In this document: in pieces, positions 1 through 64,000 of the stretch
How positions within the stretch are numbered: the first letter of the stretch is position 1
Layout: each line of letters starts with the position of its first letter
Assembly: GCA_025454975.1 (NCBI GenBank)
Contig: JALONK010000005.1
Span: 47,896 to 111,895, forward strand
From: Bacteroidia bacterium
GTDB taxonomy: Bacteria > Bacteroidota > Bacteroidia > UKL13-3
Direction: 5' to 3'
Length of the DNA: 64,000 nt
Program-made: the position numbers and the translations under genes
The notes under the pieces: model-generated
Database searches by the model: none
Told to the model about the DNA's origin: nothing
The model's input: the letters and a program-made list of their open reading frames with translations, nothing else

Positions 1-557
1 ATACCAAATCGCTTAGCTTGTTTTGATAAGCCTGCTAATGTTGTACCTGTTCCTACAGCACATAATACATGCGAAAAATTGATTTCAGTTTTGTATAAAA
101 TTTCTTCGCAACCCGCCACAGCTAATTCCCCTTTACCCCCCTCGTCAATAAAATAAAATCCTTGTTGTTGTTTTATAAAATCAAGATATAATTGTTGCTT
201 ATTTTTATAACTATCTCGTGATGTAAAAATTAATTGCATGCCATACCACTTACATAAACTTAATAATTGGTTATTTACCTCTTCACCCCTTACAAAGCCA
301 ATGGTTTTAAATCCATAAGTTGCACCTGCACATGCCAAAGCAATTAAATGGTTAGAATAAGCTCCTCCAAAGCTTATTAATGTGTGGCACTGCTTTTCTT
401 TTGCGTCATGAATAACATATTTAAGTTTACGCCATTTATTGCCTGAAATAAATGGATGCAATATATCGTCACGCTGCATGAATACTTTGCAACCAAACTT
501 ATTAAATGGTTCAAAACATAACTCTTGAATTGGTGGATTAAATGGCAGATCCAGCAT
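1..557 (-). CDS. PLP-dependent ACC deaminase / D-cysteine desulfhydrase family protein (partial, runs off window start)
   Basis: Manual minus-strand translation MLDLPFNPPIQELCFEPFNKFGCKVFMQRDDILHPFISGNKWRKLKYV...SFGGAYSNHLIALACAGATYG...CAVGTGTTLAGLSKQAKRFGI; SGNKWRKL and GGAYSNHL motifs of this PLP family. Confidence 0.85.
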   Translation of the reverse strand, partial: MLDLPFNPPIQELCFEPFNKFGCKVFMQRDDILHPFISGNKWRKLKYVIHDAKEKQCHTLISFGGAYSNHLIALACAGATYGFKTIGFVRGEEVNNQLLSLCKWYGMQLIFTSRDSYKNKQQLYLDFIKQQQGFYFIDEGGKGELAVAGCEEILYKTEINFSHVLCAVGTGTTLAGLSKQAKRFG

Positions 558-2167
558 TACCGAATTCTTAATTTTTGGCCTACATCAATAGCATTATCAT
601 TAAGGCTATTTAACCTGCGTAAATGTTCAACCGATACATTATACTTTTTACTTATGCTGTATAATGTTTCTTTTTCCAACACTTCATGGTAAACGGGCTC
701 TGAAGAGTTTAAATCGGGCTCAGTCCTATTAACCTTCTCTCCGTTTAACGGAATAACAACCAATTCTTCACCCACATGCAATGTATCAGACAATAATTCA
801 TTTAATGCCTTAAGCTCAAGCACTGTTGTATTATAACGTCGGGCAATACTGTATAAGGTTTCACCTTGTTTAACTATATGATATCCCGGCACAACCGCTT
901 CTTCATGTTCATTAACCGGCGGTTGGTTTGGATTTATGATTAATCTTGTTCCAATAGCAATATGTTCGGTTCTCATAGAATTTAGATCTTTTAATCCTTC
1001 TACTGTAACATTATACTTTTTAGCAATACTAAATAATGTTTCTCCACTTTGCACGGTATGAAAGAAGGCCATATCATTTTTATTATCAGGTATGTTTATT
1101 TCATATTGATCCTGAGGTAATGCAGGGCGTGAAGTCGCTACGTTTTTTTTGGGGTCATCATAAATAACATTATTGTAGGCGCTATCAATATTATTAATCT
1201 TGTTTACACGCAAAACAGGAGTGTTTGTTCTCTTCGATTTTAACATTAGCACCTCACCAATTTCAGGCTCCTGCCCTTCCTTCATTTGGTTTTTAGCATA
1301 TAGCTTACTGAGTTTTATCCCAAACCGTTGTGATATGTGATGCATATTATCACCTTGTTGAACCTTATATGTTTCTACTGAACCTTTATAATTTTTAGGT
1401 TTAATATAAATGGTGTCACCAGAGGTTATTTGTGCATCTTTGGTTAAATCGTTATACTTATAAATTTGCCAAACCCTCATATTCTGCTCTAGTGCAATTC
1501 CTGTATAGCTATCTCCAGCTTTGGCAACAATTGCAGGTATACCATTAACAGTAACATTTCTGTGTTGTTGGATAAAGGCGGTTTGGTCGGCTTTTATTTT
1601 TATTACTTCTTCCTCCTTCGGCTTAACCACGTCAAACCGATATAACTGATGTCGTTCAATCAAACTTATCAATAGGTTAGGATAATTGGGATTAGTTGCG
1701 TAGCCTGCACGTTTCAAACCTTCTGCCCAACCTTTATAGTCAGTAGGTTCTAAATCAAACAAAAAAGCATACCTCGTTCCTTTGGTTAAAAAATCGCTAT
1801 GGTCACGATAACTTTCGCGTGCGGAAGCATATTTTCTGAAGCATTCTTGTTCAGCATCATCGTCTTCATGTATGGTTTCTCCTACCCAATCTTTTTTACA
1901 TTTAATTCCAAAGTGATTATTTCCTTCCAGGGCTAACCTTGAGTTTCCGTTACCACTTTCCAACAATCCCTGTGCAAGGGTTATGCTTGCAGGTATTCTA
2001 CTACGGTGCATTTCTTCAATCGCTACAGGAGCATATTTCTCTAAATACTGCTCAACTGTCATTTTAAAAGGATATTTTTCGGTAGGCTTAGGCTGTGAAA
2101 ACCCAACGTTAAACTTAAATAAGCATATACATGCTATTGATATTATACCGGTAATCTTTTGCATCAT
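557..2167 (-). CDS. Glucosaminidase-domain protein with multiple LysM repeats (peptidoglycan hydrolase)
   Basis: N-terminal SRIPASITLAQGLLESGNGNSRLA...HFGIKCKKDW glucosaminidase motif; repeated YHIVKQGETLYSIARRYN-type LysM units. Confidence 0.9.
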   Translation of the reverse strand: MMQKITGIISIACICLFKFNVGFSQPKPTEKYPFKMTVEQYLEKYAPVAIEEMHRSRIPASITLAQGLLESGNGNSRLALEGNNHFGIKCKKDWVGETIHEDDDAEQECFRKYASARESYRDHSDFLTKGTRYAFLFDLEPTDYKGWAEGLKRAGYATNPNYPNLLISLIERHQLYRFDVVKPKEEEVIKIKADQTAFIQQHRNVTVNGIPAIVAKAGDSYTGIALEQNMRVWQIYKYNDLTKDAQITSGDTIYIKPKNYKGSVETYKVQQGDNMHHISQRFGIKLSKLYAKNQMKEGQEPEIGEVLMLKSKRTNTPVLRVNKINNIDSAYNNVIYDDPKKNVATSRPALPQDQYEINIPDNKNDMAFFHTVQSGETLFSIAKKYNVTVEGLKDLNSMRTEHIAIGTRLIINPNQPPVNEHEEAVVPGYHIVKQGETLYSIARRYNTTVLELKALNELLSDTLHVGEELVVIPLNGEKVNRTEPDLNSSEPVYHEVLEKETLYSISKKYNVSVEHLRRLNSLNDNAIDVGQKLRIR

Positions 2168-2448
2168 TTCAAAATTACATCACCATATATACTTTTACAT
2201 GTTATCAATCGTGCTTATTACCCACAACTGTACATTCCTTTGGGCAATAAATAATCTACTAATAGTTGAAACGGTATTAAGACACCTATTTAAAGTGAAC
2301 TTATAACACTTTTATAACTAATGATTCAAAATTGAACCAATAGACTAATACTTGTGCTATTGTTTAAATACTGAACATTTTGTTAATATGCGTCTGCTTT
2401 GGCAATTAATTATAAATTTGTCGTTTTACTTTAATTAAATTCGTTGAT

Positions 2449-4524
2449 ATGGTATTGTTTCGAATTAACTCCTTTTTATTGTCCTTACTGCTATGGCTAG
2501 GGTTACAACAATTGGCATTTGCGCAGCATGGCCCCAAAACATTAGCAACAACACCAGAATGGAGCATCACTGTTGAGCCTAAAGTTGTTAAGCCGGGTGA
2601 TATTGTTACGGTAACCTTAACCAGTATTATTGAACCCGACTGGTATATGTACAGTAATGATTTTGATCCGATAGGGCCAACAGTTGCAGAGTTTACCTGG
2701 GAGAAAAATGACGGTTACACCTTAATCGGATCCCCTAAAGCAATAGGGTCTAAAAAACATTACGAAGAGATATGGAAAGGAACAGTTTCGATATTTACCA
2801 AAAAAGCAATATTCAAGCAACAAATAAAAATTAATAAGGTAAACCCAATAATCAAAGGTTCTATTTACTTTCAAGAATGCAATGAGGTAAGTGGTATTTG
2901 TATGCCACCTTATGATGTTCCTTTTGAAATAAAGGTAAGGGTTGAAGAAAATAATAAACCAAATTCCGCCAACACATCAGTAAGTGTTGATACCTCAACC
3001 GAAACAATTGTTTCAAAAGATACCGGAACTGTTGTTACCATTAAGTCTGATTCAACAATTACAAATTCATCCAATGTAAATACAAAATCAGGTAAAAAAG
3101 AAGAAACATTACTTGCCTTTTTGTTAGTTGCATTTTTAGGTGGTTTAGTTGCCGTTGCTACACCTTGCGTGTTCCCAATGCTGCCAATGACCGTAAGCTT
3201 TTTCACCAAAAAAAGTCAAACCCGCCTGCAAGGAATTATAAGGGCATTTACCTTTGGTTTTTCCATTATTGCGATTTATGCCTCGTTAGGGTTTGTTTTT
3301 GCTTTATTCGGACTTGGACCTGATTTTGGAAATTGGTTAAGTACACATTGGCTCCCTAATATACTATTCTTCATAATTTTTATGGTATTTGCTGCTTCCT
3401 TTTTAGGTTTGTTTGAAATTACATTACCTCATGGTTTCGTAAATAAAATCGACTCTAAAAGCAGCATGAGTAGTTTTGCCGGTTTATTCTTTATGGCATT
3501 TACTTTAGTAGTAGTTTCGTTTAGTTGCACAGGACCAATTGTTGGAAGCTTATTAATTGAAGCGGTTGGAGGCAAATTTCTTAAACCGTTAATAGGGATG
3601 GGGGCTTTTGGATTAGGTTTAGCATTGCCATTCACCATTTTTGCTGTATTCCCAAGTTATTTGCAAAACCTTCCAAAGTCAGGTGGTTGGTTAAACTCAG
3701 TAAAAGTTGTTCTAGGATTTGTTGAGATTGCATTCGCATTCAAATTTTTAAGTACGGCAGATGTAGTTTATCACTGGGGATTGTTAGATAGAGAAATTTA
3801 CTTAACCATTTGGATTATATTATCATTCTTATTGGGAATGTATCTTTTAGGGAAGCTAAAGTTTAGTCACGACAGCGACCTACCTTATATAAGTGTACCG
3901 CGATTTTTTCTTGCATTAACTGCATTTGTTTTTGGTTTGTATATGATTCCGGGTTTATTTGGAGCTCCGTTAAAAGCACTTTCCGGATTGTTACCTCCTC
4001 TTTATACGCAAGACTTTGTGGTGGTTAACGCATCCAAAGAAAATATTGGTAAGAACAAAAAACACAGCAATCTCTTGCATGTACCACATGGTATAGATGG
4101 ATACTTCGATTATAAAGAAGCATTGGAAGAATCCAAAAAGCAAAACAAACCTGTTTTTGTTGACTTCACCGGGCATGCATGTGTAAATTGCAGAAAGATG
4201 GAAGAATTTGTATGGGCTAAACCTGAAGTGTTGAAGCGGTTAAAAGAAGATTTTATTGTAGTGAGCTTATATGCGGATGAAAGAAAAGTACTTCCTGAAA
4301 ACGAATGGTATATATCGAGCAGAGACGGGAAGGTGAAAAAAACTATAGGTGAACAAAATCAAGATTTACAAATTACCAAATATGGTTATAGCGCACAACC
4401 ACAATATATAATAATTGACGCAAACGAAAACCAACTTTCAGGCCCAACATTTTTTGATACCGACGAGCAAAAATTTATCAATTTCTTGGAAGAAGGCAAA
4501 AAGACTTATCAAAACAAACAATAG
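2449..4524 (+). CDS. dsbD: DsbD-like thiol:disulfide interchange protein (cytochrome c biogenesis TM region + thioredoxin domain)
   Basis: Signal peptide, TPCVFPMLPMTVSFF and SCTGPIVGSLL TM motifs, C-terminal thioredoxin-like VFVDFTGHACVNCRKMEEFVW. Confidence 0.88.
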   Translation: MVLFRINSFLLSLLLWLGLQQLAFAQHGPKTLATTPEWSITVEPKVVKPGDIVTVTLTSIIEPDWYMYSNDFDPIGPTVAEFTWEKNDGYTLIGSPKAIGSKKHYEEIWKGTVSIFTKKAIFKQQIKINKVNPIIKGSIYFQECNEVSGICMPPYDVPFEIKVRVEENNKPNSANTSVSVDTSTETIVSKDTGTVVTIKSDSTITNSSNVNTKSGKKEETLLAFLLVAFLGGLVAVATPCVFPMLPMTVSFFTKKSQTRLQGIIRAFTFGFSIIAIYASLGFVFALFGLGPDFGNWLSTHWLPNILFFIIFMVFAASFLGLFEITLPHGFVNKIDSKSSMSSFAGLFFMAFTLVVVSFSCTGPIVGSLLIEAVGGKFLKPLIGMGAFGLGLALPFTIFAVFPSYLQNLPKSGGWLNSVKVVLGFVEIAFAFKFLSTADVVYHWGLLDREIYLTIWIILSFLLGMYLLGKLKFSHDSDLPYISVPRFFLALTAFVFGLYMIPGLFGAPLKALSGLLPPLYTQDFVVVNASKENIGKNKKHSNLLHVPHGIDGYFDYKEALEESKKQNKPVFVDFTGHACVNCRKMEEFVWAKPEVLKRLKEDFIVVSLYADERKVLPENEWYISSRDGKVKKTIGEQNQDLQITKYGYSAQPQYIIIDANENQLSGPTFFDTDEQKFINFLEEGKKTYQNKQ

Positions 4525-4527
4525 GTA

Positions 4528-5103
4528 TTGACTAAAATGAATAATATCAAACAACATTTTGAGGAAGCAAAAACTGCTCTTGAAACTTTTTTAGCATCAG
4601 ATGATAATTTTTTAAAGCTTGAAAAAGCAGGGCAAATCATGGTTAATGCACTTCAATCCGGAAAAAAAATAATTAGTTGCGGTAATGGTGGTAGCTTATG
4701 TGATGCCATGCATTTTGCCGAAGAGCTTACTGGGCGATATAGAGATAACAGAAAACCTTTAGCTGCCATTGCAATTAGTGATGTATCGCACATGGCTTGT
4801 GTTGGAAACGATTATGGATACGAATTTGTATTCAGCAGGTATCTTGAAGCAGTAGGAAATGAGGGTGATGTACTTTTAGCTATTTCTACAAGTGGAAATA
4901 GTAGTAATGTGTTAAAAGCAATTGAAACAGCAAAAATTAAAGGAATTAAGGTTGTTGGTTTAACCGGCAAAGATGGAGGCAAAATGGCCGGTTTATGTGA
5001 TGTAGAAGTAAGGGCTCCTTATGCACCATACGCTGATCGTGCTCAAGAAATTCATATAAAATGTATTCATAGTATAATTGACTATATTGAGCAAAACATA
5101 TAA
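4528..5103 (+). CDS. gmhA: Phosphoheptose isomerase (SIS domain)
   Basis: [54 protein letters not shown]. Confidence 0.9.
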
Positions 5104-5106
5104 AAA

Positions 5107-5128
5107 ACGGCCCGCAATTGCAGGCCGT
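5107..5128. terminator. Hairpin ACGGCC-N10-GGCCGT just downstream of gmhA
   Basis: Perfect 6-bp arms with A-run before and after; 3 bp beyond the gmhA stop. Confidence 0.45.
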
Positions 5129-5370
5129 AAAAGGGCTATGAAACTAGGGTAAGAACTATCAAATTAAATTGCCCGAGTTAAATTATGGGTTAAATAATAA
5201 AACCGGGCAAAATATTACAGGTTAGGATTTTAACTATAGTTAAATAGTGAAACGAACATACATTTTGTTGATTAAACCTGTCATTCGTTTTCATGAACTG
5301 AGTGTATTATTTCATGAATGGTAGATTCGGATTTATAAAAGCAATAAAATAGGCACTAAAATTATCGCAT

Positions 5371-5406
5371 AAAAAAACCTGTGTCTACTCGGCACAGGTT
5401 TTTTTA
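5371..5406. terminator. Bidirectional-type terminator between the convergent gmhA and dxs
   Basis: AAAAAAACCTGTG-N9-CACAGGTTTTTTT. Confidence 0.8.
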
Positions 5407-5422
5407 AATTTGATAATCAACC

Positions 5423-7345
5423 TTAAATAGATAGTTCAACCGGAGTTAATAATTTCTTTACCGACATTGCAATGGATGTTGCGTCAAAACCGCACTCCTG
5501 ATATAGTTGTGGTTGTTCGCCATGTTCTATAATTGCATCAGGCATACCTAACCTTATTACCTCGGCTTCATAATGATATTCAGCCATAAATTCTAAAACT
5601 GCACTGCCAAAACCTCCTACAATTGTTCCATCTTCTACGGTAATAACTTTTTTGTACTTTTTAAATACTTCATGCAAAAGTGTTTCATCAATAGGTTTAA
5701 CAAAACGCATATCATAATGTCCAACTCTTATTCCATCCTCATTTAAGTTAAGAATCGCCTCAGCTGCCAAATTACCTGCAGTTCCAAATGATAAAATTAC
5801 CACCTGATCACCATCATTTAATTTGCGACCTTTACCAATTTCAATTTCTTGAAGTGGTTTTTTCCAATCGGGCATTACTCCATTGCCTCTAGGATACCTT
5901 ATGCTTAATGGACCAGCATTTTTTTCCAGTGTAGAAGTGTACATCATATTGCGTAATTCTTCTTCGTTCATTGGAGCCATTACTATCATATTAGGAACAC
6001 AGCGCATAAATGGAATATCTAACATTCCGTGATGTGTTGGCCCATCTGCTCCTGCTAATCCGGCACGGTCCATGCAAAATACAACATGTAAATTTTGCAA
6101 GGCAACATCATGCACCACTTGGTCGTAGGCGCGCTGCATAAAAGAAGAATAGATATTACAGAACGGAATCAATCCTTGGGTTGCTAAGCCTGCACTAAAC
6201 GTTACTGCATGTTGTTCGGCAATTCCAACATCAAAAGCACGATCTGGCATAGCTTTCATCATAATATTCATGGAAGAGCCTGAAGGCATAGCCGGCGTGA
6301 TCCCTACAATTTTTTTGTTTTCTTTGGCAAGTTCAACTAAGGTATTGCCAAATACATCCTGATATTTTGGAGGCTGGGGTTTTTCGTGAATAGTCTTATA
6401 AATTTCACCTGTTACTTTATCGAACAGTCCAGGTGCGTGCCACTTAGTTTGATCTTTTTCGGCAAGTGCATAACCTTTACCTTTAACGGTTACACAATGC
6501 AAAAGCTTAGGTCCCGGTATTTTCTTCAAATCATTCATCACCTTAACCAAATGGTTTACATCGTGACCATCAATTGGGCCGAAATATCTGAACTTAAGGG
6601 ATTCGAACAAATTACTGTGTTTTAACAGTCCTCCTTTAAGTGTATCATGGATTTTAGAGATAATATCTTGAGATAAATGACCGAACTTATTTAATTTATC
6701 TAATGTCTTCCAAACATCATCTTTAAATTTATTATAAGTTGGAGAGGTTGTAATGTCAGTAAGGTACTCCTTTAGCGCTCCTACATTGGGGTCGATACTC
6801 ATGCAATTGTCATTTAGTACCACAATTAAGTTACTGTCTTCAACACCTGCATGATTTAATCCTTCAAACGCCAATCCTGCTGTCATAGCACCATCACCTA
6901 TGATTGCTACATGTTGGCGATCCAACTCTCCCTTTAATCTGCTTGCAACAGCCATACCTAATGCGGCTGAAATGGAAGTTGAAGAGTGACCAACACCAAA
7001 AGTATCATATTCACTTTCGCTTCGTTTAGGGAAACCACTAATACCTTTGTAAATTCTATTGGTATGGAACGTTTTACGACGACCGGTTAAAATTTTATGG
7101 CCATAAGCCTGATGACCAACATCCCAAACCAATTGATCATACGGTGTATTAAAAACATAATGTAAAGCAACAGAGAGTTCAACCACTCCCAAGCTGGCAC
7201 CAAAATGTCCACCATACACAGAAACAGTATCAATAATATACTGTCTTAAGTCTGCACAAACCTTTACCAAATCCTCTTCTTTAACTTTTCGTAAATCAGC
7301 AGGTAATTCAATTGGCTCTAAATATTTACCAGGTTTAATTTCCAT
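5423..7345 (-). CDS. dxs: 1-deoxy-D-xylulose-5-phosphate synthase
   Basis: YDQLVWDVGHQAYGHKILTGRR, GDGAMTAGLAFEGLNHAG, DVGIAEQHAVTFSAGLA, DRAGLAGADGPTHHG; start at MEIKPGKY preferred over the ORF-track start at 7366. Confidence 0.95.
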   Translation of the reverse strand: MEIKPGKYLEPIELPADLRKVKEEDLVKVCADLRQYIIDTVSVYGGHFGASLGVVELSVALHYVFNTPYDQLVWDVGHQAYGHKILTGRRKTFHTNRIYKGISGFPKRSESEYDTFGVGHSSTSISAALGMAVASRLKGELDRQHVAIIGDGAMTAGLAFEGLNHAGVEDSNLIVVLNDNCMSIDPNVGALKEYLTDITTSPTYNKFKDDVWKTLDKLNKFGHLSQDIISKIHDTLKGGLLKHSNLFESLKFRYFGPIDGHDVNHLVKVMNDLKKIPGPKLLHCVTVKGKGYALAEKDQTKWHAPGLFDKVTGEIYKTIHEKPQPPKYQDVFGNTLVELAKENKKIVGITPAMPSGSSMNIMMKAMPDRAFDVGIAEQHAVTFSAGLATQGLIPFCNIYSSFMQRAYDQVVHDVALQNLHVVFCMDRAGLAGADGPTHHGMLDIPFMRCVPNMIVMAPMNEEELRNMMYTSTLEKNAGPLSIRYPRGNGVMPDWKKPLQEIEIGKGRKLNDGDQVVILSFGTAGNLAAEAILNLNEDGIRVGHYDMRFVKPIDETLLHEVFKKYKKVITVEDGTIVGGFGSAVLEFMAEYHYEAEVIRLGMPDAIIEHGEQPQLYQECGFDATSIAMSVKKLLTPVELSI

Positions 7346-7471
7346 AATACTAACAAAACATAACAATTTACATATTGTTTAAGCATATATGATAATACAT
7401 TAAACAAAATTGTTTTTTTACAAACGGTAAAAATACAATTTTGGTGCAAACTGAAAAATAAATTTGACAAA

Positions 7472-8281
7472 TTACAGTCGAGCGTCTGTAATAAGAATGT
7501 CATCACGGGTTGGCACAACCAAAACCGGCACCGGTGAGTTATTAACCATTTGTTGAGCAAACTTGCCAAGGAAGAATGACCCTATTTGTGGCTCCTGTTC
7601 AGTCATAATAATGATTAAATCAGCATCTATTTCCTGAGCGTATGAGATAGTTGCATTTGTAATGTTGCCCCCCAATCGTTTAGCAGTAGTATGAACAATT
7701 TTATGATCTTGAATCTGATAAGAAGCTTGCGTCATGTAATTGGTTACGGTATGCTCAGTTTCTTTGTCCTTACTGGTTGATACACCTAAGATATGAATAC
7801 TTGCATTTAAGTGTTCAGCTAAATTAATTGCCATTGGAACCTTTTGTCTGGTTTCAAAAGAGCTGTCCATCGGTAAAATTATTTTTCTGAATTGTGTTTT
7901 AGTAACTCCGGCTCGAATAGTTAGTACCGGACATTTTGCCGAATTAACTACTTTGTTAGCATTGCTTCCTAACCAAAAATCCTGAAACCCGCTGTTACCA
8001 TGTGTTCCCATTACAATTAGTCCGGAAGGCAAATCAAGAGATTTGGAAATGATTTCTTTGTATACACCGCCTTTCCCTTCAGTATACTGATGCGGGATGG
8101 TATTGAGCACTTGATTAACCATGAGTTTAACCTTTTCAGCAATAGGTGCGTTTTCTACTACATGATGTACATATAAAGAGGCTTTATACGCATTTGCAAG
8201 TGAAACGGCTGCATGCAAGGCAACTGTTGAGGCATCTGAGGCATCAACAGCAGTTAAAATTTTAGTAATAGGTGCACTCAT
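7472..8281 (-). CDS. Universal stress protein, two UspA domains
   Basis: MSAPITKILTAVDASDAS..., LIVMGTHGNSGFQDFWLGSNANKVVNSAKCPVLTIR; second half ...NNSPVPVLVVPTR. Confidence 0.85.
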   Translation of the reverse strand: MSAPITKILTAVDASDASTVALHAAVSLANAYKASLYVHHVVENAPIAEKVKLMVNQVLNTIPHQYTEGKGGVYKEIISKSLDLPSGLIVMGTHGNSGFQDFWLGSNANKVVNSAKCPVLTIRAGVTKTQFRKIILPMDSSFETRQKVPMAINLAEHLNASIHILGVSTSKDKETEHTVTNYMTQASYQIQDHKIVHTTAKRLGGNITNATISYAQEIDADLIIIMTEQEPQIGSFFLGKFAQQMVNNSPVPVLVVPTRDDILITDARL

Positions 8282-8351
8282 AACGGTATGATTGAGGACT
8301 TGTATGAGTTACAATTTATGCTTTTAACAGCAAAAATAAAAGCGTTAATTT

Positions 8352-9134
8352 TTATTGCCCTTTAAACGCAGGTTTTCTCTTATCATTAAAAGCGGCAACT
8401 CCTTCTTTATAATCCTCAGTTCGTCCTGCAATTTCTTGACAATAGGCTTCATATTGCAGCATTTCATCTAAGGTGCTATTAAAAGATTTATTTAGCATTT
8501 TTTTCATTAATGCGATAGCTTTTGTAGGTGCTTGCGAGTAATAATCGGTGATTTTTACAGTTTCATCATCCAATTCTTCTGCTTTCACAACCCTATTAAT
8601 CATACCCCAACTTAAGGCTTGTTGCGCTGTAACTTTACCGCCCATGGTTGATAGTTCAAATGCACGTGCCGAACCTACTAATCGAGGAAGAAAATATGAT
8701 GATCCGGAATCAAGCACTAATCCTACATGTACAAATACTTCAATTAAAGAAGCTTGTTCTGAAGCAACTATCATATCACAAGCAAGAGCTAAACTACATC
8801 CTGCCCCTGCTGCAACACCATTTAATTTGCAAATTACCGGCAATGGAAGTTTTCTAATTGCTTTAATCATTGGATTATATCTTTTGTACAAGCTATCGCT
8901 CAACGAACGATTTTTGGCTCCGGATATTGATTTTAAATCTTGCCCGCTACAAAATGCTTTGCCGGCACCGGTAATAACTAAAACCCTGATTGACTTATCT
9001 TTTTCAACCTGCTTTAAGGCATCAATCACATCAAAACTTTGTTGTTCATTAAATGCATTAAATACTTCAGGTCGGTTAAGAGTAAGCGTTGCAACGCCAT
9101 TTTTTACTTCATATAATATTGTTTCGTAATGCAT
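8352..9134 (-). CDS. paaG: Enoyl-CoA hydratase/isomerase family, PaaG-like
   Basis: MHYETILYEVKNGVATLTLNRPEVFNAFN...AGKAFCSGQDLKS...NGVAAGAGCSLALACDMIVAS; located in a paa neighbourhood. Confidence 0.8.
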   Translation of the reverse strand: MHYETILYEVKNGVATLTLNRPEVFNAFNEQQSFDVIDALKQVEKDKSIRVLVITGAGKAFCSGQDLKSISGAKNRSLSDSLYKRYNPMIKAIRKLPLPVICKLNGVAAGAGCSLALACDMIVASEQASLIEVFVHVGLVLDSGSSYFLPRLVGSARAFELSTMGGKVTAQQALSWGMINRVVKAEELDDETVKITDYYSQAPTKAIALMKKMLNKSFNSTLDEMLQYEAYCQEIAGRTEDYKEGVAAFNDKRKPAFKGQ

Positions 9135-9137
9135 GTT

Positions 9138-9980
9138 TTATATTTTTTCTGTTGAATACAATTTTGATAATACCCTGAGCGTTTCGGGGGTTGCAAGTTC
9201 ATGTTTTTTTTGTAATAAAAATATGCGTCTGTTATTCAATTTCCTTACAAATTTTATCATTTGATGAGGAGGTGTGATATGGTCTTTTTTACCCACTATT
9301 AATATAACCCTCACCCCATTATTATTTAAAGTTTGAGCAAATGTTTTAAAATTTGTTCTTAGCTTTCGTTGTGCATACCACGTTTTAAAAACCTTTTCTA
9401 TTCGTTCTTGCTTGCCTACAAATTTACTTGTAAACACGTAAACACTTCTATTCATGAGTTTAAAACGATACAAACGCTCAACCCAATTTCTTAAAGCATC
9501 AGGTGTGTAAGTGAAATATTTAAATATAGATAGCCCAAAATAGTTATTGGTTGTAAAATTTAAGAAACGATTAAATGCAAAAGTGGGAGGTGATAACATG
9601 ATAAAATCATCAATGCGATGCGCAAAATTACGAACCAAAGCCCTTGCTAATCTGGCGCCCATACTAAATGAACAAACTGAAAACCGCTTCTGACTTAAGC
9701 CCTCTGCTGCTGCAATTCCACTGAGTATTGACTTCATATCGTGATCGGTAAAATCCCTTTCTTCTAACCATTTACTTTTCCCATGCCAAAAAAAGTCGAT
9801 AGCTATAATGATAAAATAATGCCCCAATACCTTTCCGAATTCATGATATTCCTCTCCTGTTTGATTGTAACCATGAAAGGCCACCAAAACGTTCGGGCCG
9901 TTTCCATATAAATGATAGGAAATTTGGGAATGTTGATATCTAAAAACTTTTTGCATGTAATAACGAGTTGCAAAATACAA
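9138..9980 (-). CDS. Alpha/beta hydrolase
   Basis: VLVAFHGYNQTGEEY, VCSFSMGARLA nucleophile elbow; 3 bp upstream of paaG; start may be internal (MQKVFRYQH, 9956). Confidence 0.75.
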   Translation of the reverse strand: MYFATRYYMQKVFRYQHSQISYHLYGNGPNVLVAFHGYNQTGEEYHEFGKVLGHYFIIIAIDFFWHGKSKWLEERDFTDHDMKSILSGIAAAEGLSQKRFSVCSFSMGARLARALVRNFAHRIDDFIMLSPPTFAFNRFLNFTTNNYFGLSIFKYFTYTPDALRNWVERLYRFKLMNRSVYVFTSKFVGKQERIEKVFKTWYAQRKLRTNFKTFAQTLNNNGVRVILIVGKKDHITPPHQMIKFVRKLNNRRIFLLQKKHELATPETLRVLSKLYSTEKI

Positions 9981-10025
9981 CAGATAACGTAAAGGTGATT
10001 ATTATAAAAAAAGGAGAAAAGAAGA

Positions 10026-10056
10026 TTTGCAATTGTAAATCAATTTATTAATTTTG
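10026..10056 (+). promoter_or_regulatory. Bacteroidetes-type promoter TTTG-N19-TAATTTTG upstream of the tetR gene
   Basis: -33 TTTG at 10026-10029 and -7 TAATTTTG at 10049-10056, matching TTTG/TAnnTTTG, 20 bp before the ATG. Confidence 0.65.
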
Positions 10057-10057
10057 T

Positions 10058-10071
10058 CTAACATCTGTTAG
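10058..10071. promoter_or_regulatory. Putative TetR-family operator CTAACA-TC-TGTTAG
   Basis: Perfect 6-2-6 palindrome between the -7 element and the tetR start codon. Confidence 0.55.
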
Positions 10072-10075
10072 GGAT

Positions 10076-10684
10076 ATGAGCAATAAAAATTTCTCCCGTA
10101 AAGAACAAATTTTAGAATCAGCTGCCATGCTGTTTAAACAAAACGGTTATGCCAGTAGTTCAATGCGCGATTTGGCCTCATTGCTTGGTATAGAAGCAGC
10201 AAGCCTTTATCACCATGTAAAGTCGAAAGAAGAAATCTTAGAGAATATTTGTTTTGCCCTTGCCGACAAGCTAATTACAAGCATTGCAGAAGTAAATGAT
10301 ATCTATTTTAATGCTGAAGAAAAATTGCGTTCGGCAATTAAGAACCACATAGAGATTATCACCGACAATAGCAATTTTTCAGCTGTATTTATTCATGAAT
10401 GGAGACATTTAAGTGAACCGAAATTGGGCGAATTTAAAACGCTACGTTTAGCCTATGAAAATGAATTTAAAGTAATTATTCAAGAGGGAATTCGAGAAGA
10501 CATTTTCGATGGTGTAGATGAAAAATTTGCTACATTAACTATTCTATCTACACTTAATTGGGTCATAGAATGGTTTAACAAAGATGGGGAAATGACACCT
10601 GAAGAAATATCTACCAAATTATCAGATTTTATATTAGGAGGTTTGCGTAAAAAATTAGTAACCGACCTTGATTACAAACCTTAA
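10076..10684 (+). CDS. TetR/AcrR family transcriptional regulator (candidate PaaR-type)
   Basis: N-terminal HTH KEQILESAAMLFKQNGYASSSMRDLASLLGIEAASLYHHVKSKEEIL; directly upstream of paaA. Confidence 0.88.
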   Translation: MSNKNFSRKEQILESAAMLFKQNGYASSSMRDLASLLGIEAASLYHHVKSKEEILENICFALADKLITSIAEVNDIYFNAEEKLRSAIKNHIEIITDNSNFSAVFIHEWRHLSEPKLGEFKTLRLAYENEFKVIIQEGIREDIFDGVDEKFATLTILSTLNWVIEWFNKDGEMTPEEISTKLSDFILGGLRKKLVTDLDYKP

Positions 10685-10721
10685 AAAGTAAACAATAAAC
10701 TAACTCGCAATACAAACAACT

Positions 10722-11711
10722 ATGTACGGAAATGCTTACATTGATCCAAACGAAAAACCAAAGTCAATTATTGATGGTGAGGATCCTATTAAATTAGCTG
10801 AATTTGAAGCACGAATTGCAAGAGGCGAAAAAATTGAACCTAAAGATTGGATGCCTCGTGAATATCGCAAGCAATTAATTCGAATGATTGAACAGCATGC
10901 TCATTCAGAAATTATTGGTGCTTTGCCAGAAGGCACTTGGATAACAAGAGCACCGGGCTTTAAACGTAAATTAGCTTTAATGGCCAAGGTGCAAGATGAG
11001 GTTGGTCATGCTCAACTTTTATATAGTGCTGCCGAAACCCTTGGTAAAAGCAGAGAGGCTATGATAAACGACCTTATCACCGGAAAATCAAAATATTCAA
11101 ATGTATTTAATTATCCTGCTTTTACTTGGGCTGATGCCTGTATAATTGCGTGGTTAATTGATGCCGGTGCAATTATTAACCAGGTGGCAAATGCTAAAGG
11201 AAGCTACGGTCCGTATTGTCGTGCACTCGACCGTATTTGTACAGAGGAAAGTTTCCATTTAAAATACGGCCATGATAATGTAGTAACACTAGCTACAGGA
11301 ACTCCTACACAACGCAAAATGGTTCAAGAAGCATTAAATCGTTGGTGGCCTCCTATTATGCACTTCTTTGGTCCTAGCGATAAAATCTCTAACCACACAG
11401 AAATTTTAATGCGTTGGAAAGTAAAGATGGCGACAAACGACGACATGCGTCAACAGTTTTTAAACATGTATGTTCCAAAAATTTGGGACCTTGGATTAAC
11501 TGTTCCTGATGCAAACCTTAAGAAGAATGAAGAAACAGGTAAATGGGAATATACTGAACCTGATTGGGATGAATTTAAACGTGTGATTAATGGCGATGGC
11601 CCATGTAATGCTGAAAGATTGGCTGTGAGAAGAATGGCTGAAGAAAGAGGAAGATGGGTGCGTGAAGCCCTTCATACACCAAAATCAACCTATGTGGTTC
11701 CTTTAGCTTAA
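10722..11711 (+). CDS. paaA: 1,2-phenylacetyl-CoA epoxidase subunit PaaA
   Basis: [55 protein letters not shown]. Confidence 0.93.
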
Positions 11712-11824
11712 GTATTAATTTACAGTAAAGTTAACAACAGCCGTTTGATGTTTGAATTGACATTAAATTAAATAAATACAACATACACCTCTGATTTGAT
11801 CAATATAGTTGTTGTGTGTTGTAT

Positions 11825-11842
11825 TTATAACGTTTGTTATAA
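11825..11842. promoter_or_regulatory. Palindrome TTATAAC-GTTT-GTTATAA upstream of paaB
   Basis: Perfect 7-bp arms; shares the TAAC-N4-GTTA core with the palindrome upstream of tetR. Confidence 0.45.
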
Positions 11843-11885
11843 TAGTTGCTAATAATACAAACCCACCAACAGTAGTAAATATAAA

Positions 11886-12254
11886 ATGATAAAATCTCTT
11901 GATCCTCGCGTAACACGCGAACAAATAGACATTGATAACCAAATTGCACCATTGAAAGATTTGGATCAATGGGAAACATACGAAGTGTTTCATCAAAAAA
12001 AACGTGGCGACCAACACATGCACGTTGGAATTGTACATGCTCCTAATGCTGAAATGGCTTTATTGTTTGGCAAAGAACAGTTTGGCAGAAGAGGTGTGAG
12101 TGTTAACATTTGGGTGGTGCGTACCGCTGATGTATTTACTTCTGACTATGATGATTCCGATATTTTTGAAACGGTTCCGGAAAAGCAATACCGTGAAGCG
12201 GCCGGCTATAAAGTGATGGAGAAGATTAATAAATACAAAAAACAAAACAAATAA
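11886..12254 (+). CDS. paaB: 1,2-phenylacetyl-CoA epoxidase subunit PaaB
   Basis: WETYEVFHQKKRGDQHMHVGIVHAPNAEMALLFGKEQFGRRG...VNIWVVRT. Confidence 0.9.
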   Translation: MIKSLDPRVTREQIDIDNQIAPLKDLDQWETYEVFHQKKRGDQHMHVGIVHAPNAEMALLFGKEQFGRRGVSVNIWVVRTADVFTSDYDDSDIFETVPEKQYREAAGYKVMEKINKYKKQNK

Positions 12255-12489
12255 CCATAATATTATTTGTGGCAGAATCAGCACATACAAAGAAGGTCGC
12301 CAACGAAATTTCGAGTTAGTTTTTGAAAATTACGTTGAAAAGGCTATCACCATAGTCACAGATAATATTATTAACGAAATACAAATTGAAAAAATAAATA
12401 TCATTTAAAGCGGACGAAAATTTATAAGCTTTCAAAGTCATTATTAAATGATAAGTGCATAAACAAAACACAATTTATCTTTATTAAAC

Positions 12490-13239
12490 ATGAATCACAT
12501 TAAAGAATTATTATACAAAATGGCTGATGACTTATTAATTTTAGGTCATCGCAATAGCGAGTGGACAGGTTTAGGGCCAATATTAGAAGAAGATATTGCC
12601 TTCTCATCAATGGCCCAAGATAAAATTGGTCAATCCCAAACTTTATTTCAACTTCTTCATGATTTAGGAGAACAAGAGCCGGATACTGTTGCATTTACCA
12701 GAAATGCTAATCAATTTCATAATGCTATTATTACCGAATTACCCAACATGGATTATGCATTCAGCATTATGAGACATTTTTTGTATGACACTGCTGATCA
12801 ATTGAGATTTGATATGCTGGCAAACTCATCATACGAACCCTTAGCAAAAGTTGCACGTAAGGTAAAAGGTGAATTGAAATATCATGTATTCCATGCTAAT
12901 ACCTGGGTAAAAAAACTTGGTAATGCTACAGAAGAAAGTCACGCCCGCATGCAAACTGCTTTAAATGAAATTTGGGATGATGCACTGGGATTATTTGAAG
13001 AAAGTACTTTTGAAGAGCAATTAATTAAAGAGGGAGTATTTGTTGGCGAAGTTGAACTTAAAAACCGATGGTTAGCTATTATTTCGCCGATTTTATCTGA
13101 TTCGATGTTAACTATTCCACATGAAAGCACTTGGAAGCCAAACATAGGTGGAAGAGTAGGAAAACATACCGAACATTTGCAACCTTTGTTAGACGAAATG
13201 AGTGAAGTATTTAAAATTGACCCAACTGCTGAGTGGTAA
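12490..13239 (+). CDS. paaC: 1,2-phenylacetyl-CoA epoxidase subunit PaaC
   Basis: MADDLLILGHRNSEWTGLGPILEEDIAFSSMAQDKIGQSQTLFQLLHDLG. Confidence 0.9.
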   Translation: MNHIKELLYKMADDLLILGHRNSEWTGLGPILEEDIAFSSMAQDKIGQSQTLFQLLHDLGEQEPDTVAFTRNANQFHNAIITELPNMDYAFSIMRHFLYDTADQLRFDMLANSSYEPLAKVARKVKGELKYHVFHANTWVKKLGNATEESHARMQTALNEIWDDALGLFEESTFEEQLIKEGVFVGEVELKNRWLAIISPILSDSMLTIPHESTWKPNIGGRVGKHTEHLQPLLDEMSEVFKIDPTAEW

Positions 13240-13315
13240 ATTAAAAAGGGTAGAACACCTAAATGTATTAGTTAATCTCTTTTACCATTAAGGCTAGAGT
13301 GCAAATTTTTTGTTA

Positions 13316-15499
13316 TTATCTGATTAAATGAAGGGTTCCTTTTAACGATTGCTCGTTTCCTAAACTATCAGTTACATAAATTAGGTAAGTATAAACATCA
13401 GAGGGGGCAGGCTTTAATTTAAATGTGCCGTCCCACCCTGAAATACTTCCGTTTGCCTCATAAACTAATTGACCCCAACGATTATAAATATTCATTATTC
13501 GATTTTTAATGTTTAATCCATTAATATCAAACACATCATTAACACCATCGTTGTTAGGTGTAAATGCATTTGGAACAAAATATTTACCATTACAATCAAC
13601 TTCTTCAAGGTTTATTTCAAACGAATCTTTAAAGCATCCATTAGATACAACCGCAGTATACTTTCCGCCGCTGGCGAGTTGAATATTTTTACTTGAGCTA
13701 CCATCACTCCACAAAATTTCAATAAGAGAGTCGGATTTACCTGAAGTGTAGTTAAATTGAAATGTTTGACTAGCACAAAAAGTTGTATCGAATGAACTTA
13801 CTTTCGGCGGAGAAACAAAAGTAACCGTGCTATTTGCAAAATAGATACATCCAAACGAATCAATGGCTTGTAACTGAATAAGTGTATCATTTGTTACAAC
13901 AATTGAATCGGTGGTTGATATGTTATTCCAATTATATGAACTAAATAGTTGATTAGCTTTAAGCACAACAGGAGTGCCTTTACATGCAATTGTAGCATTA
14001 GAAACTATTGAAACATTTCTGTTTTTGCAATTAAATGCTGTTAAAAATATATCTACAGATGCGCTCCCAAATCCATCATTCAACTGCTTACTTATAGGAT
14101 TTTTGCTTACATAATAATCATTGCTCCTAGTGGTGCCAACTATCCAGTTAATGCTTCCATTATTACAAACACTAAATGGGTAATCATCTTCGAAACCACC
14201 CAAGTATGTTGCCCACTTTGGCTTAAAATCATAGCCAAGATTAAAAATAAATGCATCCATTAAACCATTATTTAATTTTTGAAAGGCATTTTTCTGTGTT
14301 GGAATCAGGTTCTTTTTTTCATATAATAAAATGAGAAGAGAAGAATCAGTACTTTCAATATCGCTTATTCCTACATCATTATTAATAAATCCATTTAATG
14401 CCCATAGCCTTTTCTTTTTAAAACTGGGGTCAATCTCTTGGACAATTATTGCGGTATTACCATTATTGGTTAATACACTTTCAGCAATAGGTTTATAGGT
14501 ATCCAGATTGTTGGTTTTCGATAAAATATATAAGGTGTTTGACTTACTAAATGTTAACTCATCGGGAATATCATTTGGGTGTAGAGGTGGTGAAGCAACA
14601 TAATTTAGCTGAAAATTAGTTTTACTGATACTAATGATATAGGTGCGTTTATTCTTTAAGTCGCTTTCAAATGGATTATTCCTATCAATAATATTATCCG
14701 ACGAGGTCCGCAATAAAAAATGTATGTTATTATTAGCATCAACCGATACATCTACAGGATCTTCATAACCATTACCACCAAAATATGAAGAATAGAGCAA
14801 ATTGCCTGATTTATCTATACAGGCTATAAACATTTCGTCAACCGTACTTGCAACATTTACAGGATTAGCTGTCTGCTGAAAGGCATTCGGTGTTATTGGA
14901 ATACCTATGAATGGAACCTGATTCGGATAAGCTATACTCCCTGCCAACCAAATATCACCATTTAAATCAATCGCTGCCACACTAGGCAAATCAAATCCAT
15001 TCGAACTTAAGGTGCGCGACCAAATAAAAGCTCCATTTGTATCTAACTTTACAAGAATTGCCTCCGCACCTCCCAATTTAGGTCCAAAACTATCATTAAC
15101 CAAAGTTAAGCCCAAACTTCCGTTAAAGGTGCCAACAACATATATAAAGCCCTTTTCATCATAAACCAAACGATCAACGTTAAATGAACTCAATGTATCT
15201 CCAGTTAAATACGTTGCCCAAGCTACAGATTGATTGACATCTAATTTACATAAAACACCAGCTGAAAACTGTGTTCGTTTAATAGGAAATGCTGCATTGC
15301 TGGTAATAATGCTATCTTCATTATCGGTAGTGTAAGCCAAATAAACTGAGCCGGTTTTTGAAGTTGCAAGTTGTGCTGAAGACTCAGTTCCAAAACCACC
15401 GACATAACTACTCCATTTAAGTTGTTGAGCCTTTGTATTTGAAGTTAACAAAACTATCAAAAAAAAACTTTGACATAAGGTTTTACCAACAAATCTCAT
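13316..15499 (-). CDS. T9SS/gliding-motility C-terminal-domain secreted protein, SBBP-like repeats
   Basis: Signal peptide; YSSYFGGNGYEDP-type repeats; C-terminus VPNAFTPNNDGVNDVFDINGL...IYNRWGQLVYEANG...WDGTFK. Confidence 0.85.
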   Translation of the reverse strand: MRFVGKTLCQSFFLIVLLTSNTKAQQLKWSSYVGGFGTESSAQLATSKTGSVYLAYTTDNEDSIITSNAAFPIKRTQFSAGVLCKLDVNQSVAWATYLTGDTLSSFNVDRLVYDEKGFIYVVGTFNGSLGLTLVNDSFGPKLGGAEAILVKLDTNGAFIWSRTLSSNGFDLPSVAAIDLNGDIWLAGSIAYPNQVPFIGIPITPNAFQQTANPVNVASTVDEMFIACIDKSGNLLYSSYFGGNGYEDPVDVSVDANNNIHFLLRTSSDNIIDRNNPFESDLKNKRTYIISISKTNFQLNYVASPPLHPNDIPDELTFSKSNTLYILSKTNNLDTYKPIAESVLTNNGNTAIIVQEIDPSFKKKRLWALNGFINNDVGISDIESTDSSLLILLYEKKNLIPTQKNAFQKLNNGLMDAFIFNLGYDFKPKWATYLGGFEDDYPFSVCNNGSINWIVGTTRSNDYYVSKNPISKQLNDGFGSASVDIFLTAFNCKNRNVSIVSNATIACKGTPVVLKANQLFSSYNWNNISTTDSIVVTNDTLIQLQAIDSFGCIYFANSTVTFVSPPKVSSFDTTFCASQTFQFNYTSGKSDSLIEILWSDGSSSKNIQLASGGKYTAVVSNGCFKDSFEINLEEVDCNGKYFVPNAFTPNNDGVNDVFDINGLNIKNRIMNIYNRWGQLVYEANGSISGWDGTFKLKPAPSDVYTYLIYVTDSLGNEQSLKGTLHLIR

Positions 15500-15587
15500 A
15501 TATGCAAGTTAATGTTAATATTTAATATAATATGATTTACATCTATTAGTTATTTGAACATATTTCTAATATTTTCGTTTATTAGTT

Positions 15588-16073
15588 ATGCTTACAACAA
15601 ATGAAATTTGGCAAGCCCTCGAGGTAGTTAAAGATCCTGAAATACCTACACTAAGCATGGTGGATATGGGTATAATTACCAAGGTAGAAATTCGTGGAGA
15701 AAGTAATGTTTATGTTGAAATGACACCAACATTTACCGGATGTCCTGCAATTAAAATGATGGAAAATATGGTATCTGACCGGTTAAAAGAAATTGGGATA
15801 ACTACTGTTGAAGTTATAACAACTTTTGATAAACCATGGGACAGCAATAAACTTACGGCAAGAGGTTTAATCTGTTTGAAAAAACACGGCCTAGCACCAC
15901 CTGTTAAGCATGAGGGAGAAATAACACAAGACTTGTTAGCACATGTTGAATGTCCGTTTTGTGGAAGTAAAAATACTGAAATGAAGTCGCCATTTGGCCC
16001 TACCTTATGCAGAAGCATGCATTATTGTAATGATTGCTTGCAAGCATTTGAAGGATTTAAACCTGTTGTTTAA
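15588..16073 (+). CDS. paaD: 1,2-phenylacetyl-CoA epoxidase maturation/subunit PaaD
   Basis: EIWQALEVVKDPEIPTLSMVDMGIITKVEI...; C-terminal Cys cluster CPFCGSKNTEMKSPFGPTLCRSMHYCNDC. Confidence 0.9.
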   Translation: MLTTNEIWQALEVVKDPEIPTLSMVDMGIITKVEIRGESNVYVEMTPTFTGCPAIKMMENMVSDRLKEIGITTVEVITTFDKPWDSNKLTARGLICLKKHGLAPPVKHEGEITQDLLAHVECPFCGSKNTEMKSPFGPTLCRSMHYCNDCLQAFEGFKPVV

Positions 16074-16116
16074 ACATTCTATTTACAGGAAAATGAATGT
16101 TTATCCTTATAGCCTA

Positions 16117-17193
16117 TTATTCTGCTAACACATTAACATATCTCCTAATTGACTCTAGTTCATAGTTAGCAATTAAAGAAATGAAATGGCTTTTACTTCC
16201 TCCGGTTTGAACAGTTTCAAGCGAGTGATAATAAGCCATTCTACTTTTTGTATCGCCTTTAATATTTGCAATTACATAACCATGCTTCAGTAAAATTAAA
16301 TTCATTATTAATCTTGATGTTCTTCCATTACCATCAATAAAAGGATGAATAGTAACCAAACGTTCATGCATTTCAGCAGCTAAAACTACAGGATGTAATT
16401 GCTTTTTGTTTGATGTATACCAATAAAATAATTCTTCCATTTGCTTAGGAACTAAAAATGGTGGTGGCGGATGATGAGCGCTTCCTTTAATCATCACTTG
16501 AACATTTCTGTACTTTCCGGCGTTTGATTGATCAATACCTCTAAGAATTAGGTTATGAATGGACAAAACTTCTCGCTCATTAATCTCTACATTTTTATCT
16601 ATTAAATATTTTATGTAAGCAATAGCTTCTGAGTGATTAATTGCTTCTAAGTGTTCACGCATGCTTTTTCCACTAATCGTTAATCCTTCATTGATAACTA
16701 AATCAGTTTCTCTCAAGCTAAGCGTGTTTCCTTCTATTCTGTTGCTTTCAAAGGTATACTCTAATTCTAAAGCTTGTTTGATTCGATAACTATCATACTC
16801 ACGTAGTTTATCTAACTTTTTTTTATAAGTATCTATTTGTTTAACTATCTGTTTAATTCCATTTGGTACATGTAGTTTAAGTGCTGTTTTTTGCTTCAAC
16901 TCTGATTCAGCCGCCATCATAGCTTCTAAGGCGTACTCATCCTCTCCAATTTCATATAGAATCTTTTCTTTTAACCATTGAACCAATAATTCGCCGGGAT
17001 CAATATCTAAAATAGCAGCCAATTTTAATACTTGCTGGCGTGTAGGTTTTCTCGTTCCTGATTCAAATTTGCTAACCAATGCCTGGTCAATTCCAAGCGC
17101 TTGAGCTAATTCTCTAATAAGTATTCCTTTGTTTTCGCGAGCTGTTTTAATTAACTGTTTCATGTTATTAATTGTCATGACAAATTTAGTCAT
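16117..17193 (-). CDS. Fic family protein with N-terminal XRE-type HTH
   Basis: Fic motif HPFIDGNGRTSR; N-terminal ELAQALGIDQALVSKFESGTRKPTRQQV HTH; SNRIEG matches the [S/T]xxxE[G/N] inhibitory motif. Confidence 0.88.
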   Translation of the reverse strand: MTKFVMTINNMKQLIKTARENKGILIRELAQALGIDQALVSKFESGTRKPTRQQVLKLAAILDIDPGELLVQWLKEKILYEIGEDEYALEAMMAAESELKQKTALKLHVPNGIKQIVKQIDTYKKKLDKLREYDSYRIKQALELEYTFESNRIEGNTLSLRETDLVINEGLTISGKSMREHLEAINHSEAIAYIKYLIDKNVEINEREVLSIHNLILRGIDQSNAGKYRNVQVMIKGSAHHPPPPFLVPKQMEELFYWYTSNKKQLHPVVLAAEMHERLVTIHPFIDGNGRTSRLIMNLILLKHGYVIANIKGDTKSRMAYYHSLETVQTGGSKSHFISLIANYELESIRRYVNVLAE

Positions 17194-17401
17194 GTTTATT
17201 ATATATTCAAAACAAAAAAATTCAAATAATTAATTGATTTGTAAATTAAATAAATAGCCGCAAGACACATTTAAAATTCGCGAGGCGATTATCTAAAAGG
17301 AAACTTCACAAAGGCTTTATCGTTTGGTAAATTTGAGGGTTATAAAATTGCTCTAGCATCAGGTTATGCTGTTGATTTGTTGATAGGTTTAATTCACGAC
17401 A

Positions 17402-17959
17402 GTGTTACATTTGTATTTAAGTATGTATTTAAGCGAGCGTTTTATAAAGTTAACAGCCCTGTTTTTCGTTTTTGTTTTTGCAATGGGTTCTTGTAAAAGC
17501 AAAAAAATGAGTAAATCGCCTGGCACATCTAATAAGCAATCTAACGAACTTAGAATACTAAGTAATAAGCTCAACCTTGAAATTGACAAAAACGATAACA
17601 TACACTTGTATAGTTACATTGCTGATTGGTTAGGCATCCCTCACAAATTAGGCTCTTGCACAAAAGAGGCTATTGATTGTTCATGTTTTATCATGCTTTT
17701 GTATAAAAATATTTATAACAAATCAATTCCTCGCACAGCAATGGAAATGTATAAAGCATGTAGTTTGGTTGACTTGGATAAATTAGAGGAGGGTAACTTG
17801 GTTTTCTTTAAAATCAAATCAAACAAAGTTTCTCATGTTGGAATTTATTTAAAGAAAGGTTGGTTTGCACATGTAAGCACAAGCAGAGGTGTTATGATTA
17901 ACAGTCTTGACGAAGCGTATTACAAACAATACTTTATTGGAGGAGGGCAACCTAATTAA
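17402..17959 (+). CDS. NlpC/P60-like lipoprotein
   Basis: Lipobox-like FAMGSC; EAIDCSCFIMLLY and KVSHVGIYLKKGWFAHVSTSRGV. Confidence 0.75.
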   Translation: MLHLYLSMYLSERFIKLTALFFVFVFAMGSCKSKKMSKSPGTSNKQSNELRILSNKLNLEIDKNDNIHLYSYIADWLGIPHKLGSCTKEAIDCSCFIMLLYKNIYNKSIPRTAMEMYKACSLVDLDKLEEGNLVFFKIKSNKVSHVGIYLKKGWFAHVSTSRGVMINSLDEAYYKQYFIGGGQPN

Positions 17960-19662
17960 CCTCTGAACGAAATATCTTTGATATTAAGTTGAAGATTCAC
18001 ATGCCCATTAAAATGATTTTCCTCAACTGTATAACAAATATCGAAAGATATACCTTGAGAAACCTTGTCGTAGTGTTCTCCTAAACCAAAGGCGATAGCT
18101 TTAAAAATCCTACCTCCTTCTTCCTGAGTCAAACTCATTTTTAGGTGATTATTTCCTACAATCATAACATCACCCACATCCCATACACCTTTACTCATAA
18201 AAATAGGGCTCAAATTACCCGGACCAAAAGGAGCAAATTGTTTTAGAACACTAAAAAACTTAGGAGTAATTACACGAAGTGGAATTTCTGCATCGAACTC
18301 AATTTCCGGTGTTAAACTTCTTTCTTCAATACTTGAAGAAACAATTCTTTCAAACTTATCGCTAAACGCTTTAACGTTTTCCAACTTTAAGGTAAGTCCC
18401 GCAGCATGTGTGTGACCGCCATATTGTTCAAGCAATTCGCTACATTCTTCAATTGCACTATATAAATCAAAACCATCAACCGACCTGGCACTGCCGGTGG
18501 CAAGACCATTGCTTTCAGTTAAAATAATCGTTGGCCTGTAATACTTCTCAATAAGCCTTGAAGCAACAATTCCTATAACTCCTTTATGCCAAGCATTATT
18601 AAATAATACTGTTGATTTACGAGAAGCAAATTGTTCATCATGTTCAATAATCTCGAAAGCCTGCTGAGTGATGTCACTATCAAAATGTCGTCTTTCTGTA
18701 TTATGTTGATTAACCAGTTCGGCAATCTCCTTGGCTTTTCTAAAGTCGTCGGAGGTCATTAATCTAACAGCATCTTTAGCGTCGGCTATTCTACCTGCTG
18801 CATTAATCCTTGGACCTATAAAAAATACAACATCGCTAACACCATATTCAGGTTTTTCTGCGTACGATTCAAGCAAAGCCTTTAGCCCGTTATTTGGGTT
18901 TGATTTTAATTTTCGTAAACCAAAATGAACAAGTATTCTGTTTTCATCTAAAATAGGTACTAAATCAGCAGCTATACTTATAGCAACCAAATCAATGTAT
19001 TGCTCAACTTCCGAAAACGAAATTTGGTGTTTTAAAGCAAAGGCTTGAATAAGTTTAAAGCCTATTCCACATCCTGATAATTCTTTAAATGGATATTCAC
19101 ATCCAACTTGTTTAGGATTTAAAATGGCAACAGCATCCGGAATTTTATCGCCGGGCAAATGGTGGTCGCATACAATAAAATCAATTCCCTTCTGACTGGC
19201 ATAAGCAACACGTTCTACCGATTTTATTCCACAATCTAAAGCGATTATAAGTTTAAAATTATGTTTATGCGCCCAATCAATTCCCTGAACTGAAATACCG
19301 TATCCTTCTGTATAACGATCCGGAATATAAAAATCAACTTCTGGATATCGTGATTTAAAAAAGGAATAAACTATAGCAACGGAGGTTGTTCCGTCAACAT
19401 CATAGTCTCCGTAAATAAGAATTTTCTCGTTATTTTCAATGGCCTTTTCAATGCGGCAAATGGCGTTATGCATTCCAAGCATAATAAAAGGGTCATGTAA
19501 ATCAGCATATTGTGGGCGAAAAAACTTTTTAGCAACTTCGAAAGAATCAATACCTCGTTGAACCAAAACACCTGAAAGTACCTTATTTACATTGATTGAG
19601 CTTGAAAGTTCTTCAACCAACTGTTTTTCAGGTTCTTGTTTTCTTATCCAGCGTTTTGTCAT
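17956..19662 (-). CDS. recJ: Single-stranded-DNA-specific exonuclease RecJ
   Basis: IYGDYDVDGTTSVAIVYSFF, IIALDCGIKS, DFIVCDHHLPGD, SGCGIGFKLIQA, GPRINAAGRI; start at MTKRWIRK. Confidence 0.93.
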   Translation of the reverse strand: MTKRWIRKQEPEKQLVEELSSSINVNKVLSGVLVQRGIDSFEVAKKFFRPQYADLHDPFIMLGMHNAICRIEKAIENNEKILIYGDYDVDGTTSVAIVYSFFKSRYPEVDFYIPDRYTEGYGISVQGIDWAHKHNFKLIIALDCGIKSVERVAYASQKGIDFIVCDHHLPGDKIPDAVAILNPKQVGCEYPFKELSGCGIGFKLIQAFALKHQISFSEVEQYIDLVAISIAADLVPILDENRILVHFGLRKLKSNPNNGLKALLESYAEKPEYGVSDVVFFIGPRINAAGRIADAKDAVRLMTSDDFRKAKEIAELVNQHNTERRHFDSDITQQAFEIIEHDEQFASRKSTVLFNNAWHKGVIGIVASRLIEKYYRPTIILTESNGLATGSARSVDGFDLYSAIEECSELLEQYGGHTHAAGLTLKLENVKAFSDKFERIVSSSIEERSLTPEIEFDAEIPLRVITPKFFSVLKQFAPFGPGNLSPIFMSKGVWDVGDVMIVGNNHLKMSLTQEEGGRIFKAIAFGLGEHYDKVSQGISFDICYTVEENHFNGHVNLQLNIKDISFRG

Positions 19663-19717
19663 GTTTACCGATTGCGAATGTACCAAAAAATCGGCAATAC
19701 TTTACGTTATTACCCAA

Positions 19718-20842
19718 TTAGTCTATCCAATCTACAATAAAAACATTGGTATCTTTGGTATCTCCATTATTTCTGTTGGAAGAAAAAACCAACTTTTTTC
19801 CATCGGGCGAAAACATAGGAAATGCATTAAACTTGCTCTCGAAGGTAATTTGTTCTAGCCCTGTGCCATCTAGGTTAATCATAAACAACTGAAAGTCGAA
19901 GCCTTTTTCGCTATGATGATTTGAACTAAAGATTATTTTTTTACCGGAAGGATGGAAAAAGGGAGCCCAATTAGCTTTGCCCAAGTTGGTAATTTGTTTA
20001 AGCCCACTGCCATCTACATTCATCACAAAAATCTCCATGTCTGTTGGTGCAACTAATCCTTTTGATAGCAACTGTTTATATTCTACAGTATCAGCACCTT
20101 TAGGTCTACTTGCTCTAAATACAATTTGCTTACCATCAGGAGAAAAGAACGCACCACCATCATAACCTAATTCAAAGGTAAGTTGCTTAATGTTCTTACC
20201 ATTAATATCCATAATATACAAATCAAGGTCGCCATTCCGCGTTGAAGTAAATAAAATTTTATCCCCTTGAGGAGAAACAACTGCTTCTGCATCATATCCA
20301 ATTTGGTTTGTTAAGGGTTTGAAGCTTTTCCCTTTCTCTTCCCCTATATAAATATCATAATCAGGATGAATTGACCATAAATATTTACCATTTTTATCTG
20401 GTTCAGGCGGACAGTTATTACCTCCTTTATACGTAGATGCAAATAGGATGCGCTTATTATCCGGTAAATAATAACTACATGTAGTTCTTCCTAAACCATT
20501 ACTTACCATTAAAGGTTGATACACTCTGTTATCAGCAGCTTCTTCAATATTCATCCAAAATATTTGATCACATTGAAGCCCCCAAGTTGGGTTATTACTT
20601 TGAAAACATAACTTAGTCCCATCAAAACTAAAATAAGCCTCAGCATTGTCGCCTCCGAAAGTAAGTTGCCTGATATTACTAAAATGTTTTTCTTGGCTTG
20701 AAGGTGAAACCATTTCATCTTCTTCCGGATGTAAATTTTCATTAACAAACGCTACTGCTGATTGCTCTTGTGAGCTAGTTTGTGCTAACGAATAAAAGCA
20801 AAGCTTACTGCATATCAATAGAAATGCTATTCTCAAAATCAT
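19718..20842 (-). CDS. Secreted TolB-like PD40 beta-propeller protein
   Basis: Signal peptide and repeated SPDGKKLVFSSNRNNGD / SPQGDKILFTSTRNGDLDLYIMD. Confidence 0.82.
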   Translation of the reverse strand: MILRIAFLLICSKLCFYSLAQTSSQEQSAVAFVNENLHPEEDEMVSPSSQEKHFSNIRQLTFGGDNAEAYFSFDGTKLCFQSNNPTWGLQCDQIFWMNIEEAADNRVYQPLMVSNGLGRTTCSYYLPDNKRILFASTYKGGNNCPPEPDKNGKYLWSIHPDYDIYIGEEKGKSFKPLTNQIGYDAEAVVSPQGDKILFTSTRNGDLDLYIMDINGKNIKQLTFELGYDGGAFFSPDGKQIVFRASRPKGADTVEYKQLLSKGLVAPTDMEIFVMNVDGSGLKQITNLGKANWAPFFHPSGKKIIFSSNHHSEKGFDFQLFMINLDGTGLEQITFESKFNAFPMFSPDGKKLVFSSNRNNGDTKDTNVFIVDWID

Positions 20843-20913
20843 GCTTCAAATAAAACAGAGATTCTATTAAGGTTATCCCCAAATTATTGTGACATGTGAA
20901 TATTACAATATGA

Positions 20914-21198
20914 TTATAAATTCAAATAGGTTTTTAAATCTTGCACGTATTGTTCGAATGCAGCTCGGCCTTTAATTGTTATCTTGCAGGTGGTTAATGG
21001 GTAATTATCTCTAAACGACTTTTGTACAGTTATGTAACCGGCACTTTTTAGCTTATCAAGTTGTACACTTATATTACCTGAAGTAGCCTTTGTTTTTTCT
21101 TTTATATAATTGAACTCTGCTTCACTCACACTTGCTAATAAACTAATTATAGCAAGACGTAACTGGGAATGAAGCAAAGGATTTAACTCTTTATACAT
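20914..21198 (-). CDS. Winged-helix transcriptional regulator
   Basis: LRLAIISLLASVSEAEFNYIKEKTKATSGNISVQLDKLKSAGYITVQKSF. Confidence 0.8.
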   Translation of the reverse strand: MYKELNPLLHSQLRLAIISLLASVSEAEFNYIKEKTKATSGNISVQLDKLKSAGYITVQKSFRDNYPLTTCKITIKGRAAFEQYVQDLKTYLNL

Positions 21199-21766
21199 GT
21201 GCTTTAAATCGGGCTTTCAATATATGACCGGGAATAATAAATCCCAACAAAACTGCGGTGGCAAGTAATAATAGCTGTACATCATAACCAAAGAAAAAAG
21301 CCAAAATTGCGCATACCCAATTCGCTATTCCACCCCAAATTAGAGGTTTCGATTTTAAAATTCCACCAAAAACAAAAACACCGAAGGCGTAAACTACCAT
21401 TAAGGTTGGAAAGAATGATTGCCAATGTTTATTGGTAATAGGCATAATTATACAAACTATAAAAATACTAACTGTAAATGCAATGGTTAAGTGCTTAATT
21501 GTATCATCAATGTAGGTTTTCACCCGTTGATTTTTGACATCCATTCTGCCTCTTACAAACGAAATCAGTCCACCTAATGGCATTAATATTCCCCACACTA
21601 GTGCATGAGCATCATTGTTAAACCCTACCAATAATATATAGTCGGTTAACGACGAAATAAACACTAACCACCCCCATATCAAGTAATAAAATCCATTGTC
21701 TTTAACATCGTTTTTAGTGCTGTTTATCATTTCCTCGATAACAAGCAATGCTTCACGTTCTTTCAT
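21191..21766 (-). CDS. Multi-pass membrane protein, overlaps the regulator gene by 8 nt
   Basis: Several hydrophobic TM segments; no catalytic motif recognised. Confidence 0.7.
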   Translation of the reverse strand: MKEREALLVIEEMINSTKNDVKDNGFYYLIWGWLVFISSLTDYILLVGFNNDAHALVWGILMPLGGLISFVRGRMDVKNQRVKTYIDDTIKHLTIAFTVSIFIVCIIMPITNKHWQSFFPTLMVVYAFGVFVFGGILKSKPLIWGGIANWVCAILAFFFGYDVQLLLLATAVLLGFIIPGHILKARFKAHV

Positions 21767-21767
21767 A

Positions 21768-22658
21768 TCAATTGTTTTTAATGATTCTGGTTGTAATTAT
21801 TGTATTTTTTGTGTTTAATCTAGCCAAATAAACCCCTTCGCTTAAAAAAGAAAGATTAATTGCACCCTTCGGATTTATTTGCTCGAACAACATCTCACCC
21901 CTAAGATTATATACACTAATATAACTAACATCTTCGGCAAAGTTTGAAATATTAATTTCATCCTTAAAAGGATTTGGATACAATGAGTTTAAATTTGACA
22001 ACAACAGTTCTTTTTCGCCACTCGGACGAACGATATATAAATCGTCAATAATTAACTCAGAACCTACATTTGGGTTAAATCCATCAATACTGCTTGAAAA
22101 GAAAATTTGCATGGAATCAGCGATTGCCTGAGAATAATATTCGAAGAACACAATTTTATTCGTGAATTCCTGAACAGTATCGCTTAATATTATTCTTGCC
22201 ATAGCAATTGTATCCGTTTTTGCATTTACATCATTCCATTTAGTAAGCATCATGTATGCTAAACAACTATCATTATTAACAGGATAATATTTATATGAGA
22301 AATTAAATGAGGCCGGTTGACCACTAAATGGAACTCGCATTTTAGTGAAATCAGGTTCATTACGTTTGTTTAGCAATGGCCCCGTGCATAATAAACCGGG
22401 AATGTTTTGAAAATTATTAGCAATACTAACTAACCTAACTGCATAACCTCCATTATTACCCGATACTTTAGTTGTACTTGGTTCGTACCCAAAAATTGTG
22501 AGTGGATTTAAGGTAAACCACCCTGACGGATTTTCAACATCATTAAGGGCTTCCCAATTATTAAAATCGCCATTTAATAACGATTGTTGTGCTGATACAT
22601 TGCTTACCGTTAGTAAACATGCACCTAACATGATGAGGATGATAGCTGTTGTTTTCAT
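21768..22658 (-). CDS. Secreted protein with T9SS type A sorting domain
   Basis: Signal peptide; C-terminus LNSLYPNPFKDEINISNF...LRGEMLFEQ...LSEGVYLARLNTKNTIITTRIIKN. Confidence 0.8.
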   Translation of the reverse strand: MKTTAIILIMLGACLLTVSNVSAQQSLLNGDFNNWEALNDVENPSGWFTLNPLTIFGYEPSTTKVSGNNGGYAVRLVSIANNFQNIPGLLCTGPLLNKRNEPDFTKMRVPFSGQPASFNFSYKYYPVNNDSCLAYMMLTKWNDVNAKTDTIAMARIILSDTVQEFTNKIVFFEYYSQAIADSMQIFFSSSIDGFNPNVGSELIIDDLYIVRPSGEKELLLSNLNSLYPNPFKDEINISNFAEDVSYISVYNLRGEMLFEQINPKGAINLSFLSEGVYLARLNTKNTIITTRIIKNN

Positions 22659-22743
22659 AATTATTTTTTCTTCAAATATAAACTAGTTTATATTATAAAC
22701 CATAATTAAAATTTACAACACATTGTTAATTTGTATATTAAAT

Positions 22744-23328
22744 TTAGTTAGAAAGTATTTCTAGAAGTTCAGCTTGCTGGTCGAGTGTTTTATTTTTAGC
22801 ATACCAAGTATGCAAAAGAGTTTTTAACTCTTCATGTGTAAATGTAGGTTGATTTTTAAATGCTATTACAGTTTGCTGCAACGATGCAGGTCGTGGCCCC
22901 CATTTCCAAAGTGTTTTATTATCTTGAAAAGCAATTACAATTGGAATTGCTCTTGCCCCATTTGTGAGAAATTTATCCATTAAAGTTAAATTCTCGTCAC
23001 GTAACACAAACCTTAACGTAATAAGTGGATTTAATTCAGAAAGTTTGTAAAACAAAGGAAGGTTTTGTGCTGCATCACCACACCAAGCTTCCGTTAATAC
23101 AAGCCAGCTTTGCGGTTCATCTATATTCTTTATTAAATCAACCAACTTTGGATCTATTACAATCGTTTTTTCAATTCGTTCCATCCTGTGCAAGTTTAAG
23201 TTCGTATAATGCAACAGATCTTCGTTTTGGTTTGGTCCTGTAGTTTTTCCTGTAGATAATAAATCTCTAATTAAATCAAGATAATTAATCCACGACATTC
23301 CTTTAAGGATAAAAGGGGTTAAATCCAT
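22744..23328 (-). CDS. Thioredoxin-family protein
   Basis: SWLVLTEAWCGDAAQNLPLFYKLSELNP. Confidence 0.75.
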   Translation of the reverse strand: MDLTPFILKGMSWINYLDLIRDLLSTGKTTGPNQNEDLLHYTNLNLHRMERIEKTIVIDPKLVDLIKNIDEPQSWLVLTEAWCGDAAQNLPLFYKLSELNPLITLRFVLRDENLTLMDKFLTNGARAIPIVIAFQDNKTLWKWGPRPASLQQTVIAFKNQPTFTHEELKTLLHTWYAKNKTLDQQAELLEILSN

Positions 23329-23346
23329 AATAATATTTGTTAAAAA

Positions 23347-23583
23347 TCAAGCTAAACGTCCAACCATATCAAATTTATCAAACACTGTAGCAGAGTGAGG
23401 CGCATCTTTTAATTCATCAGTAAGATCCTGACCTGCCCAATGTTCATAGTGTTTACCATTTCTCCAAAGGCGGCTCTTGGTAACATCATAAATAAACCCT
23501 TTATAAGCTACCCAAATTTCCGGTTTATCTGAACCATTTCTCAAAGCCAACTGTGTTTTCGAATACACAGGCAAATCATTCAT
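23347..23583 (-). CDS. Cytochrome b5-like heme-binding domain protein
   Basis: VAYKGFIYDVTKSRLWRNGKHYEHWAGQDLTDELKDAPHSATVFDKFDMVGRL. Confidence 0.75.
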   Translation of the reverse strand: MNDLPVYSKTQLALRNGSDKPEIWVAYKGFIYDVTKSRLWRNGKHYEHWAGQDLTDELKDAPHSATVFDKFDMVGRLA

Positions 23584-24577
23584 GAACTAAAATTCCTTGT
23601 TTAATTAATAACTCGGCAATTTGAACAGCATTTGTGGCTGCTCCTTTACGCAAATTATCTGCAACTACCCATAAATTAATAGTATTTTCATTTGTTTCAT
23701 CCATACGTATTCTTCCCACAAATACTTTGTCGCTGCCATGTGCATGAATAAGAGGCATTGGATACAGTTGCTCCGAAACATTATCTAAAACTTCAACACC
23801 CGGTGTTTGCTCTAATAATTCAAATACTTTATTTAATGTTATCTTTTCTTTGAAACTAACATTAATACTTTCACTATGTCCACCTACCACCGGAATACGA
23901 ACACAAGTTGCAGTAACAGCAATGTTTTTATCTTGTAAAATCTTTTTGGTTTCATTCACCATTTTCATTTCTTCCTTCGTATAGCCATTATCAAGAAAAA
24001 TATCAATTTGCGGGATAACATTTTTGTCAATAGGGTATTTATAAGCCATATCACCAATAATACCCATTCGCTCATTTTCAAGCTGCTTTACCGCCTTAAC
24101 ACCGGTACCAGTTACACTTTGATAGGTCGAAACAACTATGCGATCAATTTTAAAGTGTTGATGCAATAAATTTAATGCAACCACCATTTGAATAGTGGAA
24201 CAATTAGGGTTAGCAATGATGAAATCAGATTCGGTAATTAGTTTACCATTTACCTCCGGAACGATTAATTTTTTATCAGGATGCATTCGCCATGCCGAAG
24301 AGTTGTCTATAACATAACATCCTTGCTTAGCAAATGCTTCGGCCCATTCTAAGGAGGTTGTTCCACCTGCTGAAAAAAGAGCTACTTGTGGTTGCTTCGC
24401 TAGAGCGGTTTGCATACCAACTACCTGGTATTGGATGTTGTTAAATGTAATAGATTGACCGATTGATTTTTCGGTAGCAACCGGTATCAATTCAGATACA
24501 GGAAAGCTTCTTTGGCTAAGCACCTTCAACATTTCGCCACCCACCAGTCCTGTGGCTCCGATAACTGCTACTCTCAT
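23576..24577 (-). CDS. asd: Aspartate-semialdehyde dehydrogenase
   Basis: MRVAVIGATGLVGGEMLKVLSQRSFP, VIDNSSAWRM, IANPNCSTIQMVVAL, GGHSESINV. Confidence 0.93.
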   Translation of the reverse strand: MRVAVIGATGLVGGEMLKVLSQRSFPVSELIPVATEKSIGQSITFNNIQYQVVGMQTALAKQPQVALFSAGGTTSLEWAEAFAKQGCYVIDNSSAWRMHPDKKLIVPEVNGKLITESDFIIANPNCSTIQMVVALNLLHQHFKIDRIVVSTYQSVTGTGVKAVKQLENERMGIIGDMAYKYPIDKNVIPQIDIFLDNGYTKEEMKMVNETKKILQDKNIAVTATCVRIPVVGGHSESINVSFKEKITLNKVFELLEQTPGVEVLDNVSEQLYPMPLIHAHGSDKVFVGRIRMDETNENTINLWVVADNLRKGAATNAVQIAELLIKQGILVHE

Positions 24578-24622
24578 ACTTTATTAATCGTAACAAAGGT
24601 ATAATTTTTAACCGTACAAAAT

Positions 24623-24652
24623 AAAAACAGCTCGCAAATGCGAGCTGTTTTT
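24623..24652 (-). terminator. Strong terminator hairpin AAAAACAGCTCGCA-AA-TGCGAGCTGTTTTT
   Basis: Perfect 14-bp arms with a T-run, 18 bp beyond the stop of the 24670..30171 gene. Confidence 0.82.
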
Positions 24653-24669
24653 ATGCTAGGATAATGATA

Positions 24670-27600
24670 TTATTTATCCTCTCTTAATAAGGTAACTGTG
24701 CCGTTTAAGGTTTTAGATTCCCCATTTAGCAGTTCGTACTTGAACACATAGAAGTAAGTTCCGGTAGGACATTCACTTCCATCATTCATATTTGTACCAT
24801 CCCAATCTAGTAAAGGATTCTTACTTTCAAATACTTTGTTACCCCAACGGTTATATATCACTAAATCGTATGATTTTTCACCTTTAATTTCAATATCAAA
24901 TACCGGATTAGTTCCATCACCGTTAGGGGTAAACACATTAAATATCTTCATTTCTACAACAAATCGATATTCAATGGTATCACAAACCTTGTCAACACAA
25001 GTAGGTTTGGCCGGATCGGCAGTGTATGCCTCTAGACATATTATAACATCGCCCGTATCAGTTTGAAAATCAAATTCCCAATCTATGTTCGAACCTCCAA
25101 CTGCGTCCTTCGACCTTACCACTGTATTTGGATCTTTTAGCCATGCTGCTGTCCAAGTATAATCTGAAGCACTTTGCGAAGTATTTCTGAAAACGAATTT
25201 TGGACTATTAGGAGCTGAATCTATAACAAAAGAAGCAAATGGTCGAACAATGCGTATTGCAACAGTATCCTCCAACGGACAGTTAGGTAAGTTTGGTTTA
25301 ATACCTGTTGGCGTTAAACGAATATAAAAATAACCAGTGTCACTAATAGTGAATTGAACAGCAGTGTCTGTAACAGGTTTGTCTTCAACTTGAACAATAC
25401 GACCGGTAGTTGTATCAATAATAGTGTATCTAAAGCCTGTATAACTTACGGTATCACTTCTATTGAATACGGTAAACAACTGATCAACGCAGGCAACTTG
25501 TCTATCAATAGCTGCTACAACAGGATACGATTTCTTTACTTGTATTTTTATTGCTTGGTTAATACCGTCGGTTGTATCAGGGAAGAATAAAATTTTACAC
25601 CCATTATTATTCGATTGAGGATTGTTATCATCACTTCTAGCGAATATAAAGAACGTACCTTCATCATTATAAGTGAATTCTAAAGTATCAGGTGAATTAA
25701 GTGAGGCTGTTTGTTGATTATTAGCATCACCCCACGAGATAATAGTTGACCTCGTAGGTGTATCTGCAGCATTTCTGCCTCCAAACCTATCAGCTAAATT
25801 TACCACTCTAACTTTAAACGGAGCACATCCAACTGTATCGCTAATTACTTTAATAAATGGACGAGGACCTGAAATGTATAGGTTAGCAAAACCAGTGTCT
25901 TTACATCCTTGATGGGATTCTATCACCAATTTAATTCTAAATTCTCCGTTTCCTCTATATAACCAAAGCGCTGTATCAATGGCCGAAGCGTCAAATCTTA
26001 AAGTATCAGTTTTACGCTCGCCAAAGAACCAATAGTTTGTTTTTAAACTATCATAAGGAGCTCCGGGAACCGCACCGGTTATATCACGCATAAAACTACT
26101 ATTGTAGAATGTAACGATTTCACCACAATTATAAATTCCCGGTTTTATGGTAGGTATTGATACAGGATCTGTTACTATAACTACACAATAAGTTGTATCC
26201 CAACAGCCATTTCTGTCCCTGCTTAATAAGGTAACATTGTACCTTCCGGGGTTTTTATATTTATGAATTGGTCTGGTGATAGACGAAGAATCTCCATCGC
26301 CAAAATACCATTTCACTTTTTCTACATAAGAACCATCAGGATTAAAATCGTTGATATTTCTAGAACCATTTCTCCAGTAATCAGCTGTATCATAATGATA
26401 GCTATCGAACGGAGGATCAAGAGGAATGCTAGGTGTAGCATTCCATGCTAAATTTGGATTGCCGTTTACAGGATCGGATAAAGAACAATCAGGTCTAAAG
26501 TATCTGATTGAATCATAAAAATGAACAGGTTCATCTTTACAGAAGATTGAATCAAATTGACCTTTTTCGTTTCTTACCATAGCTGAATCTATTACTCCGC
26601 GCACCAACAATTTATTATCAATTGCGATTTTGCGACATTCATAGGTACTACCTAAGGAATGAAAAACAGCAGTTGGAGTAGTTCCGGGACGTTTGCAACC
26701 ATCTTCATATGAACTAGACCAATATGTGTGTTGCACTGGAAGCAACATTTTTGATAAATCTTGAATATCTCTTAAATAGAAGGTTTTCAAAGTGTCTGCG
26801 TCTTTTACCCAGAAGGTACGACCGCATTCCTGCCAGCGGGTTGAATCACCTTGACGACCAAGATTGAATAATGATCCAAAAATATTGGTAGAAGAATTGA
26901 ATATTCTTGCAGAATAATTATCCCTCCATATGGTATCTAAATCAATACCAGGTAAGCCATTAGGAAATACTATAGAGTCATAGATAATTGGATCTGTAAG
27001 TTCACCACATTTTCCATAATATAATTTGTAACGTACCCTTCTGAAACCGTCAATAAAATATCCATCATTTTGTCCAGGTTTTCCGTAATAGAAACTATCT
27101 ACATAAACTGAATGATCGCCCCAAGCTATTGTACTGTGCTTAAGATTTTGCTGAGTACTGTCTAAGTAAACAAAATTAACTCGGTCGGTTTTACAGTACA
27201 ACTTACAAGGACCGTTAGAAACAGTCCAATTAATGTTATCATATACAGGATCAATGAAAAACCTTGCGTCTAAATCTCCGAAGTACAAGAAATTATGATA
27301 CCATACAGTATCTGAAACACATGGATTTGTAGGGTCACCACTTCCAATAATTAAACCAACGGTAACCCATCCGGTTGGATTAGCAGGTGGCACTAATGGA
27401 ATTCCGTTACCGGCAGGACCGGGACCATAATGATACCAGAAACTTGTGCCTGAACCATCACCCCAAACATTTGGAGGACCCATAAACCATTGACCATAGT
27501 CAGGATTATTTGCAAATGGAGGTCTAGATAATCCACCAGGAGTTGTTGAAATTGCACCAGGGTTTGGAGCAGCTCCAGAAAAATCCACAAATCCATCTAA

Positions 27601-30171
27601 TTGACAAGGAGTTTGATCTAAACGATCAGCCATTGAATCGTGATTAAAACGAATAAATGATTGACCACAATCCGGTGCAACACCTGGATAATCACCTAAT
27701 CTACCACTTACACTTCCTAACATAAATTGAATACCTGCTTGGTCCGGGCTTGCTCTTAAACCAGGACACTCAACCCCTCTTTTACCTAAACCTCTGGCAT
27801 CAGGCTCCATCATTTTAAGTTGAATCTGATCATCATGTTCACAATCAAGAGAATCTAATTTGGTAAAGTCGCCAACAACCAAATTGGTCTTTTTACCTAC
27901 GTTATTCTGGGTGTCTTTGACAAATTGTTCAACCGTAAAACAACGCTGTATACCCCTGTTAAACATATAACGATAAAAGGTTGTAGGATCTGGCTGGTTA
28001 GGAATTAAACTATCATAGTGATGTTCAAAGAACCTACCGTCTTGACTTGTATACTTAAGCCTGAATGTATCCCTTACCGGGTCGATTAAAGTTCCACGGG
28101 GGATAAATCCGTAACCGCCTTGACCATTGAGCGTATTGCCCCAAAAGCCCGCAAATGGATCAGGAGCACCGTTATTTAATGTTATTCTATTCCATGGTTC
28201 TAAATCTTGAGGTGCAGGCTGACCATTCTCGTCAACCGACTCTACTGTATCAATTCTTGGCCATAAACCATAAGGAGCCGGACCACTTCCTTGAACAAGA
28301 GACCATGTTCCATCATCAGGTTTTAAGTAAACAGGTTTACCCCAATATAATGTATCCCAAGGTTGTACCCATATTCTTCCACCTGCATTAGGAGGCAATA
28401 AAGTATCAGCAGGATTTCTAGTATACCTGTTCAAGTCCCATGGCATAAAATCATGGCCATAACGATACCAACGGTAAATTACGTCCCAACTGGTGTATCT
28501 ATGCATTGGTAGTGTATCAGCCGAATAATTACAATCAAGACGTTTACCTTCAAAAACTTTGTTTCCTTGACGCCAGTATCCGGTACTATTAGAGAACTGA
28601 TCTGCCGCTGTTGACCAACCACCTAAAGGAGGAAAACCCGGATTAGGTACTAAGTATGAAGTACATTGAGGAGCAACAGGATCATCAAAATTCCACCTGG
28701 TAAATACACGATCTGATTTATAACGTTGACCGGTATTTACAAACTCAACATTTCTATAATAACCACTCGGTAGTGGTTGGCATTGATTTTTTTGATTTGC
28801 TGCAATAGTTATACCATTAGGTGGATCCTCAATCCTTGCTCGTGGACCGAGAACTTCTACAGGCATGATTAGTGTTTTATTACAAGGTGCCGGACTTAAT
28901 CTTAAACGAACATTATACAATCCCAGTCTGGTAACAAATGTGTGAGGTAATTCCCAAAGTGCATTATTAAAATTTAATTGCATGGAGTTAGGGTCATCAA
29001 AAAACCATAACAATTCACCATTACCCGGGTTAATTAACTCATTAGGCGTTTGTTTAAAGAAATATGTTCTTTGCCCTTCATTACCCCAACATACAGAATC
29101 TCTTCTTATGATTGGTGTATCACGTGCACTTAAAACATGAATGGTATCAAATTCGATTTTAATATTTTCAGGTTTGTTACCGGTTGTAGTTGGCGACATT
29201 CTGAAACTATCAATACAACCAGTAACGTCCTCAATAATTAAAGCCGGGAAAAAGCGTCCGTTTTTAGTGTATTTATGATAAATTGTATCATAATTCAACT
29301 CATCTTTTGGAAGTATCCAAGGTTTCTGTCTGGTTACAGAATTACCATCGCCAAAATCCCATGTATATGCCTTCACTTGAGAAAAAGGAACTAATGGCAA
29401 AGTTCGATTCTTAAACATATACTGTGAAGTATCGCAATTTCTTGTGCCAAAAACATCAAAGCTAGGTGTAATATTGCTTTTAATGGTAATTAAGCCTGAG
29501 TATGTTGTTTCATTAAAACATCCCTTATTGTCGGTTACTTTAATTGTTATATTATAAGTACCGTTAGTATTATATGAGTGAGAGAATGTAAGTCCTGGTG
29601 TAGGATTAGTAGCTGTTGCAATTCTACCGTCGCCCCATAGTCCTAAAAAATCAACAATATCATTATCAGTTTTCTGACTTTGATTTACAACGGTAACTAA
29701 ATTCCCTCTAAAACATTGGATTGGACTTCCACTAACTGTAGCTGCTGCAATTGGCAGTCGGTATACAATAACGTTTGCTGTTTGCGATGCAGTAACACCG
29801 GTGGTAACAGCCCTTATTGTTTTCGGACCCGGCGTTGTGTAGGTATATCTAAAGTTGTATGGTCCGCTTCCGGGAACAGTACCTTCAAATACACCATCAT
29901 TATCCATATCAAAACTAATACCTGTTGCGGTTCCTCCTGTAACAGAGGCGTCAATAACTAACTCATCACCTAAACATATTTCATTTGTGCTTGGCGTAAG
30001 GGTGATGGATTGGGCATGAATGTTGGTAGAAAATAATACCATCAAAAGCCCAAAGACCACAGAAAATACGAATGTTTTTTTCATTCTCATGTTTGTTTGT
30101 GAAGCTGATCCCAAAACTTTGTTGGTTCCGGGAGGAGCATCAAGTTGTTTGTTGTAATGAAATGCTAACAT
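24670..30171 (-). CDS. Very large (1833 aa) PKD-type secreted protein with gliding-motility/T9SS C-terminal domain
   Basis: Repeated YTWDFGDGNSVTRQ / WYFGDGDSSSITRPIHKYKNPGRYNVTL PKD units; C-terminus MKIFNVFTPNGDGTNPVFDIEI...IYNRWGNKVFES...WDGTNMNDG. Confidence 0.88.
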   Translation of the reverse strand: MLAFHYNKQLDAPPGTNKVLGSASQTNMRMKKTFVFSVVFGLLMVLFSTNIHAQSITLTPSTNEICLGDELVIDASVTGGTATGISFDMDNDGVFEGTVPGSGPYNFRYTYTTPGPKTIRAVTTGVTASQTANVIVYRLPIAAATVSGSPIQCFRGNLVTVVNQSQKTDNDIVDFLGLWGDGRIATATNPTPGLTFSHSYNTNGTYNITIKVTDNKGCFNETTYSGLITIKSNITPSFDVFGTRNCDTSQYMFKNRTLPLVPFSQVKAYTWDFGDGNSVTRQKPWILPKDELNYDTIYHKYTKNGRFFPALIIEDVTGCIDSFRMSPTTTGNKPENIKIEFDTIHVLSARDTPIIRRDSVCWGNEGQRTYFFKQTPNELINPGNGELLWFFDDPNSMQLNFNNALWELPHTFVTRLGLYNVRLRLSPAPCNKTLIMPVEVLGPRARIEDPPNGITIAANQKNQCQPLPSGYYRNVEFVNTGQRYKSDRVFTRWNFDDPVAPQCTSYLVPNPGFPPLGGWSTAADQFSNSTGYWRQGNKVFEGKRLDCNYSADTLPMHRYTSWDVIYRWYRYGHDFMPWDLNRYTRNPADTLLPPNAGGRIWVQPWDTLYWGKPVYLKPDDGTWSLVQGSGPAPYGLWPRIDTVESVDENGQPAPQDLEPWNRITLNNGAPDPFAGFWGNTLNGQGGYGFIPRGTLIDPVRDTFRLKYTSQDGRFFEHHYDSLIPNQPDPTTFYRYMFNRGIQRCFTVEQFVKDTQNNVGKKTNLVVGDFTKLDSLDCEHDDQIQLKMMEPDARGLGKRGVECPGLRASPDQAGIQFMLGSVSGRLGDYPGVAPDCGQSFIRFNHDSMADRLDQTPCQLDGFVDFSGAAPNPGAISTTPGGLSRPPFANNPDYGQWFMGPPNVWGDGSGTSFWYHYGPGPAGNGIPLVPPANPTGWVTVGLIIGSGDPTNPCVSDTVWYHNFLYFGDLDARFFIDPVYDNINWTVSNGPCKLYCKTDRVNFVYLDSTQQNLKHSTIAWGDHSVYVDSFYYGKPGQNDGYFIDGFRRVRYKLYYGKCGELTDPIIYDSIVFPNGLPGIDLDTIWRDNYSARIFNSSTNIFGSLFNLGRQGDSTRWQECGRTFWVKDADTLKTFYLRDIQDLSKMLLPVQHTYWSSSYEDGCKRPGTTPTAVFHSLGSTYECRKIAIDNKLLVRGVIDSAMVRNEKGQFDSIFCKDEPVHFYDSIRYFRPDCSLSDPVNGNPNLAWNATPSIPLDPPFDSYHYDTADYWRNGSRNINDFNPDGSYVEKVKWYFGDGDSSSITRPIHKYKNPGRYNVTLLSRDRNGCWDTTYCVVIVTDPVSIPTIKPGIYNCGEIVTFYNSSFMRDITGAVPGAPYDSLKTNYWFFGERKTDTLRFDASAIDTALWLYRGNGEFRIKLVIESHQGCKDTGFANLYISGPRPFIKVISDTVGCAPFKVRVVNLADRFGGRNAADTPTRSTIISWGDANNQQTASLNSPDTLEFTYNDEGTFFIFARSDDNNPQSNNNGCKILFFPDTTDGINQAIKIQVKKSYPVVAAIDRQVACVDQLFTVFNRSDTVSYTGFRYTIIDTTTGRIVQVEDKPVTDTAVQFTISDTGYFYIRLTPTGIKPNLPNCPLEDTVAIRIVRPFASFVIDSAPNSPKFVFRNTSQSASDYTWTAAWLKDPNTVVRSKDAVGGSNIDWEFDFQTDTGDVIICLEAYTADPAKPTCVDKVCDTIEYRFVVEMKIFNVFTPNGDGTNPVFDIEIKGEKSYDLVIYNRWGNKVFESKNPLLDWDGTNMNDGSECPTGTYFYVFKYELLNGESKTLNGTVTLLREDK

Positions 30172-30197
30172 ATATTTTTAATTTAATTTTTCAAACA

Positions 30198-31238
30198 TTA
30201 ATCTTTTAATCTTAGTAGAATGGTTCCATTATATACTTTGGCCGTTTGCATAGATTTGGTTTGGTACCTAAAAGCTAGAATATAATTACCTTCTTCACAT
30301 CTAGTGCCATTGTACATATTAATACCATCCCAAACATTATTTTTATGTGAACTTTCAAACACTAACTTCCCAAATCCATCTAAAATTTTCACCTCATAAA
30401 ACACCAATTCCTCTTTACATTCAATAACAAAGAAATCATTTATACCATCATTGTTAAAAGGTGTAAACACATTTGCAACATTAATCTCACTAAAGTCTGA
30501 GGTGTTTTGCAAACTTATTCCCCCTTCATTACTTATGGAGATCCCCTTGTTGGTTGAATCGTTTGATTCAGTGGTTAATATTGGTTCGTCAGAAGGTTGG
30601 TAGGCAGGTTGAGAAGTGTCTTTCCCTATTGGTTTAGCTAACTCTACGGTTGAATTAGAACCGGCAGTTGAACTCTCCGTTGATGAGGCATTGGTTGTTT
30701 GTTGCAATGCATCAGTATCAGGTTCAGCATCTGTATTTATTGTTTGAGGCTCTTCTACAATTTCATCAATTACTGCAATTCTCTCCTGTTCAACAGGTCT
30801 GATTGTTTTAGTCTCAACTATTCTTTGTTTCTGTTGTTCAGGTTGAGGTTGAGGTTTTGTAGTATTTGTTTCCGGTTCCGGAGCAATTAATTCCTCCAAG
30901 GCATCAACTTTAGGGCTGGCCTCTACCCACTCTGAAGGTTCACTTAAATCCTGTGTGAGTTCGCTTGATGAAGAAACCAATTGAGTACTATCAGCCTTTG
31001 CATTTGTAAGCAATTGATAACCTGTGATTGCTGCAATGGTTGTAACTGCAATTGCAGCAACTGTAATTATTTTGCCACCTATTGTGCCACCTTTAATAGC
31101 ACCGGAGACTTGTTTACTTGCGTGTGAAGCTTGAACAGTCGAAGAATTGAGGTTATTACTTAAGCTATTCCAAACCTCGGAAGGTGGATCTACCTTAAGT
31201 TCGCCTAACTCCTGCTTTAACAATTCGTCCAAATTCAT
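30198..31238 (-). CDS. Anti-sigma-factor-like single-TM protein with a gliding-motility-associated C-terminal domain
   Basis: N-terminal MNLDELLKQELGELKVDPPSEVWNSLSNNL, TM IITVAAIAVTTIAAITGYQLL, low-complexity linker, C-terminal NVFTPFNNDGINDFFVIECKEELVFYEVKILDGFGKLVFES...WDGINMYNGTRCEEGNYILAFRY. Confidence 0.75.
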   Translation of the reverse strand: MNLDELLKQELGELKVDPPSEVWNSLSNNLNSSTVQASHASKQVSGAIKGGTIGGKIITVAAIAVTTIAAITGYQLLTNAKADSTQLVSSSSELTQDLSEPSEWVEASPKVDALEELIAPEPETNTTKPQPQPEQQKQRIVETKTIRPVEQERIAVIDEIVEEPQTINTDAEPDTDALQQTTNASSTESSTAGSNSTVELAKPIGKDTSQPAYQPSDEPILTTESNDSTNKGISISNEGGISLQNTSDFSEINVANVFTPFNNDGINDFFVIECKEELVFYEVKILDGFGKLVFESSHKNNVWDGINMYNGTRCEEGNYILAFRYQTKSMQTAKVYNGTILLRLKD

Positions 31239-31251
31239 AATCGGTTAAGTT

Positions 31252-31788
31252 TTACTTTGCTAATTTTAATAATTCTTCTTGCAATATGGCTCTTGCTCTA
31301 CTCAATTGTGATTTTGAGGTTCCCTCAGATATACCCAACATTTCACCAATCTCTCCATGTGAATATCCTTCTATAATATACAAGTTAAGAACTGTTCGAT
31401 AACCCGCTGCCATCTTGTTCATTACATCTAAAATTTCTTTTCTCGAAATTTTCTCTAAGGTAAAGTCATGATGCGGATTCGATTCCGCTTCCATTGTATC
31501 AGCATGATACATGTGAACTTTATTAATCCTGTAATATTCAAGAGCGCAATTGATAAAAATTCTTTTCATCCAACCCTCAAAAGCTCCGGATCCATTGAAT
31601 TGGTCTATCTTGGTAAAAACCTTGATAAATCCTTCTTGAAGAATGTCCTTTGCCTCTTCTCCACTGTTGCTGTATCTTAAACAAACACCAAACATAGTTG
31701 AGGCGTAAGCATCATATAATGCTTTTTGGGCTTTCCGGTCGCCTTTAATACATTGGTGTATAAGTTTTTGATCCTGCTCTTTTGTCAC
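31252..31788 (-). CDS. ECF-type RNA polymerase sigma factor
   Basis: LYDAYASTMFGVCLRYSNSGEEAKDILQEGFIKVFTKIDQF and sigma4 YSHGEIGEMLGISEGTSKSQLSRARAIL. Confidence 0.9.
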   Translation of the reverse strand: MTKEQDQKLIHQCIKGDRKAQKALYDAYASTMFGVCLRYSNSGEEAKDILQEGFIKVFTKIDQFNGSGAFEGWMKRIFINCALEYYRINKVHMYHADTMEAESNPHHDFTLEKISRKEILDVMNKMAAGYRTVLNLYIIEGYSHGEIGEMLGISEGTSKSQLSRARAILQEELLKLAK

Positions 31789-31919
31789 TTTATTTTTACC
31801 GGTTGTTTTTAATGATGGAATTTAGCCCACTAAGGTTGCAATATATTTTGATTTTTTCTTAAAAAAACGTAATTGAAACCACTATATGGATTCAATTGTA
31901 TAATTTAGTGAAATAAATT

Positions 31920-34900
31920 TTGAAATTGAATAAACGTTGGCTCATAAGTATTGCAGTTTTATTTATAATTCTGTTAATTGATAAACAGGCACTTGCGCAA
32001 AATAATCCTGATATCAATACCGGATTTATTGCCAATCGTGGTCAATGGGAAAACAGTTCTCAATTTTTATTAAGTGCAGGTACCTTCGAAGCATTTTTCC
32101 ATCCTGATGGGATACAATATTTCTTTCAAAACCCAAAAGATGTAAAAGATTTCTTCGACCACCAAACCAATCCACATCTATTAAAATCAAAAAAAATTGA
32201 ATGTTTTGCCTTTCAATTAAAATTTGATGGAGCATTAACCCCTGAGATAATCGGAGAAAACAAACAAAAACACTTCTTAAATTTCTTTCAGGGAAATCAG
32301 CCGTCTTCTTGGAGATCTAATGTTCCTGTTTATCAGAAGCTTAGATATGTGAATTTATATTCATCTATTGACTTAGTTTTCTACAATCCTTATTCATACA
32401 ACCTTAAGTATGACTTTATAATTAAACCCGGGGGTAATATTGAAGATATTAGCATGACTTACCATGGTGCTACTTCAATAAATTTGAAGAAAGGTAATTT
32501 AGAAATTAAAGGAGGCTTTGCTTCTATTCTTGAACAAAAACCATTTGCTTATCAGGTAATACGTGGTGACACAATTATAGTTCCTTGTAGATTTGTTGTT
32601 ATAAAGAATCAGGTTCGCTTTAATGTTGACCCGTACAATCCTGAATTTCCATTAATTATTGATCCACAGCTAGTTTTTAGTACGTATAGCGGAAGTTCAG
32701 TTGATAATTTTGGACATGCTGCAACATACGATGACCAAGGAAATCTTTATACAGCGGGGATTGCAAGAAATCCTACAACTTTGGCAAATGGTAAATATCC
32801 AACCACTAGTGGCGCATTTCAAGTGATTTGGGGTGGTGGTGTAGGTTCGTGGCCACAAGCCGGTTTCCCATGCGATATTGCGGTTAGTAAATATAATAAT
32901 GATGGGAGCAGCTTGTTATATGCCACATATATTGGTGGGTCACTTAATGAATATCCTATAAGTATAATTGCCGACAAAAATAGTGATTTGGTGATGCTAT
33001 CAGCCGTTTTATCTGCTAATTTTCCAACTACCCTTAATGCAATTCAAACCATCAAATCAGACTCATTCGACATCGCTTTAACCAGATTTAATAGTAATGG
33101 TACACAATTAATTGGAAGCACATATTTTGGTGGGAACGGAATTGACGGATTAAACGTAGGAGATTCGCTTAGAATGAATTATGCGGATGAGTTTAGGGGT
33201 GAGCTTATTATTGCGCCGAATAGCGACATTTATGTTGTTTCTAATACAACTTCTAGTAATATTACTACCTCCCCTAATGCTTTCCAGAATATAAAACAGT
33301 TTGGACAAGATGGACTGATTTTTTGTACCAATAATTTACTTACCCAATTAAAACATTGCTCATATTTTGGTAGAGAAAAACAAGATGCCCTTTATTCCAT
33401 CGACTTTGATTTTAATGGAAATGTTTTGATAGCAGGTGGTACACAAAGTACTACCTTTACCCCTACAGCAGGCTTTAACTTCGCCCAAAATAGAGGTGGG
33501 ATTAGCGAAGGATTTATCGCTCGATTAACGCCATCATTACAATCGTTAACAGGTTTCAGATATTGGGGTGGGGCAGACTACGACCAAGCTTATTTTATCA
33601 AAACCGACCCCACAGGAAATCCGGTTGTTTTCGGACAATCTTTTGATAGTTTGTCGGTAACTTCAGGCGTTTATCAAAATACTTCGGGCTCTTTATATGT
33701 TACAAAATTCAGTGCTGATTTGGGTCAAATCATTTTTTCGACAAGATTAGGTAATGGTGTTTCAAGAAATGCATTATCGCCCAGCGCTTTTATGGTAGAT
33801 GTTTGCGGACGAATTTATGGCTCCGTCTGGGGTGGGGCTGTAAACTTTCAGTCGCGCTATCGGTTATTAAATCCTGCCACTTTCTCAAGCACTACTAACA
33901 ACTTACCGCTATCCGCTGACGCCTATCAAAGCAATACTGACGGAAGCGATTTTTGGCTATTTGTGCTCAGTCCATCAGCTGATAGCTTATCTTACGCGAC
34001 CTATTTTGGAGAAATAAATGATGCCGACCACGTTGATGGAGGAACAAGCAGGTTTGATAAACGTGGAATTGCCTATCAATCCATATGTGCAAGTTGTAAC
34101 ACCGGGTTATTTGGAAGTCTGCCCACCACTTCAGAAAGTTTTTCACCCCAAAATAAAAGTCCAAGATGTAGCAATGCTTCACTAAAATTTGATTTCAGAC
34201 AAGGCAATGTCTTAACTGCTGATTTCAAACCTTCGCCAAGAAATGGATGTAATGATAGCAGCGTTCGTTTTGAAAATACATCATACAATGCCACCCGTTA
34301 TTATTGGTTTATTAATAACGTGTTGGTTGACAGCACTGTAAATTTAGAAAAAACTTTTACCAGTACCGGTACTTATAAAATTAAGTTAATTGCCTTTAAC
34401 CCCGGGGCCTGCAATGCCATTGATAGCAACGAAAAAGAAATTAAGATTGATGTAGGCGTAACAGCTTCCTTTTCAATTTCGCAAGATACTTGTGGAAGAA
34501 ATATCCAATTTAATAATTTAAGTAAAGCTAAAAACAATGCTGTTGTACCATTTTTATGGGAGTTTGGAGATGGCGATACTTCAACACTCTTAAATCCAAA
34601 ACATGCCTACACAGATAACGGTGTATACCTTGCCAGGCTAATTATGAATATTGGAAGTCATTGTGCTGATACTGCTACTTTATTGATAAACTACGATTCG
34701 ACAGGGCAAAAAATAAAAGCAACCATAAGCCCTATTCCAATATTACTTTGTGAACCAACATTGGTTAAAATTCGTTCAACCGACACTAACGTTGGTATTC
34801 ATCAATGGCGTATGGATAATAAATCAACAAATTACGGTGCCGGTGGATTTGATACTATTTTATTTGCAGGTATTTATAAAGTTAGCTTAGTAAAATCAGA

Positions 34901-36488
34901 TAGCATTTCTTGCAATAAATCTGATACGGCATCAATTGTATTATCTGTTTTTAAAGAAACTTTTCCGGAATTTAGCTACACTTTAGACTCATGCTTGCTT
35001 AAGGTATCATTCAACAATCTATCTAGTGCTGCAAGTGGAGATACTGTTAACTATTTATGGCTTTTTGGAGATGGGAATTTCTCTACCTCAGTAAATCCTG
35101 AATATAGATATGCGGATACCGGAACTTATCAGGTAACGTTATGGGTGAACAGAGGCTTTTTATGTGAAAAAATATTAACAAAAGAAGTAAAGGTATATCC
35201 AAGCATTAGATTTTTAAATGCAGCTTTCATCGTCAATAAAAATCCTTTATGTGAACCCGATACTTTAAAGTTGACTAACGTAAGTACAGGTGCAAATAAA
35301 TCTTATTGGCTGATAAATGATGTACTCAAAGATAGCACTTCTAACTTTGAAGCATTTATACAAACGCAAGGTTCAATAAAAGTTAAGCTTGTAGTTATAA
35401 ACCCTAATGGCTGTAAAACTGCTGATACTACGGAAAAAGAAATAATATCGGCAGCTAAAGCATTAGCATCCTTTTCAGCGCTTAGAGACTCTTGTACATC
35501 GCTTATAAAAATAAAAAACAATAGTGTAAACTTTAGCAGTTCACCAATTACCTATACATGGTTATTAGGAAACGGTAATATAACCAACGATGTAAACCCT
35601 AACATTCAATATGACACCAATGGTTTATACAAGATTACATTAATTGTAAATAATGGCACAGCATGCGCAGATACAGCGGAACAAATAATTTTTTATGATA
35701 GTTTAAGCCATATTCTTGATGTTGATTTACAAATCAAGGATTCGCAGTATTGCTCTCCTGCTTATATAAGTGCTTTTAAAACCGGTATTGGTGGAAAGCA
35801 ACTATCGTTTTTGCTCAACGGTATTTTAAAATCTACTGATTCGGTATATAAGGATACTATAAATTTACCGGGCAGATATATTTTACAATTAATTGTTAAG
35901 GATAGTATTAGTTGTAAAAAAGCTGATACTATAACCAAACCTATTATTGTATCGGCAAAACAAGAAGCTGCATTTAGTTTGTCTCGCGACAGTTGTTCAC
36001 TTCGAGTAAAATTTATTCCAGCCTCCGGCACTAGATTACCATTAAACTGGTATTTTGGCAATGGTGACAGCAGCAACCAATTAATCCCGGAATATGAATA
36101 CCGAGAAGCCGGTGTTTATAAAATAATGCTGATAACCGAACCGGAAAGTTTTTGCGCAGATACCATGGTTTTAGAAACTTTGATTGATGGTGATAGTGTT
36201 GAAACGGTTAATGTTCCTAATGTTTTTACCCCTAATAAAGATGGGCTTAATGATTGTTTTTTTGTAAAAGGAGCAACTGCTACTTGTGATGAATATTTTA
36301 TTGAGGTGTATAATAGATGGGGGCTTCCGGTATACAGAAATGATGATGGAAGCAGATGTTGGAATGGTAAAACTTTTAATGGTGATGACCTTCCATCAGG
36401 TGTTTATTTTTACATCATGCGAATTAAAAGAAAAAACGGCTTTCAACTGGAAGATAATGGAACCATTAGCCTAATTAGAGAAGAATAA
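31920..36488 (+). CDS. Very large (1522 aa) secreted gliding-motility C-terminal-domain protein with PKD-like repeats
   Basis: Signal peptide; LWEFGDGDTSTLLNPKHAYTDNGVYLARL units; C-terminus VNVPNVFTPNKDGLNDCFFVKG...EVYNRWGLPVYRN...WNGKTFNGDDLPSGVYFYIM. Confidence 0.87.
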   Translation: MKLNKRWLISIAVLFIILLIDKQALAQNNPDINTGFIANRGQWENSSQFLLSAGTFEAFFHPDGIQYFFQNPKDVKDFFDHQTNPHLLKSKKIECFAFQLKFDGALTPEIIGENKQKHFLNFFQGNQPSSWRSNVPVYQKLRYVNLYSSIDLVFYNPYSYNLKYDFIIKPGGNIEDISMTYHGATSINLKKGNLEIKGGFASILEQKPFAYQVIRGDTIIVPCRFVVIKNQVRFNVDPYNPEFPLIIDPQLVFSTYSGSSVDNFGHAATYDDQGNLYTAGIARNPTTLANGKYPTTSGAFQVIWGGGVGSWPQAGFPCDIAVSKYNNDGSSLLYATYIGGSLNEYPISIIADKNSDLVMLSAVLSANFPTTLNAIQTIKSDSFDIALTRFNSNGTQLIGSTYFGGNGIDGLNVGDSLRMNYADEFRGELIIAPNSDIYVVSNTTSSNITTSPNAFQNIKQFGQDGLIFCTNNLLTQLKHCSYFGREKQDALYSIDFDFNGNVLIAGGTQSTTFTPTAGFNFAQNRGGISEGFIARLTPSLQSLTGFRYWGGADYDQAYFIKTDPTGNPVVFGQSFDSLSVTSGVYQNTSGSLYVTKFSADLGQIIFSTRLGNGVSRNALSPSAFMVDVCGRIYGSVWGGAVNFQSRYRLLNPATFSSTTNNLPLSADAYQSNTDGSDFWLFVLSPSADSLSYATYFGEINDADHVDGGTSRFDKRGIAYQSICASCNTGLFGSLPTTSESFSPQNKSPRCSNASLKFDFRQGNVLTADFKPSPRNGCNDSSVRFENTSYNATRYYWFINNVLVDSTVNLEKTFTSTGTYKIKLIAFNPGACNAIDSNEKEIKIDVGVTASFSISQDTCGRNIQFNNLSKAKNNAVVPFLWEFGDGDTSTLLNPKHAYTDNGVYLARLIMNIGSHCADTATLLINYDSTGQKIKATISPIPILLCEPTLVKIRSTDTNVGIHQWRMDNKSTNYGAGGFDTILFAGIYKVSLVKSDSISCNKSDTASIVLSVFKETFPEFSYTLDSCLLKVSFNNLSSAASGDTVNYLWLFGDGNFSTSVNPEYRYADTGTYQVTLWVNRGFLCEKILTKEVKVYPSIRFLNAAFIVNKNPLCEPDTLKLTNVSTGANKSYWLINDVLKDSTSNFEAFIQTQGSIKVKLVVINPNGCKTADTTEKEIISAAKALASFSALRDSCTSLIKIKNNSVNFSSSPITYTWLLGNGNITNDVNPNIQYDTNGLYKITLIVNNGTACADTAEQIIFYDSLSHILDVDLQIKDSQYCSPAYISAFKTGIGGKQLSFLLNGILKSTDSVYKDTINLPGRYILQLIVKDSISCKKADTITKPIIVSAKQEAAFSLSRDSCSLRVKFIPASGTRLPLNWYFGNGDSSNQLIPEYEYREAGVYKIMLITEPESFCADTMVLETLIDGDSVETVNVPNVFTPNKDGLNDCFFVKGATATCDEYFIEVYNRWGLPVYRNDDGSRCWNGKTFNGDDLPSGVYFYIMRIKRKNGFQLEDNGTISLIREE

Positions 36489-36489
36489 C

Positions 36490-36921
36490 CTAAGCTTTTT
36501 TGATTACATCCCAACTATGGTCGCCTAATAGCTTAACGCTGGCAACAAATTTCATTTTTGAAGATTTTCCCCACTCATTTGGGCCAATTAACGAAAGTGT
36601 AAAATGATTCTCCTTTTCGTATAGGTGATAAACTTGATTAACGACCGGCGTAAAACGTAAGTCGGATGCGTAAATTTGTTCAGAAATTTTTAAACGTTCT
36701 TCTATATCGCGTACTTGCTGCATGATTAAATCGGCTTGCTTTTTAAGCATTGCCATTTCTTGTTGTGCATAGTGATGCATGGCTTCAACAGCATTTGCGC
36801 GAATCTTATTTTTATCTTCAGCCTTAATTACCGGAGAACTTACAGAAAGGGGTATTGGACTTAAGGAGGCCGAGCCTATATAACTGCCATCTTCGTTATA
36901 GGTTTCTTTTTCGTTTGACAT
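36490..36921 (-). CDS. DUF2452-like protein
   Basis: PIPLSVSSPVIKAEDKNKIRANAVEAMHHYAQQEMAMLKKQADLIMQQVRDIEERLKISEQIY...LIGPNEWG. Confidence 0.7.
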   Translation of the reverse strand: MSNEKETYNEDGSYIGSASLSPIPLSVSSPVIKAEDKNKIRANAVEAMHHYAQQEMAMLKKQADLIMQQVRDIEERLKISEQIYASDLRFTPVVNQVYHLYEKENHFTLSLIGPNEWGKSSKMKFVASVKLLGDHSWDVIKKA

Positions 36922-37053
36922 TATAAATATTAAACTGAAAATGTAGATTAATGTTTAAGATTTTTAGATTTTTTCAAAAGTAAACAATAAAGTATATAGG
37001 CTGTTATATTGATATAGCTTAATATTTAAGTTATTGGCTATTTTTGTAATCGT

Positions 37054-37896
37054 ATGAATTTAACTGTAGATATTGATTCAAACTCGGGTTTTTGTTTTGG
37101 TGTGGTGTATGCTATTCAAATGGCTGAAGACATCCTCGACGAAACCGGTCATTTATATTGTTTAGGTGATATTGTACATAATGATGAAGAAGTTGAAAGG
37201 CTGAAACAAAAAGGCCTCAAAATAATTGACCATGATACCTTAAGAACACTTAAAGGGGAAAAAGTATTAATTCGCGCCCATGGTGAACCACCTGAAACTT
37301 ACAAATTAGCACTTGATAATGAATTAGAGTTAATTGATGCCAGTTGCCCGGTAGTGCTTAAGCTTCAAAACCGAGTTAGAGACGCCTATAACGACGAAGA
37401 GCAAATTATTATTTATGGAAAACATGGACATGCTGAAGTTGCAGGTTTGCTTGGACAAACAGGGGGGAATGCCATAGTAATTGAAAAATTTGAAGAGCTT
37501 GAAAAATACAAATTGCCTAAAAAAGTTCAACTTTTTAGTCAAACCACCAAAAGCACTAAAAACCTGTACAACCTTAAAAAAATAATTGAAGACAAAGGCG
37601 TTGAAGTAGATTTTAATGATACCCTTTGCCGACAAGTGAGTAACAGAGATGGTGAATTAAGAAAATTTGCTACTAAATATAACAAGATTGTTTTTGTTGC
37701 AGGTAAAAAATCATCAAATGGAAAAGTACTACATGATGTATGTAAAGAAGTAAATTCAAATACCTTCTTTGTAAGCAGCAAAAACGATATTGACGCAACT
37801 TGGTTTAATGATGGAGACACTGTTGGTATCTGTGGAGCAACATCAACACCTCAATGGCAAATGGAAGAAGTGAAAGAAGCCCTATTATTATTATAA
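37054..37896 (+). CDS. ispH: 4-hydroxy-3-methylbut-2-enyl diphosphate reductase
   Basis: GFCFGVVYAIQMAEDIL, GDIVHNDEEVERLK, IRAHGEPPETY, SCPVVLKLQNRV, CGATSTPQWQMEEV. Confidence 0.93.
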   Translation: MNLTVDIDSNSGFCFGVVYAIQMAEDILDETGHLYCLGDIVHNDEEVERLKQKGLKIIDHDTLRTLKGEKVLIRAHGEPPETYKLALDNELELIDASCPVVLKLQNRVRDAYNDEEQIIIYGKHGHAEVAGLLGQTGGNAIVIEKFEELEKYKLPKKVQLFSQTTKSTKNLYNLKKIIEDKGVEVDFNDTLCRQVSNRDGELRKFATKYNKIVFVAGKKSSNGKVLHDVCKEVNSNTFFVSSKNDIDATWFNDGDTVGICGATSTPQWQMEEVKEALLLL

Positions 37897-37898
37897 AA

Positions 37899-38477
37899 AT
37901 GAAAAAAGCTATTTTAATTATTACTACCTTAACTTGCATCAGCTACGCTGCTTATAGTATCTTTTTTAAAACTCCTAATGTTACACATGCACCTATGAAT
38001 AAAAGTTTTTATGATTTAAGTGCTAAGGCTATTGATGGCACAACCTTAATAAAAATGGGCGCATTTAAAGGTAAAAAAATATTAATTGTAAATACAGCTT
38101 CTGAATGTGGCTATACTCCTCAATATGAAGGATTGCAAAAGTTGAGCGAACAATTTAAAGACAAATTAGTAATTATTGGTTTTCCTTGCAATCAATTTGG
38201 CGGGCAAGAACCTGGCAACGGTGAAGAAATTTCTACTTTTTGCAAAAAGAATTATGGTGTTACTTTTCAACTAACCGAAAAAGTTGATGTTAAAGGAAGC
38301 GGCCAACACCCAATCTATCAATGGCTTTGCCAAAAAAGCAATAATGGTGTAGGTGATTATGAAGTAAAATGGAACTTCAATAAATTTTTAATTAGTGAAA
38401 CAGGCGAGTTATTAGGGTACTTCCCTTCTTCTGTGAAACCTAATGCTGAGCAACTAATCAACGCTATTAATAAATAA
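37899..38477 (+). CDS. Glutathione peroxidase family protein
   Basis: KKILIVNTASECGYTPQYEGLQKL, IIGFPCNQFGGQEPG, VKWNFNKFLI; start MKKAILI chosen. Confidence 0.9.
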   Translation: MKKAILIITTLTCISYAAYSIFFKTPNVTHAPMNKSFYDLSAKAIDGTTLIKMGAFKGKKILIVNTASECGYTPQYEGLQKLSEQFKDKLVIIGFPCNQFGGQEPGNGEEISTFCKKNYGVTFQLTEKVDVKGSGQHPIYQWLCQKSNNGVGDYEVKWNFNKFLISETGELLGYFPSSVKPNAEQLINAINK

Positions 38478-38494
38478 CACTTAGTTAACCTAAA

Positions 38495-39604
38495 TCAAAA
38501 AGGCTTACCATGTGTTTGTTTTATTAACCTGTTTACCAAAAAAGGAAATGGTTTTAACATACTTATTACAACATTAGTAATGGTTGGATGACCAAAAACA
38601 GACTGAATAAATTTGCCTGTTTTTAACCGTGATTCAAAAGTAGCTTTCCATTTTTTGCCGTAGTCGGTTATTATCTTCGTTTCATCCATTCCATTCTTAA
38701 TTATGGTTTGCGATAACAAATGCGCTGCGTGCATGGCCATACTCATTCCATTACCACATAATGGGGTAATTAATCCTGCGGTATCTCCGGCCATGATAAT
38801 TCCATTTTGAGCAATTGATTTCCCCTCAAAACTTATTTGTGATATTGCCAATGGCTCATCATACAACGGTTTAAAGTTTTGAAAGTAGTGACTTAAATAC
38901 GGATTTTTATATAGCACCATCTTTTCCATTAATCTTATATCACCATGATGTTCTTTTAAATTATCGCCTGTAGTTAGGTAACACATACAATATTTACCAT
39001 CTTCAATCCTAGAAATCCCACAATAACCATCTTTAAAGTTATGCAATTCGATAATATCATCAGGTAAATCGGCCACTACATGATATTTGACACCAATATA
39101 ATTACTTAAACTTCTTTTTGTTGAAGAAATAAACGAACGATTTAGTTTTACATCTAAGTTAGAACGTTTGCCCCAAGTTCCCAAAACTAATTGTGCGTTA
39201 AACAGTCCATGTGTAGTAGTTAAAGAATGATTTTCTACCTGTAAAACTTTACACCCGGTAATCACATTAACACCAACATCCAAGGCTCGTTGGTACAATA
39301 AATTATCTAAGGTAAATCGGCTAATACCAAAACCGCCCAAAGGTAAATCATGAGCTAATGAGTTACCATTTGGAGCACTTACCTTTAATCTTTTAATGAT
39401 AGGTAAATTAAGTTGAGTTAGGTTTATACCCAATCGGTTTAAATAATCGAAACTTTCCAAACTTACGTATTCGCCACATACTTTATGATACGGGTATTGT
39501 TCTTTTTCAAAAAGCACCACATCAAACCCATTAAGGGCTAATTCAATAGACGATGTTAAGCCTGCTAAGCCTCCGCCAATAATAGCTATTTGATGTGTAT
39601 TCAT
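38495..39604 (-). CDS. NAD(P)/FAD-dependent oxidoreductase (geranylgeranyl-reductase/halogenase-like)
   Basis: MNTHQIAIIGGGLAGLTSSIELALNGFDVVLFEKEQYPYHKVCGEYVS; IIMAGDTAGLITPLCGNGMSMAM; ATGA overlap with the upstream methyltransferase stop. Confidence 0.87.
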   Translation of the reverse strand: MNTHQIAIIGGGLAGLTSSIELALNGFDVVLFEKEQYPYHKVCGEYVSLESFDYLNRLGINLTQLNLPIIKRLKVSAPNGNSLAHDLPLGGFGISRFTLDNLLYQRALDVGVNVITGCKVLQVENHSLTTTHGLFNAQLVLGTWGKRSNLDVKLNRSFISSTKRSLSNYIGVKYHVVADLPDDIIELHNFKDGYCGISRIEDGKYCMCYLTTGDNLKEHHGDIRLMEKMVLYKNPYLSHYFQNFKPLYDEPLAISQISFEGKSIAQNGIIMAGDTAGLITPLCGNGMSMAMHAAHLLSQTIIKNGMDETKIITDYGKKWKATFESRLKTGKFIQSVFGHPTITNVVISMLKPFPFLVNRLIKQTHGKPF

Positions 39605-40299
39605 TTGCCGGGGTATAAAATAATTTGCCACCTGAAGGCCCATTTCCATGAAAGACTAAAAGCTGAATTTGGCATTAATCCAATACATTCTTTTTTAGTA
39701 AACGCCCTTAATACAGAAAGTGCTGCGTCATGCTTAACTAAATATGATTTTGAGAATAAAGCTGTTAACCATTTTATACTATAATAAGCAATCGGATGTC
39801 TATGAATATCATTAATGATTCCAGCTACCTTAACATGTTTCGCAATCCAACTGAATAATGCTTTGTTATCGTCGTCGTTCAGGTGATGGCAAAATAAAGA
39901 ACAGCAGATGATGTCGAATGAATTATTGCCTTCTACCAATTTTCTGTAATCCGATTGATGAAAAGAAATGTTGGGAAAATTAATACAGTTACGGGTTGCA
40001 TATTTAATGCAATCAGCCTTGATATCGGCCCCAACTAAATTCATAGATATCCCGTTTTTTGCTCCCCATGCAGCAATTACTTTTAAAGTATCACCTCCTC
40101 CACTACCAATATCAAGCACCGTATAGGTATATCCTTTCTTTAGGTTTAATGAATGCAATGCTTGAGTTATTACATTGTATCCACCTAAATAATAATTAAT
40201 GGCATGTAACTCTGATAAATTTAAAAATAAGTCATCCTGTGGAATATTTTCATTATCCAACAACTCTTTTTCCTTGCTTCTTGTTCTCCATTTATTCAT
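39601..40299 (-). CDS. SAM-dependent methyltransferase
   Basis: YTVLDIGSGGGDTLKVIAAWG...VGADIKADCI...FDIICCSLFCHHLND. Confidence 0.85.
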   Translation of the reverse strand: MNKWRTRSKEKELLDNENIPQDDLFLNLSELHAINYYLGGYNVITQALHSLNLKKGYTYTVLDIGSGGGDTLKVIAAWGAKNGISMNLVGADIKADCIKYATRNCINFPNISFHQSDYRKLVEGNNSFDIICCSLFCHHLNDDDNKALFSWIAKHVKVAGIINDIHRHPIAYYSIKWLTALFSKSYLVKHDAALSVLRAFTKKECIGLMPNSAFSLSWKWAFRWQIILYPGK

Positions 40300-41272
40300 T
40301 ATGTTTTTGGTTTACATAAACACCAAAATTAAAATCGCTTTGATTGGTGGTTCTCATCCATTCATTTTCTATTTCAAACAACTCTTGTAACAAAGCGGTT
40401 GTTTCAGGTTTATTAAAGTGATGAGCAATATCTTTTAATAAAAAGGTTAATAAATTACCACCATACGGCTTTAGTTCAACCATTTTAAAATGATTATCTA
40501 AAGCTGATAGAATATTAGCCGAATCAGCAGCTTCTGATGGGTCAGACAATACCATTCTTAAATATCCCGGGAAATATACTTTACGTTTTATTTGTGTACT
40601 TAATTTTCGTGTTTTAAAAACATCAGGAACCTTTTCGTCATATACTTTTTGTACTTCACTTTTTCTATGGGCATTAAACTGAAACCTTGATGCTCCTGTA
40701 TATTCATTTATAATCAAATATCCGCCGGGCTTTAACGTTTGCTTTACTTGTTTTAACAAATCATTGATAGCTGTAAAATGATGAAGTGAAGAGTGAAATA
40801 AAACCACATCATACGTATTTTCAGAAAAAGGAAACCGATAAACATCATCAACAAAAAAATGACAACAGTTTACCTTAGCACTCGCAGCATTTTTGATGGC
40901 ATCATTTATTGCAGTTGGAGAAATATCAAAGGCATCAATATGTGAAAACTGTTTATGTTTACCGAAACTAATTTCTTTCATTCCTGTTCCACACCCGATA
41001 CTTAACATCGATACATTATCGGCGGTTTTAAGGTATTTGTTAACTACATAATCAGGATATTCTAATTCGCGATTGCCGGTAATTAATGCATTCCAGCGAC
41101 TTCTAATTTCATCAACTTGCCACCAATTACTACCGGGTACTTCATCAACCTGCCAAGTACTTAAAACCCGTTGATTAGCTGAACTAAAAAACTTTTTAAT
41201 TGCATATGACGAACCTCGTTCTTTAAGCTTATACCACAGGTCAACAAAATCATTTACATGAATCAACCCCAT
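40292..41272 (-). CDS. SAM-dependent class I methyltransferase
   Basis: VSMLSIGCGTGMKEISFGKHKQFSHIDAFDISPTAI...YDVVLFHSSLHHF...LKQVKQTLKPGGYLIINEY. Confidence 0.87.
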   Translation of the reverse strand: MGLIHVNDFVDLWYKLKERGSSYAIKKFFSSANQRVLSTWQVDEVPGSNWWQVDEIRSRWNALITGNRELEYPDYVVNKYLKTADNVSMLSIGCGTGMKEISFGKHKQFSHIDAFDISPTAINDAIKNAASAKVNCCHFFVDDVYRFPFSENTYDVVLFHSSLHHFTAINDLLKQVKQTLKPGGYLIINEYTGASRFQFNAHRKSEVQKVYDEKVPDVFKTRKLSTQIKRKVYFPGYLRMVLSDPSEAADSANILSALDNHFKMVELKPYGGNLLTFLLKDIAHHFNKPETTALLQELFEIENEWMRTTNQSDFNFGVYVNQKHNE

Positions 41273-41730
41273 TATACTAATGCTAAAAATAAAACCTTTT
41301 CCATAGTTGATGGCAGTTTAAACATTCCTTTATTGCTAATCCATTGGTAGTTTGGGTTAGGTTGATAGGATTCTTTCAATAAAATACCTTCTTTAACCTC
41401 AAATGATCCGATGATGTCTTCTTGTTCGGGATTATCAGGATTGGTAGAGCGTTCATCAACAATATAAGCTATAGGATTATTTAATTGAGGCACATGTAAT
41501 TCAGTAGCATCGGCAAAAAGCAACATTGTTTTATGAAACAAGTCGATAAATGCCGGATTATAAGCGATATTGCTGTGAATAATCTTCTCACTATTATCTT
41601 TAAGCATCCCAACAATTGCCTTTTGATTTTTAATTTTAGCTAAGGTTGCTCCATCAAAAAGCGATAATAAGGTTACTTCTTGTGATTCAATTTCGGTTTT
41701 GATGCTATATAAATTCATCATATTGCACAA
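41272..41730 (-). CDS. Hypothetical protein, start coupled to the following methyltransferase
   Basis: 152-aa ORF sharing a boundary base with the adjacent methyltransferase ORF; no recognised motif. Confidence 0.6.
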   Translation of the reverse strand: MCNMMNLYSIKTEIESQEVTLLSLFDGATLAKIKNQKAIVGMLKDNSEKIIHSNIAYNPAFIDLFHKTMLLFADATELHVPQLNNPIAYIVDERSTNPDNPEQEDIIGSFEVKEGILLKESYQPNPNYQWISNKGMFKLPSTMEKVLFLALV

Positions 41731-41838
41731 AGGTATAAAATCATTCCTTTTTACCTTGATAAGAAATGATTGGTTAAGGTTGTGCTGTTTCCAATAAACT
41801 TTTACCTTTGCGCTGCATTAAAATTTAACAAAATAATT

Positions 41839-42531
41839 ATGAAAGTTGGCGTAGTAATTTTTCCCGGGTCTAATTGTGACAAAGACGCACTGTATGCATT
41901 CAATAATCAATTCGGCTGCGAAACAGTTGAATTATGGCATAAAGACACCGATTTAAAAGGCTGCGATTTAATTTTTCTACCCGGTGGTTTTAGTTATGGC
42001 GATTATTTGAGAAGCGGTGCCATTGCAAGATTTTCACCAATTATGCAATCAGTAATCAATTTTTCGGCTAAAGGTGGTTTAGTTTGGGGCGTATGTAATG
42101 GATTCCAAATTTTGTGTGAAGCCGGATTGTTGCCCGGCGTGTTATTGCATAATCAACACCAACAATTTGCTTGTAAAAATGTATATATAAAGGCAGAAAC
42201 TAATAACAGTTTAATTACCCAAAACCTCATCAAAGGGAAAGCACTAAAAATTCCGATCGCTCATGGTGAAGGTCGCTATTTTTGCGATGAACAAACCTTG
42301 ACTGAACTAAAAAATAACGACCAAATTTTATTTCGCTATTGCGATGAAAATGGCGCATTAAACAGTGATGCAAACCCTAATGGCTCATTAGAACATATTG
42401 CAGGTATTACTAACAAAACCCGCAATGTATTCGGGATGATGCCGCATCCTGAACGTGCCGTAGACCAAGACATCTTTAATACCGACGGAAGAGGTTTGTT
42501 TGAAAGCTTGCTAAAACTTCAAACCGCTTAA
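41839..42531 (+). CDS. purQ: Phosphoribosylformylglycinamidine synthase subunit PurQ
   Basis: MKVGVVIFPGSNCDKDALYAF, GGFSYGDYLRSGAIARFSP, GVCNGFQILCEAGLLPG, PIAHGEGRY, GMMPHPERA; start corrected from the ORF-track 41770. Confidence 0.94.
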   Translation: MKVGVVIFPGSNCDKDALYAFNNQFGCETVELWHKDTDLKGCDLIFLPGGFSYGDYLRSGAIARFSPIMQSVINFSAKGGLVWGVCNGFQILCEAGLLPGVLLHNQHQQFACKNVYIKAETNNSLITQNLIKGKALKIPIAHGEGRYFCDEQTLTELKNNDQILFRYCDENGALNSDANPNGSLEHIAGITNKTRNVFGMMPHPERAVDQDIFNTDGRGLFESLLKLQTA

Positions 42532-42546
42532 ACTAATCTTAATAAA

Positions 42547-43761
42547 TTAGTAAGACAAAATTGCATTCGGCTTTACCAGTTTAACTTTTTCAGCAATAGT
42601 TGCTTTAAGTTCATCAATGTTTAAGCCCTTTTGAGCCGAGACAAAAATAACAGGAGCATTCTCTTTTGCCATCCAGGTAGATTTTAATTGTTGGATATAT
42701 TCAGCCGTTGTTGGTCCCTGTTCATCAGGCATTGATAATGGTGCTTGCAATTTATCAATCTTATTAAAAACTAAAACAACAGGTTTATTAGCTGCATTAA
42801 TTTCAATCAATGTTTTATTAACTACTTCAATATGTTGCTCAAAATTCGGATGCGACACATCCACCACATGAATCAATACATCTGCTTCCCTTATTTCATC
42901 CAAGGTGCTTTTAAAACATTCAATTAATTGATGTGGCAGTTTCCTTATAAACCCAACGGTATCTGTTAATAATAAGGGTATGTCATTAATTACCACCTTT
43001 CTAACAGTACTGTCTAATGTTGCAAAAAGTTTATCTTCAGCCAATACATCACTTTTACTAAGCAAATTCATTATAGTTGATTTACCAACATTGGTATATC
43101 CAACTAACGTGATACGCGCCTTATCATCCCTGTTTTTTCTTCTTGTATCAGCCTGTTGCTCTATTTCTTTCAGCTTATCTTTCAGGCGTCCGATGGTATT
43201 TCTAATCGCACGACGGTCGGTTTCTATTTCAGTTTCACCCGGACCCTTAGTCCCAATTCCTCCTGCATGTTTAGTTAAGTGTGTCCACATGCGTGTTAAA
43301 CGTGGCAACAAGTATTGCGACTGTGCCAGTTGCACCTGCAACTTTGCTTGGGCTGTTCGTGCACGTGTAGCGAAAATATCCAAGATTAAATTACTTCTAT
43401 CAAGTATTTTACATTTAATTTCATGCTCTAAATTTCTAATTTGTGATGGACTTAATTCATCATCAAAAATTACCATGTCTATTTCATTATCTTTCACAAA
43501 CAATGCAATCTCTTGTAATTTACCTTCGCCCACAAAAGTACCACCATGTGGTTTAGGCAAACGTTGCAAATAACGTTTAACCACCCTGGCACCCGCAGTT
43601 AACGTTAGAAATGAAAGCTCATCTAAATACTCTTCTGCTTGCTCCAATTTTTGATTGCCGGTGATTACCCCTACTAAAACTGCTGTTTCTTGTTTCTTAC
43701 GTGTATCGTATAATTTGCCTTTAGCCATATAATGATTCAAAGATAAGATAGTTTGTTCCAA
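42547..43761 (-). CDS. hflX: GTPase HflX
   Basis: IFDDELSPSQIRNLE, GPGETEIETDRRAIRNTIGRLKDKL, TLVGYTNVGKSTIMNLL, DTVGFIRKLPHQLIECFKSTLDEIREAD. Confidence 0.94.
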   Translation of the reverse strand: MEQTILSLNHYMAKGKLYDTRKKQETAVLVGVITGNQKLEQAEEYLDELSFLTLTAGARVVKRYLQRLPKPHGGTFVGEGKLQEIALFVKDNEIDMVIFDDELSPSQIRNLEHEIKCKILDRSNLILDIFATRARTAQAKLQVQLAQSQYLLPRLTRMWTHLTKHAGGIGTKGPGETEIETDRRAIRNTIGRLKDKLKEIEQQADTRRKNRDDKARITLVGYTNVGKSTIMNLLSKSDVLAEDKLFATLDSTVRKVVINDIPLLLTDTVGFIRKLPHQLIECFKSTLDEIREADVLIHVVDVSHPNFEQHIEVVNKTLIEINAANKPVVLVFNKIDKLQAPLSMPDEQGPTTAEYIQQLKSTWMAKENAPVIFVSAQKGLNIDELKATIAEKVKLVKPNAILSY

Positions 43762-43807
43762 ATTGCACTTACCATCACTTGTAAAGTACTACATTTGTAC
43801 CGCTACG

Positions 43808-44776
43808 ATGAACAACACATGGAAAGCATGGATTAGTGCCATGCGCTTTAGAACTCTACCATTAGCTGTTTCAGGTATTTTACTTGGGAGCGGGCTTGCA
43901 GAAATAAGTGGTTATGAAAGCAACCATTTAATAAGTGGACTTGCTTTGTTAACTGCTGTTTTACTTCAAGTATTAAGTAACTTAGCCAACGATTATGGCG
44001 ACTTTACAAAAGGAACAGATAACGAAAACAGAATAGGAAATGTTAGGGCTTTGCAAAGCGGTGCCATTACTCCCAAAGCCATGTTAAAGGCTATTATTAT
44101 TTTTACTATACTCAGTTTGATTTGTGGTTTAACTTTGTTATACGTATCATTTAACGGTAACATCAACTTGCCTTTTGTTGGATACTTTTTAATGGGATTG
44201 GCTGCTATTGTTGCTGCAATTAAATATACTGTTGGAAAAACTGCTTATGGCTATAAAGGATTAGGTGATGTATTTGTATTTATATTTTTCGGCCCCGTTG
44301 CCGTATTAGGTATTTATTTATTACACCATGGATTTGTTTGGTTTTGGCCTTCTGATAATTGGGTAATATTACCGGCAACTGCAATAGGCTTGCTTAGTGC
44401 AGGTGTGTTAAACACTAATAACATCAGAGATATTGAAAATGACAGAAACTCTGGAAAGATTACAATTGTAGTAAAAATGGGGCTAACAAATGCCAAACGC
44501 TATCATCTGATATTATTAGCAGCTTCATTTGTTTGTACGCTGATTTACCTGTGGTTTAATAACAATTACAAACTTGAATTAATTGCTTTGCTTGGATTTT
44601 ATCCCATTTTTAAACAAGGATATCTAGTATTTATAACTGAACCTTCTTCGACATATAATCAATATTTAAAACAGCTAAGTCTAGGAATATTATTTATGGT
44701 GGTTGTGTTTATGATAGTTAAAACGGTTTCTTTAGGATTCTATGCCTATCATTTAACAAATTATTTTCTATACTAA
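43808..44776 (+). CDS. menA: 1,4-dihydroxy-2-naphthoate polyprenyltransferase
   Basis: AWISAMRFRTLPLAVSGILLGSG, LQVLSNLANDYGDFTKGTDNENRIG, NNIRDIENDRNSGKITIVVKMG. Confidence 0.92.
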   Translation: MNNTWKAWISAMRFRTLPLAVSGILLGSGLAEISGYESNHLISGLALLTAVLLQVLSNLANDYGDFTKGTDNENRIGNVRALQSGAITPKAMLKAIIIFTILSLICGLTLLYVSFNGNINLPFVGYFLMGLAAIVAAIKYTVGKTAYGYKGLGDVFVFIFFGPVAVLGIYLLHHGFVWFWPSDNWVILPATAIGLLSAGVLNTNNIRDIENDRNSGKITIVVKMGLTNAKRYHLILLAASFVCTLIYLWFNNNYKLELIALLGFYPIFKQGYLVFITEPSSTYNQYLKQLSLGILFMVVVFMIVKTVSLGFYAYHLTNYFLY

Positions 44777-44777
44777 T

Positions 44778-45839
44778 ATGATGTATTCAGCTTCCTTTGT
44801 TCCATACACCTTACTCTTTAAGAAGCCGGCAAAAACTTCGAGAAATGAGTTAGCTGAACACCAAGTTTATTATCTTAAACTAACACGCTTAATGGATGGA
44901 AAGGTAGGATATGGTGAGGCGGCACCTCTAAAGGGGTTGAGTATTGATGATGTTCCTCATTTCGAACAACAATTACAATTCGTTTGCGATAATTTACATC
45001 TTGGATGGCAAAATCTTTATGAAGATTTAATTGCTTTCCCAAGTTTACAATTTGCCTTAGAAACTGCCATCCTTAGTTTGCAAAATGAAGATTCGTTTTT
45101 ATTGTTTAAAAGTAATTTTACAGATGGAAATTCTGCCATTCCAATCAATGGTTTAATATGGATGAATGATAAAGAAACCATGCTAAAGGAGGCTTTGGAA
45201 AAAGCATCACAAGGTTTTAACACAATTAAATTTAAAGTTGGTGCATTAGATTTTGATGACGAATGTAGGATGCTGGAGGCGTTTAGAAAACAATATAATG
45301 CTTTTAAAATAACCATTCGACTTGATGCCAATGGTGCATTTAACGGAGACGATGCAGCAGAAAAATTGCGTGAACTTGCTCGCTTTGACATACACAGTAT
45401 TGAGCAACCAATCAAACCAAAACAATGGGATTTGATGGAAATGTTATGTGTTACATCTAAAATTCCTATTGCATTAGACGAAGAACTGATTGGGGTTTCA
45501 GTAAGTAATCATGGAAAAGATTTATTACAGAAAATAAAGCCTAAATACATCATCTTAAAACCAACTTTAATTGGTGGATTAAAGAATAGTGATGCATGGA
45601 TTAAACTCGCCGAACAACATGACATTGGGTGGTGGGCAACCAGTGCATTAGAAAGTAATGTCGGACTAAATGCAATAGCACAATGGACGGCCACTAAAAA
45701 CCTTCAATTACCGCAAGGATTAGGAACAGGAAGTTTATACCTTAATAATATCCCTTCTCCTTTATCTGTTAACCAAGGTGTGCTAAGTTATCAGCGTCAA
45801 GAAACCTGGGATATTAGTATATTAAATCAAACAACATAA
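44778..45839 (+). CDS. menC: o-succinylbenzoate synthase (enolase superfamily)
   Basis: GYGEAAPLKGLS, TIKFKVGALDF, IRLDANGAFN, IEQPIKPKQW, IALDEELIG, ILKPTLIGG; 1-bp gap after menA. Confidence 0.88.
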   Translation: MMYSASFVPYTLLFKKPAKTSRNELAEHQVYYLKLTRLMDGKVGYGEAAPLKGLSIDDVPHFEQQLQFVCDNLHLGWQNLYEDLIAFPSLQFALETAILSLQNEDSFLLFKSNFTDGNSAIPINGLIWMNDKETMLKEALEKASQGFNTIKFKVGALDFDDECRMLEAFRKQYNAFKITIRLDANGAFNGDDAAEKLRELARFDIHSIEQPIKPKQWDLMEMLCVTSKIPIALDEELIGVSVSNHGKDLLQKIKPKYIILKPTLIGGLKNSDAWIKLAEQHDIGWWATSALESNVGLNAIAQWTATKNLQLPQGLGTGSLYLNNIPSPLSVNQGVLSYQRQETWDISILNQTT

Positions 45840-46036
45840 GTTAGTATTTTTTTCTATTGAATTAAACTCAATTTTTCATCCCGAATGAAATATCTGATTT
45901 GTCGGTTTGTAATACATTTAATATCGAACAAGCTGTTCAAGATAATCTAACTTTATTGAGAACATCGTTACCTTTTGCACAACTTGTTTTAAATAAATTA
46001 AGCTAAACAATCGTTCGGCTTTTATACTCCATCACC

Positions 46037-47515
46037 TTATAAAACAACCAGTTTTTTAAAGTATTTCTTATCATCCACAATTATTTCCATCCAATAAATC
46101 CCTTGATGTAAAGACTCATTCATATTAAGATATTGGCAGTTTATACATTCTTTTGTTAACACTTTATTTCCATTAGCATCATAAATAATTGCTTGAACTT
46201 GTGAATATACCTTGTCTAAGTCAATTGTTATGCTACCAAAATTAGGTTGCGGAAAAACCTGTATTTTGGCATCATTAATAAACATGCTTTGGGTTGATGT
46301 AGTAGAAGACAGATTAAATATCCTTGCTTGTCCCGACTCCATTCCATTCGTTGCGTGAAATGGAGCTCCGGCTGCAATGGTATTTTCATCAGGCATGCTT
46401 ATTGACCAACCAAAACGGTCGCCGGCTGTTTGTCCATATATTTTATTTGCATAAGGCTGCCAACTCGTTCCATTCCATTTAACAATCCTAACCTCTCCTG
46501 CATCTACTCCATTTGCATCACTTCCTGAACATCCGAATGCGAGTAAATTTTCGTTCAACATCATTACAGTCCATCCGGCACGATCGCCGGCATTATCGCC
46601 ATACAAATCACTTCCTTTTTGTTGCCACGAAACTCCATTCCATACCAATACTTTAACTAAACCTGCATCCATTCCATTGGCATCGTGATAAGGCGACCCA
46701 ACAGCCATTGTATTGGCATCGGCCATGTGCACCGACCAGCCAAAGCGGTCGAATGGTGCTTGTCCCACAACCTCATCACCTTTTTGTTGCCAATTAATTC
46801 CGTTCCATGTAAACACACGAACCTGGCCAACATCTGTTCCATTATCATCATGTTGAAGAGCACCTATTGCAACTGTGTTTGCATCGGGCATGCTTACCGA
46901 GTTGCCTGAAAAGTCGCCGGTTGCAGAGCCATCAATATCAGCGCCTTTTTGCACCCATGAATTATTTTTCCATTCAAAAATACGTACATGACCGCTTGCT
47001 GTTCCTGAATCGCCGGTATTTGCGTAGGCACCAACGGCTAAGGTATTTGAATCGGGCATTGATATTGAATTACCGGAATTGCTGCTGTCTGATTCTCCAT
47101 TAATATTATTCCCCTTTTGAATCCATTCAACACCATTCCAACGATATACGCGAACATGTCCACGATTTATTCCTCCTCCATCATTTAATACAGCACCAAT
47201 CGCCAATGTGTTTGCATCAGGCATAGATACAGCATTGCCAAAACGATCATCAGCCGCTGCCCCTATAATAGCTTTTCCTTTAATTATCCAATTATTATTA
47301 ACCCAACTAAATACCCTCACCTGTCCGGCATCTGTGTGAATACTATCATGATAATAGGCGCCAACCGCAATGGTAAAAGCATCGGGCATACTAACTGAAC
47401 AACCGGCTCTATCACCTGGATTTAAACCCAATATCGCATTACCTTTTACCAGTTGCGCATGTAAGGTTGTATTCATACTAAAACAAATAAAAAAAACGTA
47501 CGCCTTATTTATCAT
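46037..47515 (-). CDS. Secreted repeat protein with T9SS sorting domain
   Basis: Seven about-55-aa repeats (MPDANTxAxGA...GQVRVFxWNGxxWxQKG...GDRFGxSxS) and a C-terminal FPQPNFGSITIDL...QGIYWMEIIVDDKKYFKKLVVL. Confidence 0.83.
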   Translation of the reverse strand: MINKAYVFFICFSMNTTLHAQLVKGNAILGLNPGDRAGCSVSMPDAFTIAVGAYYHDSIHTDAGQVRVFSWVNNNWIIKGKAIIGAAADDRFGNAVSMPDANTLAIGAVLNDGGGINRGHVRVYRWNGVEWIQKGNNINGESDSSNSGNSISMPDSNTLAVGAYANTGDSGTASGHVRIFEWKNNSWVQKGADIDGSATGDFSGNSVSMPDANTVAIGALQHDDNGTDVGQVRVFTWNGINWQQKGDEVVGQAPFDRFGWSVHMADANTMAVGSPYHDANGMDAGLVKVLVWNGVSWQQKGSDLYGDNAGDRAGWTVMMLNENLLAFGCSGSDANGVDAGEVRIVKWNGTSWQPYANKIYGQTAGDRFGWSISMPDENTIAAGAPFHATNGMESGQARIFNLSSTTSTQSMFINDAKIQVFPQPNFGSITIDLDKVYSQVQAIIYDANGNKVLTKECINCQYLNMNESLHQGIYWMEIIVDDKKYFKKLVVL

Positions 47516-47591
47516 CTAAAATTTTTGGATTATAAGATGGAATTTAAACATCACTTCTATTAATTAAGATACTCATTATTGCCTGTTCAAT

Positions 47592-48773
47592 TTACTTATA
47601 CCTATATTCAAGATTTGAAACCCTTGTTGCGCTTCTGCGTTTTCCATCAATGATTATTACTGAACAAGGCTCGGTTTGTTTTATGCGTTTGTTAACTAAT
47701 TTACCATTTTTATTATAAACATACGTTATTTCATCACATAAGGTTCCATCTTCCGAGCAAAATGTTTCTTGTTTAATTGAACCACTTGGTTGATTATAAA
47801 TAACACTATAAAAGCTTTTGTTAGGCAATTGTAGTTCGTGATGTGTTTTTTGTTTTAAGTCATCATATCTTTCTGTGTACAAATACTGAGGGCACCAATT
47901 GGTATATTTTCTATACTCTCTGATATCTCCATCATTAAATCTGTTGATGTATTCGTTGAATAAATCATCAAATTGGTTATAAAAATATTCTCCACCGGGT
48001 AGTGAGCAACTATCAGCAGGAAGGGTGGTAATATGAACCAAGTGCTCGGCAGTATTGATTTTTTCTACGTATTTATTAAAATAATAATACATATAGCCGT
48101 CCGTCTTAATATAATATTTTGTACGTTCAATCATCACAACCGTATCGTTACTTCGCTTAATCTTTAATAAACAAACGTTGCTTAATCCACCCGTACTTGG
48201 CATGGCTTGTTTTCCATTATTTGGAAGTTCTATTTCAGTGTGTTCATAATAATTATAAATACTATCACCTTGTATAATTCCTTTTGGATTATAGGTTAGC
48301 CTAAGTTTATAAACCCCGGCAAACAGGGGAACACCAAAACTATGATGTGATGCAGTTTGTGTGTGATAACTGAAATAATTTTCAAAATCATTAAGATAAA
48401 TGGGAATGACTATTTTTTCTAGTGGTTTCAAATATCTAATCATAACTGTTCCGGTATCATGCACCATCATGTTTAACATTTTATCCTCTGAATACCTTAA
48501 TAACCAAGTATTGTTTGCCTTATCATATACATTTAAATAGAACAATTTTTGTCCTACATTTTGTGTATGTGGCAACAATACAGGATGGGCATTCTTTGTG
48601 TCGTTATTAGTTATGGTGATGTTAAAGGTAATTTTTTCCCCTTCATAATAACTTTCTTTATCCGTTCTTAAGGTAAAGGAAATTGGCTGATATTTTAGGT
48701 CGGCAAAAACTAAATCCGACTGTTGAATTAACAGAAAAAATAACATAACTCTTGGTAAGTATAGTTTCATCAT
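47592..48773 (-). CDS. Secreted hypothetical protein
   Basis: Signal peptide; beta-rich SYYEGEKITFNITITNND segment; no catalytic motif. Confidence 0.6.
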   Translation of the reverse strand: MMKLYLPRVMLFFLLIQQSDLVFADLKYQPISFTLRTDKESYYEGEKITFNITITNNDTKNAHPVLLPHTQNVGQKLFYLNVYDKANNTWLLRYSEDKMLNMMVHDTGTVMIRYLKPLEKIVIPIYLNDFENYFSYHTQTASHHSFGVPLFAGVYKLRLTYNPKGIIQGDSIYNYYEHTEIELPNNGKQAMPSTGGLSNVCLLKIKRSNDTVVMIERTKYYIKTDGYMYYYFNKYVEKINTAEHLVHITTLPADSCSLPGGEYFYNQFDDLFNEYINRFNDGDIREYRKYTNWCPQYLYTERYDDLKQKTHHELQLPNKSFYSVIYNQPSGSIKQETFCSEDGTLCDEITYVYNKNGKLVNKRIKQTEPCSVIIIDGKRRSATRVSNLEYRYK

Positions 48774-49020
48774 TATTCATTTGTATTTAACTTCTACTGA
48801 AAAAACTGTGAATTTATCAACCCATTAATAGGAATGTAAATCTACTTAAAGTTTATTCATATACAATAATGAAAATGATGTTTACCTGTAGTTATAAATA
48901 ATAGTACATATCAATAAAATGTTACTGCGGATGTTTGATTTAAATTAAGCATTAATACAAGTAGTGTTACCCTTTGTTAATCCTTAAATAAAACTGTAGC
49001 GAATGTATTATTCCTCTGAA

Positions 49021-49746
49021 CTATTTTTGAATGTTCATCATCATCAGTGCTGTAAATATGATAACATCTTGCACTAAATGAATGAGCCATGCCATTACAA
49101 TGCCTTTAGTTTCAATGGTTAATTTACACAAAATATAACCTAGCATTGCCGACATTATAACACCTATTATTCCTCCCGGATTTCCGAAAAAATGAGGCAA
49201 TCCAAACAAGGTAGATGATATTATTAAAATGTATGTTTTAGGGTATTGATTTACAAGTCCGGCAACCACTGTAAACCTAAAAATAAGCTCTTCAGAAAAG
49301 GCATTAGTTATAGAAAACAATAGAATAAAAGGAACAAACCACCATTGAAAATTATTGATACTGTTGGTGTATTTAACGCCTAAAAACATAAATATACTTG
49401 TTGCTAAAGAAACAACGATTAACAACTGAAGGCCATTTTTAAACCAAGTAGATGTACCATTGATACCGAGCCACTTTTCTTTAGCTGCTATGGCCGACCA
49501 TTTACCAACACCTAAGTAACTTATGCTTGTTGGATTTAATTTTATAAAAACAAAAGCGGTTATTAAACCAATGATTAAAGCATAGAGTTGAAATTTAATA
49601 AGGTTATTGACGAATGGATTTTGATGGACCTGAAGCCCAACTTTACTCAGTAATTGATTGCCGAAAACAAGCATTAATGCTGCCGCGATAACAGTTGAAA
49701 TGGTAATAAACATTCGCATACTAAAAATTTTATGCAAATTTTTCAC
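49021..49746 (-). CDS. CPBP-family intramembrane protease-like protein
   Basis: AFSEELIFRFTVVAGL and STLFGLPHFFGNPGG motifs, multi-TM. Confidence 0.83.
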   Translation of the reverse strand: MKNLHKIFSMRMFITISTVIAAALMLVFGNQLLSKVGLQVHQNPFVNNLIKFQLYALIIGLITAFVFIKLNPTSISYLGVGKWSAIAAKEKWLGINGTSTWFKNGLQLLIVVSLATSIFMFLGVKYTNSINNFQWWFVPFILLFSITNAFSEELIFRFTVVAGLVNQYPKTYILIISSTLFGLPHFFGNPGGIIGVIMSAMLGYILCKLTIETKGIVMAWLIHLVQDVIIFTALMMMNIQK

Positions 49747-49778
49747 TTCACCTGTTTATTTCAATTACCATAGGGTAA

Positions 49779-50363
49779 CTAATGCTTTTCGCTAATCATT
49801 TTTCTTATTCTACTTAAACTTTGTGGTGTAATGCCTAAGTAAGAAGAAATATGTTTTTGAGGTGTTCGTTGAATAATTCCGGGATAACGTTCCAGCATTT
49901 CTACATATCGTTCAGTTGCTGTTTTTGTTAAAATATCTATTTGTTGCTTTTGTTTATGAATAAAAAGAGCTTCGGCAGCATAACAGCGGATGCTACTACC
50001 TAAAGTTGTTTCAGTACTGATGTTATCGAAGTTGGTTTTTGAAATTCTAAAAAGTTCAACAGGTTCAAAAGTAACGATGGATAAAGGCGAAGGTTGTTGT
50101 GTTAAAAATGACATATAATCACCAAAAAACTCTCCTTCATAGCATAAATCAACACAAACAAAATTGTTATTGTTCCAAAGTAAAACACCTCCACTACCTT
50201 TGAGTATAAAACTTAAATACTTTTCGGTTGTGTTGGCTTGTTTAATTGTTTCAGCAAAAGGCACCTTAACAATTTCACCAAGTTTAACGAACGACTTCCA
50301 AGCATCAATTGAAACGTTAAAATATGGATCAAAGGCTTGTTTTATAATTTCTTCAACTTCCAT
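49779..50363 (-). CDS. Crp/Fnr-family regulator
   Basis: cNMP-like fold and C-terminal RTPQKHISSYLGITPQSLSRIRKMI. Confidence 0.85.
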   Translation of the reverse strand: MEVEEIIKQAFDPYFNVSIDAWKSFVKLGEIVKVPFAETIKQANTTEKYLSFILKGSGGVLLWNNNNFVCVDLCYEGEFFGDYMSFLTQQPSPLSIVTFEPVELFRISKTNFDNISTETTLGSSIRCYAAEALFIHKQKQQIDILTKTATERYVEMLERYPGIIQRTPQKHISSYLGITPQSLSRIRKMISEKH

Positions 50364-50549
50364 GTTAATGCATCGAAATTACATATTCCTGGTTTAACAC
50401 GGCAAAATATCATTTATGATTTTTTAGCCTTTATGATTCTATTGTTGTGAAGGGCAATTGTTGATAGCAATGGAATTATCTTAATTTAATCTATATCCAA
50501 CATTGAAAGTTGAATTTAACAAAACACTTTTCGTATTTCATATCATTTG

Positions 50550-50900
50550 TTAATCAATGTGTAGTAAATTTTCCTTAATCATCCAATAGACTGTAACAAG
50601 ATGAAATATAGCAATAAATATATTGCTAATAACAACAGGATTTTTAATAGTTTTTACAGCAAAAGGGCTTAGCAACTTGTACACGATTTGCATAAAGAAA
50701 AGAGCGAATGCAAGTTTAACATCTGTAGCCCATAATAATAAAATAGAAGCTAAAAGAATAGTTGTATAAATGGCAAGTAAAATTCCACGAGCTGGAGTAA
50801 ATTCGCCTAAAGTTTTTACCATTCGAAAATTATTGGTTACCAAAAAATAGCAAACAGGAATAAGTACAATAATATTAAGAATTAAAGATGCAGTTATCAT
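50550..50900 (-). CDS. Small membrane protein
   Basis: 116 aa with several TM segments. Confidence 0.6.
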   Translation of the reverse strand: MITASLILNIIVLIPVCYFLVTNNFRMVKTLGEFTPARGILLAIYTTILLASILLLWATDVKLAFALFFMQIVYKLLSPFAVKTIKNPVVISNIFIAIFHLVTVYWMIKENLLHID

Positions 50901-50904
50901 AGTT

Positions 50905-51330
50905 TTAATTTATTAATGCAATTGAAATTAACTTAGGGTAATTTGCAAGAGAAAACTTACAGTCGGTAAAGCTAGGTGGGCCAAATGGTTTAATGTTATT
51001 GCTAAAACCATACGGTTCCTTTGGTTTACCAATAATATACCTGTCTAACTTGCCATTACTATTTACATCTTGATAAGTAGAAACTGCATACTCGCCTGGA
51101 GGTAAATCAAACTGTAAGGTAACTTTATTACCAGATATGATAGCAGATTTGGTTTGGATGGATTTTTCTAAAAATCCGTTTTCAGAGAAAACACTTACAT
51201 AAATTTTTGTTGAAGCCTTATTTTCGAAATTACTTACTTCTACTTTTAAGGTTGTGTTTGCGTATGGTTTAAACCCACAAAATAAAACGAAAAAAAAACC
51301 TGTAACAATAACTAGAATTATTTTTTGCAT
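50905..51330 (-). CDS. DUF2141-like secreted protein
   Basis: KIYVSVFSENGFLE...LPPGEYAVSTYQDVNSNGKLDRYIIGKPKEPYGFSNN. Confidence 0.78.
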   Translation of the reverse strand: MQKIILVIVTGFFFVLFCGFKPYANTTLKVEVSNFENKASTKIYVSVFSENGFLEKSIQTKSAIISGNKVTLQFDLPPGEYAVSTYQDVNSNGKLDRYIIGKPKEPYGFSNNIKPFGPPSFTDCKFSLANYPKLISIALIN

Positions 51331-51411
51331 TGATGTTATAATTAAGATTGTTTATGATGAGGCAAAATTACAACTGCAAAAAAATTCACTACTTAACAAA
51401 TGATAAGTTCG

Positions 51412-52032
51412 TTATTTTCCAATTCTTTCTTTTCGAATCCTACTTAATGAAACATCCGTGATGCCAATAAATGATGCTATATCTTTTAGGGCAAAATGTT
51501 GGAAAATTTCAGGTTGTTCCTTTTCAAAGTACTCGTACCTTTCTTTTGCAGAATAGTTTAGCAATAATTTTTTATTAAAATATTCCTGTACAAAAATTCT
51601 TTCAGCCATTTTTCTTCCTATAGTATCAAAAATATGATAACGAGCACACAGTGCTTCCAACTTGGGATAGTCTATTTCTATAATTTCACTTTGTTCTACA
51701 ACCTTGTAGGTTAAATCGGATTGTTTTTTTGTGACCCAACAGTAATAGTTGGTAAAAAACATATTATTTAAAAAAAAGTGAGAAACTCTTTCAACGCCAT
51801 CAATCCATTCAAACGCTTTTACAGCCCCAGTATTGATAAACCATAAATGATTGCAATTATGTCCCTGTTCAAGAATAATTGAATCCCTTTCAAAAACTCG
51901 AACTGTAGAAATTTCTTCCAGTTTTGCTTTATATTCATCCGGGAATTGCCCAATTACTGATGCTATAACTTGATAAATCATTTGTTTGTTAGTATATTTT
52001 TTTGTGCTAATTTGATAGAACTGCTTGTGCAA
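51412..52032 (-). CDS. Crp/Fnr-family regulator
   Basis: ERDSIILEQGHNCNHLWFINTGAVKAF; C-terminal HFALKDIASFIGITDVSLSRIRKERI. Confidence 0.85.
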   Translation of the reverse strand: MHKQFYQISTKKYTNKQMIYQVIASVIGQFPDEYKAKLEEISTVRVFERDSIILEQGHNCNHLWFINTGAVKAFEWIDGVERVSHFFLNNMFFTNYYCWVTKKQSDLTYKVVEQSEIIEIDYPKLEALCARYHIFDTIGRKMAERIFVQEYFNKKLLLNYSAKERYEYFEKEQPEIFQHFALKDIASFIGITDVSLSRIRKERIGK

Positions 52033-52536
52033 ACCTACTACTAAAATTAAATAATGAAAAAAGAGCAGACATTAACAACGGCTAAAGTATTTAAGAGTTT
52101 GTATGAAGTAAAGATAATATTCTGTTTTTTACGTATGCTTAAAATTACTGGTATTTGATTATAGAAAACGAAAAACAAGTTTCAGAATTTATTTACTTAT
52201 TGAGAATTTATGGTTTAATAATCCGCTTCTCGATACAATTGCCCTGCGCACGGCCCTTGCAGCAATCACTCGAAGTGGCTTTGTGGTTCAATTGAAAAAT
52301 ACATCTCTTTCAGCATTTATTAGGACAAAATCTAAAAATAATGAAGAACAAAATCAGGGTAATCATTACTCCGCGAAATAGATTGATGCTATTATAACAT
52401 ATCATTAGGTATTTGATAAAAACGAAATACAATTTTGTTAAGTATTAAACCATAAAAGTGTTGCTTGGATAAAATAAAAAGTTGCCTGTTTTTAATATGT
52501 AATTAAGAAGGGATGATTATATAATAGGTATCTTTA

Positions 52537-53004
52537 TTATGTGCCATTTTCATTGTCAAGTAGTGTAGTTAATTTGCTATTAAAATCTCTTGTATTCTTA
52601 TCAAGTGAGCCGAAAAATTGTCTGTCAAATTGTTCAACTGTTTTGATAGCTTGTTTGATACTTTTTAATCCAATTTCAGTAAGTCCAACTGTTTTTGCCC
52701 TTGTGTCAGTTTTGCTTTCTTTTCGTTTAATAAGTCCTTTTGTTTGCAACGTTCTTAATACAGTAGAAGTTGTCATTGGGTCAATTTTAGTATGATTAGA
52801 TAACAAAACTTGTGTTACGTTTTTTTTGTTTAATGTAAACCAATGAATACTTGCAAGTAATACAAATTGAGAATGCGTCAATTCGTATTTCTCAAGTGCC
52901 CTTTTAATTTCACGTTGCCACAAGTTTGTAACTTGCCACAATAAAAAACCTGTACTTTCTTCGGGCTTACCAAAGCTAAAATCCGTCTTTGCCATTTTGT
53001 TCAA
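52537..53004 (-). CDS. MarR-family regulator
   Basis: LTHSQFVLLASIHW...VTQVLLSNHTKIDPMTTSTVLRTLQTKGLIKRKESKTDTRAKTVGLTEIG. Confidence 0.85.
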   Translation of the reverse strand: MNKMAKTDFSFGKPEESTGFLLWQVTNLWQREIKRALEKYELTHSQFVLLASIHWFTLNKKNVTQVLLSNHTKIDPMTTSTVLRTLQTKGLIKRKESKTDTRAKTVGLTEIGLKSIKQAIKTVEQFDRQFFGSLDKNTRDFNSKLTTLLDNENGT

Positions 53005-53429
53005 TTTTTTTCAGCAAGTTCAATTAATTTATCAACTGCAATCGGAAGGCCAACCTTGACTTTGTTACCAATTACTTTTGAAAACAAAAAAGTCATAAAA
53101 CCTGTCATCACAACTTTGTGTGTAATTTCAAGTCCATCTTTAGCTTCAGTTATGGTATGGATGAAGTCCATTTTACAAAGAGGTAAAAAACTTCTGTCTG
53201 TAAATGATTTGAAGATAGTACATTCAATCATTTCAAATTTTGTTTTCGGTCCACCTGTAGGTTTTAAAACTCCTTTTGTTCCCTTTTGGAATTGTCCAAA
53301 TATTTCAGAGGTTTCAACTTCTGCATCCCAAACATTCCAATTAGGAACATCCGCCCAAAGTTTCCAAATTTGCTCCTTTGTTGCCGTCGTTTTACGACTT
53401 ACTTCTGTTGTCCACATATTAAAATACAT
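53001..53429 (-). CDS. SRPBCC-family (polyketide cyclase/START-like) protein
   Basis: TTATKEQIWKLWADVPNWNVWDAEVETSEIFGQFQKGTKGVLKP; overlaps marR by 4 nt. Confidence 0.78.
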   Translation of the reverse strand: MYFNMWTTEVSRKTTATKEQIWKLWADVPNWNVWDAEVETSEIFGQFQKGTKGVLKPTGGPKTKFEMIECTIFKSFTDRSFLPLCKMDFIHTITEAKDGLEITHKVVMTGFMTFLFSKVIGNKVKVGLPIAVDKLIELAEKN

Positions 53430-53788
53430 TATTTAATAATTTTATATGTGTAAATATAATTTGTTTACTTATTATAATACAAATTATTTTTCTATTTCCC
53501 GTTAGTTTGAGCGTCTCTGAACAACGGAAACTAAAATTATTACTTAATTTACAACTGAGCTATTTATTAAACCAGATGAGATGTGTGTTGTAAGTATTGC
53601 GTTTTGCGGATTTGCCATGGACGGGATTTTCAGCACAAAAGGTAGTTCGAAGAACTGAACTTTCGGCTACGACAAAACTTTCAAGCGGAGAGTGACTCGT
53701 CCTGCTAAAAGTTTAAACTATTTGGTTAATAATCCTAATACAAGTTTACATAAAAAAGTTAATCCTAAATACGGTTAACAGCTAAAAG

Positions 53789-54240
53789 TTATACCATAAC
53801 CTCCTCCTTTATTTTATTGTAATTTTTCCAGGCTCTTTTAAGTGGTCTGCTAAGTTGATGTGCAACGAATGGAGTTAGTATTTCAATACTGCTATGTGGC
53901 CTTAAATGATTGTATGTGCTTATAGCATTTATAATTTTATTCAAAGCTGTTTCAAAATCATCATCCACCTATTCCAGCAATTCATTTTTTAATATTCCAT
54001 TTACTCTTTCTGCAATAGCATTTTCTAAAGGGTCACCAGTTTGGGTCATTTATTTGCTAATGTGATTGTCACTTAGTATTTCAACACAATCATTGCAACC
54101 AAGAATTCAAGCTTTACCATAGTGAAGAACTAATACACTATCAAAGTTGGTTATTTTAGGCACCGATTTTAAAGCCATAAGAAGGGGTTGGATTGTTTTT
54201 ACAAAACATGTTTGTTTAACGACATTGTATTCAGTAAATG
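53789..54240 (-). pseudogene. Degenerate IS3-family orfB (integrase core) fragment
   Basis: Minus-strand reading FTEYNVVKQTCFVKTIQPLLMALKSVPK...VLHYGKA*ILGCNDCVEILSDNHISK*MTQTGDPLENAIAERVNGILKNELLE*VDDDFETALNKIINAISTYNHLRPHSSIE with three in-frame stops. Confidence 0.82.
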
Positions 54241-54241
54241 T

Positions 54242-54472
54242 TTAGTTATCCTGTAGCTTGGTTAGTAGAAGTTTATTCTTTCCCCCTTCAATTTTAAAAG
54301 CATCATCTGGCTTGAAACCCAAATCTGCAAGCCAGTTTCCTTGCATCATAATTTGAGGAATTATAATACTGTCATTAGTTTTTTGCCTGAATTTGCTATA
54401 AACTTTCATCGTCTTTATTTTTTTCATCGTCATACTATTATATGACATTTCTATCCTGTTGTTGAGTGACAT
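54242..54472 (-). CDS. SymE-like toxin-family protein
   Basis: MKVYSKFRQKTNDSIIIPQIMMQGNWLADLGFKPDDAFKIEGGKNKLLLTK resembles the SymE GxWLxxxGFxxGDxxxIxxxxGKLxIT pattern. Confidence 0.7.
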   Translation of the reverse strand: MSLNNRIEMSYNSMTMKKIKTMKVYSKFRQKTNDSIIIPQIMMQGNWLADLGFKPDDAFKIEGGKNKLLLTKLQDN

Positions 54473-54695
54473 TTGCTATGTGACTAAAGATAAGTTAAAA
54501 AAGTTAATTGGTAAACGTATTGTGGAATTGCGGGAGCAAAAGGGTTGGAACCAATCCGACCTGGCAAGAGCTTGTGGTAAAGACCGACAAGCGATTGAAA
54601 AGCTTGAGAATGGAAAAGTAAACCCAACCTTATACAGTTTGTATGAAATTGCGCTTGCATTAGAAATATCCCTAAATAAACTTATTAGTTTTTAA
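54459..54695 (+). CDS. XRE-family HTH regulator
   Basis: IGKRIVELREQKGWNQSDLARACGKDRQAIEKLENGKVNPTLYSLYEIALALEISLNKLI. Confidence 0.83.
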   Translation: MLSDICYVTKDKLKKLIGKRIVELREQKGWNQSDLARACGKDRQAIEKLENGKVNPTLYSLYEIALALEISLNKLISF

Positions 54696-54739
54696 TGATT
54701 TGGTTTTATAGGTATACTTTAAAAATATTAAACCTAGTT

Positions 54740-54883
54740 ACCTAACAATTATTATTTACTAATACGCCATTCAATTTTTGTACAGTAAAAATGTAGTTCA
54801 AAAAAATGTCGGGGCTATAAACGCACTCAAAAGTGTGCTTTGTTTTTTAAAATGGAGTTGTGCAACAGGTACGTGTGTTAGCG
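54740..54883 (-). other. attC-like recombination site after the rloAB unit (contains repeat copy A)
   Basis: Minus strand: CGCTAAC core at 54877-54883 and GTTAGGT (matches GTTRRRY) at 54740-54746, 144 bp; internal sequence homologous to repeats B and C. Confidence 0.55.
54763..54870. repeat. Dispersed repeat copy A
   Basis: TACGCCATTCAATTTTTGTACAGTAAAAATGTAGTTCAAAAAAATGTCGGGG...TTTTTTAAAATGGAGTTGTGCAACAGGT, shared with copies B and C. Confidence 0.9.
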
Positions 54884-54895
54884 GCTGGCGTTCAG

Positions 54896-55603
54896 TCATT
54901 CCACATATTTTAGAAGTTCTCTAACTAGTCTGAACACAGTCGTTGATGATTCTTCTCGAGCTGGATTTGTATGGTCAAAATGATTGTAATTTCTCTCAGC
55001 TCTATCTATTGCAAGTTCAGCTCTTTTTCTTCTCGTTTTGTCGTCTATATCGTCTAGTAATTCAAAAAAATCTTCTTCAATTAATTTTGTCCCATTGCCG
55101 TCATAAGTTACTTTGAATGGTTTAAGATGTTCGTTGATTTTATCGTTGTAGCTGTCTCTATGCATTCCACCACCTTGATGGTCATTAAAGTGTAATATCA
55201 GCCAATATTCAAACGATTGATTTGAATAAGCTACGCCAAAGTTGTTGGCTACTGCTATTTGAATTGCTAAGTTGAAATCATTGTCGTTAAAATCGTCTTT
55301 GTCAAACACACACCAAACTTGGTCGTAGTTTCCTTGTTGGGATAAAGCAAGTGCTCTATTCACTAAAGAAATTGTATTATATCCTTCACCAACTGATTTG
55401 ACTTTTGCAGAAGTTATTCTGAATTGATTGAAATAGGAAGGTTCTGTATTTTCTCCTTCACAAACAATAAGAATAGAGGGTTTTTCTGTCAACTCTGCAG
55501 CAGGTCTTTCTAAGCTCGGTTCTTTTCTCCGTTGAGCCTTTAATTGTTCACGGTGCTTTTGCTTTGCTTCTTTCTGTTCAGCTTTTTTGTCCTTCATTTT
55601 CAT
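54896..55603 (-). CDS. RloB-family protein (AbiL-like second component)
   Basis: RKEPSLERPAAELTEKPSILIVCEGENTEPSYFNQFR...VWCVFDKDDFNDNDFNLAIQIA...AYSNQSFEYWLILHF. Confidence 0.85.
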   Translation of the reverse strand: MKMKDKKAEQKEAKQKHREQLKAQRRKEPSLERPAAELTEKPSILIVCEGENTEPSYFNQFRITSAKVKSVGEGYNTISLVNRALALSQQGNYDQVWCVFDKDDFNDNDFNLAIQIAVANNFGVAYSNQSFEYWLILHFNDHQGGGMHRDSYNDKINEHLKPFKVTYDGNGTKLIEEDFFELLDDIDDKTRRKRAELAIDRAERNYNHFDHTNPAREESSTTVFRLVRELLKYVE

Positions 55604-56912
55604 TTTCTGCCAAGAAAAATTTTAGGTTATCAAAAAAGCCAAGAAATGGAACTGCACCATATTTTCCCTTGATATAATTGTCTTCAAAAGGCTCTGTTTT
55701 TCTTACTTCATCTGATTTAAAGTCAGCTAAGGAGTAAAGCCTTGCTTCTCCATATTTATTTTTGTTTGTGAACCAAGTTTGGTCTCTTCTAAATAGACCT
55801 GAGCTTAATAAGTTTGTGTCGTGTGTATTAAAAATCAATTGTGCATTATTCTTGTTAAACTCATTTGAGTTAAAAAGTGAAACGATTTTACAAACCAAAT
55901 TTGGATGAAGTTTTGAGTCTAACTCATCAACTACTAGAGTGTAACCATTTTCAATAACATCGAGAATAGGGCCTGTAAGAGCGAAAAACTTTCTTGTTCC
56001 AGACGATTCATCATCTTCTAATGAAAAGCTAACACTTCCTACTGATTTTAAGTCTTCGTTATATTTTTTATGCTTAGTCAATATGTCAGATGCATATTCT
56101 TTTTTTTCTTCTCGCACTTCTCTAATTAACTTCTCCTTGAGTTCTTTTGGCATTCCCTTGGGAAGACTTTCAATGTCAAGTTTTTGTAGTTCGATGTCTT
56201 GAATTCCTAAATCAGCGGCTTTCAATAGTTCAAGAATTTTCACTTTGTGTTTAGGGTCTTCGGTTTTACCCATAGTGAAACCTTGGTATCCTGATTCTTT
56301 TAATCCTGACAAGATTTTAAGCCTTTTGAACCAATCTAAAACATTGATTGCAGTCTTCTCATTGAACTGAGCGGCTACTGAAATTAATAAAGCATTGTCT
56401 CGAACTAAACCCGCCTTGACTACAGTATTGCCTTTAGTAAAACTTCGTTCGTGAGTATTGAAGGTGCTTCCTTCTCTATAAAAAAGTTCAACTTCTTTTG
56501 TTTTTGGTTTGTGATAAAGCCACTCAGATACAATCCTTTCAGTTGTCGCTTCAAAGCCATACCGATAAAGCTCATTTTTGTAAATAAAAATGATTTCAAA
56601 TTCAGATGGTTCGTTTTCTGTCTGTGTGCTTAATTTAAAAGGTTCAACTTCAATAGTCTCACCTTTTTGACTTTCCTTTGAACTGTTTATTACGAAATAT
56701 CGCATAAATGCAAATGCGTCAAGCAACTTGCTTTTGCCACTCGCATTTGCACCATAAATAACTGCACTTTTAAGGAGTCTTAGTCCAAAGCTGTCATTTA
56801 TTACAATGTTTTCCTGCTCTCTGATATCTTTATCGTAGTTGGAAGCAATAAGGCTCAAAGTCGCTTTGTCCTTAAATGTCCTAAAGTTTTTAATTGAAAA
56901 TTGCAGAAGCAT
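55578..56912 (-). CDS. AAA ATPase, RloA/AbiLi-like (SMC/OLD-type)
   Basis: MLLQFSIKNFRTFKDKATLSLIAS, Walker A VIYGANASGKSKLLDAF, Walker B-like YTLVVDELDSKLHPNLV, LIFNTHDTNLL; overlaps rloB. Confidence 0.87.
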   Translation of the reverse strand: MLLQFSIKNFRTFKDKATLSLIASNYDKDIREQENIVINDSFGLRLLKSAVIYGANASGKSKLLDAFAFMRYFVINSSKESQKGETIEVEPFKLSTQTENEPSEFEIIFIYKNELYRYGFEATTERIVSEWLYHKPKTKEVELFYREGSTFNTHERSFTKGNTVVKAGLVRDNALLISVAAQFNEKTAINVLDWFKRLKILSGLKESGYQGFTMGKTEDPKHKVKILELLKAADLGIQDIELQKLDIESLPKGMPKELKEKLIREVREEKKEYASDILTKHKKYNEDLKSVGSVSFSLEDDESSGTRKFFALTGPILDVIENGYTLVVDELDSKLHPNLVCKIVSLFNSNEFNKNNAQLIFNTHDTNLLSSGLFRRDQTWFTNKNKYGEARLYSLADFKSDEVRKTEPFEDNYIKGKYGAVPFLGFFDNLKFFLAENENEGQKS

Positions 56913-57038
56913 CTTTCTTCTTGTTTTTGATTAAATGTATCCAAAGGTATTCTTTATTTTGTAATTTAAAGCATAATAAAAGGCTTTTTTGATTATTTTG
57001 GCTCGAAAAACTTGTTTATTCTGCTTTTTTACGCTTGC

Positions 57039-57171
57039 CGTTAACGTTACCACTCCTTGCGCTCGTTGCCGATTGCGAAGCAGAAACTGTCTACCAGGAT
57101 AAAATATTTCGCGTACATAAAATCTTCATTTTTAGAACGTCACCGGCAATGGCGCAAGACTTTTGTTACAG
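57039..57171 (-). other. attC-like site after the lipoprotein unit
   Basis: Minus strand CTGTAAC...GTTAACG, 133 bp; imperfect arms TCTTGCGCCATTGCCGGTGACG and CGCAATCGGCAACGAGCGCAAGGA pair with extra unpaired bases. Confidence 0.6.
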
Positions 57172-57185
57172 GTAGTTGTTTTTTG

Positions 57186-57773
57186 TCACCAACAGATTCC
57201 ATTTTCAATGTTTTTCTGAATTGACTTAATGAGTCTGTACTCTTTTTTAATTTGGTCGTCCGAGAGGAGATATTTATTCTTTTCAACCCAGGAGTCAGCC
57301 ATGCTAGAATTAATCATTTCAATTCTTTTGTCTTTATCAAACTGTTTTATGATTAAATTATATTCAAATAATAAAGGGTCTGCAATGCTGTCAATACCCA
57401 TGCTGTTTGTTTTTGTTCTAAGTTCGTATGACTGATGACAACATTGTAAATGTCCACGGTAAATTTTTAAATAGATTAGGGTTAAATACTTCTCTTGATT
57501 TTGTCGGTCAGCACGAATTGCTTTAAATGCTTTCACAACACTGTCAGGAAAGTTATTCATCTTTTTCATTCCGCTTTGCATGGTTGTGTCAGGAACAAAA
57601 TTTTCGGCAAATTGTCTTACAATTTTTAAGTTGACTTGGTGAGAAATTGAAGCAATTGCTGTGTCGGCAGAAACCACTTTCGAGTTTACCGCTTTTTTGT
57701 TATCAATTGAACTCTGTCCACAAGCGAAAATGATCAATAAAATCGTCGATATGATTAATAGTTGTCGTGTCAT
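57186..57773 (-). CDS. Small lipoprotein of unknown function
   Basis: Lipobox ILLIIFACGQSS; 195 aa; no domain recognised. Confidence 0.65.
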   Translation of the reverse strand: MTRQLLIISTILLIIFACGQSSIDNKKAVNSKVVSADTAIASISHQVNLKIVRQFAENFVPDTTMQSGMKKMNNFPDSVVKAFKAIRADRQNQEKYLTLIYLKIYRGHLQCCHQSYELRTKTNSMGIDSIADPLLFEYNLIIKQFDKDKRIEMINSSMADSWVEKNKYLLSDDQIKKEYRLIKSIQKNIENGICW

Positions 57774-57784
57774 TTTACAATTAC

Positions 57785-58269
57785 CTGTAACTAGTTAACA
57801 CCCGAATCCTTCACTCGCCTATCATACCAATTATGGTCATATACACGAAACTTGCCTTCACATGCGATTACATTCCTAATAAAATTTTCAGCTTGTATTT
57901 TTTCTATGGTTTTCACTTGGGGTAATCGGATATATACAGATACGAAGTAAGAAAAATAAATTGAAAATGGCAACCAAAATTATTGCATGTTAGATAACAG
58001 CGTTTTTATATCATATATTAAAATCGGTTGAGAATAATAACTCCATTTGATGCTCAATAAAACAGTGCTATTAAACAATTAGGACAAGAGCTGTCTGCAC
58101 TAAAAAAAACACCTCACTCAAAAATTTTTAAGTAGTTATACATCATCCAATTTTTGAACAGTAAAAATGTAGTTCAAAAAAATGTCGAGGATGTAAACGC
58201 GCTTAAAAGTGTGCTTTATTTTTTAAAATGGAGTTGTGCAGCAGGTAAGGCTGTTCTGCGTTGTTATTA
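57785..58269 (-). other. Long attC-like/junction element after the helicase unit (contains repeat copy B)
   Basis: Minus strand: TAATAAC core overlapping the helicase stop (58263-58269) to GTTACAG (57785-57791). Confidence 0.45.
57788..58246. repeat. Dispersed repeat copy B, extended form (about 459 bp)
   Basis: Homologous over its whole length to copy C; its 58139-58246 part is also homologous to copy A. Confidence 0.9.
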
Positions 58270-61200
58270 TCTGTTTATCTGTTGTTTATGTTCTTTTTTT
58301 AATTCTGTCGGTTTAGTAATATATACTTTATCAAATAGTTTTATTTTTTCTTCAAATGTCATATTAACATAGTCTTGATTTGAGCACCACCACTTATAAA
58401 ACTCCACAGGTTGGGTAGAATAGGGAACCGATGCTTGAACAGGTATGTCGTAACCTTTGAATTCGATTCTTGTTTTTAATCCTAATGCGTCTTTGAAGTA
58501 GTCAGGGTGGTATGCTCTTAATTTTGAAATGAGTAGGTCAAATACTTCTTTATTTACTTTTAATGGTGTTTCCCTTCTCACAATGTCAAAAGAAATTGGA
58601 TCTTCTTTTAACCACTCTGATACTCTTAAAGTCCTTATTCCATTATCGTTTGTGATTGTCAATAAGTCTTTAAGGAAATAATACCTGTCAGCATTGGGAT
58701 GAAAAATGTTTACGTTTGAATCTTCGTCCTTATCTGATGATATTTCAACTGCTTTCAGGTCTTTTTTTTTAAGTGTTTCAATTATGTCAACGTTATTAGC
58801 TTCTCCACCTTTGAATTTGTCTAGTAAAAAATCAACGTCTGATCCAAGGAAAAAGTCTTCAATAAAGTCCCACCTTTCATTATTAGTAAAGCTTCTTAAA
58901 AAGAAATGATCAAAAATTTGATTACTCAAATAATGTCTTTCAAGTGTCTTTGATAAAAGGCTGTTTATGTAGTATGAGTTATTGGAATCTCTTTCAATCC
59001 TATTTGGATCGTTAATACGGATAAACACCATAGGATTTTCACCACCTTTAATTTCAAATGTTCCTAGTTCAAGCATTTCTATAAAGTAGCCAAGTCTAAC
59101 ATAGTTTATAGCATTGGTTTCTTTATTAGTTACATATCTTTCAACTATTGAATTGTCAGTATTTCCAAACAAGTTATTGAGCCTTGTCATTAAGGCAGTA
59201 AAACTTGCTAAGTATTGTGTGTTGTAAACACGGTATTCGTAGCCATCTATGCTCTTTCTTTGCTGCAAAAAGGCATTGCCTTCAATAACTCCTGGCTGTG
59301 TTAGTCTTCCTGAATAAGAGGATAGAATAAATCTTGAAAGTCTCTCGGCCTTCTCGTTATCATTAAGAATGTTATTTAACTTTTGCTGAAAATCATCTTG
59401 TTTGAAGAAGCCGTCTGAATTCGCAAAGATGGTTTGAACCGCATTCAATAAATTTTGTAGCTTGTTAAATATGTTGTTGAAACTATCAAGTCTTTCAAAA
59501 GACATTTTTAATTGAGGTATCAATTCAATGTGGTCGTCTTTAAATAAGTTGCCAGTATAAAATTCTCTTTTTAGTATCGGAAAACTTTTATTCACGAAAT
59601 GATTATACCATAACTTGTCAAGGTCAATTTCAATAATGTTATTTCCATTGCCTGATTTATCAATATCTCTGAAAGTCTTTGAGTATTTTCGTGATAGGAT
59701 ATTTAAGTCTTGGTCTGAAATTCTTGCAAATACTTTTACAAAGAGTTTTTTGGGTCTTGCTATGATTACATTGAATCGATGTTTAGCTAAATAATCCTTT
59801 TCGATCATCATCAATGCTGTCAGAACCTTTTGATCTAGATCCATTGCATTTTCGAAAATATGCCCAAAGTCATCTACAGATAAAAGTAGGTTTCTATTCT
59901 TATTATTTTTCAGATATGTTTTATGGATTTTTTTCAGTACTTCTTTAATTTGATATTGTCTAAGTGCAGACATTCCGTGAAGTGCTTTCGTATATTGTTG
60001 ATCTTGTGAAGAATAATTTAAGGTAGCAAAACCTTTTATTCCTGGTTTCCTTGCAACCCTTCCAATTTCCTGAACATAGTCTGGTAACAAACCTGAAGGT
60101 GCGTGATGATATACAACTTGTATGTCTGATATATCCACACCCATCCCGAACGCTTTTGTTGAAACCATTATTTTTCTTTCCCCACTTTTAAACTGTCTGT
60201 AGGCAAATTCCCTGTTTAATGAGTCAAGAGAACCGTGATAACCTGTGGCTACATTTGGCAATTCTGAGTTAAGTTGGTCAAGTATTTGTCTAATATGTTT
60301 TGTATATGGTGTATATACTAATGTTTTTAATCCAAGCTCGTGGATTTGTTTTACAAAATTTACTGTTTGCTCTATTTTTCGAGATTCATAATTAGTTGTA
60401 AATCTCTCATATGTATTTATTATAAAATCTATGTCGCTTCTCTTGACTTGTCCGATGAAAATGTGAGGATTCTGCATTACCAAACTGTCAATGCTATCAA
60501 AAACCATATCGTTAGCTCCACCATATATTGCGGTTGCTGTTACGGCTACCATTGGAAATTTCAAGTTGGAATATTTTCCACTTCTCATTTTTCTTATATG
60601 ATTGCCCAAAAACCAGTAATCTACTCTAAAATCACGACCCCAAGTTGTAATTAAATGGGCTTCATCAATCACGAGAAGGCCCAATTTTCTGCTGCCAATA
60701 AAATGTGTTATATCGTATGAAAGCAATAATTCAGGTGACATATAAAGAATGTCAATTTCCCCACTTTTACAACTTTCGATAATCCTTTCACGGTCTATTA
60801 AGCTCAATTCACTATTTATGTATGCTACCTTGTCAAAATTTCGATCCTTAACTATTGCATTAACTTGGTCTTTCATTAATGCAATCAAAGGAGAAATAAC
60901 AATCGTTACATCTCCTTTTTCGGATACATAAAATGCAGGGAGTTGAAAAAGTAGAGATTTACCTGCTCCGGTAGGAGCAGTTAAGAACAAATCCCTACAC
61001 GGTTCATCTCCTTTTGAATTTTCATATTCATTAATAATTGTTTCAACTATAAGTCCTTGAGATAATTCTGCAATTTCATTACCAATGTTAGGGTTCTTAT
61101 AAACCGAAATATTTCTAAATGAAGCATCTTCACCCCAAAATTTAGTCAGTAATTTTAGTGTCTGATCATTTGCTTTATAATCTGAGGAAATAGACGATTC

Positions 61201-61938
61201 TTTTAATATGAAAAGAGTTCCGCCAAAACTGTCAAGTAATGAATTAAGTTTCTTTAATGTTTCAAGTATTGTTGGATTAAGCGGCTGTTTTGAATAAAAC
61301 TTAACAACTGCTTTTTTTGAAAATGTATTTTGTTTAATGCAATTATTGAGAAAACTATCCAAAGAATACGGATCAGAACTAACATCAATGCTTTCTAAAG
61401 TCTGATCACTTGAAAACGCTAGTTCCTTTGAGTTAGTGAAAATGTCAATAGATTCAAATGAATTAATTGGCGTTTTGATTGAGTAGTAATATTTATCATT
61501 AATAGCTAATTGTTCTGCTTGATAAATTGGTAATCTTTCAGGTCGCAACTCAATATTTTCCTTTCCTTCCTTTTCCAAGTATTGGCTCTTATCAATTGGA
61601 AAGAGTTGTCGCAGGTTGTCTTTTAGAATAACAACTCTGTCTGTAAAGAAGGAAGGGTCAATATAGTTAATTAAATAGCTGAATTGTGCGAATGATAATA
61701 AATGAAAGTCTTTTGTCTGTTGAAGTGTTGTGAAAATTTTTGCAAACCAATCTTTATTGAAAGTCAACTCGTCACTTTCTAAATAAAATGTTTCCGGGTC
61801 TGCAAGAAAGTTGTTTATAGTGTCGGAATTAATCAAATTCACCTGTCCTTGAACAACAAATATTTGATTTTGCTTTTCAGATTTCAGTCTGTAAGCATTT
61901 TTGAGAATTAGGTCTTTGTAGAGTTCTTTAAACGTCAT
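58267..61938 (-). CDS. RecQ-like superfamily 2 DNA helicase with long N- and C-terminal extensions (1223 aa)
   Basis: FLTAPTGAGKSLLFQLPAF, VVISPLIALMKDQVNAI, LLVIDEAHLITTWGRDFRVDYWFLG, VAVTATA, VSTKAFGMGVDISDIQVVYHHAPSGLLPDYVQEIGRVARK. Confidence 0.88.
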   Translation of the reverse strand: MTFKELYKDLILKNAYRLKSEKQNQIFVVQGQVNLINSDTINNFLADPETFYLESDELTFNKDWFAKIFTTLQQTKDFHLLSFAQFSYLINYIDPSFFTDRVVILKDNLRQLFPIDKSQYLEKEGKENIELRPERLPIYQAEQLAINDKYYYSIKTPINSFESIDIFTNSKELAFSSDQTLESIDVSSDPYSLDSFLNNCIKQNTFSKKAVVKFYSKQPLNPTILETLKKLNSLLDSFGGTLFILKESSISSDYKANDQTLKLLTKFWGEDASFRNISVYKNPNIGNEIAELSQGLIVETIINEYENSKGDEPCRDLFLTAPTGAGKSLLFQLPAFYVSEKGDVTIVISPLIALMKDQVNAIVKDRNFDKVAYINSELSLIDRERIIESCKSGEIDILYMSPELLLSYDITHFIGSRKLGLLVIDEAHLITTWGRDFRVDYWFLGNHIRKMRSGKYSNLKFPMVAVTATAIYGGANDMVFDSIDSLVMQNPHIFIGQVKRSDIDFIINTYERFTTNYESRKIEQTVNFVKQIHELGLKTLVYTPYTKHIRQILDQLNSELPNVATGYHGSLDSLNREFAYRQFKSGERKIMVSTKAFGMGVDISDIQVVYHHAPSGLLPDYVQEIGRVARKPGIKGFATLNYSSQDQQYTKALHGMSALRQYQIKEVLKKIHKTYLKNNKNRNLLLSVDDFGHIFENAMDLDQKVLTALMMIEKDYLAKHRFNVIIARPKKLFVKVFARISDQDLNILSRKYSKTFRDIDKSGNGNNIIEIDLDKLWYNHFVNKSFPILKREFYTGNLFKDDHIELIPQLKMSFERLDSFNNIFNKLQNLLNAVQTIFANSDGFFKQDDFQQKLNNILNDNEKAERLSRFILSSYSGRLTQPGVIEGNAFLQQRKSIDGYEYRVYNTQYLASFTALMTRLNNLFGNTDNSIVERYVTNKETNAINYVRLGYFIEMLELGTFEIKGGENPMVFIRINDPNRIERDSNNSYYINSLLSKTLERHYLSNQIFDHFFLRSFTNNERWDFIEDFFLGSDVDFLLDKFKGGEANNVDIIETLKKKDLKAVEISSDKDEDSNVNIFHPNADRYYFLKDLLTITNDNGIRTLRVSEWLKEDPISFDIVRRETPLKVNKEVFDLLISKLRAYHPDYFKDALGLKTRIEFKGYDIPVQASVPYSTQPVEFYKWWCSNQDYVNMTFEEKIKLFDKVYITKPTELKKEHKQQINR

Positions 61939-61971
61939 ATTCCATTTTTCTTAGGTAGTCTCTGTCTTTTA

Positions 61972-62110
61972 TAATTACGCACAAAGTTTTGGCACTTGCC
62001 GCAATGGCGGATTTCGGAGTACAAAACTGTCAATACATCACAAAAGTTGATACGAGGTAGAATATTCAATTAACCACGTTATCAGCCATTGAGCCAAACG
62101 CATGTTAGCT
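61972..62110 (-). other. attC-like site after the HEPN/cyclase-like unit
   Basis: Minus strand AGCTAAC...GTAATTA, 139 bp; arms GTTTGGCTCAATGGCTGAT and ATCCGCCATTGCGGCAAGTGCCAAAAC pair around an 8-nt bulge. Confidence 0.55.
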
Positions 62111-62815
62111 GCTTTTTTTATTCATTAGTTCGTATATTACTATAGTATTATCTACATATTTTCTAACACTACCTGAAACAGTCTTGTACATGTCTTCAAT
62201 TTGTTCTTCTTCTAAGTTACTAAGTCGAACATTATAATGTTGAACCTTCCCACTTTTCAGAGGAGTAGCTAATCTGTAAAAATGTCCTTTAATCAAAGAC
62301 TCATCAATTTGCTTCAGTCTTAAACTATCAATTATTCTAGCCTCAGCTTCATTGTCAACTATAATACCGTAGTAATGTAGCTGGTCTTGCAATAAATAGG
62401 CATCAATAAGTGGTTGACCATAGAAAATGGATTTTTCAAAATCTGCAGTCAGTCTTCCAAACGAAATTGCTCCTTTGGTAGGGGCTCCTCTTTGAATAGC
62501 AGCTTCTTGGAAAATTTCAAGAACACTTGATAGAACCAATAAATCTGATAATGAATCATCTTTTGTAACAAACAATACTGAATCTGAAAAGGTAACCGAC
62601 TTAACTCTTTGTTCTCTTTCAAACTTTTTATCTATCTTTTTTAAGGGACTAGCAATTATCTTTTGTAAAATATCTTTCATAAAAGACATTTTTTGCAGCA
62701 TTTGTCCAACTTCTTCATGACTTTTTCTTGCTACCATGTCCTTAAAACCAATAACATCCATGAAGCCAACATATCTCTTGCAGTCAACTTTCCACTCTTG
62801 ATTTTCTTTTTTCAT
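62105..62815 (-). CDS. Divergent class III nucleotidyl-cyclase-like protein
   Basis: CKRYVGFMDVIGFKDMVARK (first candidate metal Asp), VKSVTFSDSVLFVTKDD (second candidate metal Asp), RGAPTKGAISFGRLT...FYGQPLIDAYLLQDQLHYYGIIVD. Confidence 0.6.
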   Translation of the reverse strand: MKKENQEWKVDCKRYVGFMDVIGFKDMVARKSHEEVGQMLQKMSFMKDILQKIIASPLKKIDKKFEREQRVKSVTFSDSVLFVTKDDSLSDLLVLSSVLEIFQEAAIQRGAPTKGAISFGRLTADFEKSIFYGQPLIDAYLLQDQLHYYGIIVDNEAEARIIDSLRLKQIDESLIKGHFYRLATPLKSGKVQHYNVRLSNLEEEQIEDMYKTVSGSVRKYVDNTIVIYELMNKKSS

Positions 62816-62853
62816 GATGTTGTTTTTGTTTTAGATATTTATTAGACCTAAAA

Positions 62854-63354
62854 TTAAAAGTTTTCTATATCGCCTCCCAAATCTTGGTATATGCCATGTA
62901 GATTATATGAAATTTGCACAAACATCTCTGGAATAACCCATTCATCACATTCTCTTATTGATTTTTTTCCTTTTATTTTTCCAAGTCCTTGTTCTAAACC
63001 ATCCGTAGTGTCATTGAAAGCTATTGAGGCTTTTGTTAGAATCTCTTCTAATTCTTTTATTCCTGGTTCATAAGTCAAATGATGAGCAAATTTATTACGG
63101 GTTCTATTAATTAATATCAAGATTTCTTTTTGTTTTTCATCAATATGATTTAAACCAAAAACTAATTCAATGAGTTTGTAATGGTTCAACCCTTCTGCAA
63201 AATCTATTAGTTTTGGTTGGCTCAATTCTATAATTTTAACGAGCAAAAACTCAATTACCAAATGTCCTGTCATGAAACTTGATAAAAGGTAGTCTCCAGA
63301 AACAGTTGTTTCATAAAGTTCAGAAAAGGTTTTTATATTTTGTTTAGGTTTCAT
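62854..63354 (-). CDS. HEPN-like domain protein (candidate RNase toxin/effector)
   Basis: Helical 166-aa protein with INRTRNKFAHHLTYEPGI; RNKFAH fits the HEPN Rx4-6H motif; 38 bp upstream of the cyclase-like gene. Confidence 0.6.
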   Translation of the reverse strand: MKPKQNIKTFSELYETTVSGDYLLSSFMTGHLVIEFLLVKIIELSQPKLIDFAEGLNHYKLIELVFGLNHIDEKQKEILILINRTRNKFAHHLTYEPGIKELEEILTKASIAFNDTTDGLEQGLGKIKGKKSIRECDEWVIPEMFVQISYNLHGIYQDLGGDIENF

Positions 63355-63382
63355 AGGTTTGGGGGATTATTAAAATCACAGC

Positions 63383-63839
63383 TAACTAGTTTATACCTGA
63401 AGCCTTCTTTCGCCTATCATACCAATTATGGTCATATACACGAAACTTGACTTCACTTGCGATTACATTCCTAATAAAATCTCTTGCTTGTTTTTTTATG
63501 GTTTTTATTTGGGGTAATCGGATATATACAGATACGAAGTAAGGAAAATAAAATTGAAAAGGCAACCAAAATTATTGCATATTAGGGAACAGCTTTATTA
63601 TATCATTTATTAAAATCGGTTGAGAATAATAAATGCATTTGATGCTCAGTAAAAACAATGCTATTAAACAATTAGGACAAGAACTTACTGCACTAAAAAC
63701 ACACCTCACTCAACAATTTTTTAACTTGTTATACGCCATCCAATTTTTATACAGTAAAAATGTAGTTCAAAAAAAAGTCGGGGCTATAAACGAACTCAAA
63801 AGTGTGCTTTATTTTTTAAAATGGAGTTGTGCAAGAGGT
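63383..63839. repeat. Dispersed repeat copy C, extended form (about 457 bp)
   Basis: Direct repeat of copy B; right end abuts the IS3 element. Confidence 0.9.
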
Positions 63840-64000
63840 GTAAGCATCCCCAAAAATAGTACAATTTAAAAGTAGAAAAAACATAACTTTAAATTGTAAA
63901 TTATGAAAAAGAGCAAATTTAGTCCGGCTCAAATAGCCGGTATTTTAAAGGAATTCGACAACGGGAAAAAAGTTGAAGAAATTACCCGCGAGTATGGCAT
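63839..64000 (+). mobile_element. IS3-family insertion sequence, left end (truncated by window)
   Basis: TGTAAGCATCCCCAAAAATAGTACAATTTAAA end followed by orfA at 63903. Confidence 0.75.
63903..64000 (+). CDS. IS3-family transposase OrfA (partial)
   Basis: MKKSKFSPAQIAGILKEFDNGKKVEEITREYGI, Tnp_1/HTH_Tnp type. Confidence 0.85.
   Translation, partial: MKKSKFSPAQIAGILKEFDNGKKVEEITREYG

Follow-up and report, generated by a model that had tools for sequence, protein, structure and literature searches.

Why does a protein encoded directly behind an ECF sigma factor, and resembling a membrane-bound anti-sigma factor, end in the sorting domain of T9SS cargo? The question is raised by a tight minus-strand operon (31788-24670) in the window, by which we mean the whole 64,000-nucleotide stretch of DNA that was analysed. 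The operon runs from the ECF sigma gene (31252..31788, minus strand; 178 aa, GTG start; assigned with Pfam, NCBIfam and orthologue alignment A2) through the gene of a 346-aa anti-sigma-like protein (30198..31238, minus strand; ORF call, Pfam and NCBIfam) to that of an 1833-aa PKD surface protein. This giant protein, the presumed output of the operon, is encoded at 24670..30171 on the minus strand and was recognised by family matches, among them a type B C-terminal domain (CTD) of the CHU_C family; its CTD (24694..24948, minus strand) has the NRWG signature intact. A first-pass annotation, made from the sequence alone, had put the two smaller genes at the same positions and had reported giant cargo genes on both flanks. 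Both points stand: besides the giant protein on the same strand, a divergent DUF7948/PKD/CHU_C protein with a type B CTD is found by family matches at 31920..36488 on the plus strand, and a large divergent ORF occurs at 32 of 39 loci.

The giant ORF begins about 25-45 residues ahead of an ordinary signal peptide (window 30088-30171). The same early start was seen in L043, L046, L047, L048, L050, L069 and L070, and an 'MLA' start recurs across several genera; it may be a genuine N-terminal extension or a mis-called start. Other T9SS cargo is encoded in the window at 13316-15499, 21768-22658 and 46037-47515, one being of type B (CHU_C) and two of type A (Por_Secre_tail).

Recurrence of the fusion was examined in two sets of loci. 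For the first set, 147 related genomes were searched with the protein and 38 loci from 38 genomes were compared, 35 in the family and 3 elsewhere in the class, each picked because one of its short ORFs matched the CTD suitably. The sigma gene was followed by a CTD protein of about 300 aa (four reach about 470 aa) in all 38 of these relatives' loci; this selection means that the count speaks for conservation of context, not for prevalence. An ORF of more than 1000 aa came next in 36 of the 38 loci, and the intergenic gaps were mostly a few bases or overlaps. For the second set, the anti-sigma profile (A1) was run against 396 genomes of the class and 40 short-ORF loci were chosen blind to sigma. 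A sigma gene lay directly upstream of the CTD protein in 40 of 40, 39 by script and one (L199) by eye, as the called ORF of L199 starts inside the sigma gene and the calls overlap. About 14 of the 40 loci matched over the CTD only and had been taken for ORF length and a nearby giant CTD ORF, which leaves the sigma count unbiased and biases upward the count of downstream giants. A CTD gene lay directly downstream in 24 of the 40 loci and none was flagged there in 16, one of these running off the contig. Matches over both ends were seen in at least about 48 of the 396 genomes (by eye, a rough lower bound). Further CTD-type partners come from MAGs that bear the label Flavobacteriales or, in one case, Chlorobiota, a label that may be wrong (L173, L179, L163). 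The best-matching complete-chromosome record in a sigma-alignment scan of named genomes was Bacteroidetes bacterium UKL13-3 (L115).

The sigma factor matches Sigma70_r2 (4.8e-14) and Sigma70_r4_2 (1.5e-14) in Pfam. In B. theta, ECF21 sigma factors are paired with Dma1 and Dma2, proteins made of an anti-sigma segment, a transmembrane helix (TM), a disordered tether and a beta-barrel (PMC13088901). The sigma factor of the window resembles this ECF21 type, to which it may belong, and is related to sigma factors whose partners carry barrels. A putative ECF autoregulatory promoter, TTGCAACC-N16-CATC, is located at 31814..31841 on the minus strand, 25 nt ahead of the codon with which the sigma gene starts. 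Sites of the form GCAACC-N16-C[AG]TC precede the sigma gene in 25 of 39 loci against 0.56 expected from shuffles, the expectation coming from simple shuffles and the sequences being related to each other; such sites also precede sigma genes with a CTD-less partner in some cases. In the 3.4-Mb genome the extended motif matches exactly at two places, the second within an ORF, and has no clear occurrence ahead of other genes. A wider regulon was sought with a relaxed form of the motif (one mismatch) and rejected, 299 sites against 209 in the reversed control being too many to interpret. Judged by gene arrangement, the conserved, adjacent, co-directional genes and the autoregulatory promoter-like motif are those of a sigma/anti-sigma pair.

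The putative sigma-binding segment is the cytoplasmic N-terminus of the 346-aa protein (residues 1-40; 31119..31238, minus strand). It carries the motif NIDelLkq...pP..vW..I, conserved in alignments A1 and A9, and was assigned with the help of hhalign and AF2. With hhalign, the N-terminal segments of CTD-type partners aligned with those of non-CTD partners (98.7%, E 1.7e-16, 37 columns); the latter were drawn from related loci, several with a barrel match, Dma1/2 themselves being outside the set. AF2 was applied to one relative, L053, with a joint input made of the sigma factor, the natural intergenic stretch (stop codons as Gln) and the anti-sigma protein. The pLDDT of anti-sigma residues 11-20 and 21-30 was 93 and 96 with the sigma factor and 84 and 76 alone; because the joint and single runs were unequal in length and alignment and gave no inter-domain error, this rise is support for sigma binding, not proof of it. 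Fold matches of the joint model were ECF sigma factors, many of the top ones being sigma chains from anti-sigma complexes. The segment is predicted to bind and inhibit the sigma factor. We consider the sigma/anti-sigma pairing well supported: the cognate anti-sigma role suggested at first pass agrees with the conserved operon, with the N-terminal homology to Dma-like proteins and with the gain in segment pLDDT next to the sigma factor. The PP..W..I segment seems to be tandem-duplicated in some partners, with and without a CTD (L216:1904-3349, L118, L119, L120, L124).

Behind this segment a single transmembrane helix (residues ~57-80; 30999..31070, minus strand) comprises 24 uncharged residues preceded by a Lys. 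Each member of the first set, which numbers 39 with the window protein, was predicted to have exactly one TM, near residues 40-80, with a median uncharged stretch of 21 residues and a mean net charge of +1.8 before and -0.3 after it; these charges and the Lys indicate an N-in/C-out topology. A signal-peptidase-type x-x-A-Q site was present in 58 of 62 giant proteins against 5 of 82 anti-sigma proteins. In the window protein the TM-length helix starts at residue 57 and is without the x-x-A-Q site, and a cleavable Sec signal peptide was not recognised. Residues 81-251 (30486..30998, minus strand) form an acidic tether taken as disordered from its composition and from the pLDDT of a relative: 171 aa, net charge -22, rich in S/T/P/Q/E. 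In L053 the tether pLDDT was below 50 over most of its length with the sigma factor and about 45-56 alone. Short forms of the protein have tethers of about 125-157 residues. At about 0.35 nm per residue, an extended tether would measure tens of nm, enough to span a periplasm. In longer relatives (L075, L076, L080 and several of L194-L233) a PKD-like stretch separates the TM/tether from the CTD.

The only families above cut-off in the 346-aa protein, in Pfam and NCBIfam, were CHU_C (PF13585, 4.9e-15, 55.9 bits for a cut-off of 27) and TIGR04131 (3.3e-11, 43.2 bits for a cut-off of 35); neither a FecR domain nor a barrel family matched it in these two collections. It was the only full-length match in its own genome, 12 others aligning to the CTD alone. 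The architecture that had been read from the sequence at first pass, i.e. a short cytoplasmic segment, one TM, an acidic linker and a T9SS-type CTD, is real.

The CTD itself (30201..30485, minus strand) was delimited from family matches and the model of a relative. Its relationship to type B CTDs is strong by profile comparison (hhalign, 4.8e-40), and all 43 scanned wider members match CHU_C/TIGR04131. In the relative's anti-sigma protein, modelled alone, the CTD has a pLDDT of at least 92, and Foldseek ranked 8glk_D, a T9SS substrate in a translocon complex, second (E 4.9e-3) amid unrelated Ig-like domains. One could accordingly imagine a generic Ig-like periplasmic sensor of the giant protein or of another ligand, with no link to T9SS, and the absence of pair-specific similarity would suit it: the anti-sigma CTD is 37% similar to the giant CTD of its own operon and 37% similar to other CTDs, values for which co-evolution with the operon's own giant CTD was rejected. 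The strength of the profile match, the retention of most type B motifs other than RWG, and the constant company of sprA, present in 58 of 58 checked genomes with the fusion or its near relatives, make this sensor very unlikely.

What sets the anti-sigma CTDs apart is the site of the cargo NRWG signature, which in the window (30369..30380, minus strand; profile alignment and window sequence) reads DGFG. In one profile alignment, RWG was found in 0 of 76 anti-sigma CTDs against 84 of 88 other type B CTDs, and the looser pattern R, then W/Y/F/H, then G in 3 of 76 against 85 of 88; the 88 come from the same loci and genome and do not amount to a survey of all type B cargo, and the 76 cluster and are not independent. 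One of the four RWG exceptions among the 88, L199, is in fact an anti-sigma CTD. In the window genome, 11 of the 12 other CTDs have RWG and the twelfth AWG, and the solved cargo GhpA carries NRWG. Among the anti-sigma CTDs the site is variable, as though under relaxed constraint. Once the RWG columns were removed, the anti-sigma CTDs still clustered in the CTD tree, with six label changes; the tree allows a single origin of these CTDs, and the RWG loss may be one event passed down by descent.

The protein could still be ordinary type B cargo whose N-terminus happens to be long, its first 80 residues an odd signal peptide and the neighbouring sigma gene incidental. The genuine CHU_C/TIGR04131 domain is what such cargo would carry. 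We rejected this reading, which we regard as hardly credible, on the cytoplasmic motif conserved and shared with non-CTD sigma partners, the TM-length helix devoid of a cleavage motif, the loss of RWG and the sigma gene upstream in every class-wide locus. The CTD keeps the cargo fold and lacks RWG, and that it is not ordinary cargo is well supported. On its sequence features the protein looks like a tethered cargo look-alike. The first-pass annotation had held that the periplasmic end mimics cargo, and this is supported, the end being a true type B CTD, with the qualification that the RWG signature of cargo is missing.

What would such a look-alike do? The pair is best explained as one of Dma architecture that carries, in place of the outer-membrane beta-barrel, a type B T9SS sorting domain in a non-cargo form. 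We propose, and give this an even chance, that the protein is a trans-envelope anti-sigma factor which, by docking on the T9SS exit, makes expression of the giant surface protein depend on export. The tethered CTD would reach the inner face of the outer membrane and plausibly dock there on a T9SS exit part that handles CTDs, either the SprA translocon or a PorP/SprF shuttle; the window genome has sprA and three PorP/SprF genes, the three on another contig. With its other end fixed in the inner membrane and with RWG absent, the protein would not leave as cargo. At a free exit, docking would pull on the tether and release the sigma factor, which would switch on its own operon and with it the giant surface protein; at an exit filled by cargo, the CTD would be displaced and the sigma factor held again. 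Speaking against the proposal are the equal similarity of the CTD to the giant CTD of its own operon and to others, the lack of a PorP/SprF gene next to the locus, the chance that RWG was lost in a single inherited event, and the 16 class-wide loci with no CTD gene flagged directly downstream. We tentatively suggest, as a possibility only, the full scheme in which a membrane-tethered look-alike, non-exportable through its RWG loss, probes the exit and gates an autoregulated sigma factor, the giant protein being made only when it can be exported. More generally, the arrangement, conserved in many Bacteroidota, may mean that cells tie production of the giant surface protein to its export machine.

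The first-pass annotation had suggested that the periplasmic domain may sense T9SS load or a secretion block and so control sigma release. Taken as an alarm, this would mean that piled-up cargo displaces or binds the CTD and releases the sigma factor for a stress response to blocked secretion. A cargo-like domain in the periplasm and adjoining cargo genes accord with this alarm, but its visible target is the operon of the cargo itself, so that switching it on would add to the block, and the promoter motif is without clear occurrence ahead of other genes. We judge the alarm unlikely and, on logic only, prefer the sign 'export available = ON' to 'secretion block = ON'.

A different signal is envisaged if the protein is a Dma-like surface anchor, its CTD exported via SprA and held outside by a PorP/SprF-like carrier; the protein would then span the envelope and sense an outside or mechanical cue, T9SS occupancy not being the signal. 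The Dma layout and the related sigma factor fit this reading, as do the PKD matches in 9 of the 43 scanned wider members, PKD being a displayable domain, and the finding that type B substrates remain bound to their carrier (PMC9143113; PMC12635249). Against it, RWG is absent from every counted anti-sigma CTD, and secretion of SprB requires every one of five conserved motifs in its CTD, mutation of any one having stopped export (PMC12618676); the RWG site may or may not lie in one of the five. We consider the surface anchor somewhat unlikely, and keep docking at the exit by a CTD that stays in the periplasm as the preferred reading.

How a sorting domain came to stand where Dma proteins have a barrel can be approached from the sigma side. 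In named genomes, what follows a relative of the sigma factor is in most cases a protein that shares a similar N-terminal segment and lacks a CTD, and OMP_b-brl_2 matches 29 of 66 non-CTD partners of related sigma factors. The window-type proteins have N-terminal homology to these barrel-type partners, one TM and a long disordered tether; in Pfam and NCBIfam the C-terminus of the window protein matches CHU_C and no outer-membrane beta-barrel, so that we call this protein Dma-like and not a member of Dma. In the sigma tree (L043-L233), CTD and non-CTD partners are interspersed, requiring nine changes of which at least two are forced. A single origin of the CTD fusion was rejected on this ground; repeated swaps or losses of the C-terminal domain are likely, their count being unsure. 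On the evidence of this family, Dma-like anti-sigma factors may carry in their C-terminal part an exchangeable outer-membrane probe.

The Dma architecture was already known; the systematic RWG alteration of the anti-sigma tag is newly observed here. The first-pass annotation is supported on the cognate anti-sigma factor and on cargo mimicry, and had neither the Dma precedent nor the RWG loss. The RWG difference divides these regulators sharply from cargo at the level of sequence; proteins of this kind should therefore not receive an annotation as secreted, and the difference singles out residues that export may require. We know of no account of how Bacteroidota keep the making of giant surface proteins in step with T9SS capacity, and a search of the open-access literature found no description of an anti-sigma factor with a T9SS domain. 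The family offers a testable system in many genera and, if the proposal is true, a class of secretion-coupled gene control previously undescribed.

Among known systems, Dma proteins come closest, with an N-terminal sigma-binding segment, one TM, a long disordered tether, a C-terminal domain directed to the outer membrane, a neighbouring ECF sigma gene and a place in Bacteroidota. Unlike Dma, which ends in a beta-barrel, the window protein ends in a T9SS type B sorting domain, its type of operon usually runs on into a giant type B cargo gene, and the fusion was found here in genomes with T9SS. With the SprB/SprF type B cargo and PorP/SprF shuttles it shares a homologous CTD and the motifs FTPNGDG.ND, W[DN]G and G.Y (PMC12618676, PMC9143113). 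It differs from that cargo in the absence of RWG and of a cleavable signal peptide, in its membrane anchor and in having no PorP/SprF shuttle gene adjoining the locus. In Porphyromonas gingivalis, PorA acts through PorXY on SigP (PMC7712824), so that there too a CTD-bearing protein feeds an ECF sigma factor, one controlling T9SS genes. PorA, however, is a surface protein acting through a two-component system, whereas in the window the CTD and the presumed anti-sigma segment belong to one inner-membrane protein whose visible target is one cargo operon. In FecR-type signalling, an inner-membrane anti-sigma factor reaches an outer-membrane partner, a TonB-dependent receptor, to control an ECF sigma factor; the window protein would share this reach, with the T9SS exit machinery as partner and without the FecR domain. 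Finally, in the FlgM/sigma-28 flagellar checkpoint a soluble anti-sigma factor, FlgM, leaves the cell. The proposed logic is alike, by analogy and not by homology, in that an anti-sigma factor reports whether a secretion machine can export; in contrast to FlgM, the window protein has a membrane anchor and a changed tag, which would make it a tethered reporter instead of an exported anti-sigma factor.
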